A stretch of 64,000 bases of DNA from an uncultured Balneola sp. (GTDB taxonomy: Bacteria; Bacteroidota; Rhodothermia; Balneolales; Balneolaceae): assembly GCA_913058495.1 (NCBI GenBank), contig CAJXQC010000003.1, positions 124,001 through 188,000 of the forward strand, in the 5' to 3' direction. Positions 1 through 64,000 of this stretch are shown piece after piece. A model generated the notes under the pieces. The model was not told the origin of the DNA and did no database searches. It was given only the letters and a program-made list of their open reading frames with translations. Made by a program: the position numbers and the translations under genes. The stretch's first letter is position 1. Each line of letters begins with the position of its first letter.

Positions 1-856
1 CTACTTGAGCCAGATTTTCCAATTCTGCAACAATCCGTTTCTTTTCTGAATTAATGGATTCGATATTTTTTTGAACTGATCCCAAATTTTCAAACCCATT
101 CAAAGCAGCTTGAGATGTAAGTTTATTTACATTATATGGAGCTTTAACCTTCATCATGTACTTGATGATCTCCGGGTTAGCGATTGCAATGCCCAAACGA
201 ATTCCTGCCAATCCAAATGCTTTTGAAAGTGTTTGAAGAACCACAAGGTTCGGATAGTTTTTTACTTCATCAGCAAAACCGGCTTGCTCAGAAAAATCGA
301 TATAAGCTTCATCTACTACTACCAAACCATCAAAGTTTTCCAGAAGATGGATTATATCATTCCGGTCCATATCGTTGGCTGTAGGATTATTGGGCGAGCA
401 GACAAAGATCAGTTTGGTGAAATCCGTAACTCTGTTCAGTATTCGTTCAGTCTGAAGTTGAAAATCCGGAGTCAACAGCACCTCATCAACTTTTATATTG
501 TTGATATTCGCTGATACTTTATACATGCCGTAGGTTGGTGGGTTGGTAATGACTTTATCTTTACCCGGACTGCAAAAGATTCTGAATAACAGATCTATTG
601 CTTCATCACTTCCAACTCCTACAAACACATTTTCAGTATCTACTTTTCTGTAGTCAGCTATTACAGATCGTAACTTCTCCTGATAGGGCATAGGATAGCG
701 ATTCAATTCCATATCGCTTTCTATGGGTGCTCCAAAACTGTTTTCATTGGCATCAAGAAGTATTCCTGAGTCAAAATCATCCCTTGCAGAACGATAGGGT
801 TTTAAGTCACGGATATTTTCCCGAACTATTTTTTCTAAGTTGAATTTTTTATTCAT
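1..856 (-). CDS. hisC: Histidinol-phosphate aminotransferase, C-terminal part cut by window edge
   Basis: PLP-dependent enzyme that converts imidazole-acetol phosphate to histidinol phosphate in histidine synthesis. About 285 codons are read from an ATG at 856 and the frame runs open off the left edge. Visible fold-type I aminotransferase features are the N-terminal LDANENSFG segment, NPPTYGMY, the VCSPNNPT substrate/PLP loop, VVVDEAYIDF with the PLP-binding Asp, and TLSKAFGLAGIRLG carrying the Schiff-base lysine. It is the third gene of the hisG-hisD-hisC order. A 162-base spacer containing an inverted repeat separates it from hisD. The family is clear; choice of HisC over a related aminotransferase rests on the neighbours as well as sequence. 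Confidence 0.93.
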   Translation of the reverse strand, partial: MNKKFNLEKIVRENIRDLKPYRSARDDFDSGILLDANENSFGAPIESDMELNRYPMPYQEKLRSVIADYRKVDTENVFVGVGSDEAIDLLFRIFCSPGKDKVITNPPTYGMYKVSANINNIKVDEVLLTPDFQLQTERILNRVTDFTKLIFVCSPNNPTANDMDRNDIIHLLENFDGLVVVDEAYIDFSEQAGFADEVKNYPNLVVLQTLSKAFGLAGIRLGIAIANPEIIKYMMKVKAPYNVNKLTSQAALNGFENLGSVQKNIESINSEKKRIVAELENLAQV

Positions 857-880
857 TTAACTGATTCCGAATAAGTTACC

Positions 881-986
881 GTCATCCCGAATTTGTTTTG
901 GGATTTTTGTGGAGTTTGAAAAGAAAATATGGGCACAATTGATATCAAAGCCATTTCGTAAGATCCTGAAATAAATTCAGGATGAC
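881..986. repeat. REP-like inverted repeat in the hisD-hisC spacer
   Basis: The arm starting GTCATCCCGAATTTG at 881-906 is matched in reverse complement by the arm ending AAATTCAGGATGAC at 961-986, with a few mismatches over 26 bases. About 54 bases lie between the arms. The element fills most of the spacer between two genes of the his operon, so it would be transcribed as a long hairpin. It resembles dispersed palindromic repeats of FCB bacteria (recalled, not searched). Confidence 0.6.
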
Positions 987-1018
987 CTATGCTTTTATAG
1001 AAACATATGTTATTTATT

Positions 1019-2317
1019 CTATCCATCAGCTTTCTCCAGAGAATTCAATCTAATACTCACCGCATTTTTATGAGCTTGTAGTTCTTCAACTTCAGCAAGA
1101 GTTTCAACGGTTTTCCCGATGTTTCTCAAGCCTTCTTCGGTTAAAGTTTGCATGGTTATGGATTTTTGATAAGAACTCAGATTTACTCCACTATACATTT
1201 TTGCATATCCGTAAGTAGGTAAAGTGTGGTTGGTACCTGATGCATAATCTCCAACACTTTCGGGAGTCAGATTCCCTAAGAAAACCGATCCTGCATTGAC
1301 GATCTCATCTTTATAGTCTTCAGAATTTTCAACATTCAGGATCAAGTGTTCCGGAGCGTATTCATTGGAAAAAGAAATTGCCTGTTCAATGTTATCAACT
1401 TCTATAACAAAACTCTGATCAAGAGCTTGCTTAGCAATTTCTTTTCTTGGAAGTTCATTCAGCTGAGACTCTAACTCTGAATTGAATGAGTTCCTGTCGA
1501 AGTCGGGAGTTGAAACCAACACTACCTGACTGTCTTTTCCATGTTCGGCCTGAGAAAGAAGATCCGCAGCTACAAATGCTGGGTTAGCTTGTTTGTCTGC
1601 TATCACCAACACTTCTGAAGGTCCTGCAGGCATATCAATGCTGATCTGTGCATCGCTGTTTTGAAGGATCATTTTTGCGGCAGTCACATATTGGTTTCCT
1701 GGACCAAGAATTTTATCCACTTTTGGTACAGATTCCGTTCCCAATGCCAAAGCCGCAACCGCCTGAGCTCCACCTGCTTTAAGGATACAATTAACTTTAG
1801 CTTTTTGAGCGATATAAATGATCTCAGGTGCAATATTTCCATCTTTTTGAGGAGGTGTGGCTAATACAATCTGTTTACATCCGGCGATCATAGCAGGAAC
1901 TGCCAACATCATCGCAGAGGAAGGCAAAACTGCAGTTCCTCCGGGAACATATAATCCAACTCGTTGGATAGCTTTGGTAATTCTCGAACATTTTACTCCC
2001 GGCATGGTTTCCACATCCAGTTTCATGGTTCGTTGAGCACGGTGAAATCTGAAAATATTATCAAATGCAGTATCGATAGCTTTTTTTACTTCTTCATCCA
2101 ATTCAACTTCGATCTTATTTGGATCAAATATCGGGTTATCGATATCAACCCCATCAAACTCTTTGGTGTAAGTTTTTAAAGCAGAATCGCCATCAGATTC
2201 GATACGATCAATAATCGGTTGAACTATACTAAAGATAGATTTGAAATCGATCTTCGGACGTTCGATCAATCTCTTGATTTCATCAGGTGTCAGGTTTTTA
2301 TAAATGTATTTCTTCAT
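1019..2317 (-). CDS. hisD: Histidinol dehydrogenase
   Basis: Zinc- and NAD-dependent enzyme that oxidises L-histidinol to L-histidine in two steps, the last reactions of the pathway. The protein is 432 aa, the usual family length. Signature segments are YVPGGTAVLPSSAMMLAVPA, AGGAQAVAALALGTESVPKV, DKILGPGNQYVTAAK, SIDMPAGPSEVLVIAD, LLSQAEHGKDSQVVLV and the late NEYAPEHL and GDYASGTNHTLPT motifs with metal and catalytic His/Glu. A TTG six codons upstream (2335) is in frame, but I chose the ATG at 2317 because it gives the normal MKKYIYKNLTPDEI start. No Shine-Dalgarno site is visible. It directly follows hisG (stop at 2340), so the two are almost certainly cotranscribed. Confidence 0.96.
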   Translation of the reverse strand: MKKYIYKNLTPDEIKRLIERPKIDFKSIFSIVQPIIDRIESDGDSALKTYTKEFDGVDIDNPIFDPNKIEVELDEEVKKAIDTAFDNIFRFHRAQRTMKLDVETMPGVKCSRITKAIQRVGLYVPGGTAVLPSSAMMLAVPAMIAGCKQIVLATPPQKDGNIAPEIIYIAQKAKVNCILKAGGAQAVAALALGTESVPKVDKILGPGNQYVTAAKMILQNSDAQISIDMPAGPSEVLVIADKQANPAFVAADLLSQAEHGKDSQVVLVSTPDFDRNSFNSELESQLNELPRKEIAKQALDQSFVIEVDNIEQAISFSNEYAPEHLILNVENSEDYKDEIVNAGSVFLGNLTPESVGDYASGTNHTLPTYGYAKMYSGVNLSSYQKSITMQTLTEEGLRNIGKTVETLAEVEELQAHKNAVSIRLNSLEKADG

Positions 2318-2339
2318 TCGATATTCGTTGTTCAATATT

Positions 2340-3221
2340 CTACAAGATCATGCTTTCAATTGGCAACATCACAATATCAGTAGCACCAACTTCTTTTAAT
2401 TCTTCCATTACTGTCCAGAATTTTGTGATCGGAATTACAGTATGAATAGCAACCATATCACTTTCAGCTAAAGGTACAATGGTCGGACTTTTCATGGATG
2501 GAATAATTGCTTTCACTTTTTCGATGGAAGCGGTAGGGGCGTTCATCATAATGTAACGACTCTTTTTTGCCTGCTGATAACCATCAATTCTAACTAAAAA
2601 CTTCTCGATCAGTTCTTTCTTTCCTTCCGAAAGTTCCTGATTTGTTTGTATCAGCTCTGTTTCAGATTCCATAATGGTGATCAATTCTTCCAGGCCGTTT
2701 GCACGAAGTGTTCCACCTGTTGATACCAAGTCGGCAATAGCATCTGCTACACCTAACTGAGGAGTAATTTCCACAGCACCTGAAATCTCAACCAGTTTTA
2801 CGTTGATATTCTGCTCTTCAAAATATTGTTGAGTGATAAAAGGATAGCTGGTAGCTATGGTTTTTCCTTCAAAATCCGATGCTGATTTAAGAGTTCCATT
2901 TTTGGGTGCAGCAATGGATAATCTGCAACGTCCGTAATTTAATCCTCTCAAAACGGTCACATCCGAATTTTTCTCGGCACGTTCATTGGCGCCCACAAAA
3001 CCAAGATCACAAATCCCATCCTGTACATATTCCGGAATATCATCATCACGAAGGAGCAGGAGCTCAACATCGAAATTGCGGGTTTTAACCATCAGGTTTC
3101 TTTTGTAATTATCAAATTCCACGCCGATTCCTTGTAACAGGCTCACAGTTTTGTCAGTTAGCCGGCCACTTTTTTGAATAGCAATGCGTAGAGAAGTCGA
3201 AGAATCTTTCGATCGGGTCAT
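2340..3221 (-). CDS. hisG: ATP phosphoribosyltransferase, long form
   Basis: Catalyses the first and committed step of histidine synthesis, condensing ATP with PRPP. At 293 aa it is the long HisG form, which carries its own C-terminal ACT/PII-like histidine-feedback domain and needs no HisZ. Seen are the N-terminal RIAIQKSGRLTDKTVSLL, DLGFVGANE, the VEITPQLGVADAIADLVSTGGTL PRPP-binding loop, and a C-terminal domain (about residues 215-293) ending TDIVMLPIESMIL. It is the first enzyme gene of the operon. A leader ORF rich in His codons ends 65 bases upstream, which suggests control by histidine supply in addition to feedback inhibition. Confidence 0.96.
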   Translation of the reverse strand: MTRSKDSSTSLRIAIQKSGRLTDKTVSLLQGIGVEFDNYKRNLMVKTRNFDVELLLLRDDDIPEYVQDGICDLGFVGANERAEKNSDVTVLRGLNYGRCRLSIAAPKNGTLKSASDFEGKTIATSYPFITQQYFEEQNINVKLVEISGAVEITPQLGVADAIADLVSTGGTLRANGLEELITIMESETELIQTNQELSEGKKELIEKFLVRIDGYQQAKKSRYIMMNAPTASIEKVKAIIPSMKSPTIVPLAESDMVAIHTVIPITKFWTVMEELKEVGATDIVMLPIESMIL

Positions 3222-3261
3222 AAGTCAGTAAAATTGTAATTGTAGTAGTAAGAATTAAGAA

Positions 3262-3326
3262 AAAAATGTGAAAAACAGACGCAATTTATGCGTGATGATG
3301 TCCTTGATGAAGATGATGGACACCAT
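3262..3326 (-). promoter_or_regulatory. Candidate his leader RNA structures
   Basis: Within and after the leader ORF the transcript can form a 9-bp stem, ATGGTGTCC (3326-3318) with GGACATCAT (3303-3295), including one G-U pair and a 14-base loop over the His codons. Directly after it, ACGCA (3293-3289) can pair with TGCGT (3283-3279) around the stop codon, followed by T-rich DNA to 3262. The second stem is only 5 bp and overlaps the stop codon, so it is a poor classical terminator. The pairing is read from sequence; a regulatory role is inferred. Confidence 0.4.
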
Positions 3327-3363
3327 GATGGAGGTGGGTAGTATGTAGATTTTTTCTGTTCAC
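3286..3363 (-). CDS. hisL: His operon leader peptide, ten His of 25 residues
   Basis: A 25-codon ORF starts with GTG at 3363-3361 and stops with TAA at 3288-3286, 65 bases before hisG. It begins MNRKNLHTTHLHHGVHHLH and ends QGHHHA. Ten residues are histidine, at positions 7, 10, 12, 13, 16, 17, 19 and 22-24. Such a run directly upstream of hisG is the signature of a ribosome-mediated attenuator like enterobacterial HisL, although the sequence is unrelated. No ATG or TTG occurs in this frame, so GTG is the only conventional start. A promoter-like TTTG-N19-TATCTTTG ends only four bases before the GTG, which would make the message nearly leaderless. Confidence 0.72.
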   Translation of the reverse strand: MNRKNLHTTHLHHGVHHLHQGHHHA

Positions 3364-3367
3364 GGTT

Positions 3368-3398
3368 CAAAGATAATGATAAGTTGGTTATGGACAAA
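3368..3398 (-). promoter_or_regulatory. Predicted Bacteroidota-type promoter of the his operon
   Basis: On the minus strand TTTG (3398-3395) is followed after exactly 19 bases by TATCTTTG (3375-3368). This fits the Bacteroidota -33/-7 consensus TTTG-N19-21-TAnnTTTG fully. The expected start point is about five bases downstream, that is, at or within a few bases of the GTG of the leader ORF. Confidence 0.6.
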
Positions 3399-3528
3399 TA
3401 GCGATTCTTAAAAAATCGATAAAACAGATAACCCGTTTTCAAATATTAGAGTTTCCTTAAATTGGAAATGATTTTGAAGCCCTGTTACGATATCTTTAAC
3501 TTCTGTTAAAAATAATATAATAGATCAT

Positions 3529-3774
3529 ATGAAAACGATTGCTCAACTAACATACATTCCACTGGAAACACATAACCCAAGAGAGAAAGTACAGGATCTA
3601 CTAGAGCATCTTGCTCAATTTGAGGTTCAGATCGAAGTGGGATATTTGGCAACAACTATAATTGGGCATCCCGATGTCGTTTTTGAAGCCATTCAAGAGC
3701 TGTACAAAATCATGGCTGTAGAGTCTTCTAAGTTCAGATTTCACGTTGAATTGCTGAGCCCGGAAGCAGGTTAA
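3529..3774 (+). CDS. Small thiamine-binding (MTH1187/YkoF-type) domain protein
   Basis: An 81-aa single-domain protein. The pattern, beta strand (IAQLTYIPLET), helix (EKVQDLLEHLAQF), strand (VQIEVGYLATTIIG), then HPDVVFEAIQELYKIM helix and FRFHVELL strand, matches the alpha-beta sandwich of the MTH1187/YkoF/DUF77 family, members of which bind thiamine or related pyrimidines. No signal peptide or membrane segment is present, so it is cytosolic. It is divergent from the his operon and followed by an unrelated small gene, so context gives no help. Family assignment is from overall pattern only and ligand binding is not shown. Confidence 0.5.
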   Translation: MKTIAQLTYIPLETHNPREKVQDLLEHLAQFEVQIEVGYLATTIIGHPDVVFEAIQELYKIMAVESSKFRFHVELLSPEAG

Positions 3775-3841
3775 AAAAAGTTTAGAAAATTTTGTAAGGA
3801 ATCCGTTTGAAACTGTCTTACTTGCAAAAAGGATAAATTGT

Positions 3842-4156
3842 ATGAGACCAAAATATTATATTTACATAGTTAGTAATCGTTCAAAAATGATCTATATCGG
3901 GTTAACCAATGACCTGAAAAATATTTTGAAAAAGCACCGCTCCCTCAGGATGAATTGTACCAAAGGTAATTTTGGATTGAATAAATTGGTGCATGTAGAA
4001 GAATATTATGACATCAATCAGGCGATAAAACGCGAAGAAGAATTAAAAAAAGCTCCACGATCATTCAAATCCAAGTTGCTTTCGTACTCCAATCCTTCCT
4101 GGGAGTGCATTCAAAGCTACTGGATGGAGAACATGGAAAGAGCGATCGCTAAATAG
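3842..4156 (+). CDS. GIY-YIG domain protein, likely catalytically impaired
   Basis: A 104-aa protein of the small stand-alone GIY-YIG group (UPF0213/YhbQ-like). The N-terminal YYIYIVSNRSKMIYIGLTNDL gives both tyrosine motifs, and the IKREEELKK segment supplies the conserved Glu that binds the metal. In active members the segment after TNDL is normally ERR or KRR, the first Arg being catalytic. Here it reads NDLKNILKKH, so the arginine pair is replaced by Asn-Ile. This suggests a degenerate nuclease or one that binds DNA without cutting. The gene stands alone between two unrelated genes. Confidence 0.72.
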   Translation: MRPKYYIYIVSNRSKMIYIGLTNDLKNILKKHRSLRMNCTKGNFGLNKLVHVEEYYDINQAIKREEELKKAPRSFKSKLLSYSNPSWECIQSYWMENMERAIAK

Positions 4157-4205
4157 TACAGTTTTACTTAGTTTACTGTATAATTTTAGCTTCTTTATAT
4201 TTTTC

Positions 4206-4811
4206 ATGAAGTATTTCTCTCTTTTTCTATGTTTAGTTTTTGTTGCTTGCAATACTAATAATTCAGGGAATGGTGAATTAACTACCAGGGAATTACTGGA
4301 AGAATTTGTCTCTTCAAATTATCCGGAATATAAATTAGTTGATACATCTTTTTCAGTTGTTACATACAGCCCTTATACCAGAATAACAGATAGATTTATA
4401 GAGCCAAATCCTACCGAATTAAGTCACTTGTTTTCTTATGACCTCAACAGTGATGGAGATAATGAGTACATATTTCAAATATTCAAAACATATCCTTTAG
4501 ATAATCCTGAGAGTAGCTACGATTCTGTATTTGAATCCAAAACGATCTTAGCTTCTCATGAAGGAAATAATTTAAGAATCATAAAAGATGACTTTGGATA
4601 CAGAGGTTCTGTTTTTAATGATCAGTTTCCAAAATCAATTCGATCAAAATTATTAGTGGCTCCATCCGGAGAATATATAAGAGGCTATCCTTTTCGTGAT
4701 ACTGTATATGTCGAGAATGTTGCTTTGGGCGGTTATAGTAGTTATTCGGTTGGATTAACTTTTCTTACAAAAGAGGATAGTGTGTATTCAATTCCAATGT
4801 ATCTGGATTAA
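4206..4811 (+). CDS. Hypothetical lipoprotein
   Basis: A 201-aa protein with an N-terminal hydrophobic segment and a lipobox, LVFVAC at about residues 10-15, followed by an Asn/Ser/Gly-rich linker. This predicts export and lipid anchoring. The mature part is mixed alpha/beta with a DLNSDGDNEYIFQI segment that looks like a calcium-binding or FG-GAP-like Asp-rich loop. I do not recognise the family. It lies between the GIY-YIG gene and lepA on the same strand, but the 90-base gap before lepA suggests a separate unit. Confidence 0.6.
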   Translation: MKYFSLFLCLVFVACNTNNSGNGELTTRELLEEFVSSNYPEYKLVDTSFSVVTYSPYTRITDRFIEPNPTELSHLFSYDLNSDGDNEYIFQIFKTYPLDNPESSYDSVFESKTILASHEGNNLRIIKDDFGYRGSVFNDQFPKSIRSKLLVAPSGEYIRGYPFRDTVYVENVALGGYSSYSVGLTFLTKEDSVYSIPMYLD

Positions 4812-4901
4812 GTAAATCACAGATTTCTAAACAATCGCTTTAGTACCTCATTCCTTCTTTGTATCTTTACAGGCTTATAAAGAGACGGACTAAAAGCTTA
4901 T

Positions 4902-6704
4902 ATGAACAACATTCGTAATTTTTGCATAATTGCTCACATCGATCACGGGAAATCTACACTCGCTGACCGCCTTTTGCAATCAACAGGTACAATCAGTGAA
5001 AGGGAAATGCAGGAGCAGGTTCTAGACGATATGGATCTGGAACGAGAGCGTGGTATTACGATCAAAAGTCACGCCATTAAAATAGATTATAAGCGTCCAA
5101 ACGGTGAACAATACAGTTTTAACCTCATTGACACACCCGGTCACGTTGATTTTGCATACGAAGTTTCCCGCGCACTAAAAGCTTGTGAAGGAGCCATTCT
5201 AGTTGTGGATGCTGCTCAGGGAATTGAAGCTCAAACCATATCGAATTTATATCAGGCAATAGATCAGAATCTGGAAATTATTCCTGTACTCAATAAAATT
5301 GATCTGCCGGGTGCTGATCCGGAAGGCATCGGACAGCAGGTGATCGATCTCATCGGTTGTGATAGAGAAGAAATTTTGCACGTTTCCGGAAAAACAGGCG
5401 AAGGCGTTCCTGCTTTACTTGAAGCCATAGTAGAAAGAGTTCCGGGCCCAAAAAGAGATGACGACAAACCGTTAAGAGCGCTGATTTTCGATTCTGTCTT
5501 TAATACCTACAGAGGTTCTGTGGCTTATGTTCGTGTAATGGAAGGAACTTTGAAAAAAGGTCAGGCTTTCAAATTCATGGCGAACAAGGAAGAATACAAT
5601 GCAGAAGATATTGGATATCTGAGAATGAAATATGAGCCTGCTAAAGAACTTAAAGCAGGTGAAGTTGGCTATGTGATCGGAAGTGTGAAATCTTTGCAGG
5701 ATGTAAGAGTTGGTGATACGATCACTACTGTTAATAATCCTGCTACAGAAGCAATTCCTGGTTATCAGGAATCAAAACCGATGGTTTTCTCCGGAATTTA
5801 TCCTACACAAGCAGAAGATTTTGAAGATCTGCGTTCAGCGCTGGAAAAACTTCAGTTGAACGATGCGTCGCTATCTTACGAACCGGAAACATCCAAGGCA
5901 TTAGGTTTTGGTTTCAGAGCAGGGTTTCTTGGATTACTCCATATGGAAATTGTTCAGGAGCGACTGGATCGTGAATTCAATATTGATATCATCACAACGG
6001 TTCCAAACGTTCAGTATGAAGTTAAGCTGGAAGAGGGCAAATCTATCCAGGTTGACAACCCGAGCCAAATGCCGGAAGTGGCAGATATTGATGCAATTTT
6101 TGAACCTTATATAAAAGCCAGCATCATAACTCCTGCGGATTACATCGGTCCGATCATGAAATTATGCCAGGAAAGAAGAGGTATTTACGTAAATCAGATA
6201 TTCATGCAAAATAATCGGGTCGAAATTACGTATGAGATACCGATGGCTGAAGTTGTTTTTGATTTTTACGATAAATTGAAATCAGGAACCCGAGGTTACG
6301 CTTCATTGGATTATGAATTCATCGAATACCGAAAAGGAGATTTGGTTCGATTAGATATTCTGTTGAATGGGGAACAGGTGGATGCACTTTCGAGTATTAC
6401 CCACCGCGACAAAGCATATTATCAAGGACGACGTGTTTGCGCAAAATTGAAGGAATTAATTCCGAGACAGCAATATGAAGTAGCGGTTCAGGCGGCAATT
6501 GGAAGTAGAATTATTGCAAGAGATTCAGTGAGAGCATTGCGTAAAGATGTGACGGCAAAATGTTATGGTGGAGATATTTCACGTAAAAGAAAACTTCTTG
6601 AAAAACAGAAGGAAGGTAAAAAGAGAATGAAACAGGTAGGATCGGTAGAAATTCCTCAAGAGGCATTTTTAGCAGTTCTATCAATGGATGAGGACGACAG
6701 ATAA
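4902..6704 (+). CDS. lepA: Elongation factor 4 (LepA GTPase)
   Basis: Ribosome-associated translational GTPase that back-translocates or remodels stalled ribosomes. The 600-aa length is standard. G-domain motifs are AHIDHGKST (residues 11-19), the [10 protein letters not shown] switch I, DTPGHVDF and [11 protein letters not shown]. Domain II, the EF-G-like domains and the LepA-specific C-terminal domain ([18 protein letters not shown], ending VLSMDEDDR) are all present. The ATG at 4902 gives the canonical [18 protein letters not shown] start. A weak promoter-like TATCTTTA lies at 4862-4869. The stop is followed immediately by the start of the next gene (TAAATG), which suggests translational coupling. 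Confidence 0.97.
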
Positions 6705-7304
6705 ATGAGAGACTTTAAGAAAGTAATACTTTCAATTTTTGTAATCGGAATTTTTCTAAGCAGTTCAGCAATGGCTCAATTTGAAGAACCGGAAATAATG
6801 AAAGTGGAGAATGAAGATGTTGCTGATTACGAGGCAAAGATCAGAAGCTTCAATTTAACAGGACAAGGTTTGTACGGACAAACTACCATCGACGGAATGT
6901 CTTCACTTGAAATACGAGCTTTACTACAGGGTGCATTTGGAGATCCTACTAAAAACCTGGAAAGTCTGACGAAAGAAAAGAATTTCAGATTAGCTAAAGC
7001 CATTCAATTTGAGTACTGGTTTTTTGTGGATGATCCCATCGCTGAAGAACCGATTCCGTTAATTATACTGGATTTTACAGGTCCTTTCGGTAACGGCGTA
7101 ACTTTTGGAGCGGCGAGCAAGTATGTTGACTTGATGCCACAAATTATGAGAACTTTTGAGAAAGCACTATTGGAAGCAGAACCTGCTGAATTTTCAGATT
7201 ACTATTTTGAAGAACAACGTATGAAATGGTATCTGATAGAAAGCGACGGAAAAAACCATGAGGTTAAACCAATTGAACAACCTTCTCACATCAAACTTAA
7301 TTAA
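6705..7304 (+). CDS. Hypothetical exported protein
   Basis: A 199-aa protein with a clear Sec signal peptide (residues 1-24: basic start, hydrophobic core, SSSAMAQ cleavage region). The mature protein has no cysteine pairs, transmembrane segments or motif I recognise. It contains DFTGPFGNGVTFGAASKYVDLM and a Tyr-rich C-terminal third. Its start codon abuts the lepA stop and it ends 10 bases before lepB, so it is the middle gene of a lepA-X-lepB operon. It probably acts in the periplasm or outer membrane. Function unknown. Confidence 0.65.
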   Translation: MRDFKKVILSIFVIGIFLSSSAMAQFEEPEIMKVENEDVADYEAKIRSFNLTGQGLYGQTTIDGMSSLEIRALLQGAFGDPTKNLESLTKEKNFRLAKAIQFEYWFFVDDPIAEEPIPLIILDFTGPFGNGVTFGAASKYVDLMPQIMRTFEKALLEAEPAEFSDYYFEEQRMKWYLIESDGKNHEVKPIEQPSHIKLN

Positions 7305-7313
7305 ACGAATACA

Positions 7314-8447
7314 TTGGAAGACAAAAAAACTGATGAGCAGGAAAAAAGCTCATTTTGGCAAAGAAGGAAGGAAAGATTAGAAGAAGATAAAAAAGCAAAA
7401 TCCTGGTTAAGGGAATGGGTTGATGCATTGGTGTTCGCCTTTTTTGCAGCTGCTATTCTAAGGGCTTTGATATTCGGATCTTATAAAATTCCAACTCCAT
7501 CTATGGAGCAAAATCTGATGGTTGGGGATTTTCTGATCGTTTCAAATCTTACTTATGGACCAAGAACACCGATGGGTGTATGTGTTCCGTTTACACAGTG
7601 GTGCTTACCCGGAGTTAAACTTCCGTCAACACGGATTCCGGGATTCCGTGATGTGGAAAGAAATGATATCATAGTTTTTAATGTGCCGCACGAGATCAAA
7701 CCGATTTCCCAGAAGACCAACTATATTAAACGAGCCGTAGCTGTCGCGGGAGATACCTTGGAAATCCGGGACAAGGTCGTCTACATTAATGGGCAAAGAG
7801 AAGAGTTTCATGAAGGTTTACAGCGCCATTATTTTTTGAAGATGAACGACAGAGTTCGTTTAAGTGAAGCAAAAATGAAATCAGTTGGAGCCGGTGCGCT
7901 TCAAAATATTCCCGGCGGAAATGATATTTTCATCGACTATATTGGTGACGATACTTACAGGGTTAATTTAACTAAAGAAGCTGTTGAAGAAATCCAGAAT
8001 TGGCCGGAGCTGGATTCATTATGGTTAAGTATGACACCTGAAGGTGAAACGGACCGTGGTTATGCTTCCACAAGGTCAACTTATGATTTTGCCAAAGCTT
8101 TCAGAAGTCAGGATAATTTCCCACCGGTTGTAATTCCATTCGAAGGTCAGGAAATTGAGTTAAACAACCAGAACTGGTTTATCTATAAAGATCTTATCGA
8201 ACGATACGAAAGTAATCGTCTTGAGCGCAGGGATGGCAAGATCTTTATAAACGGGGAAGAGACTAATACTTATACCGTACAGCAAAACTATTATTTTGCG
8301 ATGGGAGATAATCGTGATAACAGTGAAGACAGTCGTTTTTGGGGCTTTATTCCTAAAGATCACATAATTGGAAAAGGCTTCATCGTTTGGTACTCACACG
8401 ATAAAGGCGTTCCAAGATTTAATCGCATTCTAAAGTTGATAGATTAG
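7314..8447 (+). CDS. lepB: Signal peptidase I
   Basis: Membrane serine protease that removes signal peptides from exported proteins. The 377-aa protein has a cytosolic charged N-terminus, one transmembrane segment (about 35-53), the catalytic PTPSM with Ser63, and NYIKRAVAVAGD with the general-base Lys139. The C-terminal box GDNRDNSEDSRFWGF is intact. A roughly 180-residue insertion between the Lys box and the C-terminal box makes it longer than the Escherichia coli type, as is common in this lineage. The start must be TTG at 7314 because the next in-frame ATG encodes Met64, next to the catalytic serine. It is the last gene of the lepA cluster. Confidence 0.95.
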   Translation: MEDKKTDEQEKSSFWQRRKERLEEDKKAKSWLREWVDALVFAFFAAAILRALIFGSYKIPTPSMEQNLMVGDFLIVSNLTYGPRTPMGVCVPFTQWCLPGVKLPSTRIPGFRDVERNDIIVFNVPHEIKPISQKTNYIKRAVAVAGDTLEIRDKVVYINGQREEFHEGLQRHYFLKMNDRVRLSEAKMKSVGAGALQNIPGGNDIFIDYIGDDTYRVNLTKEAVEEIQNWPELDSLWLSMTPEGETDRGYASTRSTYDFAKAFRSQDNFPPVVIPFEGQEIELNNQNWFIYKDLIERYESNRLERRDGKIFINGEETNTYTVQQNYYFAMGDNRDNSEDSRFWGFIPKDHIIGKGFIVWYSHDKGVPRFNRILKLID

Positions 8448-8500
8448 ACACGTCATTCTTGTAGATGTTAGGTAATTCATTACATGACAGTTTCTATTTC

Positions 8501-8550
8501 TTGGAAGTATTTTACAAGTCTCAGTCTCAGGATTAGGAAAATACTTCCAA
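8501..8550. repeat. Perfect 13-bp inverted repeat
   Basis: TTGGAAGTATTTT (8501-8513) is matched exactly by AAAATACTTCCAA (8538-8550) around a 24-base loop. It lies about 50 bases after lepB. It lacks a T-tract on the plus strand and is A/T-rich, so it is more likely part of a repeat element than a lepB terminator. Confidence 0.65.
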
Positions 8551-8727
8551 CTACATCGACCTTTAGAATTATTGGCGAGCCAAGAACGTAATGAAATCGA
8601 CGGCTCCGAAGGAGCAATCATTACACTCAGGATGATTCGTGAATGTGTATCACACGTACGAAGACCTTTTGTAATGATTAGTCGATGTAATGGAGTTCGC
8701 GCCAAAAATTCTTGTCGGGAGTTTTTG

Positions 8728-8751
8728 GTACTTTTGTCGGCACAAAAGTAC
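8728..8751. repeat. 10-bp hairpin, GTACTTTTGT family
   Basis: GTACTTTTGT (8728-8737) and ACAAAAGTAC (8742-8751) are perfectly complementary around CGGC. The motif resembles common dispersed repeats of FCB genomes and is related to the hairpin 60 bases downstream. Confidence 0.65.
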
Positions 8752-8802
8752 AAGAGGAAAGTAACTCACTTTTTCTTTAGTCTTATTATAGTCCGAGTAG
8801 AC

Positions 8803-8828
8803 TTACTTTTGCCTTGATGCAAAAGTAA
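8803..8828. repeat. 10-bp hairpin, TTACTTTTGC family
   Basis: TTACTTTTGC (8803-8812) and GCAAAAGTAA (8819-8828) are perfectly complementary around CTTGAT. The two CTTTTG-type hairpins in this spacer look like parts of one repeat unit. Confidence 0.65.
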
Positions 8829-9078
8829 CAAAAGATCAATAAGATTCTAAACTCCTCCCATCATAAATCAATCATCAGCGTTGATAGATATCTATCCTGA
8901 TGGTTCGTCAGACAAAGAATCTTAGAATTTTGACTTATTCCTTTAAAAACAATCTGTCGTAACCCTCCACCTGTTTCAGTATCTTTGTGAGCCCATTTCT
9001 TTAAAAAGTTAAATTTTCCCATTTGCCTCCCTCACCAAACCTTATCATATTCATCGATCAATTAACTACGATCGAACT

Positions 9079-10431
9079 ATGAAAAAGACTGCATCCCTAT
9101 TCCTTATTCTACTTTTCCTGATCACTGATTCTAAAGCTCAGGATGGCTACCCGGAAATTCTTTCCATGAAAGAGCGTGCGGAAGTAATTGATGATCTACT
9201 TGAAGATAAGATACAAACCGTGCTCCCCGATCTGATGAGGAGATCAGGAATCGACATGTGGGTTGTGGTTTCCAGAGAAGACAATGAAGATCCCGTAATA
9301 GAAACACTACTTCCGGCTACCTGGTTGGCTGCAAGACGCAGAACCATCTTGGTGATGTATGATCAGGGAGAGGGCAAAGGAGTGGAAACACTGGCTGTTG
9401 CCAGATATGATGTCGGAACTACTTTCAAAAAAGCGTGGGATAAAGAAAAAGAACCGGATCAGTGGAAACGACTGAAAGAGATCATAGAAGAAAAAAACCC
9501 AAAAAAGATCGGAGTTAATCAAAGTGATGATTGGGGTTTAGCGGATGGAATAGTAGCGACGGATCTTCAGGAAATGAAATCGGCTATTGGAAAAAAATAC
9601 TCAGACAGAATTGTTTCTGCAGAAAAACTGGCTGTTGGTTGGTTAGAAACTCGATCAGTAAAGGAAATGACCATCTATCCTCAAATTGTACGAATTGCAC
9701 ATAAAATTATAGAACAAGGATTTTCAGATGAAGTCATTCAACCCGGAGTGACAACAACCAACGATGTAGTTTGGTGGTTCAGAGAAAAAATAAGAGAGCT
9801 GAAATTGATTACCTGGTTTCACCCAAGTGTTTCTATTCAAAGAGCAGATCCGGAATCTTTTGATCATCTGAGATCTTTTTCAAGCCGACCTGATAACAAC
9901 GTAATTATGCCCGGAGACCTACTTCATGTTGATTTTGGAATCACGTATCTGCGTTTAAATACAGATACTCAACAACATGCGTATATCCTTAGACCCGGAG
10001 AAACGGAAGTGCCTGAATATTTGAATAAAGCTTTTGATAACGGAAACCGGCTTCAGGATATCTTCACAAATAACTTCAAAAAAGGCAGAACCGGAAACGA
10101 AGTATTGAAGATGTCGAGAGAGCAGGCAATTGCAGAAGGACTTAAACCATCTATTTACACTCACCCGATTGGCTATCACGGTCATGCTGCAGGAACAACG
10201 TTAGGAATGTGGGACTCTCAAGGGGGAGTTCCCGGAAGTGGAGACTATCCTTTACATTTAAACACTGCCTATTCCATAGAATTAAACGCAGCCACGTTTA
10301 TCGAAGAATGGGGAAAGGAAATCCGAATCATGTTGGAAGAAGATGCGTTTTTTGACGAAACCGGTGTCTGGTATATTGATGGAAGACAAAAAGAAATCAT
10401 GATGATTCCGAGAATTCCGGCAAAGCAGTAA
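9079..10431 (+). CDS. Exported M24 metallopeptidase (Xaa-Pro aminopeptidase-like)
   Basis: A 450-aa protein with a Sec signal peptide (residues 1-20, ending DSKAQ). An N-terminal creatinase-like domain is followed by a pita-bread M24 domain. Candidate metal ligands are the Asp of HVDFGITY, the Asp of LNTDTQQHAYIL, the His of HPIGYHGHAAGT, the Glu of SIELNAAT and the Glu of IMLEEDAFF, so all five positions are filled. It probably cleaves N-terminal residues before proline from peptides in the periplasm, but the substrate is not set by sequence. It stands 13 bases before a ligase gene on the same strand and may share its transcript. Confidence 0.85.
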   Translation: MKKTASLFLILLFLITDSKAQDGYPEILSMKERAEVIDDLLEDKIQTVLPDLMRRSGIDMWVVVSREDNEDPVIETLLPATWLAARRRTILVMYDQGEGKGVETLAVARYDVGTTFKKAWDKEKEPDQWKRLKEIIEEKNPKKIGVNQSDDWGLADGIVATDLQEMKSAIGKKYSDRIVSAEKLAVGWLETRSVKEMTIYPQIVRIAHKIIEQGFSDEVIQPGVTTTNDVVWWFREKIRELKLITWFHPSVSIQRADPESFDHLRSFSSRPDNNVIMPGDLLHVDFGITYLRLNTDTQQHAYILRPGETEVPEYLNKAFDNGNRLQDIFTNNFKKGRTGNEVLKMSREQAIAEGLKPSIYTHPIGYHGHAAGTTLGMWDSQGGVPGSGDYPLHLNTAYSIELNAATFIEEWGKEIRIMLEEDAFFDETGVWYIDGRQKEIMMIPRIPAKQ

Positions 10432-10443
10432 AATTTTAGAAGA

Positions 10444-12096
10444 ATGAATTTCGAAAATATTGAAGCTAAAATTCAACATGCACGATCACTTTCCGAACCT
10501 GTGCCTGATCTTGGGATTGATATTGTACAGCTTCTAAAGAAAGGGATCGGAAATACGGATATCTTTTTGATCTACCGGGATAAAGAAGGGAATAAAACTC
10601 AACTTAACTACAGAGAGTTTTATGATTCTGTGTTAAATACTGCAAGATTTTTTCAATCCGAAGATTTACAAGTTGGGGACAAGATCGCCACAATTTCTCA
10701 TAATCACTGGCATACGGTTGTTCAATACTTTGCAGCTTGGTTTTGTGGATTGGTTGTTGTGCCTGTAAATCTTAGTGAAGATGATCAGCGCATTGAATAC
10801 ATACTTAAGAATGCCGGAGTAAAGATGGCTTTGGTTCGGGATGAATATGTTTCCCGGGTAAAAGAAATTGTAGAATCCTCTTCTGAATTGTCAGGAATGA
10901 AATTGGTTGAATGCGGCGAAAACACAGACTCATTTTCATCCAAAACCGGAGACCTCAAAGAACCGGAATTCGATTCTGAAACGGATGCGTTGATCGTATT
11001 TACATCCGGAACTACGGGTAATCCCAAAGGAGTAGTTTTAAGTCAACGTAATTTACTGGAAGATGCCCGGGCAATCAGTGACTGGCACAATATAACTTCT
11101 GATACAAGAATGATGTGTGTACTTCCCATTCATCATGTAAACGGGACTGTAGTTACTTTAATGACTCCTTTTTTCGTAGGAGCTTCGGTAGTTTTAAATG
11201 AAAAATTTCAGATCGATCAATTCTTCCCTGTCATAGAAGAAGAGGATGTAAAGATTGTAAGTGTTGTTCCAACATTGCTTCAGTATCTGACCAGCTTTTA
11301 TGAAGATAAAGAAACGCCTGAGCTCAAAAATTTCAGTCATATTATTTGTGGAGCCGGACCACTTACCGTAAATGTTGCTAAGAACTTTGAAGCCAAATTC
11401 AGCAAGAGAATTATTCACGGATACGGACTTTCAGAGACCACCTGTTACTCGTGTTATTTACCGCTTGATATCAGCACAGAAGAACATAATAAATGGATGC
11501 AGGATTTTGGTTACCCCAGTATTGGTGTTGCTATTCCGGCTAATGAAATGTCGATCCATGATGAAAACGGCAATGCTTTAGAAGAAGGAGAGAGAGGGGA
11601 GATCGTGATTCGCGGGGTGAATGTGATGAAAGGTTATTTCAATAATCCTGAAGCAAACGAGAAAGCGTTTACCTATGGCTGGTTCAGAAGTGGGGATGAA
11701 GGTTTCTATCAAAATGATGGAGAAGGAAACTCCTACTATTTCATAACCGGAAGAATTAAAGAACTGATCATCAGAGGAGGAATTAATTTTGCTCCCCTGG
11801 AAATTGATGAAGTCATTAACAAAGCTCCTGGCGTGAAAGCAGGAATTGCTGTGGGCTTTGAAAATGACTGGTATGGAGAAGAAGTTGGAGCTTATATCGA
11901 ACTGGAAGAAGGAGCTGATGAAAATGAAGAAGCGATTTTAGCTTACTGTAAAAACCATCTTCCACATGCAAAAACTCCAAAAGTGATCGTCTTTGGGAAT
12001 GAGATTCCGGTCACTTCAACAGGGAAATATCAGCGTAGGAAAGTGGCTCATCTTTTTTCTGAATGGAAGGAAGTGCAGTTCAGGAAGGGAGTTTAA
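10444..12096 (+). CDS. AMP-forming acyl-CoA synthetase or ligase (ANL family)
   Basis: A 550-aa cytosolic adenylate-forming enzyme that would activate a carboxylic acid through acyl-AMP. Motifs seen are the P-loop-like FTSGTTGNPKGVVLSQ, GYGLSETTCYS (A5), WFRSGDEGFY (A7), GRIKELIIRGG (A8) and TSTGKYQRRKV with the catalytic Lys (A10). The first acid-binding helix and the HHVNGTVVTL segment resemble medium/long-chain or aromatic acid ligases. The chain length of the substrate cannot be read from sequence. It is followed by an inverted repeat and then by a convergent thioesterase gene. Confidence 0.88.
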   Translation: MNFENIEAKIQHARSLSEPVPDLGIDIVQLLKKGIGNTDIFLIYRDKEGNKTQLNYREFYDSVLNTARFFQSEDLQVGDKIATISHNHWHTVVQYFAAWFCGLVVVPVNLSEDDQRIEYILKNAGVKMALVRDEYVSRVKEIVESSSELSGMKLVECGENTDSFSSKTGDLKEPEFDSETDALIVFTSGTTGNPKGVVLSQRNLLEDARAISDWHNITSDTRMMCVLPIHHVNGTVVTLMTPFFVGASVVLNEKFQIDQFFPVIEEEDVKIVSVVPTLLQYLTSFYEDKETPELKNFSHIICGAGPLTVNVAKNFEAKFSKRIIHGYGLSETTCYSCYLPLDISTEEHNKWMQDFGYPSIGVAIPANEMSIHDENGNALEEGERGEIVIRGVNVMKGYFNNPEANEKAFTYGWFRSGDEGFYQNDGEGNSYYFITGRIKELIIRGGINFAPLEIDEVINKAPGVKAGIAVGFENDWYGEEVGAYIELEEGADENEEAILAYCKNHLPHAKTPKVIVFGNEIPVTSTGKYQRRKVAHLFSEWKEVQFRKGV

Positions 12097-12143
12097 ATTA
12101 GGAATATGAGAATTAGGAATAGGTTAAGCTCATATTCCTAATT
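12096..12143. repeat. Perfect 15-bp inverted repeat between convergent genes
   Basis: AATTAGGAATATGAG (12096-12110) is matched exactly by CTCATATTCCTAATT (12129-12143). The left arm begins at the last base of the ligase stop codon, and AATTAGGAAT is repeated directly at 12111. The position between two convergent genes suits a bidirectional terminator, although neither side has a strong T-tract. Confidence 0.7.
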
Positions 12144-12187
12144 TTCCCAAACTATGAGGAGATTCAGCCCCGGTGGACTAAAAAAGT

Positions 12188-12619
12188 CTACTTTCGATTC
12201 ACAACAGCCAACGTACATCTACTCACACAAACCAGTTTTCCGTTCTCATCTTCAATTCTGGTTTCCCAAATATGAATTCGTGATCCTTTTTTCACGGGAG
12301 TGGCAGTCCCCCGAACCATTCCGCCTTGTTTAACTGATCGTATATGATTTGCATTGATCTCCACGCCAACAGCTGTTTTATCATTTCCATCCAAAGAAAA
12401 CCAGGCACCAAGTGAAGCAAGAGTTTCAGCAAGTACTACAGATGCACCTCCATGTAATAGCCGGAATGGTTGAACGGTATTTTCATTCACAGGCATGGTT
12501 GCTATAATCTTATCTTTACTGATGTATTCGAGCTCAATTCCAAGCGCATGTCCCATGTGAGGAGTACTCGAATTGAAGTAAAAATTTGCCTTTTCTTTTA
12601 AAGAATCTTCAATAAACAT
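12188..12619 (-). CDS. Hotdog-fold acyl-CoA thioesterase (YdiI/PaaI-like)
   Basis: A 143-aa hotdog protein that would hydrolyse acyl-CoA thioesters. The diagnostic segment is RLLHGGASVVLAETLASLGAW, where His-Gly-Gly and the Glu match the active site of the YdiI/4-hydroxybenzoyl-CoA thioesterase branch. MPVNENTVQPF and the later AVGVEINANHIRSVKQG strand complete the fold. This branch includes the 1,4-dihydroxy-2-naphthoyl-CoA hydrolase of menaquinone synthesis, but no men genes are nearby. Its location between two acyl-CoA ligases could equally mean fatty-acid or general CoA release. It has its own promoter region divergent from the next ligase. Confidence 0.85.
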   Translation of the reverse strand: MFIEDSLKEKANFYFNSSTPHMGHALGIELEYISKDKIIATMPVNENTVQPFRLLHGGASVVLAETLASLGAWFSLDGNDKTAVGVEINANHIRSVKQGGMVRGTATPVKKGSRIHIWETRIEDENGKLVCVSRCTLAVVNRK

Positions 12620-12732
12620 AAATTAATGGTTGATTAACAGTGTTAAGTTAGTGAAATTGAGCAAAGAAAGCGCTTTTAAATGTAAGTGGAAAGTGTTACT
12701 TACCAAAGAGTTATTAACCAGCTTTTTATTTT

Positions 12733-14520
12733 ATGAAATACGATCCGGAAATTGTCCCGAATATTATTGAAACGGGCATTAGTAAAAACACTACTGGAAT
12801 TTTTTCAGCAGTAAAGCGTAATGGTGAATGGTTAGAAACTTCCATTGAAGAGTTTAAGACAAAGACCAGAAATTTAGCGCTTGGGTTATATGAACTCGGT
12901 GTTCGAAAAGGAGACCGGGTTTCCATTCATTCAGAAAACAGTACAGAATGGTTGATATGTGACCAGGCTGTAATTAGCATCGGCGCAATTAACGTTGCTG
13001 TTTATACCACTCAGCCTTCTGATCAGATCAAATATATACTTGAGAACTCAGAAGCAAAGGTGCATATAGTTTCAAACGACGAGCTGTTTACTGAGACAAA
13101 GCCTCTGATGAAGGAGATTACGACGGTTGAGGCTATTATTTCGATACAGCCTTCAAAGCATAAAAAGCTAAAAGGCTTTGAAGAAGTAATGGAAATGGGC
13201 GCAGCATTACATGAGAAGGAGCCGGAGCTTTTAGAGAAACTCAAATCTGAAATTGAACCGGATGATCTTGCAAATATAAATTATACTTCAGGGACCACAG
13301 GTGTTCCAAAGGGCGTAATGTTATCTCATAACAATCTGGCTTCCAATGTGTTGGCTTCTAATGAGCGTATGGCTTACAGCGCAGATGATGCAAAAGATCC
13401 AAAGATACTTTCCTATTTACCGCTTGCACATATGTTGGAGCGGATAGCATCTTATATTTATATCTACACCGGTGTTCCCATTTATTACATTGAAGATGTA
13501 AATGAGATCAAAACGGATTTCGTCACAATTAAGCCGATCTATTTTTCTACGGTGCCCAGATTGTTAGAAAAGATCATGGCGGGTTTAAAAGTCAGAGGAC
13601 AAGAGTTGTCCGGACTTAAAAAGAGATTGTACTACTGGGCAATAGATCTTGCAGAAAATTATGACCCGGAAGACCCACCTTCGGGTCTGGAAAAAATTAA
13701 ATTCAAAGTGGCTGATAAAGCTGTTTATTCCAAGATCAGAGACGGCCTTGGTGGAAATCTGGTTGGAATGATGGTGGGTGGTGCCGCACTGGCTCCTCCG
13801 GTTATGAGGTTCTTTAACGGAATAGGATATAAATGCGGCCAGGGATACGGATTAACTGAAACATCTCCTGTTGCTACCGGAAGCATGCCGGATTGGATCA
13901 GAATTGGATCAGCAGGAAAACCGATTACAGATGTTGATATCAAGATTGCCGAGGATGGCGAGATCTTGATTAAAGGTCCGAATATCATGCAGGGCTATTA
14001 CAAGATGCCGGAACAAACCAAAGAAGTTTTTACTGAGGACGGTTGGTTCTGCTCGGGAGATATTGGCCATTTGGATGAAGACAATTGGTTGTTTATTACT
14101 GACCGAAAGAAATCCATGTTCAAACTTTCTACCGGTAAATATGTAGCACCTCAACCTATAGAAAATGCGTTGGTTAACAATGGTTTCATTGATCAAGCAA
14201 TGGTTGTTGGTGCAGAAGAGAAGTTTTGTGCTGCTATTATTATTCCGGACTGGAAAAATATGGAGAAGCGATTCGAGCGCTTTGGATATATACTTCCCGG
14301 TGAGAATAAAATTGAAAGCGAACATGTTCGAAATAGAATTCAAAAGGAAATTGATAAAGTGAATAAGAAACTTCCGCATTGGGAAAAAATTAAGAAATTC
14401 GTTCTGCTGGAAGAGCCGTTTACTATCGAAAAAGGCGAGCTCACTGCCAAAATGAGTATCAAGAGAGCAGGGGTAATGAAAAATCACAAAGAATTAATAG
14501 AAAGTATTTATCAAGACTAA
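12733..14520 (+). CDS. Long-chain fatty-acid-CoA ligase
   Basis: A 595-aa AMP-dependent ligase that activates fatty acids for beta-oxidation or lipid synthesis. Motifs include NYTSGTTGVPKGVMLSHNN, YLPLAHMLERIASY (characteristic of the long-chain FACS/LACS branch), GQGYGLTETSPVAT, GWFCSGDIGHLDED and TDRKKSMFKLSTGKYVAPQPIEN. The C-terminal half retains KGELTAKMSIKR with the acyl-transfer lysine region. It is four bases from the dehydrogenase/hydratase fusion gene downstream, so ligation and oxidation are very likely cotranscribed. Substrate range is inferred from the family. Confidence 0.9.
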   Translation: MKYDPEIVPNIIETGISKNTTGIFSAVKRNGEWLETSIEEFKTKTRNLALGLYELGVRKGDRVSIHSENSTEWLICDQAVISIGAINVAVYTTQPSDQIKYILENSEAKVHIVSNDELFTETKPLMKEITTVEAIISIQPSKHKKLKGFEEVMEMGAALHEKEPELLEKLKSEIEPDDLANINYTSGTTGVPKGVMLSHNNLASNVLASNERMAYSADDAKDPKILSYLPLAHMLERIASYIYIYTGVPIYYIEDVNEIKTDFVTIKPIYFSTVPRLLEKIMAGLKVRGQELSGLKKRLYYWAIDLAENYDPEDPPSGLEKIKFKVADKAVYSKIRDGLGGNLVGMMVGGAALAPPVMRFFNGIGYKCGQGYGLTETSPVATGSMPDWIRIGSAGKPITDVDIKIAEDGEILIKGPNIMQGYYKMPEQTKEVFTEDGWFCSGDIGHLDEDNWLFITDRKKSMFKLSTGKYVAPQPIENALVNNGFIDQAMVVGAEEKFCAAIIIPDWKNMEKRFERFGYILPGENKIESEHVRNRIQKEIDKVNKKLPHWEKIKKFVLLEEPFTIEKGELTAKMSIKRAGVMKNHKELIESIYQD

Positions 14521-14523
14521 ATT

Positions 14524-16881
14524 ATGAGTAAAGGACAACGAAGAATCAGAAAAGTAGCGGTATTAGGTTCCGGAGTTATGGGAAGCCAAATCGCTGCTCA
14601 TTGTATCAATGCAGGACTTGAAGTTGTTTTATTGGATTTAAAAAGTGACGATCCCAAACGTCCCAATAAAACTGCTGAGGAAAGCGTCAAAAATATCCTG
14701 AAGATGAAGCCGGCTCCCTTTGGTTTACCGAAGTTTGCCAATAGGATCAAGCTTGGAAATTTCGAAGACGACTTTGACCTGCTTAAAGATGCAGACTGGA
14801 TCTGTGAGGTGATCATCGAGAGAATGGATATCAAAAAAGATATGATGTCTAGGATTGAGAAAGTCCGGAAGGCTGATACCATTGTTAGTTCAAATACTTC
14901 AGGTTTACCGATTACAGAGATCGGAGAAGATTGTGGGAAGGATTTCAAAGAACACTTTTTAGGAACTCACTTCTTCAATCCTCCAAGATATATGAAGTTG
15001 CTGGAGATCATTCCAACAAAGCATACTTCTAAAGAAATTGCATGTTTTATGCATGGATTCTGTGAAAGGGTTCTGGGTAAAGGTGTGGTGCTTTGTAAAG
15101 ATACTCCGAACTTTATCGCAAACAGAGTTGGAATTTTTTCGATCGGAAGCATGATGCCGTATTTTTTTAACGGCGATTTCAGAGCTGAGGAAATTGATCT
15201 CCTAACCGGAACGCTGACAGGGTATTCGAAGGCCGCTACATTCCGAACCGGAGATATGGCGGGTTTGGATGTTACTTTGCACGTGGCAAATAATATCATT
15301 CCATCTATACCTGATGATGAGAAAAAGGAAGTATTCGATCTGCCGGAGCAATTCAAAAAAATGGTGGAATCCGGAAAGATCGGGAATAAAGCAGGCAAGG
15401 GATTTTATTCTAAAGTCCGGGAAAATGGAAAAACTGAATACAAAGTGATCAATCCGGAGACTTTGGAACATGAGTCACAGAAAGAGCTTGAAGATCCGGT
15501 TCTTACCGAAGCTAAGAAGATCAAGGACACCAGAGAACGATTAAAGTTCCTGGCTTTACATGATAGTAAAATCGGAAAATTTATCTGGGAAACTCAGCGA
15601 GAAGTGTTGTTGTACGCTGCAAATCGAGTGCCCGAAATATCAGACAATCCTCAGGATGTAGACAGAGCAATGAAATGGGGATTTAACTGGGAATTAGGTC
15701 CGTTCGAACGCTGGGATGCTCTGGGAATGGATAAAGTGATTGAAAGAATTAAAGAAGAAGGAATCCCTGTTCCTGCAATTATCACAGAGATGAAAGAAGC
15801 CGGATTTACATCTTTCTATAAAGATGGTAAAGTGTATGATCCTGTTTCTAAATCTATGAAGGAAGAAAACCCGTCAGCATCGGGTGAAATCAAAGTTGCT
15901 GAGCTTAAGAAAAGTGATTTAGCAGTGATGGAGAATGATTCAGCTGCCCTCTATGATTTGGGTGATGGTGTTGCATTATTTGAGTTCAAGACCAGAAATG
16001 CTACGCTCGGATTTGAGTTGGTTCAGTCTCTGGAGAAGTCATTGGATATTGTTGCCAAAGATTTCGAGGCTATGGTAATTGGACATGATGGAGACAACTT
16101 TGCTTTCGGTGCGAATCTTATGGAAGCAATGCAGGCTAATGAATCCGGAGATTGGGATAAAGTAGTTGAAGCGGTAACAAATTTTCAAAGAACAGCTGTT
16201 GCTTTACGGTACGCGCCATTTCCTGTTGTTGCGTCGCCATTTGGAAGAACATTAGGTGGCGGAACAGAGTTTTGTCTGTATTCAGATAAGATCGTAGCTC
16301 ATCACGAATTGTATATGGGATTGGTGGAAGTTGGTGTAGGACTGATACCAGCAGGAGGAGGAACCACCGAACTTATGAAAAAGGGAATGAATAAACTGGA
16401 AGAAGATGCAGATCCGCTTCCATTTATACGTGAGGCTTTTAAAACCATGGGAATGGCTAAAGTATCCGATAGTGCACACAAAGCTCGTGAGCTCGGATTT
16501 TTGAAGGAATCAGATGCTATTGTAATGAATAGAGACCTTCAGTTATCAGTTGCAAAAGAAGAAGCGCTGTCTATGGCTAAAGCGGGATATCAACCTCCGG
16601 CTAAAACGGATATCAAAGTTCTTGGCGAAACGGCGCTATCTGCCATGAAGTTGATGCTCTATGTAATGCATGAATCTAAATTCATCACTGATTATGATAA
16701 AGTGGTAGTTGAACGATTGGCGTTCGTGCTTGCCGGTGGAGATCTGAGTGAAGCTCAGAAAGTCTCTGAAGAGTACTTATTAAAGTTGGAAAGAGAAGCA
16801 ATTTTGGATTGCCTTAAAGACGACCGAACACTTGCCAGAATGGAGCATATGTTAAAAACGGGGAAACCTTTGAGGAACTAG
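14524..16881 (+). CDS. 3-hydroxyacyl-CoA dehydrogenase / enoyl-CoA hydratase fusion
   Basis: A 785-aa bifunctional beta-oxidation enzyme. The dehydrogenase comes first: Rossmann motif VAVLGSGVMGSQIAAHC (about 12-28), VSSNTSGLPITEI, and GTHFFNPPRYMKLLEIIPT around the catalytic His. The C-terminal third is a crotonase domain with PVVASPFGRTLGGGTEF and GLVEVGVGLIPAGGGTTEL, carrying the oxyanion hole and one of the usual acidic residues. This dehydrogenase-then-hydratase order is the reverse of FadB/FadJ of Escherichia coli. It follows the ligase by four bases. The thiolase should follow directly but is now separated by an inserted small gene. Confidence 0.93.
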   Translation: MSKGQRRIRKVAVLGSGVMGSQIAAHCINAGLEVVLLDLKSDDPKRPNKTAEESVKNILKMKPAPFGLPKFANRIKLGNFEDDFDLLKDADWICEVIIERMDIKKDMMSRIEKVRKADTIVSSNTSGLPITEIGEDCGKDFKEHFLGTHFFNPPRYMKLLEIIPTKHTSKEIACFMHGFCERVLGKGVVLCKDTPNFIANRVGIFSIGSMMPYFFNGDFRAEEIDLLTGTLTGYSKAATFRTGDMAGLDVTLHVANNIIPSIPDDEKKEVFDLPEQFKKMVESGKIGNKAGKGFYSKVRENGKTEYKVINPETLEHESQKELEDPVLTEAKKIKDTRERLKFLALHDSKIGKFIWETQREVLLYAANRVPEISDNPQDVDRAMKWGFNWELGPFERWDALGMDKVIERIKEEGIPVPAIITEMKEAGFTSFYKDGKVYDPVSKSMKEENPSASGEIKVAELKKSDLAVMENDSAALYDLGDGVALFEFKTRNATLGFELVQSLEKSLDIVAKDFEAMVIGHDGDNFAFGANLMEAMQANESGDWDKVVEAVTNFQRTAVALRYAPFPVVASPFGRTLGGGTEFCLYSDKIVAHHELYMGLVEVGVGLIPAGGGTTELMKKGMNKLEEDADPLPFIREAFKTMGMAKVSDSAHKARELGFLKESDAIVMNRDLQLSVAKEEALSMAKAGYQPPAKTDIKVLGETALSAMKLMLYVMHESKFITDYDKVVVERLAFVLAGGDLSEAQKVSEEYLLKLEREAILDCLKDDRTLARMEHMLKTGKPLRN

Positions 16882-16916
16882 CTTTGAGTTTTGAGGAGTG
16901 AGCTAAAGATCTAAGG

Positions 16917-17310
16917 CATAAGATTTGAGATGTAAGAATGCATAATTATAAAAACTTAGAAGTTTGGAAGAGGTCAGTTGAGCTAGCAACTCAAATCTAT
17001 TCTTTGACTGACCATTATCCTAAGGAAGAAAAATATGGTTTAGTATCTCAAATTCGTAGATGTTCAGTATCTATAAGCTCTAATATTGCTGAAGGAGCAG
17101 GGCGAGGCTCGGATAAAGAGTTTAAACTTTTCCTTAATTATGTATTAGGATCATCTTTTGAACTCGAAACCCAATTATTAATTTCTATAAATCTTGGTTT
17201 AATAGCTGAATAGATTCAAAAAGATGTTTTAAATGAACTAACCGAGATGCAAAAAATGATTTACTCATTAATAAAAAAATATTCTTAAATCTTACGTCTT
17301 AAATCTTATG
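16917..17310. mobile_element. Inverted-repeat-flanked IVS-type element in the fad operon
   Basis: A 20-base arm at 16917-16936 (CATAAGATTTGAGATG then TAAG) is repeated in reverse complement at 17291-17310 with two mismatches. The arms bracket the four-helix-bundle gene tightly: the gene starts two bases after the left arm and its ancestral stop lies two bases before the right arm. The last three bases of the right arm are the ATG of the thiolase gene. Classic 23S rRNA intervening sequences have this same layout, an inverted-repeat stem enclosing an S23-family ORF. Mobility is inferred. Confidence 0.55.
16938..17288 (+). pseudogene. Four-helix-bundle (S23/IVS) protein gene with in-frame amber codon
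   Basis: The first 91 codons begin MHNYKNLEVWKRSVELA and include LVSQIRRCSVSISSNIAEGAGRGSDKEF, the diagnostic motif of the four-helix-bundle family found in 23S rRNA intervening sequences. A TAG at 17211-17213 stops the frame at GLIAE. The same frame then continues open for 24 codons (IQKDVLNELTEMQKM, ending IKKYS) to TAA at 17286-17288. That restores the family's normal length of about 116 aa and its fourth helix. The simplest reading is a recent nonsense mutation, for example CAG to TAG. It interrupts the spacing of a beta-oxidation operon. Confidence 0.8.
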
Positions 17311-18495
17311 TCTATAAAAGAAGCATACATAGTTGCAGCAACACGAACCGCTTGTGGTAAGGCTAACAAGGGCTCACTTCGGTTTACGAGACCGGATTCT
17401 ATGGGCGGAGCTGTTATAAAAGAACTTTTGAAACGAACTCCGGAAGTCAGTCCTGAAATGATAGAAGATGTTATCATGGGTTGTGCATTTCCGGAGGCGT
17501 CACAAGGCCTGAATGTGGCGAAACAAATCGCGGCACTAGGCGGACTTCCTGATGAAGTTCCCGGCGTGACTGTTAACAGATTTTGTTCATCAGGATTGCA
17601 GACTATTGCGATGGCAGCAGAAAGAATTATGGTTGGCGCTGCTGATGTAATTGTTGCAGGAGGAGTTGAATCCATGTCTTTGGTTCCAATGGGTGGAATG
17701 TCAGTTCAGCCAAATCCTGAATTGGTAGATAATAAACCTGAACTATATATCAGTATGGGATTAACTGCAGAAAATGTTGCTGATAAATACGGCGTAAATC
17801 GTGAAGATCAGGACGCTTTTGCTTATCAAAGTCATCAGCGGGCAATTTCTGCCTGGGAAAATGGTAGGTTTGATTCCCAGATCACTCCGATCGAAGTAGT
17901 GGAGAAAAAAATCAGCGCTGATGGTGAGATCATCGAAGAGAAATTTACTTTCCGGAAAGATGAAGGTCCAAGAGCTGACACAAGTAAAGAAGTTCTTGCA
18001 AAGTTACGGGCTGTATTTAAAGCCGGAGGTTCTGTTACCGCCGGAAATTCATCCCAAATGAATGATGCTGCGGCAGGAGTAATCGTAATGAGTGGTGAAA
18101 AAGTGAAAGAATTGGGACTTACTCCAATAGCACGATATGTTGGATTCTCTGTAGCGGGAGTTGCACCGGAATTGATGGGAATTGGTCCGGTAGAAGCTAT
18201 TCCGAAAGTGCTAAAACAAACAGGACTTAAATTAAGTGATATCGATCTCATAGAATTGAATGAGGCATTTGCAGCACAATCTTTAGCTGTGATACGTGAA
18301 CTCGGCATTGATCCAGAAATCACTAATGTAAACGGTGGAGCAATTGCTATGGGGCATCCGTTAGGTTGTACAGGTGCAAAATTAACCGCTCAGATCCTTC
18401 ATGAAATGCAATCCAGAAAATCAAAATATGGAATGGTAACCATGTGTATTGGTGGTGGAATGGGTGCCGCAGGAATATTCGAAAATCTTAGCTAA
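17308..18495 (+). CDS. fadA: Acetyl-CoA C-acyltransferase (thiolase)
   Basis: A 395-aa thiolase that cleaves 3-ketoacyl-CoA in the last step of beta-oxidation. The nucleophilic Cys is in VNRFCSSGLQT (Cys93), the His in AIAMGHPLGCTGAK, and the second catalytic Cys in MCIGGGMGAAGIF near the end. IELNEAFAAQSLAV is the usual thiolase helix. The start ATG at 17308 lies inside the right inverted arm of the upstream element, so expression may be affected by that hairpin. It is followed after 24 bases by an SDR gene of the same pathway. fadA is used here in the functional sense. Confidence 0.93.
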   Translation: MSIKEAYIVAATRTACGKANKGSLRFTRPDSMGGAVIKELLKRTPEVSPEMIEDVIMGCAFPEASQGLNVAKQIAALGGLPDEVPGVTVNRFCSSGLQTIAMAAERIMVGAADVIVAGGVESMSLVPMGGMSVQPNPELVDNKPELYISMGLTAENVADKYGVNREDQDAFAYQSHQRAISAWENGRFDSQITPIEVVEKKISADGEIIEEKFTFRKDEGPRADTSKEVLAKLRAVFKAGGSVTAGNSSQMNDAAAGVIVMSGEKVKELGLTPIARYVGFSVAGVAPELMGIGPVEAIPKVLKQTGLKLSDIDLIELNEAFAAQSLAVIRELGIDPEITNVNGGAIAMGHPLGCTGAKLTAQILHEMQSRKSKYGMVTMCIGGGMGAAGIFENLS

Positions 18496-18519
18496 TCTAG
18501 AAAAATTAAAGGAACAAAC

Positions 18520-19374
18520 ATGTTTACTAAAGACACTCTTTCAGGAAAAACAATTTTAATCACAGGAGGAGGAAGCGGGCTTGGATTAGCTATGGCAAAA
18601 GGTTTTGCTGAAAGTGGAGCAAATATTGCGATCTGCGGAAGAACAGAGGAAAAGCTTCAAAAAGCTACTAAAGAGATTGAAGAAGCAGGAGAGTCTACAA
18701 AAGCAGGATACTATATTTGTGATGTGAGAGATCACGCTGCTGTTACAGAAATGATCTCAAAAATTGTCGAAGATTTTGGATCAATGGAAGGCTTGGTAAA
18801 CAATGCAGCAGGGAATTTTTTATCTGCTTCTGAAGATCTTACTCCCGGTGGATTTAAAGCTATTGTCGATATCGTACTTCACGGAAGTTTCAATTGTACG
18901 CATGCTTTTGGAAACTACCTGATCGACAATGAGAAAGAAGGTTCAATTCTGAATATAGTCACTACTTATGCGGAGAGTACCGGATGTGCTTTTGTGCTGC
19001 CGTCAGCTTGTAGTAAAGCGGGAGTTCTGGCAATGACTCGTTCATTAGCATTTGAGTGGGCTGAATATGGAATCAGAGTAAATGCAATTGCTCCAGGACC
19101 GTTTCCTACTAAAGGTGCCTGGTCACGCTTAGTTCCTGATAAACTGATAGAGAAAAAGTTTATTAACAAGATACCTATGAAGCGGTATGGTGAACATAAA
19201 GAACTGGCAAATCTAGCAACTTTCTTGATGTCAGATATGGCTTTGTATATGACAGGAGAGAGCGTAGTAATCGACGGTGGAGAAAGATTGCAGGCCGGAC
19301 AGTTCAACTTTATTAATGACCTTATGTCGAGGAAAAAACTCAAAAAGGCGTTTAAAGCAATGAAACCTAAATAA
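18520..19374 (+). CDS. SDR oxidoreductase, 2,4-dienoyl-CoA reductase-like
   Basis: A 284-aa short-chain dehydrogenase. The Rossmann motif is ITGGGSGLGLAMAKGFAESGA, with NNAAGNFL further on. The catalytic region departs from the YxxxK norm: ATTYAESTGCAFVLPSACSKAGVLAM has Ser-Ala-Cys-Ser-Lys, so the usual Tyr is absent while the Lys remains. This replacement is typical of the peroxisomal-type 2,4-dienoyl-CoA reductase branch. RVNAIAPGPFPTKGAWSRL supports that too. Its place after the ligase, dehydrogenase/hydratase and thiolase suggests a role in oxidising unsaturated fatty acids. Confidence 0.85.
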   Translation: MFTKDTLSGKTILITGGGSGLGLAMAKGFAESGANIAICGRTEEKLQKATKEIEEAGESTKAGYYICDVRDHAAVTEMISKIVEDFGSMEGLVNNAAGNFLSASEDLTPGGFKAIVDIVLHGSFNCTHAFGNYLIDNEKEGSILNIVTTYAESTGCAFVLPSACSKAGVLAMTRSLAFEWAEYGIRVNAIAPGPFPTKGAWSRLVPDKLIEKKFINKIPMKRYGEHKELANLATFLMSDMALYMTGESVVIDGGERLQAGQFNFINDLMSRKKLKKAFKAMKPK

Positions 19375-19411
19375 GGCAGTGACTTTTGACAAAAAGATCA
19401 TTCATGTCGCC

Positions 19412-20266
19412 CTAAGAAAATAGTTCAAGGCGTTGGTCTACTTTTTGAATTTGTTTAGCTAATTGAATAGCATCGTAACTTGAATATGGCGTTTCTGAAT
19501 TCATTTGAACAGATTTCAGAAACAGAAGAGCTGCTTTTTCGGCAGCCTGTGCAGGATCAAAAGTTTGTTTTCCGAAGAAGAGATGTCCGCCATCATTTAG
19601 TCGCCCTATTCGGATTGCCTGTGTAGGAACATTACAATCCAAGACTTCTGTTTTACTGATAGCTAATCTTTGATGTTGGTTTTCCTGTGAAGAAACATAA
19701 ATTATTATTGAAGCTGTACTCCCATTATCAAAACGAATAAATAGGTGAGTTGAAATAGGATTTTTGGGATCTAACCAGCTGGCTTGTGCTTCAATATGAT
19801 GAATGCCACTGTCTATCCATTTTATACACAAACCGAGTTCATCGTTCCAAATATTCCTGAATTCATTTACCGGATCTACTAAAGTGGAGCGAGTTATATA
19901 TCTGTTAATATGCAAAAAATGAGGGCGGTGAATTTCATCCATCATCCATTGAGTTGCCGGCGCGAGTGAAGGCCAATGTGAAAACTGAATTTTAACTCCG
20001 GATTCTTTAGCTGCCCGATGTATTTTTTCCAGTTTTGGTACATCCGTTGGCTGTTTTGAGATCAAAAAGCAATTATATCCGTTCTGAACTGTTTCGAGAA
20101 GAGTATCCAGATTCGATTCAGAATTATCAAGAATAAGACAGGCATCCACCGAGCCAAGATCAGACACAGTGGGGACTAGATTTACCTCGCTTACAATACC
20201 GTGTGGTCTCAGGTGTTTTTCCCAGGCTACGGTTCTGGTAGCATCGCCAACAATTCCAACTTTCAT
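19412..20266 (-). CDS. Divergent Gfo/Idh/MocA-like oxidoreductase
   Basis: A 284-aa protein with an N-terminal MKVGIVGDATRT nucleotide-binding start, an ILDNSESNLDTL strand-loop, and a C-terminal beta-sheet region that includes DSGIHHIEAQASWL. The order and spacing fit the Gfo/Idh/MocA fold, with a short Rossmann domain and a His-containing active-site helix. The usual GxGxxG is altered (GIVGDA) and the EKP motif is replaced by SKQP, so cofactor binding may be weak. No sugar or cofactor genes are nearby. Family assignment is moderate and substrate unknown. Confidence 0.55.
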   Translation of the reverse strand: MKVGIVGDATRTVAWEKHLRPHGIVSEVNLVPTVSDLGSVDACLILDNSESNLDTLLETVQNGYNCFLISKQPTDVPKLEKIHRAAKESGVKIQFSHWPSLAPATQWMMDEIHRPHFLHINRYITRSTLVDPVNEFRNIWNDELGLCIKWIDSGIHHIEAQASWLDPKNPISTHLFIRFDNGSTASIIIYVSSQENQHQRLAISKTEVLDCNVPTQAIRIGRLNDGGHLFFGKQTFDPAQAAEKAALLFLKSVQMNSETPYSSYDAIQLAKQIQKVDQRLELFS

Positions 20267-20323
20267 ATTACCTTAGATAGTTTAAGTTAGCGTAAGATGC
20301 TAATGCAAAACTAATTAAACAAG

Positions 20324-20356
20324 AAAAGGCTCTTATGATTATCACAAGAACCTTTT
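20324..20356 (-). terminator. Stem-loop terminator after the PspC gene
   Basis: Read on the minus strand, a 15-bp stem (20356-20342 with 20338-20324, including two G-U pairs) has a three-base loop and is followed by TTTTCTTGTTT. It lies 21 bases after the PspC-domain gene. Confidence 0.6.
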
Positions 20357-20376
20357 ACAATAATAAAAACTAAGGA

Positions 20377-20565
20377 TCAATCCGGCATTACGATTGCAAG
20401 AATAAAATAAGCGAAGATGGCGAATCCGTAACTGAAAGCTAATACTACAAATAAGATTCGTACAATAGTTGGATCCCATCCAAGATATTCTGCAAGACCG
20501 GAACAAACGCCGGCCAGCATTTTATCACTTCTGGATTTCCTTAATTTTGCTGGCATAACATTCAA
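20377..20565 (-). CDS. PspC-domain small membrane protein
   Basis: A 62-aa protein consisting only of a PspC domain: RKSRSDKMLAGVCSGLAEYLGWDPTIVRI, then one hydrophobic segment (VRILFVVLAFSYGFAIFAYFI split over about residues 36-58) ending IVMPD. PspC domains sense or transmit envelope stress at the inner membrane. Stand-alone copies of this size are common in FCB bacteria. It sits downstream of the BlaI/M56 pair on the same strand, 66 bases away, so it could be cotranscribed with them or have its own promoter. Confidence 0.9.
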   Translation of the reverse strand: MNVMPAKLRKSRSDKMLAGVCSGLAEYLGWDPTIVRILFVVLAFSYGFAIFAYFILAIVMPD

Positions 20566-20631
20566 ATTTGGTTATAATCAAAGTATAGTTACGCAAGCAA
20601 AATAAAGAAGTTTCAAAAAGTTGAAATTATT

Positions 20632-22425
20632 TTAGTTTTTTAAGTCAGAGGGTTTAGGTGGAGGTGGTAGTTTATCAGAACTCTGTATGTATTCTGAATT
20701 CGACAAGCGGAATAAAATTGGCATACTCATTTGAACTTCAACATTTCTTCCCCGTTGCACTCCGGGAGTGAACTTGGCTTTGCTCACTACTCTTAAAGCC
20801 TCTTCATCACAACCACCACCGATTCCACGAATTACTTTAGGGTTTTTTACATCTCCATTCTTATCAACTATGAACTGTACGGTTACACGTCCCTCAATGC
20901 CGGCTCTTTTAGCTACGGCTGGATATTCGACTTTACTTTGTAAGCCTACCTGACCGCCAACGAGTTCCGGCATATTCTCAACAACTATAAATACTTCTTG
21001 GTCAACCGGATTGACTTTTTTTGAAGGTGGTGGGGGAGCGTTAGGGGTTTGAATAGCCATTGCTACTGCAGAAGTTTGATAATTTGGGTAATGTTTGACC
21101 CAAATCTCTGCTTTGTCATGATTCGATAATATATTGGCAGTTGACAAAATAGAAACGTTCAATTCGTTAATATTAAAAGTGATTTTATTTCCATCAACCG
21201 AACCAGCTAACTGAGCATCCTGAAATGAATGAATACCAACAATAAAAAAACCATAGTCTTTTGGACTAAGACCTAATGCGCCAACGCCATCGGTTTTCAC
21301 TGTCATTTTCTTTTCTGTAAAATTTATTACTTCTGTACCATTAATTTCCATTTTGAAATCTTCAATCGATATTTCTTCATTAAGGATTTCCTCCTCAGAA
21401 AGTGTTTCCGGTCCTCTGAGATCGGAGCACGCAATAGGAGCTATTACCATCAGGGTTATAGACAACAGAAGAAAGAGACTTCGTTTATAAGATGTTTTAT
21501 GCATTTTATGATGTTTCATAGTTTCAATTCTTTGTTTTAAAGTTGATTGTTTAACAGCCATGTTTACAGCAAAGCTTCCGTATCCTTTATTAAGAGGAAT
21601 AAGCTCTAATAACATGTTGGCATATTTTTTTGGATGGATATCAGAAGTGTTCAGAACTTCCTGATCGCAGGAGATCTCCCGGTATATTTCAATTTCTTTC
21701 GTGCCAATTTTCACCAAAGGATGAAACCAGAACAAAGATTGAATTACAGACAAAGCCAGTTGTAATAGATAGTCACCTCTTCGGATATGAACCAGTTCGT
21801 GCTGAATAGCCATATCAAGTTTATATGAGTCTTTTTTTATCTTATCGGGAAGAACAATAATGGGTTTTGACCAACCAAAAGTGAATGGAACTAAAGGATG
21901 ATTATGAAAAGCTACATAAACAGAGCCATCCTTTATTCCATTGCTGAATTCTGTATTTGTTAAAGGTTCACTTACTAAATCAGCGTGTAATTTTTTAAGC
22001 TGCAGGTAACTGTAAACCAGTTTTACAATCAATAAAAAAGCTATAACCAGTAATAATGCGGAAACTATTCCAACCAAAAAGTTAGCATCCATCCATGGAA
22101 TTGTATATTCGGCTGAAATAGAATTTCCCGGGGTTGAATAAATTACAGGTAATGGGTTTTCTACAATAAATATTGAAGTGCTGAAATTCGGGGAAGCGTA
22201 TAAAGCAGCAATAGCTTGCAGTAAAACTGCTGAAAGCAAACCTATTGGCAAAGCAAATAAGGTAGCAACTCGAATATGGTACTGATAAAGAGGGTTTATG
22301 GATTTACTGAATCTAAGAAGAAGAAATATCAGAGTGGCAACACCTGTCCAAATTAGCAGAGGAAACCATATAATATCGGCAGATGAGGCTCCGAGCTGTT
22401 GTATGAAATCAAAGAAATTCTTCAT
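20632..22425 (-). CDS. M56 (BlaR1/MecR1-type) peptidase with C-terminal TonB domain
   Basis: A 597-aa membrane protein. The N-terminal half has four hydrophobic segments (about 15-38, 50-75, 110-135, 310-330) and the zinc-protease motif AIQHELVHIRRGDY near residue 213, with EISCDQEVL as the third-ligand region. This matches BlaR1/MecR1 sensors, which cleave the partner repressor. Instead of a penicillin-binding sensor, the exported C-terminus ends in a TonB-like domain, VEYPAVAKRAGIEGRVTVQF to RNVEVQMSMPILF. Its start overlaps the repressor gene by four bases, so the two form an operon. The ligand sensed is unknown. Confidence 0.88.
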   Translation of the reverse strand: MKNFFDFIQQLGASSADIIWFPLLIWTGVATLIFLLLRFSKSINPLYQYHIRVATLFALPIGLLSAVLLQAIAALYASPNFSTSIFIVENPLPVIYSTPGNSISAEYTIPWMDANFLVGIVSALLLVIAFLLIVKLVYSYLQLKKLHADLVSEPLTNTEFSNGIKDGSVYVAFHNHPLVPFTFGWSKPIIVLPDKIKKDSYKLDMAIQHELVHIRRGDYLLQLALSVIQSLFWFHPLVKIGTKEIEIYREISCDQEVLNTSDIHPKKYANMLLELIPLNKGYGSFAVNMAVKQSTLKQRIETMKHHKMHKTSYKRSLFLLLSITLMVIAPIACSDLRGPETLSEEEILNEEISIEDFKMEINGTEVINFTEKKMTVKTDGVGALGLSPKDYGFFIVGIHSFQDAQLAGSVDGNKITFNINELNVSILSTANILSNHDKAEIWVKHYPNYQTSAVAMAIQTPNAPPPPSKKVNPVDQEVFIVVENMPELVGGQVGLQSKVEYPAVAKRAGIEGRVTVQFIVDKNGDVKNPKVIRGIGGGCDEEALRVVSKAKFTPGVQRGRNVEVQMSMPILFRLSNSEYIQSSDKLPPPPKPSDLKN

Positions 22426-22805
22426 TGTTCATCCTCCATATTATCAATCATGTTCTTAATGGCTTTAAGCTCATCTTCGCTTAGATTTTCGCCTTTCACT
22501 AATGTTTGAACAAGCGCAGAAGGGGAGCCTTTAAAAACTTTGTTTATCAAGTTTGAAATGAGACTGGACTGGACATTTTCAGGCTCAATAGCAGCGCTGT
22601 ATACATAAGTAACGCCTTGCTTCCTGTATTTCAGAAAACCTTTATCATTAAGGTTTTTCATAATGGTCATAACAGTGGTGTAGGCGACCTTGCGAGATTT
22701 AAGAATTCTTTCCTGCACCTCGGATACGGTTGCTTCACCCAGCTCCCATACATGGTGAAGAATTTCCATTTCGCTTTCGCCAAGTGGCGTTAAAGACTTT
22801 TTCAT
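22422..22805 (-). CDS. BlaI/MecI-family transcriptional repressor
   Basis: A 127-aa winged-helix repressor: LTPLGESEMEILHHVWELGEATVSEVQE, then KVAYTTVMTIMKNLNDKGFL as recognition helix and wing, and a C-terminal dimerisation helix region that is the cleavage site in BlaI. It is translationally coupled to the M56 gene by a four-base overlap. Just upstream lie two dyads of the TACTA-N6-TAGTA type, which match BlaI operator geometry and imply autoregulation. Signal, proteolysis of the repressor by the M56 partner, is inferred from the family. Confidence 0.92.
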   Translation of the reverse strand: MKKSLTPLGESEMEILHHVWELGEATVSEVQERILKSRKVAYTTVMTIMKNLNDKGFLKYRKQGVTYVYSAAIEPENVQSSLISNLINKVFKGSPSALVQTLVKGENLSEDELKAIKNMIDNMEDEQ

Positions 22806-22830
22806 AATTCTATTGTTAGTTAAATACTCC

Positions 22831-22869
22831 TACTAATATAATAGTATTTAATACTAAGTCAATAGTATT
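22831..22869 (-). promoter_or_regulatory. Two tandem BlaI-type operators over the blaI promoter
   Basis: Operator 1 is TACTA-N6-TAGTA at 22831-22846. Operator 2 is AATACTA-N6-TAGTATT at 22850-22869. Both have the same half-site and six-base spacer. They overlap a sigma70-like TTGACT-N16-TATATT on the minus strand (22864 down to 22837), so repressor bound here would block RNA polymerase. The inner arms also form a 15-base palindrome at 22842-22856. Confidence 0.7.
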
Positions 22870-22885
22870 CCCAAAAAAATCAAAG

Positions 22886-22918
22886 GAATGAAAAAGGCAG
22901 ATGGTTAAATCTGCCTTT
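22886..22918 (-). terminator. Terminator after the desaturase gene
   Basis: On the minus strand a perfect 10-bp stem (AAAGGCAGAT at 22918-22909 with ATCTGCCTTT at 22902-22893) is followed by further T residues. It lies 22 bases after the desaturase stop and upstream of the repressor promoter. Confidence 0.85.
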
Positions 22919-22939
22919 GAATATTAAGAAAAGGTGGTT

Positions 22940-24040
22940 TTAAACGGCGGGAGCCCATTCAAATTTAGGGTCACCGAACTTTTTAAGAGTTCGATAATGA
23001 GAGGCAACTGCTTCACCAAAAGTGTCGTGACAGTTATAAGGAATACCAAATTCATTAGCAATTTCTTCAACGATAGGGCTGATCTTCGGATAGTGAATAC
23101 TGCATACTTTTGGGAAAAGATGGTGTTCTATCTGATAATTTAGTCCTCCTATATACCAAGACAAAACCTTGTTCTTTCGGGCAAAGTTGTTAGTAGTGAA
23201 CATTTCATGAATAGCCCAGTGGTTATCGATCATATTCTGTTCATCAGGAATAGGATGTGTAGTTTCTTCAACTACATGTGCAAGTTGAAAGATAATTCCG
23301 AGGATCAATCCGGCTGTTAAATGGAGGGATAAAAATCCGATAAGCAATTGCCACCAGGTGATATCAAGAATCAATAATGGAAGCACAATAGCATAACCAT
23401 AATACACCAGTTTGGTTAAAATTAAAGTAAACCATTCTTTTGTCGGATGATTTTTGTTTTCATAGGGCCCCAGTTCCGGTTTAAAGAAATACCAGTAATC
23501 TTTAACAAAAACCCAAAAAATAGTTGCGAAACTGTAAGCCGGAAATGCTAAATACTGTTGAAAACGATGTACGGGTTTATGTTCAGAATGTGGTGATAAG
23601 CGAATAAATTCTGCTACTTCAAGATCTTCATCATGTCCATGTATATTGGTATAGGTGTGATGAATTATATTATGTGTGATCTTCCAGATGTAGCCGTTTG
23701 CTCCAACAAAATCGAATGTTAACCCAATTAAATAATTGATCGTATTATTAGAGGAGTAAGCTCCATGGAGAGCATCATGAGACACAGAGAATCCAATGCC
23801 GGCCATTCCAACACCCATCATTATGCAGAAAAACCACATCAGAGGAAGAGAAAACCCACCGGAAATTATAAGAGCGTAAGAGCCGAAATAAATACCTAAA
23901 ATTATTATGGTTTTTATAACCATTGAGGTATTAGCATTCTTAGAGAGATTATTCTCTTCAAAGTATTGATTTACCCTTGCCTTTACAGTTTTACTGAATT
24001 CCCGATCAATTTTATTGTTAAAAGTTACCTTATCAGCCAT
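22940..24040 (-). CDS. Membrane fatty-acid desaturase
   Basis: A 366-aa integral membrane di-iron desaturase that introduces a double bond into lipid-bound or CoA-bound acyl chains. The three histidine boxes are HDALH (88-92), HNIIHH (123-128) and QIEHHLF near residue 305. The Gln-first third box is typical of the front-end or delta-5/delta-6 type, although no cytochrome b5 domain is fused. Four to six hydrophobic segments lie between the boxes. It is monocistronic, with a terminator after it, and divergent from the next genes. Regiochemistry cannot be read from sequence. Confidence 0.92.
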   Translation of the reverse strand: MADKVTFNNKIDREFSKTVKARVNQYFEENNLSKNANTSMVIKTIIILGIYFGSYALIISGGFSLPLMWFFCIMMGVGMAGIGFSVSHDALHGAYSSNNTINYLIGLTFDFVGANGYIWKITHNIIHHTYTNIHGHDEDLEVAEFIRLSPHSEHKPVHRFQQYLAFPAYSFATIFWVFVKDYWYFFKPELGPYENKNHPTKEWFTLILTKLVYYGYAIVLPLLILDITWWQLLIGFLSLHLTAGLILGIIFQLAHVVEETTHPIPDEQNMIDNHWAIHEMFTTNNFARKNKVLSWYIGGLNYQIEHHLFPKVCSIHYPKISPIVEEIANEFGIPYNCHDTFGEAVASHYRTLKKFGDPKFEWAPAV

Positions 24041-24207
24041 TACGTAGATTTTATTTACGATGTAATTTTGAAAACATTTTAATCCCCATCAAACCACACA
24101 TAATTTAATTCATTTTTAGGAATAAATATGAAAAGAAAAGAAGAAAGAAATTTTCACTTCAAAATGTGTTAAAAATTATGTATTTACGAGGAACTTAAAT
24201 TTGAAAT

Positions 24208-24855
24208 ATGAAAAGAGAATACAAAATCTTGATTGGTGGGGTTATTATTACCGGGCTCCTTTATATGATCCCATCTTACATGGGTTATATTTGGGCTGGT
24301 CTATTTCTCTCACTTTTTGGATCAATTCTATACCTGGTGGGTCTGTACAAATATGGTAAGAAGAATTATATAAACACTGATTCAGCAAAGATAACAATAG
24401 TTTTTTTCTCTCTATTAATTGTTAATTCTTTAGCCATCTTCAGCTTTGATTATTACAGAGCAAATATTCAAAAAGAATTGCTTAGAGAAATTCGAATTAC
24501 CATTGACAGTTCAATTATTGAAACTGAGATAAGGGCTGAGCTCCTTGAAGTATATCGAGGATATCTGTTATCAAATCAGGAGGAAGATGTATCAGTTATT
24601 GAAGCCGCTAATAGTTTTTTTGGTGAGCGACTTAAAGATGATCATAAGTTTCAGGTAAAAACAGCTGAATTGGAAGATGAATTAAACTTTGTTTATTACA
24701 AAGATCCCGGATCTGATAGCTTTACGATATATTCAACAGCGCCTCATTCTCAAAGTTGGGATGATGATTTTGAAAATTGGGATGGTTCGGTTGGGCTTCT
24801 TCAAACAAAAACAACATTAACAGAGGAGGGAGTTACCCATGAAAGACAAAACTAA
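24208..24855 (+). CDS. Hypothetical membrane protein
   Basis: A 215-aa protein with three N-terminal hydrophobic segments (about 8-24, 28-48 and 65-83) and a soluble C-terminal domain from about residue 90, outside or periplasmic by the positive-inside rule. The soluble part is rich in Glu and Asp and ends DGSVGLLQTKTTLTEEG. I recognise no family. Its last 17 bases overlap the start of the next gene, also membrane-bound, so the two are probably coexpressed and may work together. A/T content is similar to that of neighbours. Confidence 0.6.
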   Translation: MKREYKILIGGVIITGLLYMIPSYMGYIWAGLFLSLFGSILYLVGLYKYGKKNYINTDSAKITIVFFSLLIVNSLAIFSFDYYRANIQKELLREIRITIDSSIIETEIRAELLEVYRGYLLSNQEEDVSVIEAANSFFGERLKDDHKFQVKTAELEDELNFVYYKDPGSDSFTIYSTAPHSQSWDDDFENWDGSVGLLQTKTTLTEEGVTHERQN

Positions 24856-25555
24856 GAAATGGTTGCCCTGGTTATCATCTGTGTTAATTGGCATTATAAT
24901 TTCCTATGCATTAGTAGCTATTTCAGAATCGTATACATTATCATCATATCCGGGAGTGTTTTTGCCAAGTCCCGTACCGTCCACTCAAGTGAATGGAATT
25001 TCTGTGATCGAATCAATTAACGAATTTTCAGGAGACGAAACCACTTCTGCCTTCTACAAAGGAGCAAGAGAAGGAATAGCGCTTAGCTTGATACTTATAT
25101 TAGTTGTTATCCCATTCTTATTTGTAAAAGGAACTTTGCAATCTGAGATAAGAGAAAACCCTACAGCACTTTGGTATACCGGAAGCGCTTTAATGCTTAT
25201 AATTGTAATTATGCCCATAATTGCAGGAGTGTCTAAGGTTTATTGGTTCCAAAATGGAAAAGAAAATTCACAGATGAGCAGAACTCGAGACATAATGCGA
25301 ATGGAACTTACTGATGTTTCTTTTATTGTAGCTGAACAAATTCTGGAGTTGAACGAGATCTCTTCGATGTCTGAACTAAATATTAAAGATATCCCTAAGA
25401 TCAAAAATTCGGAATATCCATACAAGTTGGTATCGAATCCGAACGATACTTCTGTAACCATTACCATTTCTTCAGATAAGGTTAATAACTTTACAGCGAC
25501 TACAATTATCCGCCCATACTCTGATCAAATTTTTAAGTACAAAAGAACATATTAA
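24839..25555 (+). CDS. Hypothetical membrane protein, coupled to the upstream gene
   Basis: A 238-aa protein with hydrophobic segments at about 11-27, 79-95 and 111-130 and a soluble C-terminal domain (about 140-238) ending FKYKRTY. The start lies 17 bases inside the preceding gene and has GGAGGGAG seven bases upstream, one of the few good Shine-Dalgarno sites in the window. No conserved motif is recognised. The layout, membrane anchor then small sheet-rich domain, parallels that of the upstream protein and suggests a two-protein membrane unit of unknown function. Confidence 0.6.
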   Translation: MKDKTKKWLPWLSSVLIGIIISYALVAISESYTLSSYPGVFLPSPVPSTQVNGISVIESINEFSGDETTSAFYKGAREGIALSLILILVVIPFLFVKGTLQSEIRENPTALWYTGSALMLIIVIMPIIAGVSKVYWFQNGKENSQMSRTRDIMRMELTDVSFIVAEQILELNEISSMSELNIKDIPKIKNSEYPYKLVSNPNDTSVTITISSDKVNNFTATTIIRPYSDQIFKYKRTY

Positions 25556-25602
25556 GAAGATGGAATTTCGAACATAAGCATTTGGTTTAACCAAAAGATC
25601 AA

Positions 25603-27087
25603 ATGCCTATGAAAAATATCAACAGTTACCGAAAGTTTTCCCGCAACAACAATGAGCCAAACGAGAATGGCGATTATGTCCTTTATTGGATGCAGATCAA
25701 TCGAAGATTTCAGTATAACTACGCTCTGGAATACGCCATAGGCTGGGCAAATAAATTAGGTAAACCACTTCTTATCTACGAAGGACTTTCAATTGAATAT
25801 CCCTGGGCATGCGATCGATTTCATGCATTCATTATGCAAGGCATGAAAGAAAATTTAGATTTCACTCAGTCCAACGATTTGAACTATTTCAGTTTTGTGG
25901 AACCGGAGATTGGAGCGGGGAAAGGACTGTTCTATCGATTAGCTGAAAATGCTTGTACTGTTATTTCGGATGAATATCCTGTCTTCATCATAAAAAAGCA
26001 CAATGAACGGGTCGCTGATAAAATTGATGTTCCATATACCACTATAGACTCAAACGGCATCATTCCACTTGGCGTAACTGATAAAGATCCATATTCGGCA
26101 TATCTGTTCAGAAAGATCATGCAAAAACATTTTAAGGAGGGCTTTACAAACCCACCTAAGAAAGATCCAATCGAAGAGTTAGAGAACAGAGATAAGATCG
26201 AATTGCCTAAAGATTTTCTGAATGATTATCCAAAAGCAGATAAGATGCTCGAGAACATCGAAGAGACTATATCCGGGTTAGATATTGATCATGAAGTCGG
26301 AGTTATCGACATGACAGGAACCAGGCAAGCAGCATTGGGAAAGCTGGGTCAATTTATAGGGCACAGTTTGTTGGAATATGATGAGAAAAGGAATCATCCG
26401 GATAAGAAGAAAACAAGCGGTTTAAGTCCGTGGCTGCACTTCGGTAAGATCAGTGAGTTTGAAATCGTTAAGGCAGCATTGGAACATCAGCCGGAGGGAT
26501 GGACTCTGGAAGATCTTACACCCAACGGAGGTAAGAACAGCGGATTTTTTAACGGAGATGAAAACATAGAAAGCTTTCTCGACGAGGTGATCACTTGGAG
26601 GGAAGTTGGATTTCATTTTGCACATCATGTTGATAATTACGATGAATTTGAGTCGCTGCCAAACTGGGCAAGAACAACCATGGAAGAACACAAAGACGAT
26701 GTTCGTGAGTATGTGTACACTCTGGAAGAATTTGAACTGTCCAAAACACACGACGAAATTTGGAACGCAGCTCAAACTCAGTTGAGAGAAGAAGGAATCA
26801 TTCATAATTACTTACGAATGCTGTGGGGAAAAAAGATCATAGAATGGACTCCGAATCATCGAACTGCATTGGAATACATGATAGAACTGAATAACAAATA
26901 TGCGATCGATGGGAGAGACCCGAATAGCTATTCCGGGATATTCTGGTGTTTTGGTCGCTTTGACCGAGCTTGGCAGGAAAGAGAGATATTTGGTAAGCTC
27001 CGTTACATGACCAGCGAAAGCACCAGGAAAAAAGTAAAGCTGGATCAGTATCTTGCTAAATACGGAAATCAAAAATCACTTTTATAA
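25603..27087 (+). CDS. phrB: Class II CPD photolyase
   Basis: A 494-aa flavoprotein that repairs cyclobutane pyrimidine dimers with light. It begins with a photolyase alpha/beta domain (DYVLYWMQINRRFQYNYALEYA). The FAD-binding part carries TSGLSPWLHFGKIS, TWREVGFHFAHHVDNY, LREEGIIHNYLRMLWGKKIIEW, and GRDPNSYSGIFWCFGRFDRAW. These are class II rather than class I signatures, in particular the LRMLWGKK and YSGIFWCFG region. No photoreceptor or other repair gene adjoins it, though rarA follows. Start at the first of two nearby ATGs (25603 or 25609). Confidence 0.93.
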   Translation: MPMKNINSYRKFSRNNNEPNENGDYVLYWMQINRRFQYNYALEYAIGWANKLGKPLLIYEGLSIEYPWACDRFHAFIMQGMKENLDFTQSNDLNYFSFVEPEIGAGKGLFYRLAENACTVISDEYPVFIIKKHNERVADKIDVPYTTIDSNGIIPLGVTDKDPYSAYLFRKIMQKHFKEGFTNPPKKDPIEELENRDKIELPKDFLNDYPKADKMLENIEETISGLDIDHEVGVIDMTGTRQAALGKLGQFIGHSLLEYDEKRNHPDKKKTSGLSPWLHFGKISEFEIVKAALEHQPEGWTLEDLTPNGGKNSGFFNGDENIESFLDEVITWREVGFHFAHHVDNYDEFESLPNWARTTMEEHKDDVREYVYTLEEFELSKTHDEIWNAAQTQLREEGIIHNYLRMLWGKKIIEWTPNHRTALEYMIELNNKYAIDGRDPNSYSGIFWCFGRFDRAWQEREIFGKLRYMTSESTRKKVKLDQYLAKYGNQKSLL

Positions 27088-27170
27088 TCAGGATTGTGAT
27101 TTGTCATTTGTAAATTGTGATTTTTGCTTAGCAATAACATATATTGCACATGTTTAATTAATCCAACAAA

Positions 27171-28529
27171 ATGGATCTATTTCAGGATAAAAATGCATCT
27201 TCATTTCAGGTAAACGATTCAGGTCAAAGCTATTCAGATGAGCCATTGGCTACCAGAATGCGCCCTCAGTCGCTAGAAGAATTTGCGGGTCAAGAGCATT
27301 TGGTAGGTGAAGGAAAGATGCTTCAAAGAATGATCGAAAGTGGGATCATAGGATCGTTGATCTTTTACGGTCCGCCAAGCTCCGGAAAAACAACTTTAGC
27401 TCATGTCATTTCGAAAGAAATAAAAGCCAGTTTTAAAGTCATCAACGCGGTTCTGGATGGTATAAAAGAGCTCCGAACTGTAGTAGAACAAGCAGAAAAA
27501 CTGAAAAAATTGAATGGACGAAAAACCATTCTTTTTGTAGATGAGATCCATCGTTGGAACAAAGCTCAACAAGATGCACTACTTCCTCATTTGGAATCAG
27601 GGATCATTACGTTGGTGGGTGCTACAACTGAAAATCCGTTTTACTCTCTGGTAAATCCATTGCTTTCACGTTGTCAGTTGTTCGAGTTGTTTCCTTTAAC
27701 AGTTCCTGATGTAAGAAGAATGCTTGATCGAGCGTTAGGAGACGCGGAGAAAGGCTTGGGTGGAAAGTCAATTAAAGTTGAGGAAGAAGCATTAGATCAT
27801 TTTGCGGATTATGCAGGAGGGGATGTTCGAAATGCATTGAATGCATTGGAAGTAGCAGTTCTTTCCAGCAAGAAAAATGAGCAGGGTGAAATCCATATTA
27901 CCAAAGAGATCGCCGAAGAAAGTATACAGAGAAGAAATGTTCGTTACGACCGTACCGGAGATGAACACTATCATTTTGCTTCAGCTTTTATCAAATCTTT
28001 AAGAGGTTCGGATACTGACGCTGCGTTGTATTGGATGAGTGCAATGCTGGAAGGCGGTGATGACCCGAATTTCATCTTCAGAAGATTACTCATTTTTGCC
28101 AGCGAAGATGTGGGAATGGCAGAACCGAATGCAATTACAATTGTCAATTCCTGTCAGGAAGCTTTTATGAAAACAGGAATGCCGGAAGGAATGTACTTTT
28201 TATCTCACGCTTGTACGTATTTGAGTATTTGCCCTAAGAGTAACAGCACCAAAGGAATTTTCGAAGCTGGGAAAGAGGTCAAGGAAAAGGGTATTGGTGC
28301 AGTTCCTCCATATTTAAAAGACAGAACCGCTAATCGGCTTTCGTCTACATACCTTGATACAGAAAATGCTTCAAAAGAGTATAAATATCCTCACAGTTTT
28401 GATGGTAATTGGGTTGATCAGGAATACCTGCCTCAGATTTTAAAAGGAAAAAGGTTTTATGAGCCCGGAAAAGAAGGCAGAGAAGGTTTGTTAATAAAGA
28501 GATTGAATGAGATTAAAAACAGGTCTTAA
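27171..28529 (+). CDS. rarA: Replication-associated recombination protein RarA (MgsA)
   Basis: A 452-aa AAA+ ATPase that acts at stalled or gapped replication forks. Walker A is YGPPSSGKTTLAH, Walker B LFVDEIHRWNKAQQD, sensor 1 GATTENPFYSLVNPLLSRC. The GGDVRNALNALEVAV sensor 2 and the C-terminal tetramerisation domain with SEDVGMAEPNA and AVPPYLKDRTANR are typical of RarA and distinguish it from RuvB and clamp-loader subunits. It converges on a histidine kinase gene with a four-base overlap of the coding ends (28526-28529). Confidence 0.95.
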   Translation: MDLFQDKNASSFQVNDSGQSYSDEPLATRMRPQSLEEFAGQEHLVGEGKMLQRMIESGIIGSLIFYGPPSSGKTTLAHVISKEIKASFKVINAVLDGIKELRTVVEQAEKLKKLNGRKTILFVDEIHRWNKAQQDALLPHLESGIITLVGATTENPFYSLVNPLLSRCQLFELFPLTVPDVRRMLDRALGDAEKGLGGKSIKVEEEALDHFADYAGGDVRNALNALEVAVLSSKKNEQGEIHITKEIAEESIQRRNVRYDRTGDEHYHFASAFIKSLRGSDTDAALYWMSAMLEGGDDPNFIFRRLLIFASEDVGMAEPNAITIVNSCQEAFMKTGMPEGMYFLSHACTYLSICPKSNSTKGIFEAGKEVKEKGIGAVPPYLKDRTANRLSSTYLDTENASKEYKYPHSFDGNWVDQEYLPQILKGKRFYEPGKEGREGLLIKRLNEIKNRS

Positions 28530-29809
28530 TCTTTTTGAACAGAATTTAGGACAGGCAAAGAAAAGTGAAAAGTACTTCCTTGACCGGGTTCACTTTCAGC
28601 CCATATTCTTCCATCATGTCGAACGATCATTTCTTTACAGAGGCTTAAACCAATTCCGGTTCCATGTTCATCATCAGTTCCCTCTGTGCTGATGTAAGTA
28701 TCCATTTTAAATATTTTTGGGATCAGATGTTTCTTAATACCAACTCCTGAATCAGATATGGATACAACAGCTTCATCTCTGTTCTTTTCAGCCGAAATTT
28801 TAATTATTCCATCATGAGGAGTAAATTTAAGAGCATTCGAAATCAGATTTCTCAGAACAGTTTTAAGTCCGTTTGGATCTGCAGTAATTTTAATATCAGT
28901 ATTTTTCCTTTGGATCGTAATATTTTTCCTTTGTTGATGATCCTGAAGTAAAGCTATAGTTTCATCCAAACATTCATCTAAATTATTGATAGTATGTTTC
29001 ATTTCCAGTTCACCTGTTTGACTTGCTGCCCAGTCCAGCAGGTTGGAAAAAAGTGTACTGGTTCTTTTAGTTGTATCAGCGATCATCTTGCTATATTCAA
29101 TAACTTGATCCGTATTCCCCATCTCGGCATTTTTCCTAATCATTTCACTAAGTCCTGAAATCCCCATAAAAGGAGATTGTAAATCATGAGCCAGAACAGA
29201 GAATAGTTTGTCTTTGGTTTTAACCAGTGAGCTTAATTCCTCTCTCTTATTAATTAATTCAGTGTTATTCTCACGTAGTTCGTTAATCAGTTTTTCTGTT
29301 TTTTGAGCAGCTTCTTCCAGCATTCGAAGTAAAAACAAAATTATGTACAGATATCCGATGAGAACCAAAAAGATTGTTGTAGAAGAGTTCAATAAAAAGG
29401 GGTTCTTACTTACCAATAATATGACCCCAAACTGTACAAGGTAAAGCACAGCACTTATAATGAACATGTTCTTATGGATAGTTAAGCCTAAGAGAGGCAT
29501 TATTACCCAAAAGAAAAGTGTGTTTCTGATGTAGAACGAAGAAAAATCAGGTTCAGATATTTGAAAGAAAGGAGCTACCAAAAGATTTACTAACAATATA
29601 AGTGCAAACAGAGAAAGGCTGAATTCAATTTTTGGCTTTTTTACTAAATGAAAGATCAAAGCCAAAGAAGTAAAAAAACTACAAGCTATATTCATCAACG
29701 CAAGCTCATACGAAACGGGAAATAGTAACGCGTCAGTTATATAACCTATTAAACCAATGAGCCCAATAACAGATACTATCCTAGGATCTTTTATTGAAAG
29801 TTTTGCCAT
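28526..29809 (-). CDS. Sensor histidine kinase with multi-spanning N-terminus
   Basis: A 427-aa kinase. The first half has about six hydrophobic segments (to roughly residue 170), then a coiled-coil linker rich in Glu and Lys. The phosphoacceptor His is in VLAHDLQSPFMGISG near residue 211. The ATPase domain has LRNLISNALKFT, SDSGVGIKKHLI and HGTGIGLSLCKEM. No HAMP or PAS domain is seen, so the sensed signal is likely in or near the membrane. No response regulator is adjacent, so it is an orphan by position. Confidence 0.93.
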   Translation of the reverse strand: MAKLSIKDPRIVSVIGLIGLIGYITDALLFPVSYELALMNIACSFFTSLALIFHLVKKPKIEFSLSLFALILLVNLLVAPFFQISEPDFSSFYIRNTLFFWVIMPLLGLTIHKNMFIISAVLYLVQFGVILLVSKNPFLLNSSTTIFLVLIGYLYIILFLLRMLEEAAQKTEKLINELRENNTELINKREELSSLVKTKDKLFSVLAHDLQSPFMGISGLSEMIRKNAEMGNTDQVIEYSKMIADTTKRTSTLFSNLLDWAASQTGELEMKHTINNLDECLDETIALLQDHQQRKNITIQRKNTDIKITADPNGLKTVLRNLISNALKFTPHDGIIKISAEKNRDEAVVSISDSGVGIKKHLIPKIFKMDTYISTEGTDDEHGTGIGLSLCKEMIVRHDGRIWAESEPGQGSTFHFSLPVLNSVQKD

Positions 29810-29988
29810 TATCAGATTGCCTTAAGAAAGGCTTTAAGCACTTCTATGTTTAGAAACCTATTTATAATATATAAGATTATCGTAATTTCTATACTAAATT
29901 AAAAACTAGTCCGGTAAAATATCCAACACTTCAAATAAATGAATGATTTGATGAGAATAGTGTTACTTAGTGAAAACACAATAGCTGA

Positions 29989-30528
29989 ATGAATTTAAAA
30001 ATAATTAGTAGTACCGATCGCCCGAACTCTTGGGCATTAAAAGTATCACATTATGTATCAGGGCTTTATAAAACAAAAGATATAGAAGCTCAGGTAATAA
30101 GCTTAGAGGATTTTCCATTAGTTGATGTGATTGGAGGTAAATATGGAAAAGAAATCCCTGCCATAAATAAGTTCAGAGATCCCATCTTGAATGCTGATGC
30201 ACTTATATTTGTAATTCCGGAATACAACGGAGGTTTTCCCGGAATCCTGAAAATGTTTATAGATTATCTGCCATTTCCGGGAGCATTCGAGAAAATGCCG
30301 ATGGCATTTATCGGTGAAGCTTCCGGCGCATTTGGAGCGCTGAGATCTGTTGAGCAATTTCAGATGATTGCGAATTACAGAAATGCACTTCAGTTTCCCG
30401 AAAGAGTTTTTATACCCAGAGTATCCAAAGAATTTGATCCCGAGACAGGATTAAAAGATGACTTCAAGCAAAAACTTTTAAATTCTCAAACTGAGAACTT
30501 TATCAAGTTTGTTCGGGATAACTCTTAG
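29989..30528 (+). CDS. NADPH-dependent FMN reductase
   Basis: A 179-aa flavodoxin-like protein. The start MNLKIISSTDRPNSWALKVSHYV fits the phosphate-binding loop of the NADPH-dependent FMN reductase family, and FVIPEYNGGFPGILKMFIDYLP is its signature, with the PEYN-G flavin-contact motif. It would reduce quinones, azo compounds or FMN in the cytosol. It converges with the response regulator gene by a four-base overlap and is divergent from the orphan kinase. Physiological substrate not predictable. Confidence 0.88.
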   Translation: MNLKIISSTDRPNSWALKVSHYVSGLYKTKDIEAQVISLEDFPLVDVIGGKYGKEIPAINKFRDPILNADALIFVIPEYNGGFPGILKMFIDYLPFPGAFEKMPMAFIGEASGAFGALRSVEQFQMIANYRNALQFPERVFIPRVSKEFDPETGLKDDFKQKLLNSQTENFIKFVRDNS

Positions 30529-31229
30529 TTAGATTTTAGCATGTAACCCACTCCGTGCAACGTAATTAAGTAGCGCGGGTCGTCAGGGTGGATTTCAATT
30601 TTTGCTCGTAACTTTGAAATATGAACATCTACAGTTCTGGTATTTGTGCTGTATTCATATCTCCATACTTTTTCGAGTAGTTCATCTCTGGAAACAGGAT
30701 TATTGGCATGAGATAACAAATATCTGATCAGCTCTACTTCACGTGCAGTTAGTTCAACGGTTTTATTGCCGGGGTGTATAGCTTCGCTTTCGGCAAGATC
30801 CAGTTTAACTTCACCTAATTGAAGAATATCAACTTCTCCGGCATTGGAGTAGGTGCCGGCTCTTCTTAAACGTGCTTTAATTCTTGCGAGTAGTTCTTTA
30901 ACCCCAAAAGGCTTTGTAAGATAGTCATCAGCTCCAAGCTCAAGTCCTTTAACTTTATCAGTTTCCTGATCTTTAGCTGTAAGCATAATGATCGGAAATG
31001 TGTATTTGAGTTCACGTACATCTTTGCAAATATCATAGCCACTTTTCCCCGGCAACATAATATCCAGAATCATTAAGTCAGGATCATGCTCTTTAACCAT
31101 TTCAACAGCACTTTCCCCATCTTCACTTACAAATACGGTAAATCCTTCACCTTCAAGCGTGTCTTGAAGTGTAAAAATTAGACTTGGTTCATCCTCTACA
31201 ATTAGGATTTTAGAGCTCTTCTCTGCCAT
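30525..31229 (-). CDS. OmpR-family response regulator
   Basis: A 234-aa regulator with a receiver domain (acidic pair VEDE at 11-14, phosphoacceptor Asp56 in DLMILDIMLPGKSG, Lys in ITAK-type MLTAKDQE) and a C-terminal winged helix (about 135-233) with VELTAREVELIRYLLSHANNPVSRDELLEKVW. It binds DNA as a dimer when phosphorylated. It lies 29 bases downstream of the sensor kinase on the same strand, so they form a cognate pair. Target genes are not evident. Confidence 0.95.
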   Translation of the reverse strand: MAEKSSKILIVEDEPSLIFTLQDTLEGEGFTVFVSEDGESAVEMVKEHDPDLMILDIMLPGKSGYDICKDVRELKYTFPIIMLTAKDQETDKVKGLELGADDYLTKPFGVKELLARIKARLRRAGTYSNAGEVDILQLGEVKLDLAESEAIHPGNKTVELTAREVELIRYLLSHANNPVSRDELLEKVWRYEYSTNTRTVDVHISKLRAKIEIHPDDPRYLITLHGVGYMLKSN

Positions 31230-31258
31230 ATCTTATTATTTGAAATTGTAAGTTTGGA

Positions 31259-32938
31259 TTATACTACTTTTTTTTGAGTAGTTTTAGTGTCTTCTGTATT
31301 TAGTTTGGGAAAAGATAATGTAAATGTTGTTCCGGAGCCATAGTCACTGTCCACAGTTATATCCCCACCGTTTAGCAACATTAAATTTCGAACAATACTC
31401 AACCCTAAACCATGTCCTTTGGTTTTAGCTACTAATGTTTCTTCAACCCTGTAGAACTTTTTAAAGATGTTTTTGAGTTCATTCTCTTTAATTCCCACCC
31501 CATAATCTCTTACAGAAAGTTTAATAAGGTTATCATCTTCAAAAAGCTTGATCTCAATTTTTTTAGTATCAGAACTATATTTTATTGCATTTTCGATAAG
31601 GTTTCCCAGAATAGTTTCAATATTATCACCATCTACCCAAACCTTAAAATCATCTTTATTTTCAACGCTATATTCTAAATCAAACTTTTTTTCAGCTATA
31701 AACTCTGAATTCTCTTCTAAGTAAGCGTCAACTAAATTTTTTAAATCTTGTTGTTTGGCATTTATTAGAGTTTCGCCGGCATCATATTTAGCAACATCCA
31801 GCAGCTTTTCAATCATTTTTCTCAAACGAATGGATTCATCATAAATATGAGCTCCATATTTTTTAAGGCGTTCGGGTTCAGTTACTCTTCCATCAGAAAT
31901 ATTTTCTCCGGCAGCCTGCATTACAGCTAATGGAGTTTTAAGTTCATGTGTAACATTAGCAAGAAATCCTGCTTGTCTCATAGAGAGTTCTCGTTCTTTT
32001 TGGGCTGTATAAAACATGAAGAGTAAAGAACCAACTAAGAAGAGAACAGCAAACCCGAGAACAATAATATTTTTTCGAAAAGTATCTTGATAAGCTGATG
32101 TTATCGGAGGGTTAAGGAAAGCAACTTTTAAAATCCAGTCACTGAAAAACCTTGGAAAGCGAACTCTGTTATCAACAAGGTCGACACTAAAATCTACAGA
32201 AGAGTTATTGGAAGCTAAGACAACATCTTTGCGATGATCATGCAACCACACTATAGTGCCATCATTTTCTACTCCGCCAAAATATTGATAAATAAGAGGA
32301 GCAATAAGTTTTTCGACAATAGCTTCCTGATTTAGAATAAAAGTGAAGTAGCCTATTACTCTGTTTTCTGTCAAGTTGATCAAGCCGATATTCATACTTC
32401 TGTGAGCATCAAACTCGATCATGGACCGCCATCTCAGATCAAAGTTGTTGATCTGTATACGAGTTGCAGAACGTATAAGCCCTACTCCATCGCAAACTAA
32501 GCTGCTGTAGTTCTGAGTGGTTTCCATTTTTCTGTCACTTTGATTGAAATAGTAAATGGAAGTTTCAGCTTCACAAGGATCTTTAGAGGCAGGAGTATAA
32601 TATATAGATGAAGTATAAGGGTTGTCTGCAAGATCAATAAAGATCTTTTCTAATGTTTTGGAGAATTTGCCTTCATCCTGTAGAGATTCTTCAGCTTTGT
32701 TATCTATATTTAAGAGCTTAGTGAAAGGTTGATAAATTTCACTTTGTACTAAAGATGTTATTTCTTCGGCTTTTTTTAGCTGGCGTTCGCTTTCACTTTC
32801 TGTTACTCTTTCTCTTATATCATACAGACTAAATACATTCATGCCGGTTAGTGCTATAATTGCGACTAATCCTAGCATGAGCAATATCCAACGCAAAAGC
32901 CGGTTTCGCCCAATTTTTTTGGCTGTTATAAAATTCAT
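31259..32938 (-). CDS. Sensor histidine kinase with large periplasmic domain
   Basis: A 559-aa kinase. A transmembrane segment at about 16-38 and another at 290-310 enclose a periplasmic domain of about 250 residues without a recognised motif. The dimerisation domain has FLANVTHELKTPLAVMQAA with His331. The ATPase domain has LIENAIKYSSD, VRDYGVGIKENE and HGLGLSIVRN. No HAMP is evident between the second segment and the His box. It is the first gene of a kinase-regulator pair, followed by the OmpR-type gene. Confidence 0.93.
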   Translation of the reverse strand: MNFITAKKIGRNRLLRWILLMLGLVAIIALTGMNVFSLYDIRERVTESESERQLKKAEEITSLVQSEIYQPFTKLLNIDNKAEESLQDEGKFSKTLEKIFIDLADNPYTSSIYYTPASKDPCEAETSIYYFNQSDRKMETTQNYSSLVCDGVGLIRSATRIQINNFDLRWRSMIEFDAHRSMNIGLINLTENRVIGYFTFILNQEAIVEKLIAPLIYQYFGGVENDGTIVWLHDHRKDVVLASNNSSVDFSVDLVDNRVRFPRFFSDWILKVAFLNPPITSAYQDTFRKNIIVLGFAVLFLVGSLLFMFYTAQKERELSMRQAGFLANVTHELKTPLAVMQAAGENISDGRVTEPERLKKYGAHIYDESIRLRKMIEKLLDVAKYDAGETLINAKQQDLKNLVDAYLEENSEFIAEKKFDLEYSVENKDDFKVWVDGDNIETILGNLIENAIKYSSDTKKIEIKLFEDDNLIKLSVRDYGVGIKENELKNIFKKFYRVEETLVAKTKGHGLGLSIVRNLMLLNGGDITVDSDYGSGTTFTLSFPKLNTEDTKTTQKKVV

Positions 32939-33018
32939 GTGCCTAAAATAGCAGAATCTTTATTCCCGTCCATTTAATGGAAGTAAAAAAATGAATAAGA
33001 ATAAAGAGAAGTAGAGAG

Positions 33019-33396
33019 TTAGAGCTTTTCGAAATTTTTCTCGAGAGATTCCTTTAATACATCAAATTCTATTGGTTTAACTAAGTAATCCAGATAGTTT
33101 GTTTCTTTGGCTCTTTCAACGTGGTAGGGATCTGAATTTCCGGTGATATAAATTACAGGCACGTCAGAAAATTTCCTGATTTCGAGCATAGCATCGATAC
33201 CGTCCATTTCACCTTCCAGAGAAATATCCATTAAGATTAGATCAGGCTTTATTCGTTTCGCTATTTCAATGGCGGTTTTACCATATACTAATTCCCCTTC
33301 AGCACCATAGCCAAGTTTTTCTAAATAGCTTTCGTAAAGCAGATTAAGGATGAGATCGTCTTCAACGATCATAACCGTTTTCTGTTTTTTGTCCAT
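33019..33396 (-). CDS. Single-domain response regulator (receiver only)
   Basis: A 125-aa CheY-like receiver with the acidic pair VEDD, phosphoacceptor Asp57 in LILMDISLEGEMDGI, Thr in YITGNSD and Lys in YLVKPIE. No output domain is attached. It is divergent from a PAS histidine kinase of the HisKA_2 type, with 223 bases between, and lies downstream of nothing on its own strand. Such stand-alone receivers often connect HWE/HisKA_2 kinases to another output, so pairing with the divergent kinase is plausible but not proven. Confidence 0.9.
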   Translation of the reverse strand: MDKKQKTVMIVEDDLILNLLYESYLEKLGYGAEGELVYGKTAIEIAKRIKPDLILMDISLEGEMDGIDAMLEIRKFSDVPVIYITGNSDPYHVERAKETNYLDYLVKPIEFDVLKESLEKNFEKL

Positions 33397-33619
33397 ATAA
33401 TTAGCTCTTCTTAAATCAGCTTATATAATAAGAGGATTAATGGATAAAGAAAATTCTTATTACTAAAGATTTTTAGATTAAAAAAAATACAAAAACACTC
33501 TTTGTTAAATCAATTTAAGGTTAAAACTAAATAAGTTGCCTCATTTAAGTTATTATAGTATTCTGTTTTGATTTTTAGTGATGTTTCAAAATGGCAGGGT
33601 ATAGTGATTAGAAAAAAAA

Positions 33620-35401
33620 ATGAAGGACATCGGACGTCTTTATAAAAAAAGGTCTGTCAGCAAACTCAATGTTGATAAGAAAGTGGTAAGTATTTTACTG
33701 GTATTTATTGTACTAGTGATATCGCTTCTTATTTCTATTGTTGTATCTACTAATTCACTATCAGCATTACGCGGTTTCGCTTCTTTCCAAACTAATTGGA
33801 CTACCGCACGAAAAGACGTAACCTTCAATTTGGTAAATTACCTTCGTACTCAGGATCAGGGTTATAAAGCCAAAGTAGATAGTTCTGTATTTCTTATTAA
33901 AGAGATGGAGCATATCAGGATTGAGTTGATGAATGATAATACTGACAGAGAATTGGTAGTAGCATTGTTAGAAAAAACGCATTCAGTACCGGCCGATATT
34001 GGAAAAATGATAACTACCTTCGAAAATTTCCATGAATTCAGTGAATTCAAAGAAACAGTAGCGTTATGGATTGAATCTGATTCAATGATCTATGATCTGG
34101 AAAATATTTCAATCAGAGCTGAGAATATGATCACAGCAAATAGTTTTTCTGATACAGAGCAAGCGGATATGATTTCAAGAGTAATTGCGCTGGACGATAA
34201 GCTGACTGAAATGCAGTTCAAATTGTCCAGGTCTTTGGCAAAAGGGACAGAGCTTTTAAATCTGGTTATTATTTGTGTAATTATATCTTTGGTTGTAATA
34301 AGTATAATTGTTGGGAGCGTTCTTTCCCTAAGATTCCTGAAAAGCATTAAAAAGTGGAGCGAAGAAATTGAGCTTAGTGAGCAAAAGTACCGATCTCTAT
34401 TCGACCAAAATCCCAATGCGGTTTTTTCGGTTTCACCGGATGGAAAACTAATAAACGCAAACAGAGTACTTGAGCAACTGATCGGTTACTCTGCAGAAGA
34501 AATGAAAAATTCTACATTTCAGAGATTTGTAGATATAACCCAGGTTGAAAAAGTACGAAATCATTTTCTTTTGGCTTTAAGAGGGAGATCACAGACTTAC
34601 GAAACACAGATATTAAGAGAGGACGGAAGTTATATATCCGCTGAAGTTACGAACCTTCCTATTATTGTGGATGGTGAAATTACCGGTATTTATGGTGTGA
34701 TAAACGACATCACTCAAAGAAAAGAAGCGGAACAGAAAATTAAAGATCAGCTTGTAGAAAAAACCTATCTCTTATCAGAAGTACATGATCGTGTAAAGAA
34801 TAACTTGGCTTTGGTTTCTACTTTGGTGCAGTTACAACAGAATGAGATTGAAAAACAGGACCGGAGTGAAAGTTTTGTAAATACCGTTTCCAGAATAAGG
34901 TCGATGGCATTAGTGCACGAACGGTTATACCAAAATGAAACGTTTTCCAGCATCAGAATGGATGAATATATAAACGATCTTATCGAGAACATTCAACTTA
35001 AAGGTTATCAAAAAATAAAGAAACCGAGACTGGAGCTGGAAACAACTCCGGTTAGTCTCAGTATTGAACAAGCCATCCCAACCGGATTACTTTTGAATGA
35101 GGTATTGGTAAATGCTTTTAAGTACGGTTCTGATCCTTTGGATCCGGTGATCAAGGTAAATATGTCATCACTTGATGGTGAAGTGATGATCAAAGTAGCT
35201 GATAACGGTCCGGGGCTTCCAAATAACTTTGAGTTGGAAAAACCGGAAACATTGGGCTTCCGATTGGTTTCGGTGCTGTTAAAGCAGCTAAAAGCCAGCT
35301 TTGTTATTAACAATGATAATGGAGCGTCTTTTACGTTCAGATATAAGATCGAAAAGCCGGTGACTTCCAAAAGAGCGATGAAGCGTCGGCTTGTGAATTA
35401 G
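33620..35401 (+). CDS. PAS-domain histidine kinase (HisKA_2 type)
   Basis: A 593-aa membrane kinase. Transmembrane segments lie at about 22-44 and 213-235, with a four-helix periplasmic domain between them. A PAS domain spans about 250-370 (YRSLFDQNPNAVFSVSPDG to INDITQRKEAEQ). The phosphoacceptor region is YLLSEVHDRVKNNLALVSTL with His389, the Glu-Val-His-Asp-Arg-Val-Lys-Asn-Asn form of the HisKA_2 family. The ATPase domain has TGLLLNEVLVNAFKYG and VADNGPGLP. The PAS ligand is unknown. It lies at the edge of the repeat-rich accessory region. Confidence 0.92.
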   Translation: MKDIGRLYKKRSVSKLNVDKKVVSILLVFIVLVISLLISIVVSTNSLSALRGFASFQTNWTTARKDVTFNLVNYLRTQDQGYKAKVDSSVFLIKEMEHIRIELMNDNTDRELVVALLEKTHSVPADIGKMITTFENFHEFSEFKETVALWIESDSMIYDLENISIRAENMITANSFSDTEQADMISRVIALDDKLTEMQFKLSRSLAKGTELLNLVIICVIISLVVISIIVGSVLSLRFLKSIKKWSEEIELSEQKYRSLFDQNPNAVFSVSPDGKLINANRVLEQLIGYSAEEMKNSTFQRFVDITQVEKVRNHFLLALRGRSQTYETQILREDGSYISAEVTNLPIIVDGEITGIYGVINDITQRKEAEQKIKDQLVEKTYLLSEVHDRVKNNLALVSTLVQLQQNEIEKQDRSESFVNTVSRIRSMALVHERLYQNETFSSIRMDEYINDLIENIQLKGYQKIKKPRLELETTPVSLSIEQAIPTGLLLNEVLVNAFKYGSDPLDPVIKVNMSSLDGEVMIKVADNGPGLPNNFELEKPETLGFRLVSVLLKQLKASFVINNDNGASFTFRYKIEKPVTSKRAMKRRLVN

Positions 35402-35453
35402 TTTTAGAATGGAAGTCACATACTTACTTTGTAGATGCTTTAGAGTTGAAAAC

Positions 35454-35619
35454 CCCCAAAGCTCTCTTAAGTCTCTGACTTAAAGAGCAGAAGTACAGCA
35501 AGTTTGCAACTTGCATTACGGACAATGCTTTTTAAATTATGGGATGCCTTTCAGGTCAAATTTTTGAAGCAGAGCTTCCGGTGGTTATTCCGTAGAGGAG
35601 ATACGGAATGAGGAAAATG
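35454..35619. repeat. REP-like palindrome cluster, copy 1
   Basis: Several palindromes follow each other here. They are a 12-bp stem with one bulge around TCT (35461-35488), the palindrome at 35498-35514 (GCAAGTTTGCAACTTGC), and ATTCCGTA-N7-TACGGAAT at 35587-35609. The last 59 bases (35561-35619) recur with few changes at 37759-37817. The first 15 bases, CCCCAAAGCTCTCTT, recur exactly at 37115-37129. Confidence 0.8.
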
Positions 35620-35648
35620 AAATACTTAGAATTTATAAAATTGTAAAA

Positions 35649-36026
35649 ATGGAAAGCTACCCTATATTTAACTTAATGAATGATGGAAAATTACTAATAT
35701 TAATATTTATAGCTCTAAATTTAGGGACTATTTTTATTAAAAATAGAGGTAAATTTATTGTTTCAAACATAACTATTAATATACTTTTTATTTTTTTGAT
35801 TGTAGGAATGACTTTGACTCAAAGATTCCAAGTTTTTATTGATATTGAGGCAGTTGAACAAGCTTTTGTTTTCCCTTATTTGGTAGACATATTGTATTAT
35901 AACTCAAATAAATTCATTCTAATAGGGTTATTTCTACTAATTAATCTAATAATTACGTATAAAAAGCTAATATATAGCAAAACTAAAGACGATAACTCTA
36001 TCAATTTAGTTAACCAAAAAAATTAA
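35649..36026 (+). CDS. Hypothetical small membrane protein, AT-rich
   Basis: A 125-aa protein with three hydrophobic segments (about 12-28, 38-55 and 93-108) and a Lys/Asn-rich tail. It resembles nothing I know. Base composition is clearly more A/T-rich than in the core genes (long runs of Ile, Leu, Asn and Lys codons). It lies between two REP-like copies together with the next gene, so acquisition by transfer is likely. Confidence 0.45.
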   Translation: MESYPIFNLMNDGKLLILIFIALNLGTIFIKNRGKFIVSNITINILFIFLIVGMTLTQRFQVFIDIEAVEQAFVFPYLVDILYYNSNKFILIGLFLLINLIITYKKLIYSKTKDDNSINLVNQKN

Positions 36027-36040
36027 TTCTAATCTTGTTA

Positions 36041-36069
36041 AGAGAGACGGAGCTACGGAACGAGGAACA
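36041..36069. repeat. Partial REP-like unit
   Basis: AGAGAGACGGAGCTACGGAA followed by CGAGGAACA matches the right half of the REP copies at 35587-35619 and 37783-37817. The left half is missing. It lies between the two AT-rich genes. Confidence 0.65.
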
Positions 36070-36093
36070 GTTAATTGAAGAAAGAAGAACAAA

Positions 36094-37083
36094 ATGAATA
36101 AATCTGACAAAAAAGTAATTTGGTTACTTTATATAACTTTCTTTCTGTTTACGACATCTGGTTGTAGTCAAGATAAAGTAAATCCAATATTTTTAGATTC
36201 GATTCTATATATAGAAGGAAAAGAGTTGAGCGCTGGGAGTTTTGGAGATGTAGTAATGTTAGACCCCATTACTAAACAAAAGGTCAAAATCACGAATGAT
36301 TTTCATTATGATAGTTCGCCTTTTTTCAATTTTTCATCTGATGAGATTATTTTTTTATCAAAAAGAAGAAAAAATGATCGTAATCATGGATTAGGAAAAG
36401 ATGATGATGTGTATAGTTATGAGCTTGAATCAAAAAGGATAACTAAGATTCCTTTTGAAAGTAATGCTATTACTGATTTATTTTATGTAAGTAAATATAA
36501 TGAAGAGATAATTATTAACGAGTATACCTTAAAGGGTGGGCATTTACTTTGGTTAGATGGATCGGGAGAAATTTTAAGAAAAGATAGGTTATTCCCATAT
36601 CGCGATACCTCGAAAGATAAGTTTTTTTTTGATGAACGTGAAGAGTTTTTCATAGCCCAATTTTTTGACGAAAGTAAAGAGCTGTGGCACAATACTATTA
36701 AACTATATGAGCTGAATAACCTAGACAAAGCCGATGAAATACTCGATGAATTTATCGATGAAGATTTAGGTAAGCTATCTGAAGTGGATTGCTATTCTGG
36801 ATCCTTTGTATCAAGTGAAGAATTCATTTTTTCTTGTAATGTTAGGAATCTGTCAAAGATTTTTAAATATAACTTCAAAAAAAATACCTTAGAGACTATG
36901 TTCAAGTCAACAACTCAAAGAATTATAAACCCCCAAAAAGGTAGCTCTAGTGATTATATTTATTTCATAGGAATAGATTTCGAATCGAAGGACGAAGAAA
37001 TTTGGTTATTTGACCCTCTTAAAAACAAAAGCTTTAAAATAACATCTTCAAATACAGATAAAAAAGACCTTAGAGTCTATTAA
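36094..37083 (+). CDS. Hypothetical lipoprotein, possible beta-propeller, AT-rich
   Basis: A 329-aa protein with a signal sequence and lipobox (TTSGC, Cys27). The mature part shows repeated short beta-strand patterns with phrases such as VVMLDPITKQKVKIT, DDVYSYELESKRITKIPF and EIWLFDPLKNKSFKIT, which resemble TolB/WD40-like propeller blades. No catalytic motif is visible. It shares the AT-rich character of the upstream gene and is bounded by REP copies. Surface or periplasmic role inferred from the lipobox only. Confidence 0.5.
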   Translation: MNKSDKKVIWLLYITFFLFTTSGCSQDKVNPIFLDSILYIEGKELSAGSFGDVVMLDPITKQKVKITNDFHYDSSPFFNFSSDEIIFLSKRRKNDRNHGLGKDDDVYSYELESKRITKIPFESNAITDLFYVSKYNEEIIINEYTLKGGHLLWLDGSGEILRKDRLFPYRDTSKDKFFFDEREEFFIAQFFDESKELWHNTIKLYELNNLDKADEILDEFIDEDLGKLSEVDCYSGSFVSSEEFIFSCNVRNLSKIFKYNFKKNTLETMFKSTTQRIINPQKGSSSDYIYFIGIDFESKDEEIWLFDPLKNKSFKITSSNTDKKDLRVY

Positions 37084-37114
37084 AAGAAAAGTAAATATTC
37101 ATATACTTTTTAGT

Positions 37115-37184
37115 CCCCAAAGCTCTCTTTAACTCGTTCCGTAGCTCTGCTACGGAATGCTAATGTGGAGCTCGGCTCCCCATT
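37115..37184. repeat. REP-like unit downstream of the transposase gene, copy 2
   Basis: It starts with the 15-base CCCCAAAGCTCTCTT also found at 35454, then CTCGTTCCGTAGCTCTGCTA and CGGAAT form the TTCCGTA/TACGGAA palindrome (37137-37157), then GGAGC-TCG-GCTCC gives a second hairpin at 37168-37180. It ends four bases before the transposase stop codon. Confidence 0.8.
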
Positions 37185-37187
37185 ACT

Positions 37188-37733
37188 TTATCTATCAAAC
37201 ACTCGAATAGGAACAAGCCCGTCTAATCCTTCATAATTACGTGCAGAAGAATATCTCCATTCAATCTCTCTGTTCACAAAACCGGCTTTCACAGGGTTGT
37301 AATGGATATAAGATATTTTCTGGATCATCATTTCAGTAGTTCTTATTTGTTTAGGATGAAAGCTTTCCTGCCAAACTTTATACACTGAGTTTTCTTTACT
37401 AACTCCATTTTTAAGTCTTTTCAAATAGTATGTTCTATTCGTCTCTTTCAGGTAATCAATAATAGTTCTTGCAGTATATGATTTAAATTTTCGGAGTTTA
37501 TCAGAAAGGTTGTTTCCTTCCATTATACAATGAAGGTGATCGTGCATAAACACGTAGGCATATAGTGTTATTAATCTTTCTTCCTGCAAAAATCGCAAGG
37601 AATTAAGAACTATTTTAGCTACTTCTTGATCTGCAAATAATGAAAGCTGATCATTAAATGTGCTTGTTATGAAGTATGGATAATGCTCTTCGTAGATTTT
37701 GTATCTGCTTCTTCCCATGTAGGGTAAGACCAT
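37188..37733 (-). CDS. REP-associated tyrosine transposase (Y1/HUH family)
   Basis: A 181-aa single-domain transposase of the IS200/RAYT type, which nicks single-stranded DNA at REP hairpins through a 5-prime phosphotyrosine. Seen are YPYFITSTFNDQ at the start of the fold, the HUH pair in YVFMHDHLHCIM (His66 and His68) and FKSYTART with the likely catalytic Tyr86. The C-terminal KISYIHYNPVKAGFV and WRYSSARNY are RAYT signatures. The gene appears intact. REP palindromes on both sides are its likely substrates. An alternative start is Met6. Confidence 0.93.
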   Translation of the reverse strand: MVLPYMGRSRYKIYEEHYPYFITSTFNDQLSLFADQEVAKIVLNSLRFLQEERLITLYAYVFMHDHLHCIMEGNNLSDKLRKFKSYTARTIIDYLKETNRTYYLKRLKNGVSKENSVYKVWQESFHPKQIRTTEMMIQKISYIHYNPVKAGFVNREIEWRYSSARNYEGLDGLVPIRVFDR

Positions 37734-37758
37734 TTGAGAAGTAATTCCTTACAAAATA

Positions 37759-37817
37759 TTTTTGAAGCAGAGCTTCTGGTGGTCATTCCGCAGCGGAGCT
37801 ACGGAACGAGGAAAACG
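37759..37817. repeat. REP-like unit upstream of the transposase gene, copy 3
   Basis: These 59 bases match 35561-35619 closely (TTTTTGAAGCAGAGCTTC, GGTGGT, then ATTCCGCAGCGGAGCTACGG and AACGAGGAAAA). The palindrome in this copy is imperfect, GCGGAGC replacing GAGGAGA and an A-to-C change in the right arm. Confidence 0.8.
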
Positions 37818-38236
37818 GGCATTCACCAAAGGTAAGAACGAAGGTGACACCAAAGAAATTGAAGAATGGGCTCAAAAATACATGCAAGATTGGCTCGATG
37901 ATTTAAAACAGGATAAGCACAAAAAAAGTGATTGGCTTTGGCAATCTCAGCACAAAGGAAACAGCGTTTGTACCAGGCAACATATATACGTTAGGTTTAA
38001 AGAAATTTGTACATCAAACGGTATATGGAAATACAGGATTGCATTCAATGCGAAAAACATTTACCAATAAATTAAGGCTCTATTTTGAGCGTAAAGTAAA
38101 AGATTCAGACATCCCATTTAACCCGGCAGAAGAGCTGCAAAAAGAAGGTCGCTGGAAAAGCCCGGAAGCAATGGAAAAATATTTATCATTCAGAAAAATA
38201 GACTTCGAAGAAACCGTATTCAATTATGAAGATTAA
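37818..38236 (+). pseudogene. Tyrosine recombinase (integrase) remnant, truncated and frameshifted
   Basis: From the REP boundary one frame reads AFTKGKNEGDTKEIEEWAQK to DLKQDKHKK. It then appears to shift at an A7 run (37921-37927) into the frame VIGFGNLSTKETAFVPGNIY that continues to 38236. The second part holds HSMRKTF (the HxxR box), EGRWKSPEAMEKYLSF (Trp in place of the second His, and the nucleophile Tyr), which are box II features of tyrosine recombinases. The N-terminal SAM-like domain is absent. The position beside a tRNA gene, with an overlapping HTH gene, indicates the remains of an integrated element. Confidence 0.6.
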
Positions 38237-38480
38237 AAAACGATCCAAAAAAGACATCAACGATTTATATCAAAAAATTAAATCACAACGCAAAGAAGCC
38301 GGAGAAAAATTCAACCAGGATGATTTTATGGCACTATTTGGATATAAATCCGGTGGCCGGTTATTCAGGCTCTGGAAAGAAGGTAAACGCAATCCATCGG
38401 ATCAATGCCTCATACTAATGGAAATTATTGAAGGCAATAAAGAAGTTATTCAACGCCTTCAGCTTCTAAAGCCTCAATAA
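38226..38480 (+). CDS. Small HTH-like (XRE/HigA-type) protein
   Basis: An 84-aa protein. After a basic helical N-terminus, NQDDFMALFGYKSGGRLFRLWKEGKRNPS resembles the helix-turn-helix of XRE/HigA antitoxins, followed by the usual CLILMEIIEGNKEVIQRL helix. The turn is somewhat longer than the norm. Its start overlaps the recombinase remnant by 11 bases, which suggests it belonged to the same element as a regulator. It converges with the next small gene with overlapping ends. Confidence 0.55.
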   Translation: MKIKKRSKKDINDLYQKIKSQRKEAGEKFNQDDFMALFGYKSGGRLFRLWKEGKRNPSDQCLILMEIIEGNKEVIQRLQLLKPQ

Positions 38481-38694
38481 ACTCCTTAAACCCCTGGAAT
38501 GCTGCTATATCAGCCGGCTCTAAAGGCTGACTGATCTTAGGCGCTAAAATTACATCTTCAAATTTATGATCAGAATTAAAAATTTCCCAGTACTCCTTTT
38601 GCGACATTGGGCTCACACAAAAAAGTTCCAATTCAAAAACCTTACCGGTTTCCGGGTGCTTAATAGAAATCGTAACAGCTTGATATAAATTCAT
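38446..38694 (-). CDS. Hypothetical small protein
   Basis: An 82-aa acidic protein starting MNLYQAVTISIKHPETGKVF and ending in a helix, GFKEFIEALEAEGVE. A TTG two codons upstream is also possible. I recognise no family. It overlaps the 3-prime end of the HTH-like gene convergently by 35 bases and sits between that gene and tRNA-Leu. It is probably part of the same degraded element. It has no signal peptide. Confidence 0.45.
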   Translation of the reverse strand: MNLYQAVTISIKHPETGKVFELELFCVSPMSQKEYWEIFNSDHKFEDVILAPKISQPLEPADIAAFQGFKEFIEALEAEGVE

Positions 38695-38742
38695 AATCAA
38701 AAGATAAACAATTTCAAAAAACTAAAATAAACACTACATTCA

Positions 38743-38765
38743 ACCGCGACCAATACCGCGACCAA
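38743..38765. repeat. Tandem 11-base direct repeat near the tRNA
   Basis: ACCGCGACCAA occurs at 38743-38753 and again at 38755-38765, giving two copies in the same direction spaced by 12 bases. The spot between the recombinase remnant and the 3-prime end of tRNA-Leu is where arm-type integrase sites are often found. Confidence 0.55.
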
Positions 38766-38818
38766 AACAAAAACAGCCTTCCGTAAGTAATTGAATAAAT
38801 TAATTTTACGAAAGGCTG
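38762..38818 (-). terminator. Terminator of the tRNA-Leu gene
   Basis: Read on the minus strand, a 13-bp stem with one G-U pair (38818-38806 with 38786-38774, CAGCCTTTCGTAA against TTACGGAAGGCTG) is followed by GTTTTTGTTTTGG. It starts five bases after the tRNA 3-prime end. Confidence 0.88.
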
Positions 38819-38822
38819 AAAG

Positions 38823-38909
38823 TACCCGAGGCCGGACTCGAACCGGCACTCCAATTTAATTAGAATTGGATTTTAAGTCCAACGTGTCTACCAATTCCAC
38901 CACTCGGGC
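38823..38909 (-). tRNA. tRNA-Leu (anticodon UAA)
   Basis: An 87-base class II tRNA without encoded CCA. The acceptor GCCCGAG pairs with CTCGGGT (first pair G-U), the anticodon stem is TTGGA/TCCAA with loop CTTAAAA, so the anticodon is TAA. A long variable arm follows, and the T arm is GCCGG-TTCGAGT-CCGGC. The discriminator base is A, as expected for leucine. Its 3-prime end faces the recombinase remnant. Confidence 0.97.
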
Positions 38910-39102
38910 ATGGTTTTTAAGAGCCTCAAATATACGGGTATAGTTTCTTCTTTTACAAAGAGTATTTCAGATTTTTTTTGATTCTCCATCATTTGATAAA
39001 GTCTGTTAACCCGGATTGATTTTCTACAGATATAAATTAAGTTCCTAAATAACTTTTTAGCAAGAGTTTATACTATTAACTAACTACAATAATTCGTCAG
39101 CT

Positions 39103-42100
39103 ATGAAGAAACTCAATTTAATTACGCTAGTAATTTTCTTGATCGCGAGTACATTTACGGTGTTTGCACAGGAAAAATCAAAGGTAGCATCCACAAATTA
39201 TAACGCACTCAAGCTCAGAAATGTGAGTACCGGTTTCGCTTCGGGACGTATAGCAGATATCGCTATTCATCCTGAGAACGAAAACGTATGGTACGTTGCC
39301 GTAGGTTCCGGTGGTGTATGGAAAACAGAAAATGCATCAATCACATGGAAACCAATTTTCGATAATCAACCTTCTTATTCAATAGGTAGTATTGCCATTG
39401 ATCCAAGTACACCTTCAACCGTTTGGGTTGGAACAGGAGAGAATGTAGGCGGACGTCATGTCGGTTTTGGAGACGGAATCTATAAAAGCACCGATGACGG
39501 GAATTCATGGAAGAACATGGGACTAAAAGAGTCCGAGCATATTTCTACAATAATTGTGCATCCTACGAATTCTGACATTGTTTGGGTAGCTGCTCAAGGT
39601 CCACTTTGGAAAAAAGGTGGGGAAAGAGGTTTATATATGACCGAAGACGGCGGAGATACCTGGTCTAAAACGCTTGGAGATGATGAGTGGACGGGAGTAA
39701 CGGATATTGTGATTGACCCGAGAGATCCTGAGGTATTGTATGCAGCAACCTGGCAAAGACACAGAACTGTAGCAGCTTATTTAGGTGGCGGACCGGGAAG
39801 TGGTTTGCATAAATCTACGGACGGTGGTAAAACCTGGATGGAATTAAAAAATGGTATTCCGGGATCAAATCTTGGAAAAATTGGTTTAGCAATTTCTCCA
39901 CAAAATCCTGACATCGTATATGCAGCAATTGAGTTGGATCATACGAAAGGTGGTTTATTTATGACCGAAAACAACGGCGCCAGCTGGAGAAAGATGTCTG
40001 ATATGGTTTCTGGTGGAACAGGCCCACATTATTATCAGGAATTATATGCTTCCCCACATCACTTTGGAAGACTGTATTTGATGAATGTGAGAACAATAGT
40101 CTCAAATGACCATGGCAGAACGTATCAAAATATTTCAGAAAGAGATAAGCATTCTGATAACCATGCAATGGCTTTTCGTTCAGATGACCCTGACTATCTG
40201 TTGATGGGTTCAGATGGTGGAATTTACGAAACTTATGATCATGGCGATAACTGGAGATACATTCCGAATCTTCCGCTTACTCAGTATTACAAAGTTGCAG
40301 TAGATAATGAGAAACCATTCTACAATATGTATGGAGGAACTCAGGATAACGGAACTCATGAAGGACCGTCCAGAACAGATCTGAATGAAGGAATCAGAAA
40401 TGCAGACTGGAAGCATATTCTTTTTGCTGATGGACACGATACGGCCACAGAGCCAGGTAACCCGGATATTGTTTATGGAGAAACCCAGCAAGGTGGATTA
40501 CACAGAATAGACAGAAAATCTGGAGAAGTAGTATTTATTCAACCTCAGGCTCGTGAGGGTGAGGATTTTGAGAGATTCAATTGGGATGCTCCGATCTTAA
40601 TTAGTCCTCATAGTCCAACAAGATTGTATTTTGCTTCTCAAAGAGTATGGAGATCTGACGACCGAGGTGACAGTTGGACTCCGATCTCTGAAGATCTTAC
40701 CAAAAATCAGGAACGAATTACGTTACCGATAATGGGTAAACAACAAAGTTGGGATAACGCCTGGGATGTTGGAGCAATGTCGAATTATAACACGATCACA
40801 TCGTTAGGCGAGTCGCCATTAGCAGAAGGTTTGCTTTATGCAGGAACCGATGATGGTATTATACAGGTATCAGAAAACGGGGGTGAAAGCTGGACGAGAA
40901 TTAATGTAGGTGATATAAAAGGGATACCCGAAACTGCTTTTGTAAACGATATCAGAGCAGATCTGTATGATGCCAATACTGTTTACGCAGCTCTGGATAA
41001 TCATAAATATGGTGATTTCACACCGTACCTGATAAAAAGTACCAATCGAGGAAAGTCGTGGACTTCTATCTCAGGAAATCTTCCTGAAAAACATTTGGTA
41101 TGGAGAATGGTGCAGGATCATGTGGATAAAGATCTGCTTTTTGCCGCTACTGAATTTGGTGTATTCTTTACTGTGAACGGAGGAAACGAATGGGTTGAGC
41201 TAAAAGGTGGTGCTCCAACTATTTCATTCAGAGATATCACTATTCAAAGAGAGCACAACGACTTGGTAGCTGCTTCTTTTGGCCGGGGATTCTTTGTTCT
41301 TGATGATATTACTCCACTCAGAAGTATAGATGAAGAGACACTTAACGATGATGCAGTACTTTTTGAAAGCAGAGATGCTCTTTGGTATCGGCCAAGAAGT
41401 GTTGAGATAGATCCAGGTGCTTCTTTTTATACAGCTGACAATCCTCCTCATGGAGCAGTATTTACGTATTATTTAAAAGAAGGGTATTCAACTCTGGAAG
41501 CAGATCGTAAAAAAGAAGAACGCGAGCTTTCTAAGGATGCTGATGTTCCTTTTCCAGGTTGGGATGGACTAGAAGATGAAATGAGGCAGGAAAAACCTAG
41601 CATTAAAATTACAATCAGGGATGAAAACGGAAACATTGTCAATCATGTTGACGGATCTGCTTCAAAAGGAATGCACAGAGTAAATTGGGAAATGACTTAT
41701 ATGTCAAAAAGTGTAGTTCCTTTAGATAGACCAAGAGGCGGCGGCGGTTTTTTCGGAGGTGGATTTCCGGTTTTACCGGGTACATACACAGCCACGCTTG
41801 CTGTTGTTGAAAATGGTGAATACAAAGAGTTGTCAGGTCCGATGGAGTTTGATATTGTTCCATTAAGAGAACCTACCATCGAAAGAATTTCTGATGATGT
41901 TAGAATGAAATTTCAGGATGACTTGATCGCTTTTCAAAATGATATGACCCAATTTTCTAATACTTTGGAAAAGCATATGAACAAAGTAGATGCAATGAGA
42001 AGGGCGGTGGCCAATTCAACGAATGCACATCCTGATCTTATGAAAGAGCTTCATGATGCGCACATGAAACTATTGGATTTCAGAGAGCAGATGCAGGGTA

Positions 42101-42339
42101 GTGAGGCCAAAGGAGTGATTGGAGAAAGAACAGCGCCAACACCGGGTAGTAGAATGTTTACCGGTATAAGAGCTATGTTTTCATCTTATGGTCCTACACC
42201 GTTACATATAAGCACTGTAGAAGCAGGCAAAGCTGAATTTGAGGTTGTAAATAACAATTTTGAACAGTTTGTAAACTCTACACTAACTGAATTGGAGCAA
42301 AGAGTTAAAGCAACAGATGCTCCTCCAATTGAGCAATAA
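39103..42339 (+). CDS. Exported sortilin/BNR-like repeat (beta-propeller) protein
   Basis: A 1078-aa protein with a Sec signal peptide (1-23). About residues 35-740 form one or two propellers with at least seven Asp-box motifs, for example STDDGNSWKN, TEDGGDTWSK, STDGGKTWME, SDDRGDSWTP, SENGGESWTR and STNRGKSWTS. This is the VPS10/sortilin-like or glycosyl-hydrolase-type family common in Bacteroidota. The C-terminal part has a beta-sandwich and helical end with RGGGGFFGGGFPVLPGTY. No enzyme active site is identified. Probably periplasmic or outer-membrane. It is monocistronic, ending at a strong terminator. Confidence 0.88.
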   Translation: MKKLNLITLVIFLIASTFTVFAQEKSKVASTNYNALKLRNVSTGFASGRIADIAIHPENENVWYVAVGSGGVWKTENASITWKPIFDNQPSYSIGSIAIDPSTPSTVWVGTGENVGGRHVGFGDGIYKSTDDGNSWKNMGLKESEHISTIIVHPTNSDIVWVAAQGPLWKKGGERGLYMTEDGGDTWSKTLGDDEWTGVTDIVIDPRDPEVLYAATWQRHRTVAAYLGGGPGSGLHKSTDGGKTWMELKNGIPGSNLGKIGLAISPQNPDIVYAAIELDHTKGGLFMTENNGASWRKMSDMVSGGTGPHYYQELYASPHHFGRLYLMNVRTIVSNDHGRTYQNISERDKHSDNHAMAFRSDDPDYLLMGSDGGIYETYDHGDNWRYIPNLPLTQYYKVAVDNEKPFYNMYGGTQDNGTHEGPSRTDLNEGIRNADWKHILFADGHDTATEPGNPDIVYGETQQGGLHRIDRKSGEVVFIQPQAREGEDFERFNWDAPILISPHSPTRLYFASQRVWRSDDRGDSWTPISEDLTKNQERITLPIMGKQQSWDNAWDVGAMSNYNTITSLGESPLAEGLLYAGTDDGIIQVSENGGESWTRINVGDIKGIPETAFVNDIRADLYDANTVYAALDNHKYGDFTPYLIKSTNRGKSWTSISGNLPEKHLVWRMVQDHVDKDLLFAATEFGVFFTVNGGNEWVELKGGAPTISFRDITIQREHNDLVAASFGRGFFVLDDITPLRSIDEETLNDDAVLFESRDALWYRPRSVEIDPGASFYTADNPPHGAVFTYYLKEGYSTLEADRKKEERELSKDADVPFPGWDGLEDEMRQEKPSIKITIRDENGNIVNHVDGSASKGMHRVNWEMTYMSKSVVPLDRPRGGGGFFGGGFPVLPGTYTATLAVVENGEYKELSGPMEFDIVPLREPTIERISDDVRMKFQDDLIAFQNDMTQFSNTLEKHMNKVDAMRRAVANSTNAHPDLMKELHDAHMKLLDFREQMQGSEAKGVIGERTAPTPGSRMFTGIRAMFSSYGPTPLHISTVEAGKAEFEVVNNNFEQFVNSTLTELEQRVKATDAPPIEQ

Positions 42340-42357
42340 ATGAAATTTTAATTTCTA

Positions 42358-42391
42358 AAAGCCTTGTTGATGTTTCAGCAAGGCTTTTTTT
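42358..42391 (+). terminator. Terminator after the sortilin-like gene
   Basis: A 13-bp stem with one G-U pair (42358-42370 with 42375-42387) has a four-base TGTT loop and is followed by seven or more T residues. Confidence 0.93.
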
Positions 42392-42461
42392 ATGTAATTA
42401 AAGATGGCTTTAATTTTTCTGTTTTGTACATTTAAGAGAAATTTAATTGAAAATAATACTA

Positions 42462-43025
42462 ATGATGAGAAAGATTTTTCCGGTTATTCTTTGTTTGATC
42501 TTGACATCATCTGCTTTTGCTCAGATCGAAGTAGGTGCTTCTTTTGAACTAAGAGATGAGGAACCTCAAAGTGGATTCGGAGTTCGCATCCAGTCAGGTT
42601 TTCTAAATTCCATACCTGTAGTTAATTTCGGGTTAAGAGCTCATTTCAGCTACTTTAGTGAAACCAATAATATTGAAGAATCTACATTTTCGTATGATAA
42701 GAATATTGAGAACTATGATTTTGGTTTAGCTGCTTATGCCGGAATAACTTTGGGATTATTAGAACCATATGTTGGTGCAGGACTGGGCTCAGAAACTGTA
42801 GATCTTAGCGCTGAGGATTTTTCAAATCCACCACCTCCAAATCAACAACCAAGCGAGGAAGAAGAATCTAACATTTATTGGAATACATTCGCTGGAGCAA
42901 AAGTAACTGTTATTCCATTGGTTAAACCATTTGTTGAATATAGATTCTCTAGCAGAAATCTCGAGCTTCCCGACATCAATGACAAGACGGGAAGAATAAT
43001 ATTTGGGGTTGTACTTAGTTTTTAA
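42462..43025 (+). CDS. Outer-membrane beta-barrel protein
   Basis: About 187 aa with a signal peptide (MMRKIFPVILCLILTSSAFA). The mature protein shows alternating hydrophobic/polar beta strands such as GFGVRIQSGFL, VNFGLRAHFSYF and FGLAAYAGITLGLLEPYVGAGLG, and ends in RIIFGVVLSF, whose final Phe is the usual C-terminal signature of outer-membrane barrels. The length suits an eight-strand barrel of the OmpA/OmpW-like sort. A TTG at 42447 is also in frame, but the ATG at 42462 fits the signal peptide better. Flanked by terminators on both sides, so monocistronic. Confidence 0.75.
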   Translation: MMRKIFPVILCLILTSSAFAQIEVGASFELRDEEPQSGFGVRIQSGFLNSIPVVNFGLRAHFSYFSETNNIEESTFSYDKNIENYDFGLAAYAGITLGLLEPYVGAGLGSETVDLSAEDFSNPPPPNQQPSEEEESNIYWNTFAGAKVTVIPLVKPFVEYRFSSRNLELPDINDKTGRIIFGVVLSF

Positions 43026-43042
43026 ATTTAGTTAACTACTAT

Positions 43043-43075
43043 AAGCGGTTTTGTATTTGCATAACCGCTTTTTTT
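43043..43075 (+). terminator. Terminator after the beta-barrel gene
   Basis: AAGCGGTT (43043-43050) pairs with AACCGCTT (43063-43070), followed by seven T residues (43069-43075). Confidence 0.93.
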
Positions 43076-43142
43076 ATACGTTTTATTTTCAACTTAACTG
43101 AAAATGAAATCATAAAGATTATGTGAATGTTTGTTAGTAAGG

Positions 43143-45386
43143 ATGAGTGAATTAAAAGAAATAGCACGTAAAGATTTAGATGATCTTAAACTCAAAAAGG
43201 CTCAGAAGCAAGATCTGAAGCAGCTTCTTGAAGAATGCCGTGAGTATATTGGTGAGGTAAACGAAAAGCAGATAGAGAAAGCTTTCAAATTATGCTATTT
43301 ATCTCATGACGGAATGGTCAGGGCTTCCGGTGAACCTTATTACTATCACCCCGTTGAGGTTGCCAAGATCGTTGCCAGAGAGATCAATATTGATGAGGTT
43401 TCTGTAATAGCAGCTCTTTTGCATGATACTGTTGAGGATACTCTTGTTACTCTGGATGATATTGAGTATTGGTTTGGCAAGCAGGTAGCGGTCATTATAA
43501 ATGGGGTTACAAAAATAGAAGGCGTTTTTAAAAGTCGGGATAGTAAGCAGGCAGAAACATTTATGAAGCTGCTACTTTCTATGGCGGAGGATATCCGGGT
43601 AGTGCTTATAAAGTTTGCAGACCGGTTACATAATATGCGAACGATCCATCATCTTAAACGGGAAAAGCAGTTAAAGATCGCAAATGAAACAATGGATCTT
43701 TACGCCCCTCTGGCGCATCGTTTTGGGTTATTCAGAATTAAAAATGAGCTCGAAGATCTTTGTTTTAAGACACTCGATCCTACTTCATTTAAGTTTGTAG
43801 CAAGGAAATTAAAAGAAAAGAAGGAGTCGAGAGAAAAGTTTATAAAGCAGTTTATGACTCCAATCCAGAAGCAGCTAAAGGAGTTAAAGCTGGAATTTGA
43901 AATTAAGGGAAGGCCGAAGCATATATATTCCATTTATAAAAAAATGCAACGTCAGCAAAAGCCTTTTGAAGAGATATACGATCTTTTTGCAATTCGAGTA
44001 ATTTTGGAAATGCCTCATACCAAAGAAGATTGCTGGAGAGTATATTCCATTTTTACCGACTGGTATACTCCTATTCCGGAACGGTTTCGTGATTTTATTT
44101 CAGTACCTAAAGCGAATGGTTATCAATCTCTGCATACCACGGTAATTACCAATCAGGGAAAGAAAGTTGAGGTTCAGATAAGAACCAGAAAAATGGATGA
44201 CATTGCTGAGAAAGGCCTTGCTGCGCATTGGAAATATAAAGAAGGAGAGCAGGAAGGGTCAGAAAGTCTTGATAAGTTTGTTAATTGGGTTCGGGATGTT
44301 CTGGATAATCCCCGTCCTGATGCAGCTACAGATTTTGTAAAAGATTTTCAGCTTAATTTATATCAGGAAGAGCTATACGTTTTTACTCCAAAAGGGGAGC
44401 TTACTACTCTTCCAAGTGGAGCAACTGCTATTGATTTCGCTTTTGATATTCATAGTGAAGTCGGTGAACGTGCTATGGCTGCTAAAGTAAATGGTAAGAT
44501 GGTACCACTCCGACAAAAACTTTCAAATGGAGATCAGGTTGAGATTTTGACAGGAAATAAAATCAATCTGAATGTAGACTGGATTGACGATGTGGTTACT
44601 CATAAAGCAAAGTCCAGAATCAGGCAGTACATCAAGCAAAAAGAAAGAACCGTTTCTGATGAAGGTAAAGCGATTTGGGATAAAAGGTCCGAAAGAGGAA
44701 AAATTGAAATTAGCGATCAGGAACTTACCAAATTCGCCAAAATGTACGACTTTACAACTACTCAGGATCTTTTTTATGCGATAGGAGCAGGCTCATTTGA
44801 TGTAAATAAATTATTCAGTGAAGTAAAGAAATACAAAAGCACCGGACGTATTGAAGAAGAGCAAGCTGAGACAACTAAAGTCACCGAAGAGGAGATCCAG
44901 AAAAAATACATAAATGAAGCTCGTTCAGTAGGTGATGGAAAATCTCTTATTATAAATGGTGAACTCAGTAATGTTAAATATTCGTATGCTAATTGCTGTA
45001 ATCCGATTCCGGGAGATGATGTAATAGGATTTATAAGCAGGACAGGAGATATAAAAATTCATCGTTCAATGTGTAATAATGCACTTCATTTAATTAAAAC
45101 TGAAGGTGAACGTATTGTGGATGTAGATTGGTCTAAGAATATAGAAACTAAGTTTCTTGGTGCTGTAAAGGTAATTGGAGAAGACAGAGTAGGGATGATT
45201 AACGATATCACTGATGTATTGTCTAAATCACTTTCAACCAATATGAAAAGTATTAATGTAAACAGTGATAGTGGTATGTTTGAAGGAATTATATCAATTT
45301 ACGTTGATGGATTACAACACCTTAAAAAAATAATGAAAAGACTAGAGAGAGTGGAAGGTGTAAAGAATGTTCTGAGATATGAATAA
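43143..45386 (+). CDS. relA: RelA/SpoT-family (p)ppGpp synthetase/hydrolase
   Basis: A 747-aa stringent-response enzyme that makes and degrades (p)ppGpp. An N-terminal HD hydrolase domain includes YYYHPVEVAKIVA, LLHDTVEDTLVT and KFADRLHNMRTIHH. The synthetase domain follows, with KKMQRQQKPFEEIYDLFAIRVI and RFRDFISVPKANGYQSLHTTV. Then come a TGS domain (VFTPKGELTTLPSGATAIDFA), a zinc-finger-like region with SYANCCNPIPGDD, and a C-terminal ACT domain. The intact HDxxED suggests both activities. I chose the ATG at 43143 rather than the TTG at 43131. Confidence 0.96.
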   Translation: MSELKEIARKDLDDLKLKKAQKQDLKQLLEECREYIGEVNEKQIEKAFKLCYLSHDGMVRASGEPYYYHPVEVAKIVAREINIDEVSVIAALLHDTVEDTLVTLDDIEYWFGKQVAVIINGVTKIEGVFKSRDSKQAETFMKLLLSMAEDIRVVLIKFADRLHNMRTIHHLKREKQLKIANETMDLYAPLAHRFGLFRIKNELEDLCFKTLDPTSFKFVARKLKEKKESREKFIKQFMTPIQKQLKELKLEFEIKGRPKHIYSIYKKMQRQQKPFEEIYDLFAIRVILEMPHTKEDCWRVYSIFTDWYTPIPERFRDFISVPKANGYQSLHTTVITNQGKKVEVQIRTRKMDDIAEKGLAAHWKYKEGEQEGSESLDKFVNWVRDVLDNPRPDAATDFVKDFQLNLYQEELYVFTPKGELTTLPSGATAIDFAFDIHSEVGERAMAAKVNGKMVPLRQKLSNGDQVEILTGNKINLNVDWIDDVVTHKAKSRIRQYIKQKERTVSDEGKAIWDKRSERGKIEISDQELTKFAKMYDFTTTQDLFYAIGAGSFDVNKLFSEVKKYKSTGRIEEEQAETTKVTEEEIQKKYINEARSVGDGKSLIINGELSNVKYSYANCCNPIPGDDVIGFISRTGDIKIHRSMCNNALHLIKTEGERIVDVDWSKNIETKFLGAVKVIGEDRVGMINDITDVLSKSLSTNMKSINVNSDSGMFEGIISIYVDGLQHLKKIMKRLERVEGVKNVLRYE

Positions 45387-45544
45387 CTTTAACAATATTA
45401 ATTTTTGAGAATGTATAGTTGTAAGTATATTGGTGTCAATGATTAAAAATCGCTTTAGGTTTCAAATTAAGCAAAAGTCAATAGCGAAAAAATCAGGAAG
45501 GACAATGCGGGTATCTAAGCTCGCTTTAATTAAACAATATAACT

Positions 45545-45865
45545 ATGATGACATATACAAAACGTGATGTGGTACGTCGTGTTGCTGAGGCACAGGACGA
45601 AGCAATGATAAATGCAGAACCGTGGGTAGATGCAGTGATCGTTGCCTTAAGAGAAATAATGATGTCTGCGGATACAGAATGCAGAATCGAAATCAGAGAT
45701 TTTGGAGTACTTGAGGTTAAAGAAACGAAAGCTAAGCCTAAGGCCAGAAATCCAAAAACAAACGAAGTTATATACGTGCCGGCTCACCGTAAAACTCATT
45801 TTAAGCCAAGTAAGCTTATGAAATCTTTCTTACGCCAACCTCTGGAAGACGTAAAAAAGAAGTAA
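45545..45865 (+). CDS. HU/IHF-family DNA-binding protein
   Basis: A 106-aa member of the HU/IHF fold: TKRDVVRRVAEAQDEAMINAE, VDAVIVALREIMMSAD, then the beta-arm segment EIRDFGVLEVKETKAKPKARNPKTNEVIYVPAH and the C-terminal KPSKLMKSFL helix. The arm contains the conserved ARNPKT and its Pro, which intercalates in DNA. It bends and packs DNA as a dimer. It lies two bases before ruvX and may share its transcript. Confidence 0.93.
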   Translation: MMTYTKRDVVRRVAEAQDEAMINAEPWVDAVIVALREIMMSADTECRIEIRDFGVLEVKETKAKPKARNPKTNEVIYVPAHRKTHFKPSKLMKSFLRQPLEDVKKK

Positions 45866-45867
45866 CT

Positions 45868-46290
45868 GTGCAAAACTATGCACGCTTGATCGGAATTGAT
45901 GTCGGCAGAAAACGCTGTGGACTCGCTCAAACCGATCTTTTACAAACTATCGCCTCGCCATTGGGGACTTTTTCACCGGATGAGATCATAAATAAAATAT
46001 CTCATATAGTGGAAGGGTCTCCGGTTGAGGGCATTGTAGTAGGTTGGCCACTAACTCCGAATGGAAAAGAAGGTGAAGCAACCCAAATGGTTCAGGAATT
46101 TATAAACAGACTAAAGAATTTACATCCGGATATTCCGGTTTTTAAAGTCGATGAGAGATATACTTCTAATCAAGCTCTTGATGTGATGATAGAAATAGGA
46201 GTCCCCCAAAAAAAGAGAAGAAAAAAAGAACGTGTGGATAGAATCGCCGCAGCCCTTATCTTACAGACCTACTTAGAGTCTAAACATTAA
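45868..46290 (+). CDS. ruvX: RuvX/YqgF-family putative Holliday junction resolvase / pre-16S rRNA nuclease
   Basis: A 140-aa RNase H-like protein: LIGIDVGRKRCGLAQTD at the first strand with the catalytic Asp, GIVVGWPLTPNGKEG, and VFKVDERYTSNQAL with the second acidic residue, then RVDRIAAALILQTYLE carrying the last Asp. The family matures 16S rRNA in Escherichia coli and is also called RuvX. The start is GTG at 45868, because no in-frame ATG exists before GIDVG. It is the second of a run of four genes (HU, ruvX, def, fmt) with gaps of two to six bases. Confidence 0.93.
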   Translation: MQNYARLIGIDVGRKRCGLAQTDLLQTIASPLGTFSPDEIINKISHIVEGSPVEGIVVGWPLTPNGKEGEATQMVQEFINRLKNLHPDIPVFKVDERYTSNQALDVMIEIGVPQKKRRKKERVDRIAAALILQTYLESKH

Positions 46291-46296
46291 TTTTTT

Positions 46297-46851
46297 ATGT
46301 CAATTTTACCCATTGTAACCTACAATGATTCGGTTTTAAGAGATAAAACCGAGCCAATAAGTGAACTAACTGAAGAGATTTCTGAGCTTATTGAAGATAT
46401 GATAGAAACCATGTATAACTCTGATGGGGTTGGACTCGCCGCTCCACAGATAGGTAAGTCACTTAAACTTTTTGTAGTAGATGGAGATCCTGTTCTGGAA
46501 GAAGATGATGAAAAACATGGCGTATTGGTTTTTATAAATCCTGAAATTATTGAAAAAAAAGGGAAGAATACTCCAATGGATGAAGGATGTCTTAGCATAC
46601 CGGAAATTCGAGAAAAAGTATTTCGTCCGGAAACCATTGTTATTCGTTATAAAGATGAAAATTTTGAAGAAAGAGTGCAGGAGTTCTCAGGTTGGATGGC
46701 CCGGATCATTCAGCATGAAAATGATCATCTGAATGGAATACTATTTATTGATTATTTAAGCTCGTTTAGAAAAAGAATGGTAAAATCTGATCTTGAACAA
46801 ATAGATTCAGGAAATATTGAAGTAGAGTATCCAATAGTTTTAAGGGGTTGA
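46297..46851 (+). CDS. def: Peptide deformylase
   Basis: A 184-aa metalloenzyme that removes the formyl group from nascent N-terminal formyl-methionine. All three motifs are present: GVGLAAPQIG (motif 1), EGCLSIPE with the metal Cys (motif 2), and IQHENDHLNGILF, the HExxH-type HENDH with both His ligands (motif 3). It ends one base before fmt, which adds the formyl group, so the two are translationally coupled and act in one cycle. Confidence 0.97.
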   Translation: MSILPIVTYNDSVLRDKTEPISELTEEISELIEDMIETMYNSDGVGLAAPQIGKSLKLFVVDGDPVLEEDDEKHGVLVFINPEIIEKKGKNTPMDEGCLSIPEIREKVFRPETIVIRYKDENFEERVQEFSGWMARIIQHENDHLNGILFIDYLSSFRKRMVKSDLEQIDSGNIEVEYPIVLRG

Positions 46852-46852
46852 G

Positions 46853-47767
46853 ATGAATATCGTTTTTATGGGTTCTCCTGATTTTGCAATTCCAAGTCTT
46901 GAGAAGATATTTAATTCCAGCCACACGATTAAAGCAGTAGTAAGCAATGTAGATAAAAGAAGAGGGAGGGGTTCTGAAGTAGCTCCTACAGTAGTGAAAG
47001 CAAAAGCATTGGAGCTGGGCTTACCTGTAATTGAAGTAGAGGATCTGAAATCTGAAGCGTTCGAAAAAACTTTAAAAGAGTTAAAGCCTGATCTTTTTGT
47101 GGTTGTTGCCTTTAGAATATTACCAAAAAGCATATTGGAAATACCCAGAGTAGGAAGTATTAATCTTCATGCATCTCTTTTGCCGAAATATAGGGGAGCG
47201 GCACCAATTCATTGGGCTGTAATAAATGGTGAAGAAGAAACCGGTTGTACTATTTTCTTTCTCGATGAAAAAGTGGATACAGGCAATATTCTTCTTCAAA
47301 AGAAAATTACAATTGGTGAAAACGATACAACGGGTGAGATCTATGTAAAGCTTATGGAAGAAGGAAGTAACCATCTGTTAGAAGCAATCAATCTCATAGA
47401 ATCAGAAAATTATGATCTGAAAAAACAAGATGACTCAGAAGCTACTCCGGCTCCTAAGTTGTTCAATGAAAATACAAGAGTAGATTTCAATAAAACTGCC
47501 AGAGAAGTTCATAACTTAATCAGAGGATTAAATCCTTTTCCAGTTGCCTGGACTACCTGGAAAGACAAAAAAGTGAAAATCTATAAGTCAAAGCCCGGCC
47601 CTGAAATAAATATAGACTCATTTGAATTATTAGTAAAAGAGGGAAAGTTGCTCGCAGGATGCAAAAAAGGAACCATTGAGATTACAGAACTGCAATTACC
47701 GGGTAAAAAAAGAATGAGTTCTGAAGAGTTTATAAACGGTTATACAGTAGAAGGCTCGTTCGAATAG
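46853..47767 (+). CDS. fmt: Methionyl-tRNA formyltransferase
   Basis: A 304-aa enzyme that formylates initiator Met-tRNA with 10-formyltetrahydrofolate. Motifs are IVFMGSPDFAIPSLEKI at the start, the catalytic NLHASLLPKYRGAAPIHWAVI (Asn and His), and the downstream FFLDEKVDTGNILL with the catalytic Asp. The C-terminal domain (about 205-304) has the FNPFP-like LNPFPVAWT and the tRNA-binding OB fold. It is the last gene of the def-fmt cluster. Confidence 0.97.
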   Translation: MNIVFMGSPDFAIPSLEKIFNSSHTIKAVVSNVDKRRGRGSEVAPTVVKAKALELGLPVIEVEDLKSEAFEKTLKELKPDLFVVVAFRILPKSILEIPRVGSINLHASLLPKYRGAAPIHWAVINGEEETGCTIFFLDEKVDTGNILLQKKITIGENDTTGEIYVKLMEEGSNHLLEAINLIESENYDLKKQDDSEATPAPKLFNENTRVDFNKTAREVHNLIRGLNPFPVAWTTWKDKKVKIYKSKPGPEINIDSFELLVKEGKLLAGCKKGTIEITELQLPGKKRMSSEEFINGYTVEGSFE

Positions 47768-47849
47768 TTCAAATTTTATTATTTATTAATTTGAGAATAC
47801 GAGCACGTTTTTTATCATCGGGAAAATATCACGTTAACAGAACCACCAT

Positions 47850-48554
47850 ATGGATCAACCTCAATTAATCATCGCTGCTAAATCCGGAGATGAAGCCGAA
47901 GTAGCTAAGCTTATTAAAGCAAAAACAGATGTAAATGAATCCACATCAAGCGGAGCTAATGCTCTTATTACTGCGGCTGAAAAGAACCATCTGAATATTG
48001 TTAAGCTTCTTATTAATGCGGGAGCTGACTTGAATTCAGAAACTAAAATGGGTGGTACTGCTCTCAACAAAGCGGCTGAAAACGGTAATATAGAGATGAT
48101 GAAATTGCTGTTTGATAAAGGTGTGCAAATTGGTGATATGGCTGTAATTGTAGCATCAAGAGCAGGAAACCTGGAAGCTGTTGAACTATTGGTTGAGAAA
48201 GGAGGAGATGTAAACGCTCAGCAAAGATGGGGACATACTGCATTGATGCTTGCTGCAAAGAATGGTCATCATGAGGTTGTAAAGTTTCTGATTTCATCAG
48301 GAGCTGATGTAAAGCTGCGTGATAAGAATGGTGATACAGCTATGATGATTGCTACAGAAAATGAACAAGAAGATATAGCTATTCTATTAAGAAGAGCAGG
48401 TGCTGTTACTGAAAAGAAACCCGAAAAAAAGAAGCCAGCTCCAATTGATATAGAAGATGTTGAGAACGATGAAGATGATGACATGATAGACGATTCCGAT
48501 GTCGACGATCTAATATCTGATGATGATTCACCAGATGATGTTGAACTAGACTAA
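47850..48554 (+). CDS. Ankyrin-repeat protein with acidic tail
   Basis: A 234-aa cytosolic protein with about five ankyrin repeats between residues 4 and 190 (for example GANALITAAEKNHLNIVKLL, then INAGADLN; and GHTALMLAAKNGHHEVVKFL). A Lys/Pro-rich linker (EKKPEKKKPAP) precedes a strongly acidic tail (about 205-234), with most residues Asp or Glu. It would bind a protein partner; the tail may mimic nucleic acid or bind a basic partner. The partner is not suggested by context. The coding end overlaps a convergent aminotransferase gene by nine bases. Confidence 0.88.
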   Translation: MDQPQLIIAAKSGDEAEVAKLIKAKTDVNESTSSGANALITAAEKNHLNIVKLLINAGADLNSETKMGGTALNKAAENGNIEMMKLLFDKGVQIGDMAVIVASRAGNLEAVELLVEKGGDVNAQQRWGHTALMLAAKNGHHEVVKFLISSGADVKLRDKNGDTAMMIATENEQEDIAILLRRAGAVTEKKPEKKKPAPIDIEDVENDEDDDMIDDSDVDDLISDDDSPDDVELD

Positions 48555-49799
48555 ATCGAAAAGCTCATCTAGCTCCTCAGTCGTATTAAATACATTTGGT
48601 GAAATTCGTATCGTAGAGTGTTGATCAAAAGGACGAAATACAAATCCTTTATCTTGAAACAGTTTTTTTGACAGGATCGAGGGTTTTTCATTTTTTAATT
48701 CAACTATGAATAACGAACCGGAAAGCTCCCAATCAGAAGGTGATCTCCAGACCGTATTATTGTTTTGTTCGCTCAGATTTTGAGCATGTTTCCACAAGCT
48801 TTTAAGCTTATCCGCTTTTAAAGATCTATCAATATTCGTTTGAAAGTCTATTGAATGCCCCAAAGTTAATACTTCAGGTAAGTTCCGGGTTCCGTAATCT
48901 TCGAATTTTCTGGCGGAGTCTTTCCAGTCTTTTTGCCCCCAGGTTACCCACATCGGATCTAATTTTTGATGAATTCTTTTATTGAAATAAGCTACACTAA
49001 CTCCTTTAGGAGCCTGAATCCATTTATGTGCACTTGTTCCAATGACGTCAATGTCCAGATCTTTTACATCAATAGGAATCATTCCCATTGTTTGAGCTGT
49101 ATCTAAAGAAACAAATTCCACTCCTTTAGATCTGGCAAGTGCAGCTATTTCTTTTACAGGTTGTCTTAGCCCAAATGTATTATCGATATGAGGAATGACT
49201 ACAAGTTTCGTTCTGGTTGTTATATTAGCCTCGTAGAGATCCAGAATATCATCTTTAGTTATGTTAGTGAGGTTATCAACAGGAATATCAAATACCTTTA
49301 CAGAATAACCTCTCTTTTCTGAATGAATATGAAAAGGGATGCTTGCTCCGGCATGATTCAAGTTTGAAAACAATACTTCATCACCGGATCCAAGAGGTAA
49401 GCCTAGAGCCAGAAGATTATATACTTCTGTTGTATTATGAGGAAAACTAATTTCATCACTATCAGCATTTAGAAACTTCGCTGTTTTTTGTCTAACGGAT
49501 TCGATGGGCTCTTCCCACTCGCCACTCCACATATAAAACCACGGATTGGATTCACATAGTGATAAATATTCGCGATGAGCTTCCTGTACAATCTTCGGAA
49601 TAGTTCCGATAGAACCGTGGTTTAGGTATTTAATTTGTTTATCCAGAGAATAATCACCTTTAGTTGGTAGCTTACCAGCTGAAAATTTGTTGATTAGCTT
49701 TTCCCGGAAGACTAACTCAACAGGAGTTAACATTGAAAGTACTGAAACCGTAGATCCGGTAGCTAATGTTTTAAGGAAGTCTCGACGTGATGTATTCAT
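48546..49799 (-). CDS. Class V aminotransferase, Tat-exported
   Basis: A 417-aa PLP enzyme. The N-terminus, MNTSRRDFLKTLATGST, is a twin-arginine signal (RRDFLK) with a hydrophobic stretch, so the folded enzyme is exported. The PLP Lys is in IGTSAHKWIQAPKGV, and SLDTAQTMGMIPIDV contains the cofactor-binding Asp. Members of this branch include isopenicillin N epimerase-like and selenocysteine-lyase-like proteins, and substrate is open. It lies five bases from a second, non-exported paralogue, so the pair is one operon. Confidence 0.85.
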   Translation of the reverse strand: MNTSRRDFLKTLATGSTVSVLSMLTPVELVFREKLINKFSAGKLPTKGDYSLDKQIKYLNHGSIGTIPKIVQEAHREYLSLCESNPWFYMWSGEWEEPIESVRQKTAKFLNADSDEISFPHNTTEVYNLLALGLPLGSGDEVLFSNLNHAGASIPFHIHSEKRGYSVKVFDIPVDNLTNITKDDILDLYEANITTRTKLVVIPHIDNTFGLRQPVKEIAALARSKGVEFVSLDTAQTMGMIPIDVKDLDIDVIGTSAHKWIQAPKGVSVAYFNKRIHQKLDPMWVTWGQKDWKDSARKFEDYGTRNLPEVLTLGHSIDFQTNIDRSLKADKLKSLWKHAQNLSEQNNNTVWRSPSDWELSGSLFIVELKNEKPSILSKKLFQDKGFVFRPFDQHSTIRISPNVFNTTEELDELFDLV

Positions 49800-49804
49800 C
49801 TTTG

Positions 49805-50953
49805 TTAGTTTGAGGTTAGTACTTGAACTAATTTATTCAGATCATCCGAATCGTTATACACATTTGGAGAAACCCTTATGGCGTCTCCCCTGTACGAAAC
49901 GTAAATGTTTGATTCCAGCAGCTTTGTTTTCAGCTTATTCATTTGGTGATGATCAGCTAGACGAATTCCAAATAAGTTAGAAGCTCTGTATTTTGTTTCT
50001 TCAATAATAAACCCTGATTTCCGTAATTCTGAAATTGGTTTTTCAACCAGATCGATCAGATACTGTTGAATATTTTCGGGTTTCCATTCATTTAGTTTTT
50101 TGATTGCTTCGAGCATCATAGGAACCAAGATGAAATTACTATGTTCGCCAACTTCATACCGCAAAGCACCAGGTTGGTATTCATTGTTATAGTTTACAAG
50201 ATTGGCAAAGTTTTCACTTTCGAACCGGTTGATCCAATTCTGTTCAATAGGAGATCCATTACTTAAAGCTGAACCATAATAAGCCATTCCGATGCTGTAA
50301 GGGCCCATCAAAGATTTATATCCTGCAGCTACCAAAGCATCGGGCTTTAGTTGCTGAACATCGAATGGTAAAGCTCCTAGCGATTGAGTGGCGTCTACTG
50401 CTAACCACGCACCTACTTCATAAGTTTTCTGTCTAATTGAGCGTAAATCGAAAATTGTACCGTCTGCCCAATGAATATGTCCGCAAGCTACAAGCTTAGT
50501 CCGCTCATTTATTGACTCCAGAATCTGCTTATTCCATAGCTCACCTCTTCCTGCTTTTGTATCAGGAGGAGAAATGGTTTTGATTTCAGCGTCTGCTTTT
50601 TGGGCAGCTTCTATCCAGGGATATACGTTGCTTGGAAATTGTTCGCCTACTACAATTATATTATCTCCTTTCTCTAATGTTAGATTTTTGGCAACGTTTG
50701 CCATACCGTAAGAGACTGATGGAATAACGACACATTGATTGCTTTGTTCCGAATTGATGAGCTTTGAGAATTTATCCCTTAGTTCGTCTGATTCAGAGAA
50801 AAAATCTTCCCCGGAAATTATATTGGGTTGTCTTTTCTTTTTGATTCCCAGTATACCTGCTTCTTCAACAGAACGCATAAGCGGAGACATATATGCGCAA
50901 TTTAAATATGTAATATTGGAATCAAGGTTAAACTCTGTTTTCTTACAATCCAT
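49805..50953 (-). CDS. Class V aminotransferase, cytosolic paralogue
   Basis: A 382-aa PLP enzyme without a signal peptide. AVDATQSLGALPFDV holds the PLP-contact Asp and Gln, and LVAAGYKSLMGPYSIG the Schiff-base Lys. It has the same order of segments and similar end (RVSPNVYNDSDDL versus RISPNVFNTTEEL) as the next gene, so they are tandem duplicates that have diverged, one kept inside the cell and one exported. It is the first gene of the pair. Substrate unknown; cysteine desulfurase is unlikely because a clear active-site Cys loop is not seen. Confidence 0.85.
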   Translation of the reverse strand: MDCKKTEFNLDSNITYLNCAYMSPLMRSVEEAGILGIKKKRQPNIISGEDFFSESDELRDKFSKLINSEQSNQCVVIPSVSYGMANVAKNLTLEKGDNIIVVGEQFPSNVYPWIEAAQKADAEIKTISPPDTKAGRGELWNKQILESINERTKLVACGHIHWADGTIFDLRSIRQKTYEVGAWLAVDATQSLGALPFDVQQLKPDALVAAGYKSLMGPYSIGMAYYGSALSNGSPIEQNWINRFESENFANLVNYNNEYQPGALRYEVGEHSNFILVPMMLEAIKKLNEWKPENIQQYLIDLVEKPISELRKSGFIIEETKYRASNLFGIRLADHHQMNKLKTKLLESNIYVSYRGDAIRVSPNVYNDSDDLNKLVQVLTSN

Positions 50954-51127
50954 TAAGCTGGTTTTTGAATAAATATAAATTTTATGTTCTGTTCTTAGAG
51001 TAGAATTTATTTTAGAAAGGAATAGTTAAAATATTGAAAACGATTAAATAACTTATGGTTTTAAGTGCCCTTTTAACGAAAACTATTGTACTATTAAGAG
51101 TATCTTAGTCAAGATTTATTAGAGAAG

Positions 51128-51601
51128 ATGATAATTAGAGAAGCGAATACAAAAGATATTTCTGAAATCCTGAAATTAAATGAGGCAGAAGTACCTCATG
51201 TTGGGAGTATCGGAAGAAAAGAATTTCTGAAATTTCTGGAAATAGCTTCCAATTTTATAGTAATAGATATCGAAGGAGAAATTACCGGTTTCATGATCTC
51301 TCTAAGAGAAGGAGCTGATTACGGAAGTGTAAACTACAAGTTCTTTAAAAATCATTACAAAAAATTCGAGTATGTAGATCGTATAGTGATCAAAGAAGAA
51401 TTTAAAGGAAAGGGGATGGGGAGAAAACTATATGAATTTCTGTTTGAAAAAAATGAAACGGGTTTAGTTTGTTGCGAAGTCAACGTGAAACCTCAAAACC
51501 CTGACTCAATGGCTTTTCATCAGAAGTTAGGATTTAATGAAAAAAGTAAGTTAATAACTGAAGGCGGGAAAAAAATAGTGAGTATGTTGGTTAGAAATTA
51601 A
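51128..51601 (+). CDS. GNAT-family N-acetyltransferase
   Basis: A 157-aa acetyltransferase. The acetyl-CoA-binding motif A is VDRIVIKEEFKGKGMGRKLYEFLF (the RxxGxG/A-like KGKGMG). The N-terminal MIIREANTKDISEILKLN and the C-terminal FHQKLGFNEKSK are standard for the family. The substrate amine, small molecule or protein, cannot be told. It stands alone with 51 bases to the next gene, with the aminotransferase pair divergent upstream. Confidence 0.9.
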   Translation: MIIREANTKDISEILKLNEAEVPHVGSIGRKEFLKFLEIASNFIVIDIEGEITGFMISLREGADYGSVNYKFFKNHYKKFEYVDRIVIKEEFKGKGMGRKLYEFLFEKNETGLVCCEVNVKPQNPDSMAFHQKLGFNEKSKLITEGGKKIVSMLVRN

Positions 51602-51652
51602 TAATTAAATATTGTATTTACGTTTAACTTATAAGTCATATAGAATCTTCGG

Positions 51653-52627
51653 ATGAAAAATCTTTCTCTTTTTTTATTTCTCACAGTATTCAGCTCCTCT
51701 TTAAATGCACAGAATTTCTCAAGAAAATCAATAGTTGATTCATCAGGAGCAATTTCTGACACTTTAGTTGCATATTATCCATTTAGTGGCAGTGCTATTG
51801 ATTCAAGTGGTTTTGGCAATGATGGAGAAGTATTTGGAGCAAGACTTACTACTGATAGATTTGGAAATGTAAACAGTGCTTATGAGTTTGATGGTATTAA
51901 TGATTTTATAAGGGTTTCAGATGCAGATCAACTGACACCAACAAATTTTAGACTGAGTATTAGTGTTTGGTTTAAAACCAAATTTCCCGGAGATAGGTTT
52001 ATTTTATACAAAGGAAGTAGTTCAACAAACAGAGAGTACGCATCTGGTGTTCGAGCTGATTCGCTTGGGTCTTTTCAAATCAATGAAAACGGAAGTGCAA
52101 CAAACAGAGATTGGGTTGTAACTAAGAATGTTATTGAAGAGAATGTTTGGCAACATTTAGTTGGAGTATGGGATAGTTCAACCGTTAAGATTTATCTAAA
52201 TAACAGACTTGAAAGTGTAGACTCTACTGACTTAATAGTTAGTAATTTTGCATCAGATCTTTTTATCGGAACCTATGGGGGTGCAATTAGTCAATACGCT
52301 TTCAATGGTAAAATTGACGACCTAAAGATTTTTAATGTCAGTTTAGATAGTTCATCTGTTAATGAGCTATACTATGATAATGGATGGCCAGAAACATTTG
52401 CAGACACATTGCAATCAATTCCTGATACACTTGTTGCACATTACCCTTTTAATGGTAGCGCTAATGATTCCAGCGGTTTTGGTAATGATGGAGAGGTTAT
52501 AGGTGCTGTTTCAACTGATGATCGTTTTGGTAATCCAAATAGCGCTTATCGTTTCGACGGTAATGATTTGATTAATAGTAACTCTACTTTTGATTTTTTT
52601 AGTGTTTCACTTTTAATTACCGGGTAA
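51653..52627 (+). CDS. Exported LamG-domain protein, apparently truncated
   Basis: A 324-aa protein with a Sec signal peptide (1-19, ending LNAQ). A full LamG/concanavalin-like domain spans about residues 36-240 (LVAYYPFSGSAIDSSGFGND, LSISVWFKT, YLNNRLESVDST, GKIDDLKIFN). A second begins LVAHYPFNGSANDSSGFGND with the same sequence order at about 260 but stops at FFSVSLLITG, about a quarter into the domain. The expected remainder and any type IX sorting domain are missing. So the gene is likely a 3-prime-truncated copy; the following 118 bases hold repeat remnants. Confidence 0.78.
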   Translation: MKNLSLFLFLTVFSSSLNAQNFSRKSIVDSSGAISDTLVAYYPFSGSAIDSSGFGNDGEVFGARLTTDRFGNVNSAYEFDGINDFIRVSDADQLTPTNFRLSISVWFKTKFPGDRFILYKGSSSTNREYASGVRADSLGSFQINENGSATNRDWVVTKNVIEENVWQHLVGVWDSSTVKIYLNNRLESVDSTDLIVSNFASDLFIGTYGGAISQYAFNGKIDDLKIFNVSLDSSSVNELYYDNGWPETFADTLQSIPDTLVAHYPFNGSANDSSGFGNDGEVIGAVSTDDRFGNPNSAYRFDGNDLINSNSTFDFFSVSLLITG

Positions 52628-52709
52628 GTCAGGATTTTTAGAATCGCTCCAACTTAATTCTTCTCATTTGCATGTGAAAGTACAGTAAGCAGCAAGAATA
52701 TGTTAAAGA

Positions 52710-52738
52710 TGGAGTCACAGACTCACGTTGCAAACTTG
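52710..52738. repeat. REP-like remnant after the LamG gene
   Basis: GAGTC-ACA-GACTC (52712-52724) is a short palindrome, followed by GTTGCAAACTTG (52727-52738). The latter 12 bases occur in reverse complement at 35499-35510 within REP copy 1. Confidence 0.5.
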
Positions 52739-52745
52739 AAAAAGG

Positions 52746-54032
52746 CTATTGGAAAAGAAAGCTTTTAAATTCCTTAAAACTACCGCTCATAGTTATACTT
52801 TTTTTTGGCTTACTCATTAGCTCAGAGACAAAATCAGGTTGAGATAGAGTTCTTTCTAATGCTTTTTCAACGGTAGATATAAACTTGCAATAATGAGCTG
52901 TCTCTAAAAATATTCCGTTCTCATCAGCAGTCATTATATCTTTTAAGGCTTGATAGCCAATGGCACCATGTGGATCTGTAATATATGAGTTTTGATCAAA
53001 GCAGCTTTTGATGGTTTCGAGAGTTTGAGCGTCATCTATAGAAAAACCTTTAACTATGTTTTGTAATTCCGAAAGTTTTCCATCTACAAGTTCCATTAGT
53101 CTGGGATAGTTGCTTGGGTCACTGACGTCCATAGCATTCGACAAAGTGGGAATAGTTTTTAATGGCTGATATTCCTCAGTAGTTAAAAATCTGGGAATCA
53201 CATCATTTTGATTTGATGCTGCTATAAAATGTTTTACCGGCAATCCCATTCTATGAGCTAATATTCCAGCAGATAAATTACCATAGTTACCTGAAGGCAC
53301 AGAGAACACCAGCTTTTCCCGATTTTGTAACTGCTTAAATGCTTCAAAATAATAGATAGATTGAGGTAACCAGCGAGCTATATTTATTGAGTTTGCAGAA
53401 CTGAGATTTAGAGTTTCATTTAGTTCTGTATCTAAAAAAGCTTGTTTTACCATATTTTGGCAATCATCAAAAGTTCCATCTATTTCAACAGCCGTAATAT
53501 TTTTACCAAGAGTGGTTAACTGCTTTTCCTGTAATTCACTAACCTTACCACTTGGATATAAAATTACAACGTTGACACCATCAACATCATAAAACCCCGA
53601 GGCTACGGCTCCTCCGGTATCGCCTGAGGTTGCAACAAGAATGGTGACTTCCTGATTATGAGATTCATTGAAATAAGCCAAACAACGAGCTAAAAAACGA
53701 GCTCCTATGTCTTTAAAGGCATAAGTTGGTCCATGAAATAATTCTAGACTATAAATTGCATTTTCAACTTTCTTTAAAGGAATATCAAAGCTAAATGCTT
53801 CTTCTACAATCTCCTTAAGTTTGTTGTTCGGAATACTTTCCTGAGTAAAAGGAGAAAGTATCTTGTACCCAATTTCTGGAAAAGTGTATAAACCAAGATT
53901 AGTAATGAAATCACTTTCTAAAGTTGGAATTTTTTCAGGAAAATAAAGTCCTCGGTCTGAAGGAAGGCTATGAATGACTGCTTCTTTAAAAGAGAGTGGA
54001 GCTACTTTTTTATTAGTCGAATAGAACTTCAT
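52746..54032 (-). CDS. thrC: Threonine synthase
   Basis: A 428-aa PLP enzyme converting O-phospho-L-homoserine to L-threonine. LELFHGPTYAFKDIGARFLAR contains the PLP Lys, TSGDTGGAVASGFY the substrate phosphate loop, and SANSINIARWLPQSIYYF and SVPSGNYGNLSAGIL other signatures. The N-terminal MKFYSTNKKVAPLSFKEAV is the usual two-strand start. It overlaps thrB by four bases (ATGA type), is the last gene of the eight-gene operon and has no clear terminator after it. Confidence 0.96.
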   Translation of the reverse strand: MKFYSTNKKVAPLSFKEAVIHSLPSDRGLYFPEKIPTLESDFITNLGLYTFPEIGYKILSPFTQESIPNNKLKEIVEEAFSFDIPLKKVENAIYSLELFHGPTYAFKDIGARFLARCLAYFNESHNQEVTILVATSGDTGGAVASGFYDVDGVNVVILYPSGKVSELQEKQLTTLGKNITAVEIDGTFDDCQNMVKQAFLDTELNETLNLSSANSINIARWLPQSIYYFEAFKQLQNREKLVFSVPSGNYGNLSAGILAHRMGLPVKHFIAASNQNDVIPRFLTTEEYQPLKTIPTLSNAMDVSDPSNYPRLMELVDGKLSELQNIVKGFSIDDAQTLETIKSCFDQNSYITDPHGAIGYQALKDIMTADENGIFLETAHYCKFISTVEKALERTLSQPDFVSELMSKPKKSITMSGSFKEFKSFLFQ

Positions 54033-54949
54033 ACAATTTTACAACCCTCTGAGTTAATACCTGAAATATGGATCTTTACAGAAATGTCAATTGAAGTGTA
54101 GAATTCTTGAATTTTTTCAGAGCATGATGTTAAACTATTTTCATCTGTGAATAAGGAAAACATCGATGGACCCGAACCCGAAATATTAAAACCAACAGAT
54201 CCGGATTTGGATGCTATCTCTTTAACTTTCTCGTAACCGGGGATAAGATTTTTTCGAACAGGTTCGGCAATTCTGTCTGTGATTGCTCTGTTCAGTAATT
54301 CAAAATCTTTGGTATGCAAAGCATGAATAACTGCAGCAACATTTCCCCATTGCTCTCTGGCATCTTTTATGGAAAGGGTTACAGGAAGAATCTGTTTTGC
54401 TTCCACAGTTTTGATCTGGACATCAGGAAATATGATCAACACGCGTAGTGCTTCTAAATTTTTAATGCTGAAAATATCGAGGGGTTCATAGCTTCTTACT
54501 GCTTGAAAGCCTCCAAGAAGTGAGGGAGCTACATTATCTGCATGATAGCATTTTGAGGCTAAGGCTTCACCTTCTAAAGCATAGGGGAGAAGTTCTTTTG
54601 TTGTGCATGGATACCCTAACAATGCATTGACAGCAAAAACGGAACCTGCCGCACTTGAAGCACTGCTTCCGAGTCCACTTCCGGGACGAAACATTTTTTC
54701 AATAGTAATGTCGAAGCCTTGAGTGGAGCCCAATTTAGTCAAAAACGATTGAATGGCCACTCCGGCTACATTTTCTGAAGGTTCAACTGGTAATTCAGCA
54801 CCTATAGAGGGTAGAAAATTTAGTTTCTGATCTTTCCTTTTTGAAACAGTAATAATATCACCAAGTTCTTCAATAGCGAATCCAAAAGTATCATACCCGG
54901 GACCGACGTTAGCTACTGAAGCAGGTGCAAAAACTTTGATTTCATTCAT
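54029..54949 (-). CDS. thrB: Homoserine kinase
   Basis: A 306-aa GHMP kinase that phosphorylates L-homoserine. FAPASVANVGPGYDTFGFAI, the FRPGSGLGSSASSAAGSVFA ATP loop (GHMP motif 2) and SVGFNISGSGPSMFSLF (motif 3) are all present. It overlaps thrC by four bases and thrA by one, so translation is tightly coupled in the order thrA, thrB, thrC. Confidence 0.96.
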   Translation of the reverse strand: MNEIKVFAPASVANVGPGYDTFGFAIEELGDIITVSKRKDQKLNFLPSIGAELPVEPSENVAGVAIQSFLTKLGSTQGFDITIEKMFRPGSGLGSSASSAAGSVFAVNALLGYPCTTKELLPYALEGEALASKCYHADNVAPSLLGGFQAVRSYEPLDIFSIKNLEALRVLIIFPDVQIKTVEAKQILPVTLSIKDAREQWGNVAAVIHALHTKDFELLNRAITDRIAEPVRKNLIPGYEKVKEIASKSGSVGFNISGSGPSMFSLFTDENSLTSCSEKIQEFYTSIDISVKIHISGINSEGCKIV

Positions 54950-57381
54950 TATAAATCAGATTGGGAAATCCTGAGTACATCAGCAAAAATTCCTGAAGCT
55001 GTTACATCAGCTCCTGCTCCTGCACCCTTAATTACCATAGGTTGTTCTTTGTATCTGTTGGTGTAAAATAAAACGATATTATCTTTACCATCTAAATTAT
55101 AAAAAGGATGACTGGATTCAATAGCTTTTAGTTTTACCGAACCCTTTCCATTTTTGTATGTTGCAACAACTTTGAGCCGGGTATTATTTGATTGGGCATT
55201 TTTGTACAGATTTAAGAAATGTTCTTCTTCTTTTTCAACCTGTGCGTAAAAATCATCAAGCGATGAAGTTTTGAGGCAACTTTCAGGTAAAAATGATTCG
55301 AGGACAATGTCTTCATACTCAAATTGATAGCCACTTTCCCTGATCAAGATCAGAATTTTTCGTTTTACATCTGAGCCAAACAGGTCGAGCCTGGGATCCG
55401 GTTCTGTGTATCCCAGTTTTTTTGCTTTTTTAATGACATCCACAAACTTTGCAGATCCATCGTACTCGTTGAACAGATAAACTAAAGTTCCTGAAAGCAC
55501 AGCTTCAATTTGATTTACCTGATCACCACTCCTAACGAGGTCATTCAGCGTTGATAAGACAGGCAATCCTGCACAGACATTAGTTTCAAAATAGAATTTA
55601 CTCCCAAATTTTTTACTGGATGCTTTTAGAGCAAGATAATCAGAGTAAGATCCGGTAGCGGCAATCTTATTTGGGGTTACAACCGAAATGCTTTTCTGCA
55701 GGATCTGTTGATACAATGAAGCTATACTTTCAGAGGCTGTTATATCAATAAAAATGCTGTTTCGGAGATTCATAGAATACATGTTATCGAGAAACTCATT
55801 TTCCGAATATGTATCATCGGTATTCAGTGCAGATTCCCACTTAGATAATGGTATTCCATTTTTATTGAACTTCATTTTTCTGGAATTGGCAACACCAATA
55901 ATTTTAATATCGAGTTGATGATTCACTTTCAAAAATGAGAATTGCTGGGTCAGCTGATCAATAAAGGCTTTTCCAACATTTCCTGTGCCAATGATAAACA
56001 GGTTTACACGTCGCGTAACAAATTGGAAAAAGCTTTCATGGAGTACATTAAGAGCTTTATCCAGATCGTTTTGATGAATTACTGCCGAGATATTTCTTTC
56101 AGATGAACCCTGAGCAATTGCTTTAATGCTTACACCATTTTTTCCAAGTACATTAAACATTTGGCCACTTACACCAACCTGGTTTCTCATGTTCGATCCA
56201 ACGAGCGCAAGAATAGATAAATCACTTTCAACTTCTATGGGATTGATCTTTTTGGTTCGAATTGATTCACTGAATTCATCAGTTAGTACCAGTGCAGCTT
56301 TTTTAGCGTCTTTGACATCAATGGAAACACTTATTGAATGTTCTGAACTGGATTGAGTAATAAGGATCACATTAATCTTTGCAAGAGAAAGAGCTTTAAA
56401 TAATCGGGAAGAAAATCGGGGAATACCTACCATACTGCTACCACTTAGTGTAACCAGTGACACAGATTTTATACTCGAAATACCTCGGATCAGTTCTTTG
56501 TTTTCATCCCATTCTTTGGTTATAAGCGTACCATGATGATCAGGGTTAAAAGTATTCTTTATCCTGATAGGAATGCCTTTACTAAGAGCAGGATGGATAC
56601 TAGGTGGATATATAACTTTTGCCCCAAAATGAGAGAGCTCCATGGCTTCTTCATAAGAAACATGTTCAATGACTTTTGAATTCTTTACGATTCTCGGATC
56701 TGCTGTCATTAATCCGTCTACATCAGTCCATATCTCAAATTCATCAACATCCAACGCAGCGGCAAGTATTGCAGCGGTGTAATCTGATCCGCCTCTTCCC
56801 AAAGTTGTTGTTACTGAATCGTTATTGGAAGCTATAAAACCGGGAAAGAGATTTATTCCTTTAAATGATTTCTGAGCTTCCTTGATCCGTTTATTTGTCT
56901 CAGTGAATTCTACATTGGCATTTCCAAAATCATCATCAGTCTTTATAATAAAACGACTATCAAATAATTGAATGTCCTGCCCCTGAGCTTTAAAGAACTC
57001 GTTTATGATCAGTGAAGAAAGACGTTCTCCTATACTTAAAATATAATCAAAACTACGAGGGGTGAGTTCTTTAATAAGTTCAACACCTTTGCAAATTTCC
57101 TGTAGCTCAATAATAATTTGATGGAAATTTTCATCCGGTTTCTTTCCGGTCAGGTTTAGGTACAATTCTTTATGCAGAGTTACTAATTTCGATAACAAAA
57201 TTTCATAACGATCATCTGCCTTGGAGGCCAACTCGCCAATTTTTACTAATTGATCAGTTACACCTCCTACGGCTGAAGTTACGATAACAACCTGCTGTTC
57301 TTGCTTGCTAATAATTTCAGCAACTTTTCTGATTGCATTTTCGGAGCCAACAGATGTTCCTCCAAACTTTATTATTTTCAT
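54949..57381 (-). CDS. thrA: Bifunctional aspartokinase / homoserine dehydrogenase
   Basis: An 810-aa fusion that catalyses the first and third steps from aspartate to homoserine. The kinase begins MKIIKFGGTSVGSENAI and has FPGFIASNNDSVTTTLGRGGSDYTAAI and EIWTDVDGLMTADPR. Two ACT modules follow at about 310-450. The dehydrogenase domain starts LFIIGTGNVGKAFIDQL (about 460) and includes SGTLVYLFNEYDG and the late SDVKRKILILIRESGY. The usual allosteric effector of this type is threonine. The start ATG at 57381 gives the standard N-terminus; it begins 34 bases after ilvA ends. Confidence 0.96.
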   Translation of the reverse strand: MKIIKFGGTSVGSENAIRKVAEIISKQEQQVVIVTSAVGGVTDQLVKIGELASKADDRYEILLSKLVTLHKELYLNLTGKKPDENFHQIIIELQEICKGVELIKELTPRSFDYILSIGERLSSLIINEFFKAQGQDIQLFDSRFIIKTDDDFGNANVEFTETNKRIKEAQKSFKGINLFPGFIASNNDSVTTTLGRGGSDYTAAILAAALDVDEFEIWTDVDGLMTADPRIVKNSKVIEHVSYEEAMELSHFGAKVIYPPSIHPALSKGIPIRIKNTFNPDHHGTLITKEWDENKELIRGISSIKSVSLVTLSGSSMVGIPRFSSRLFKALSLAKINVILITQSSSEHSISVSIDVKDAKKAALVLTDEFSESIRTKKINPIEVESDLSILALVGSNMRNQVGVSGQMFNVLGKNGVSIKAIAQGSSERNISAVIHQNDLDKALNVLHESFFQFVTRRVNLFIIGTGNVGKAFIDQLTQQFSFLKVNHQLDIKIIGVANSRKMKFNKNGIPLSKWESALNTDDTYSENEFLDNMYSMNLRNSIFIDITASESIASLYQQILQKSISVVTPNKIAATGSYSDYLALKASSKKFGSKFYFETNVCAGLPVLSTLNDLVRSGDQVNQIEAVLSGTLVYLFNEYDGSAKFVDVIKKAKKLGYTEPDPRLDLFGSDVKRKILILIRESGYQFEYEDIVLESFLPESCLKTSSLDDFYAQVEKEEEHFLNLYKNAQSNNTRLKVVATYKNGKGSVKLKAIESSHPFYNLDGKDNIVLFYTNRYKEQPMVIKGAGAGADVTASGIFADVLRISQSDL

Positions 57382-57415
57382 TGATTAATTATTTGATGTA
57401 GCTATGATTTCAAAG

Positions 57416-58672
57416 TCAGATCATATAGCTGAACAGATCCGGTTTTTTATTAAGGTATTCGCCAAAGAAACTTTTCAATTTCATTTTCTCTATCAAGGGT
57501 TCAAGGTCTTCTTTTGATTGTAGTTCTATACCAACCAAAGCAGGCCCTCTTTCTCTGGATGTTTTTTTTGTGTACTCGAAGTGAACTATATCATCATTAT
57601 GGCCTAATACTTCTTCCACGAATTCTTTCAGGGCGCCTGCTCTTTGCGGAAAACGAACGATGAAATAGTGCATTAGACCTTCATAAAGCAGTGATCGTTC
57701 GCGTATTTCTTCAGTTCTGGTAATATCGTTGTTACCACCCGAAAGGATACACACTACATTTTTATCCTTTATTTCATCTTTAAATTTATCCAGAACAGCA
57801 ACAGAAAGTGCACCGGCAGGTTCCAGTACAATACCATTTTCGTTGTACATTTGAATAATCGTTGAGCATAATTTTCCTTCATCTACTAAGGAAATTTCGT
57901 CCATATTATCTTTGCAAATAGGAAAATTCAGTTCGCCTACTTTTTTTACAGAAGCGCCATCAACGAATTTATCAATTTCTCTTAGTTCTTGTATTTGTCC
58001 ATGCTTAAAAGCGTTAAACATGGCAGGCGCTCCTGTTGGTTCAACACCGATAATTTTTGTTTCAGGACTGAGAGCCTTAAACACACTTGATACTCCTGAT
58101 GAAAGCCCGCCACCTCCAACAGGAATAAATAGATAATCAATTTTAAAGTCTGTTTGATCGCAAATTTCCAAGCCAACAGTTGCTTGTCCTTCAATTACTA
58201 GTTCATCATTAAAGGGATGAACGAAGATCCCATTATTTTTTTTACAGAATGTTTTTGCCAATAATGAGGAATCATCAAAAGTATCTCCCTCAATAATCAC
58301 CTCAACCATTTCTTTTCCAAACATTTTCACCTGCCGGATCTTTTGCTTAGGAGTGGTTGCAGGCATAAATATTATACCTTTGATTCCGAGTTTATAGCAG
58401 GATAGTGCAACACCCTGAGCATGATTACCGGCGCTTGCACAAACAACACTTCGATCAGTGTCTTTTATTGAGTTTATCTTATTAAATGCACCTCGGATTT
58501 TATAGGAACGCACTATTTGGGCGTCTTCCCGCTTTAAATAAATATTCGAATTATATCTTTCTGAAAGAGAGAAGCTTTGTTGTACAGGAGTTTTATATAC
58601 AACAGATTCTAATGTCTCAGCGGCTTTTTCGATATTTTTTAAAGCAGGGTAGTAGGTTGTTTTAACTTTCAC
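57416..58672 (-). CDS. ilvA: Threonine ammonia-lyase (threonine deaminase), single regulatory domain
   Basis: A 418-aa PLP enzyme giving 2-oxobutanoate for isoleucine. The PLP Lys is in LKREDAQIVRSYKIRGAFNKI, with SAGNHAQGVALSC, PVGGGGLSSGVSS and CILSGGNND further on. The C-terminal domain (about 330-418) is one ACT-like module, HYFIVRFPQRAGALKEFVEEVL, so this is the shorter biosynthetic form. It sits between ilvC and thrA and so links the threonine and isoleucine halves of the operon. Catabolic TdcB would lack this C-terminal domain. Confidence 0.94.
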   Translation of the reverse strand: MKVKTTYYPALKNIEKAAETLESVVYKTPVQQSFSLSERYNSNIYLKREDAQIVRSYKIRGAFNKINSIKDTDRSVVCASAGNHAQGVALSCYKLGIKGIIFMPATTPKQKIRQVKMFGKEMVEVIIEGDTFDDSSLLAKTFCKKNNGIFVHPFNDELVIEGQATVGLEICDQTDFKIDYLFIPVGGGGLSSGVSSVFKALSPETKIIGVEPTGAPAMFNAFKHGQIQELREIDKFVDGASVKKVGELNFPICKDNMDEISLVDEGKLCSTIIQMYNENGIVLEPAGALSVAVLDKFKDEIKDKNVVCILSGGNNDITRTEEIRERSLLYEGLMHYFIVRFPQRAGALKEFVEEVLGHNDDIVHFEYTKKTSRERGPALVGIELQSKEDLEPLIEKMKLKSFFGEYLNKKPDLFSYMI

Positions 58673-58702
58673 AAATACGAGATTTGGTTTGTTCTACATT
58701 GA

Positions 58703-59749
58703 TCAATTATTCTCAGGACGCAGCGTTCTAACCGTTGATCCTGCTTGCCACATTTCAGACTCTCTAAGCTCTTTGAGTTCTTCTTCAAGTTTTTCTCTGT
58801 AGTCTTCCTGACTATTGGAATCAATTGATCTTTGGGCTTCATTACCGGCAGCTACTTCAGAGTAAAGCTCTTCAAAAACAGGTTTTGATGCATCCCGGAA
58901 TTTCTTCCACCAGTCCAGAGCTCCTCTTTGTGCTGTGGTTGAACAATTAGCGTACATCCAATCCATTCCATTTTCTGCAACTAAAGGCATTAATGATTGT
59001 GTTAACTCTTCAACGGTTTCGTTAAAAGCTTCAGAAGGGGAGTGTCCATTAGATCGGAGTACTTCATATTGAGCAGCAAAAATACCTTGAATAGCTCCCA
59101 TCAAAGTACCACGTTCACCGGTCAGATCACTAAATACTTCTTTTCTGAAATCGGTTTGAAACAGATATCCTGATCCAACGCCAATTCCTAGTGCAGATAC
59201 TTTTTCCTTTGCTTTACCGGTGGCATCCTGAAAGATGGCATAGCTGGAATTGAGGCCTCTGCCTTCAAGAAACATTCTTCTTAGCGAAGTACCAGATCCT
59301 TTTGGAGCCACCAGAATTACATCTACGTCATCAGGAGGGATGATACCTGTCCGTTCTTTGTAAGTAATTCCGAAACCATGTGAAAAGTATAACGCTTTCC
59401 CTTTTGTCAAATGCTTTTTAACTGTGGGCCAAAGAGAGATCTGTCCGGCATCGGATAATAAGTATTGTAGAATAGTGCCTTTTTCACAGGCTTCTTCGAT
59501 CTCAAAAAGTGTTTCGCCCGGAATCCATCCGTCGTTTTTAGCTTTATCCCATGTTTTAGAATTTTTTCTTTGCCCAACAATTACATTGAATCCATTGTCC
59601 CTGAGATTCAAAGCTTGTCCGGGGCCCTGAACTCCATATCCGATTACAGCTATAGTTTCATTTTTTAAAACCTCTTGTGCTTTTTTCAGAGGAAATTCTT
59701 CTCTGGTTATAACGTGTTCTTCAACTCCACCAAAATTTAAAAGTGCCAT
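58703..59749 (-). CDS. ilvC: Ketol-acid reductoisomerase
   Basis: A 348-aa NADPH- and magnesium-dependent enzyme that isomerises and reduces acetolactate or acetohydroxybutyrate. The N-terminal Rossmann motif is AVIGYGVQGPGQALNLRD, then VILVAPKGSGTSLRRMF, and FSDLTGERGTLMGAIQGIFAAQYE holds the metal-binding Asp and Glu. The length is that of class I with a short acidic extension. The cofactor-loop GQRKNSKTW carries Arg and Ser, consistent with NADPH preference. Gap to ilvN is 41 bases. Confidence 0.96.
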   Translation of the reverse strand: MALLNFGGVEEHVITREEFPLKKAQEVLKNETIAVIGYGVQGPGQALNLRDNGFNVIVGQRKNSKTWDKAKNDGWIPGETLFEIEEACEKGTILQYLLSDAGQISLWPTVKKHLTKGKALYFSHGFGITYKERTGIIPPDDVDVILVAPKGSGTSLRRMFLEGRGLNSSYAIFQDATGKAKEKVSALGIGVGSGYLFQTDFRKEVFSDLTGERGTLMGAIQGIFAAQYEVLRSNGHSPSEAFNETVEELTQSLMPLVAENGMDWMYANCSTTAQRGALDWWKKFRDASKPVFEELYSEVAAGNEAQRSIDSNSQEDYREKLEEELKELRESEMWQAGSTVRTLRPENN

Positions 59750-59790
59750 TTATTTGTTGTTTGATTTATTGTTTGATATAATTTTTTGGT

Positions 59791-60321
59791 TCAATTCTTC
59801 GATAAAATTTGTTGAACGTATTCTCCTATTCCATGCTCTTCTCTGGATACTGCAATACGTCCGGATCGCACAAACTCATTAATGCCAAATGGTATCAAAT
59901 CGTCAAATAATGCTTTGGTTTCTCTACGGAAACCGGCCTTTTCGATAACCAGGAAGTCCTTTTCAATGGTTAAAAAGCGTGCATTATGTTGTCTTACAAT
60001 CCGCTCTACTTCGATACCATTTGTCAATGATTTGCTTGGGATCTTATAAAGAGCTACTTCTTGCTGAACCACTTCTTTGTTTTTATAGTAATCTGCTTTT
60101 AATACTTCAATTTGTTTTTCTATCTGCTTAACTATTTTTTCAACAGCTTCTTCAGTTTCGGTTACTGCAATAGTAAACCTGTGAATTCCTTCTTTTTCGC
60201 TTTCGGAAGCGGTAATACTTTCAATATTCACTTTCCGCTTGGTAAAGATGATGGTAATGCGATGGAGTAATCCAACATGATTTTCTGTATACGCTGTTAT
60301 CGTAAATTCTTCTTTTTCCAT
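59791..60321 (-). CDS. ilvN: Acetolactate synthase, small regulatory subunit
   Basis: A 176-aa regulatory subunit with an N-terminal ACT domain (ITAYTENHVGLLHRITIIFTKRKVNIESITAS) that binds valine, and a C-terminal dimerisation region that includes EVERIVRQHNARFLTIEKDF. It increases the activity and confers feedback inhibition on IlvB. The chosen ATG at 60321 is preceded by GGAG at a spacing of eight. A GTG three codons upstream overlaps the ilvB stop in GTGA and could also be used. Order ilvB-ilvN is coupled. Confidence 0.94.
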   Translation of the reverse strand: MEKEEFTITAYTENHVGLLHRITIIFTKRKVNIESITASESEKEGIHRFTIAVTETEEAVEKIVKQIEKQIEVLKADYYKNKEVVQQEVALYKIPSKSLTNGIEVERIVRQHNARFLTIEKDFLVIEKAGFRRETKALFDDLIPFGINEFVRSGRIAVSREEHGIGEYVQQILSKN

Positions 60322-60326
60322 TCTTG

Positions 60327-62066
60327 TCACTCCAATCTTATTTCAGAAACTCCGGCACCACTTGGTACCATAGGGAATACATTGTTTTCTTTTCCTACCA
60401 TTACTTCCAGAAAATAGGCTCCGTCAAAATTCAAAAACTCTTCGATAGCTTTTTCCAGTTTATCTCTTTCCGTTACTTTTTTGGTTGGGATATAGTAGCC
60501 CTTTACAATAGTTTGAAAATCAGGGTTTATCATTTCAGTAGATGAATATCTTTTCTCAAAAAAGAGCTGCTGCCACTGTCTTACCATTCCCAGAAACTCA
60601 TTATTAAGCAGCAGTATTTTTACTTTTGCTTTGGTTTGATAGATAGTAGCAAGCTCCTGAATGGTCATTTGAAAACCTCCATCACCAATTACTGCAATAA
60701 CAGTTCTATCAGGGGCACCAAGTTTAGCTCCTAAAGCGGCGGGCAACCCAAAACCCATTGTCCCCAAACCTCCTGATGTAATATTGCTTTTAGTTTTTGA
60801 GAATTTAGAATATCTGCAAGCCACCATTTGATGTTGACCTACATCGGACACAATTATCGCATTTCCTTGTGTATGCTTATTAATAATATTGATGACCTCA
60901 CCCATAGAGAGAGTTTCAGAATCAGGGTTTAGCTCTTTATCTATTACTTTCTCACGCTCTATTTTTGCGCAATCGATAAATCTTTGAAGCCAGTTTTCGT
61001 GGCTGTTTGGCTTAACAAGTTTAAGTAAGTGCGTAATCGTTTCTTTGGCATCACCTAATACAGGGATATCTGCTTTAACATTTTTGTTTATTTCAGCAGG
61101 ATCGATTTCCAGATGTATAACTTTAGCCTGTTTAGCATATTTACTCAGATTTCCGGTTACTCTGTCATCAAATCTCATTCCGATAGCAATAAGTACATCG
61201 CATTCGTTTGTAAGTAGATTAGGTCCATAATTACCATGCATGCCTAACATTCCGACATTTAGAGGATGGTCAGTTTCCAGTGCTGATAACCCAAGAATAG
61301 TCCAGGCAGAAGGAATCCCTGTTTTTTCTACAAGATTTTTGAACTCTTTCTCCGCGTTTGCAAGGATAACTCCCTGTCCAAATAAAATAAGTGGACGTTT
61401 TGCATTATTGATCTCTGAAGCAGCTTCCTCAATGCTGGAAGGATCTATTTCAGGTTTGGGTACATAACTGCGGATTTTCTTGAAACAAGTGTAGCTATAG
61501 TCAAATTTCTGAAACTGGGCATCTTTGGTTATATCAATTAAAACGGGGCCTGGTCTTCCGGAGCTGGCAATATAAAATGCTTTAGCAAGTACTTCCGGAA
61601 TTTCATTTGCATCAGTTACTTGATAATTCCATTTAGTAACCGGCATTGAAATTCCAATTACATCGGTTTCTTGAAATGCATCGCTTCCTAAGAGTGAAGA
61701 AGGAACCTGACCTGTTATACAAACGAGTGGAGTGGAATCAATTTGAGCATCAGCAAGACCTGTAATCAAATTCGTAGCACCCGGGCCTGATGTAGCTAGA
61801 CAAACTCCCGGTTTTGTTGTTACTCTTGCAAAGCCCTGAGCTGCATGAATAGCACCTTGTTCATGTCGTGCTAAAACGTGTTGTATACGATCCTGCTCAT
61901 CATAAAGAGCATCATAAATAGGCATTATTGCGCCACCGGGATAACCAAATGCGACTTCGACCTGTTCTTCAATTAAAATTTTTACTACAGCTTCGGCACC
62001 ATTGATAAACTGAGTATTAATTTTTTTGTTCTGTTCAGTAACTATTTGTGATTCCATAATTTTCAT
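60327..62066 (-). CDS. ilvB: Acetolactate synthase, large catalytic subunit
   Basis: A 579-aa thiamine-diphosphate enzyme joining pyruvate with pyruvate or 2-oxobutanoate. VAFGYPGGAIMPIYDALYD and LARHEQGAIHAAQGFARV contain the ThDP-contact Glu; SGPGATNLITGLADAQIDSTP and AIGMRFDDRVTGN are typical FAD-domain segments; and IGDGGFQMTIQELATIYQ is the ThDP-binding motif GDG-(N)26-type. It serves both isoleucine and valine synthesis. The start is ATG at 62066 (a TTG lies one codon upstream), 14 bases after ilvD ends. Confidence 0.96.
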   Translation of the reverse strand: MKIMESQIVTEQNKKINTQFINGAEAVVKILIEEQVEVAFGYPGGAIMPIYDALYDEQDRIQHVLARHEQGAIHAAQGFARVTTKPGVCLATSGPGATNLITGLADAQIDSTPLVCITGQVPSSLLGSDAFQETDVIGISMPVTKWNYQVTDANEIPEVLAKAFYIASSGRPGPVLIDITKDAQFQKFDYSYTCFKKIRSYVPKPEIDPSSIEEAASEINNAKRPLILFGQGVILANAEKEFKNLVEKTGIPSAWTILGLSALETDHPLNVGMLGMHGNYGPNLLTNECDVLIAIGMRFDDRVTGNLSKYAKQAKVIHLEIDPAEINKNVKADIPVLGDAKETITHLLKLVKPNSHENWLQRFIDCAKIEREKVIDKELNPDSETLSMGEVINIINKHTQGNAIIVSDVGQHQMVACRYSKFSKTKSNITSGGLGTMGFGLPAALGAKLGAPDRTVIAVIGDGGFQMTIQELATIYQTKAKVKILLLNNEFLGMVRQWQQLFFEKRYSSTEMINPDFQTIVKGYYIPTKKVTERDKLEKAIEEFLNFDGAYFLEVMVGKENNVFPMVPSGAGVSEIRLE

Positions 62067-62080
62067 CAATGTTTGAGAAA

Positions 62081-63760
62081 TTAAAATTCATCAGTAACAC
62101 AGCCTTGTGATGCCGAAGCAACAGTGCGTGCATATTTATAAAGCTGTCCACTTTTTTCTTTCATTGGAGGCGCTGTCCACTCAGCCTTTCGTTCCTTTAG
62201 CTCTTCATCAGTCAATTGAACATTAATTGTATTTTTGACAGCGTCAATACTGATTACATCTCCATCTTTAACCAAAGCTATGACTCCTCCGGTTTGGGCT
62301 TCAGGAGTAATATGACCAACTACAAATCCATGAGAGCCCCCTGAGAATCTTCCATCTGTTATCAAAGCAACTTCTTTACCTAGTCCGGCTCCCATTATAG
62401 CAGAAGTTGGCTTGAGCATTTCGGGCATTCCCGGACCACCCTTGGGGCCTACATATCTTATCACAACAACGTCTCCCTTTTGAACAAGACCATCCCGAAT
62501 TCCTGCATTTGCTTCTTCTTCACTGTTAAAAACTCTTGCTGCCCCTTCAAATATTAGACCTTCTTTTCCTGTGATCTTGGCTACAGAACCTTCACTGGCT
62601 AGGTTTCCAAATAAGATCTGAATGTGTCCGTTTTCCTTTATGGGATCTTCAATTGGTTTGATGACTTTTTGATCATTTGACAGAGGAGCTACTTCAGCAA
62701 GATTTTCGGATAAAGTTTTTCCGGTCACTGTTAAGCAATCACCATGAAGCATATTTTTATCAAGCATATATTTCATTACTGCAGGAACGCCACCTATTTC
62801 GTGAAGATCTTCCATCACATAAGATCCGCTTGGTTTTAGATCAGCCAGAAAAGGTGTTTCATCACTGATTTTTTGAAAGTCAGAAATCGTAAAATCTAAT
62901 TGAGCAGCTTTTGCAATAGCCAGTAAATGCAAAACGGCATTTGTTGAACCTCCTAATACAGTTACAACTCGGAAAGCATTCTCTAATGATTTTTTTGAAA
63001 GTATATCCAGTGGTTTTATATCATTTTCAATGAGGTTTTTTAAATGATATCCTGCTTCTTCGCATTCAATAACTTTGCCGCTATTCGTAGCAGGAATCGA
63101 AGAGTTGTAGGGAAGAGCCAAGCCAAGCGCTTCAATAGCAGATGACATTGTGTTGGCAGTATACATCCCGCCACAAGCTCCGGCTCCGGGACAAGCATTT
63201 TTGATTATTTTTTTAAACTCATTTTCATCAATTTTGCCAGCTACTTTTTGTCCCCAGGATTCAAATGCAGAAACAACATCTAATTTTTTTCCATTATGAT
63301 GTCCGGCCGCGATAGTCCCTCCATACAACATTATTGAAGGCCTGTTAACTCTAAGCATTGCCATAACAGCACCCGGCATATTTTTATCACAACCTACAAT
63401 CGCGATAAATCCATCGTAGCTCATGCCTTTGACTACAGATTCCATGGAGTCAGCAATCAGATCACGAGAAGGTAAAGAATACCGCATTCCGGGAGTTCCC
63501 ATAGAAATACCATCACTGATACCAATAGTATTAAAGATCAAAGGGGTGAGATCTGCTTTTTGAGCTCCTCTTTTTACATGTACCGCCAGATCATTTAGGT
63601 GCATATTGCAAGGATTTCCTTCATAACCCGTACTGGCGATTCCGATCATTGGCTTATTCAGGTCTTCGTCATTTAAACCAATAGCATGTAACATTGCTTG
63701 AGCAGCTGGTTGTGAACCATCTTGGGTAATCAGTTTACTAAACTTATTTAATTCAGCCAT
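62081..63760 (-). CDS. ilvD: Dihydroxy-acid dehydratase
   Basis: A 559-aa iron-sulfur enzyme dehydrating dihydroxy acids in isoleucine and valine synthesis. Cluster-ligand cysteines appear in [27 protein letters not shown] and [19 protein letters not shown]. The C-terminal [19 protein letters not shown] motif is typical of the family. The ATG at 63760 is the normal start; 16 bases before it ends the attenuator's T-tract. It is the first structural gene of the operon. Confidence 0.96.
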
Positions 63761-63776
63761 TCTTTAGATTAAGTGT

Positions 63777-63807
63777 AAAAAAAAAGCCTTCCGGATTAGG
63801 GAAGGCT
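63777..63807 (-). terminator. Attenuator terminator of the ilv-thr operon
   Basis: On the minus strand AGCCTTCC (63807-63800) pairs perfectly with GGAAGGCT (63792-63785) around CTAATCC, followed by nine T residues (to 63777). It lies between the leader ORF and ilvD, 17 bases from the ilvD start, where a terminator would normally make no sense unless regulated. Confidence 0.93.
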
Positions 63808-63880
63808 GTTTTGTAGAGTATTAAGATCACACATTACTTCCCCGGTCGGTATTTGGTACCAATGACATTAATAATGACCG
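63798..63880 (-). promoter_or_regulatory. Alternative RNA pairings of the ilv-thr attenuator
   Basis: Three overlapping pairings are possible. Pause (1:2) pairs CGGTC (63880-63876, in the Thr/Val codons) with GACCG (63847-63843). Antiterminator (2:3) pairs GGGGAAG (63843-63837, the last leader codons) with CTTCCCT (63804-63798), which is the left arm of the terminator. Terminator (3:4) is the 8-bp stem. Stalling at Ile, Val or Thr codons would free GGGGAAG, and a ribosome at the stop codon would cover it. The logic is that of trp- and ilv-type attenuators; pairing is read from sequence and function inferred. Confidence 0.75.
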
Positions 63881-63902
63881 TGATAATGGTGCGTGTAATC
63901 AT
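63834..63902 (-). CDS. ilvL: ilv-thr operon leader peptide (6 Ile, 2 Val, 4 Thr of 22)
   Basis: A 22-codon ORF with ATG at 63902-63900 and TAA at 63836-63834, starting MITRTIITVIINVIG and ending TKYRPGK. Of 22 residues, six are Ile, two Val and four Thr, none Leu. These are exactly the amino acids made by the downstream genes. Leu is absent, and no leu genes are present in the operon. It is unrelated in sequence to the enterobacterial ilvL and thrL peptides but equivalent in design. The Ile-Ile and surrounding codons are placed so that a stalled ribosome would release the antiterminator strand. Confidence 0.88.
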   Translation of the reverse strand: MITRTIITVIINVIGTKYRPGK

Positions 63903-63924
63903 TCTTGAATTAGTTTTGTTGGAG

Positions 63925-63956
63925 CAAAGAAATGTCTAATTCATTCAAATATCAAA
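63925..63956 (-). promoter_or_regulatory. Predicted Bacteroidota-type promoter of the ilv-thr operon
   Basis: On the minus strand TTTG (63956-63953) is followed after 20 bases by TTTCTTTG (63932-63925), one change from TAnnTTTG. The leader ATG starts 22 bases further on, leaving room for a short untranslated region. Confidence 0.5.
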
Positions 63957-64000
63957 CAATATACACTCAATTATTGCGCTTAAGTGGGATATCCAAACTT

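Follow-up and report, generated by a model that had tools for sequence, protein, structure and literature searches.

The question raised by this locus is whether the short leader ahead of a fused ilv-thr operon is a ribosome-mediated attenuator and, if so, which amino acids it would report. The window, i.e., the whole stretch of 64,000 nucleotides that was analysed, carries on its minus strand an operon of the order ilvDBNCA-thrABC, in which the identity of the genes was assigned via NCBIfam models:

62081-63760, minus strand: ilvD, dihydroxy-acid dehydratase (TIGR00110, 750 bits)
60327-62069, minus strand: ilvB, acetolactate synthase large subunit (TIGR00118)
59791-60330, minus strand: ilvN, acetolactate synthase small subunit (TIGR00119)
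58703-59749, minus strand: ilvC, ketol-acid reductoisomerase (TIGR00465)
57416-58672, minus strand: ilvA, threonine ammonia-lyase (TIGR02079)
54949-57381, minus strand: thrA, bifunctional aspartate kinase/homoserine dehydrogenase (NF006959)
54029-54949, minus strand: thrB, homoserine kinase (TIGR00191)
52746-54032, minus strand: thrC, threonine synthase (TIGR00260)

The gap between ilvA and thrA measures 34 bp, and no separate Thr leader is found there. The region ahead of ilvD, read in the direction of the operon, comprises the following features:

63925-63956, minus strand: putative Bacteroidota-type promoter, TTTG (63956-63953), a 20 nt spacer and TTTCTTTG (63932-63925), proposed from the TTTG of relatives and the likeness to TAnnTTTG
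63902-63834, minus strand: leader ORF MITRTIITVIINVIGTKYRPGK, ATG to TAA, read from the sequence
63876-63880, minus strand: segment 1, CGGTC, left arm of the pause stem (codons 8-9), pairing with 63843-63847, with covariation on alignment A1
63848-63860, minus strand: inner hairpin GGTA-CCAAA-TACC (GGTA 63860-63857, TACC 63851-63848), which extends the pause stem, seen from relatives
63843-63847, minus strand: right arm of the pause stem, GACCG, from the sequence and relatives
63837-63843, minus strand: segment 2, GGGGAAG, left antiterminator arm in the last codons ahead of the stop, from the sequence, shuffles and the same position in relatives
63798-63804, minus strand: segment 3, CTTCCCT, right antiterminator arm within the left terminator arm and loop, from the sequence and shuffles
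63777-63807, minus strand: intrinsic terminator, AGCCTTCC-CTAATCC-GGAAGGCT, an 8-bp stem (63807-63785) with a T run, from the sequence

Direct reading of the minus strand bears out the leader ORF of the original prediction (63834-63902), in which 12 of 22 codons specify Ile, Val or Thr (Ile six, Thr four, Val two) and none specifies Leu. Such an enrichment in codons for the regulated amino acids is a mark of classical attenuators, and all of these codons stand at codon 16 or earlier, the last being Thr16. A content of at least 50% Ile/Val/Thr occurs in 3 of the 457 ATG ORFs of 15-30 aa in the 64-kb window, and among these three the focal leader alone precedes a terminator and an amino-acid operon. 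Genes resembling leuA, leuC, leuD and leuB lie nearby, beyond the window, upstream of ilvD and in the opposite orientation (L002:14251-18535). The idea that Leu was dropped from the focal leader owing to an attenuator of the leu operon's own was rejected, as the gap upstream of these genes has no evident Leu-rich leader, terminator or attenuator.

The TTTCTTTG box resembles TAnnTTTG, which the available text of PMC9723704 gives as the -7 promoter box of flavobacteria. In 21 of 28 relatives, a TTTG precedes the leader by approximately 17-35 nt, versus 16% of background windows. By sequence comparison, the promoter-like element is thus conserved and placed upstream of the leader rather than downstream, and a transcript start about 20 nt ahead of the leader ATG is expected.

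An intrinsic terminator stands between the leader and the first gene. The 8-bp stem and the nine Ts (63785-63777, with the last stem base counted among them) are as predicted, while the spacing to the ilvD ATG (63760), originally given as 17, was counted as 16 bases. Among the terminator-like stems on the minus strand between 52 and 64 kb, the focal stem is tied for the longest and its T run is by far the longest. The antiterminator GGGGAAG/CTTCCCT, 7 bp with one G-U pair, takes the left terminator arm and part of the loop, and its pairing was matched by 4 of 300 shuffles. The sequence, the shuffles and the folding model described below agree on a pairing that competes for the left terminator arm and that a ribosome at the stop codon would mask. 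The pause stem CGGTC/GACCG overlaps the flank of the GGGG, the last G of GACCG being the first G of segment 2, and the inner stem GGTA/TACC is an addition to the elements named earlier. All elements of a classical attenuator, the antiterminator sharing the left terminator arm and the overlapping pause stem included, were therefore recovered in the sequence at the places foreseen, and both pairings are conserved in relatives, the pause stem with covariation. The whole leader RNA folds mildly better than shuffles (z -1.9).

Based on this arrangement, we consider the locus, with a probability of roughly 0.86, to be a classical ribosome-mediated attenuator that would report charged tRNA-Ile, tRNA-Val and tRNA-Thr to one fused operon. 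In the mechanism that we infer, including leader translation, ribosome stalling, their kinetics, the site of transcript initiation and the effect of each amino acid, a ribosome supplied with plentiful Ile, Val and Thr would pass codon 17, reach the stop and cover GGGGAAG, which would leave the left terminator arm free, so that the terminator would form and RNA polymerase would halt ahead of ilvD. If any of the three amino acids were scarce, the ribosome would stall on the Ile/Val/Thr codons (positions 2-16), GGGGAAG would pair with CTTCCCT ahead of the synthesis of the right terminator arm and ilvDBNCA-thrABC would be transcribed. With no ribosome loaded, segment 2 would have its flank sequestered in the pause stem, and the terminator would form.

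The switch was modelled by folding the RNA minus its right terminator arm (segment 4, not yet made), with a ribosome footprint placed codon by codon. The predicted antiterminator probability was 0.96-0.98 for ribosomes at codons 5-14, fell to 0.25 at Gly15, and was 0.93 at codon 16, 0.84 at codon 17 and 0.00 from codon 18 through the stop; in the model, the switch is sharp and falls between codons 17 and 18, just past Thr16. For the complete RNA, the terminator probability was 0.99 at every ribosome position. As the terminator wins in the complete RNA regardless of the ribosome, the switch must be kinetic, a dependence common to every classical attenuator. The 1:2 pause stem competes with the antiterminator, though in the model it has only a moderate effect without a ribosome: the antiterminator is already favoured in the unfinished RNA (0.78), so that the protective role of the pause stem would be weaker than in textbook cases.

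The placement in Balneolota suggested earlier holds: in the classification used, the focal family, Balneolaceae, also includes L074 (a Balneolaceae bacterium) and L076 (an Aliifodinibius MAG), identified through thrA matches that agree in coordinates and scores with those of G092 and G067. In the alignment of 20 leaders from this family, the reading frame is kept throughout, the VIG--YRPGK end is mostly conserved and the terminator hardly varies. In these relatives, the pause stem is 92% paired and three of its nine pairs changed on both sides; its covariation score was reached in none of 500 shuffles, and the pairing was mostly lost when the partner strand was slid. The inner hairpin is paired in 95% of cells and has one pair in which both bases changed; in the terminator, pairing reaches 100%. 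The near invariance of the terminator within the family leaves little covariation signal; column-wise covariation was dropped for this element and a per-locus antiterminator test across the phylum was used in its place. The test comprised 54 leaders upstream of ilvD, from the family and beyond. The antiterminator strand is usually situated at the leader stop codon or in its immediate vicinity, and the terminator arms that it complements differ widely (CTTCC, GTATC, CCATTC, GCCTCC, CTTTCTCAC). The pairing was better than 95% of shuffles in 35 of the 54 leaders and better than 99% in 23, although these loci are not all independent.

The leader layout recurs ahead of ilvD or ilvE across the phylum, and the antiterminator sequence changes together with the terminator arm. 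The ORF and the stems are thus conserved within the family and beyond. The suggestion that such leaders are less often described in this lineage needs correction. They are not rare here, as a large part of the phylum has them ahead of its ilv operons, and the available text of PMC9723704 already notes leader-peptide attenuation in Flavobacterium. Leader-peptide attenuation of ilv operons is widespread in Bacteroidota, taken in the broad sense, and its antiterminators change sequence fast yet keep their place at the stop codon; operon content may therefore help to predict leader specificity, and the reverse. Tandem ilv leaders, two or three in number, are also present at L243, L244, L255, L259 and L272.

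Within Balneolaceae, thrABC lies behind ilv only in G000, G001, G003, G006 and G007 (with ilvA) and in G004 (without ilvA). It is missing from this place in G002, which belongs to the same genus, and in the remaining genera examined. An example of the leaders of unfused relatives is MLSTVISLVIIRVIGITYRPGKALC. Its codon 8 is Leu, as in most unfused genomes that share this leader backbone (TTG/CTG), whereas all six fused genomes have Thr there (ACG/ACA). The leaders of fused genomes hold two to five Thr codons (two only in the fused species G001) and those of unfused genomes 0-2. In the fused G004 the leader has diverged and its Thr codons stand partly at other positions. Leu codons are absent from the focal leader and from four of five fused relatives. 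These close relatives with and without the fusion amount to a natural experiment, in which one leader backbone is retained and mainly the amino acids that it reads differ.

A second fusion, ilvE-ilvDBNCA-thrABC, was found in G391, which belongs to another family. Two tandem leaders, MKRVSTIQTIITIVVTPQ and MKQLNSIITVVIITGPSG, precede its ilvE, each with a terminator and an antiterminator (L212:7680-8110); considered together they are Thr-rich, and they are unlike the Balneolaceae leader. Operons in which thr genes follow ilv and lack a separate Thr leader occur in one clade of genus g1 and in G391. In other genomes with neighbouring ilv and thr genes (G159, G274, G243 and G447), thrA still has its own Thr leader, placed between it and ilv; such ilv leaders as were identified in these genomes are not Thr-rich.

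The share of Thr codons was compared with one value per genus or group, 51 in all; at a few loci (e.g., L013/L122) wrong or spurious automatic leader picks had been replaced or excluded by hand. The three fused groups without an internal Thr leader occupy ranks 1-3 of 51, with a Thr share of 0.29-0.33; in the remaining groups, the share averages 0.07 and does not exceed 0.22. With the fused groups counted as two lineages, this ranking has a probability of 0.0008; G391 is the only independent lineage, as this test and that of the Leu share were made after the first fused clade had been seen. Likewise post hoc, the Leu share is 0.40 where leu genes lie downstream of ilv versus 0.17 otherwise (P 0.007). 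The claim that codon content is tuned to the products of the operon is supported by the comparison of fused and unfused relatives, and the leader apparently had its specificity adjusted to the newly joined genes, with Thr codons accompanying the thr fusion.

As a separate observation, in G035, where the ilv operon runs into leuA, the leader upstream of ilvD is dominated by Leu (MLNNLLLINVILLVLISKPR, seven Leu) and has a long antiterminator (L128 / L019). Leu-rich leaders are likewise seen in G182, G210 and G281, which have leu genes downstream.

The same comparisons bear on other explanations of the locus. A working attenuator could sense Ile and Val only, with neutral Thr codons and thr expression that tracks the Ile/Val supply. 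Such a reading would be in line with the excess of Ile over Thr codons in the focal leader (six versus four), with ACN being one base away from ATN, with the 0-2 Thr codons already present in unfused leaders and with fused G001 having just two. However, codon 8 is Thr in every fused genome, even the diverged G004, and the change from the Leu of most relatives to Thr needs two base changes there; moreover, the unrelated leader pair of G391, which precedes a separately built ilv-thr operon, is Thr-rich as well. Sensing of Ile and Val only is thus rather unlikely in our view.

A same-strand gene ends upstream, and the hairpin might be the ordinary terminator of that transcript, with the ilvD promoter behind it and the short ORF a coincidence. 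We find this hardly credible, as the T run leaves just 16 nt before the start codon, the ORF, the antiterminator and the upstream promoter-like box are conserved jointly across genera, and the leader content tracks the operon content. It is also highly unlikely that transcription attenuation plays no part and that the leader acts instead on ilvD translation, on RNA stability or via Rho. The closeness of ilvD would fit such action, and Rho-linked leaders do exist in other systems, but most relatives combine a strong intrinsic terminator, followed by a long T run, with an antiterminator that overlaps it, and in several of them the terminator lies 100-280 nt ahead of the first gene, too far to mask the gene start.

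A different leader precedes the standalone or internal thrA genes of many relatives. It has a Thr/Ile-rich frame with the stop codon within the loop of a short hairpin:

L138:1382-1476, L176:1383-1477, L184:1376-1470, L188:1370-1464, L223:9454-9548 and 21 other loci (alignment A2): thrA leaders with a stop-codon hairpin

Examples of the hairpin are ACCCC-TTAG-GGGGT, ATCCGC-TAA-AGCGGAT and ACGGG-GTAA-CCCGT. It is followed by CATAT and often by a second small hairpin, without a T run, 84-127 nt ahead of thrA. The stem sequence varies while the pairing is kept, with 24 of 26 related loci at P < 0.05 against shuffled flanks; per-sequence shuffles were used here, as MAFFT put two registers in the same columns of A2. 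The Rfam scan of six of these loci gave no match for this leader, which may represent a separate class of Thr sensor.

The origin of the fused operon was approached with gene trees. In the ilvD+ilvB tree, the fused genomes form one clade inside the family (support 100/99), while in the thrA tree the thrA of this clade groups with G391, outside the family's own thrA clade (100/99); the ilvA of the fused clade is likewise set apart from the usual ilvA of the family. Judged by these positions, the acquired thrABC is foreign to Balneolaceae; the donor is uncertain owing to the long branch of G391. Block transfer of the whole ilv-thr operon between G391 and g1 was rejected, since the affinity of thrA to G391 is at odds with that of ilvD+ilvB, which track the family, and since the leaders of the two are unlike each other. 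The simplest reading is that foreign thrABC, and ilvA separately or together with it, joined the resident ilv operon and that the leader was then re-tuned. We lean towards a fuller account in which foreign ilvA+thrABC joined a resident ilvDBNC and the Ile/Val/Leu leader lost Leu from its control zone and gained Thr, replacing the separate thrA Thr leader of most relatives, with an independent repetition in another family. Between ilvA and thrA of G391 (L209:9250-9900) there are also about four copies of a direct repeat of approximately 168 bp; every copy contains a CCCTGAACTTGTTTCAGGG hairpin and a short stretch that resembles an ORF (MANIILVTIGVIINVRKAVKTP...).

Among known systems, the focal leader shares with E. 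coli thrL (thrABC) a Thr/Ile-rich leader peptide, a terminator ahead of the operon and mutually exclusive pairing, whereas it adds Val codons, its operon includes ilvDBNCA and it belongs to a different phylum. The Rfam scan of the focal leader at gathering scores gave no match; the Thr_leader model RF00506 aligns over its full length with 28 bits (E 0.0019), below its gathering score of 55, so that the leader is not a member, and Rfam was set aside as a source of identity with just this sub-threshold match. In ilvL (ilvGMEDA) and leuL of enterobacteria, branched-chain codons in the leader and ribosome stalling control a terminator ahead of the ilv or leu genes. The focal leader has such codons and such a terminator in common with them, but ilvL reads Ile, Val and Leu, whereas the focal leader carries Thr and lacks Leu among its control codons, and the operons of ilvL and leuL have no thr genes, in contrast to the thrABC found here. 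Since the operon yields threonine as an end product and isoleucine is made from threonine, a single Ile/Val/Thr sensor would be a simple logic for the branched pathway.

The survey of amino-acid operon attenuators by Vitreschak et al. 2004 (FEMS Microbiol Lett 234:357) reportedly describes leader codons that match the operon, and the focal leader follows the same principle. That survey is cited in PMC2965389, where leader peptides of other groups outside Proteobacteria are discussed. Within the same phylum, leader-peptide attenuation ahead of amino-acid operons, as here, is noted for Flavobacterium psychrophilum in the available text of PMC9723704, and candidate leader-like sORFs of Bacteroides thetaiotaomicron in that of PMC7366714. 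The main text of PMC9723704 names neither ilv nor threonine, and the available text of both papers describes no ilv-thr fusion or change of specificity. The literature search, with most subscription papers outside its reach, did not turn up any fused ilv-thr operon with a described Ile/Val/Thr leader. Compared with these systems, the mechanism appears to be one already reported in Bacteroidota, and its amino-acid tuning appears to be new.
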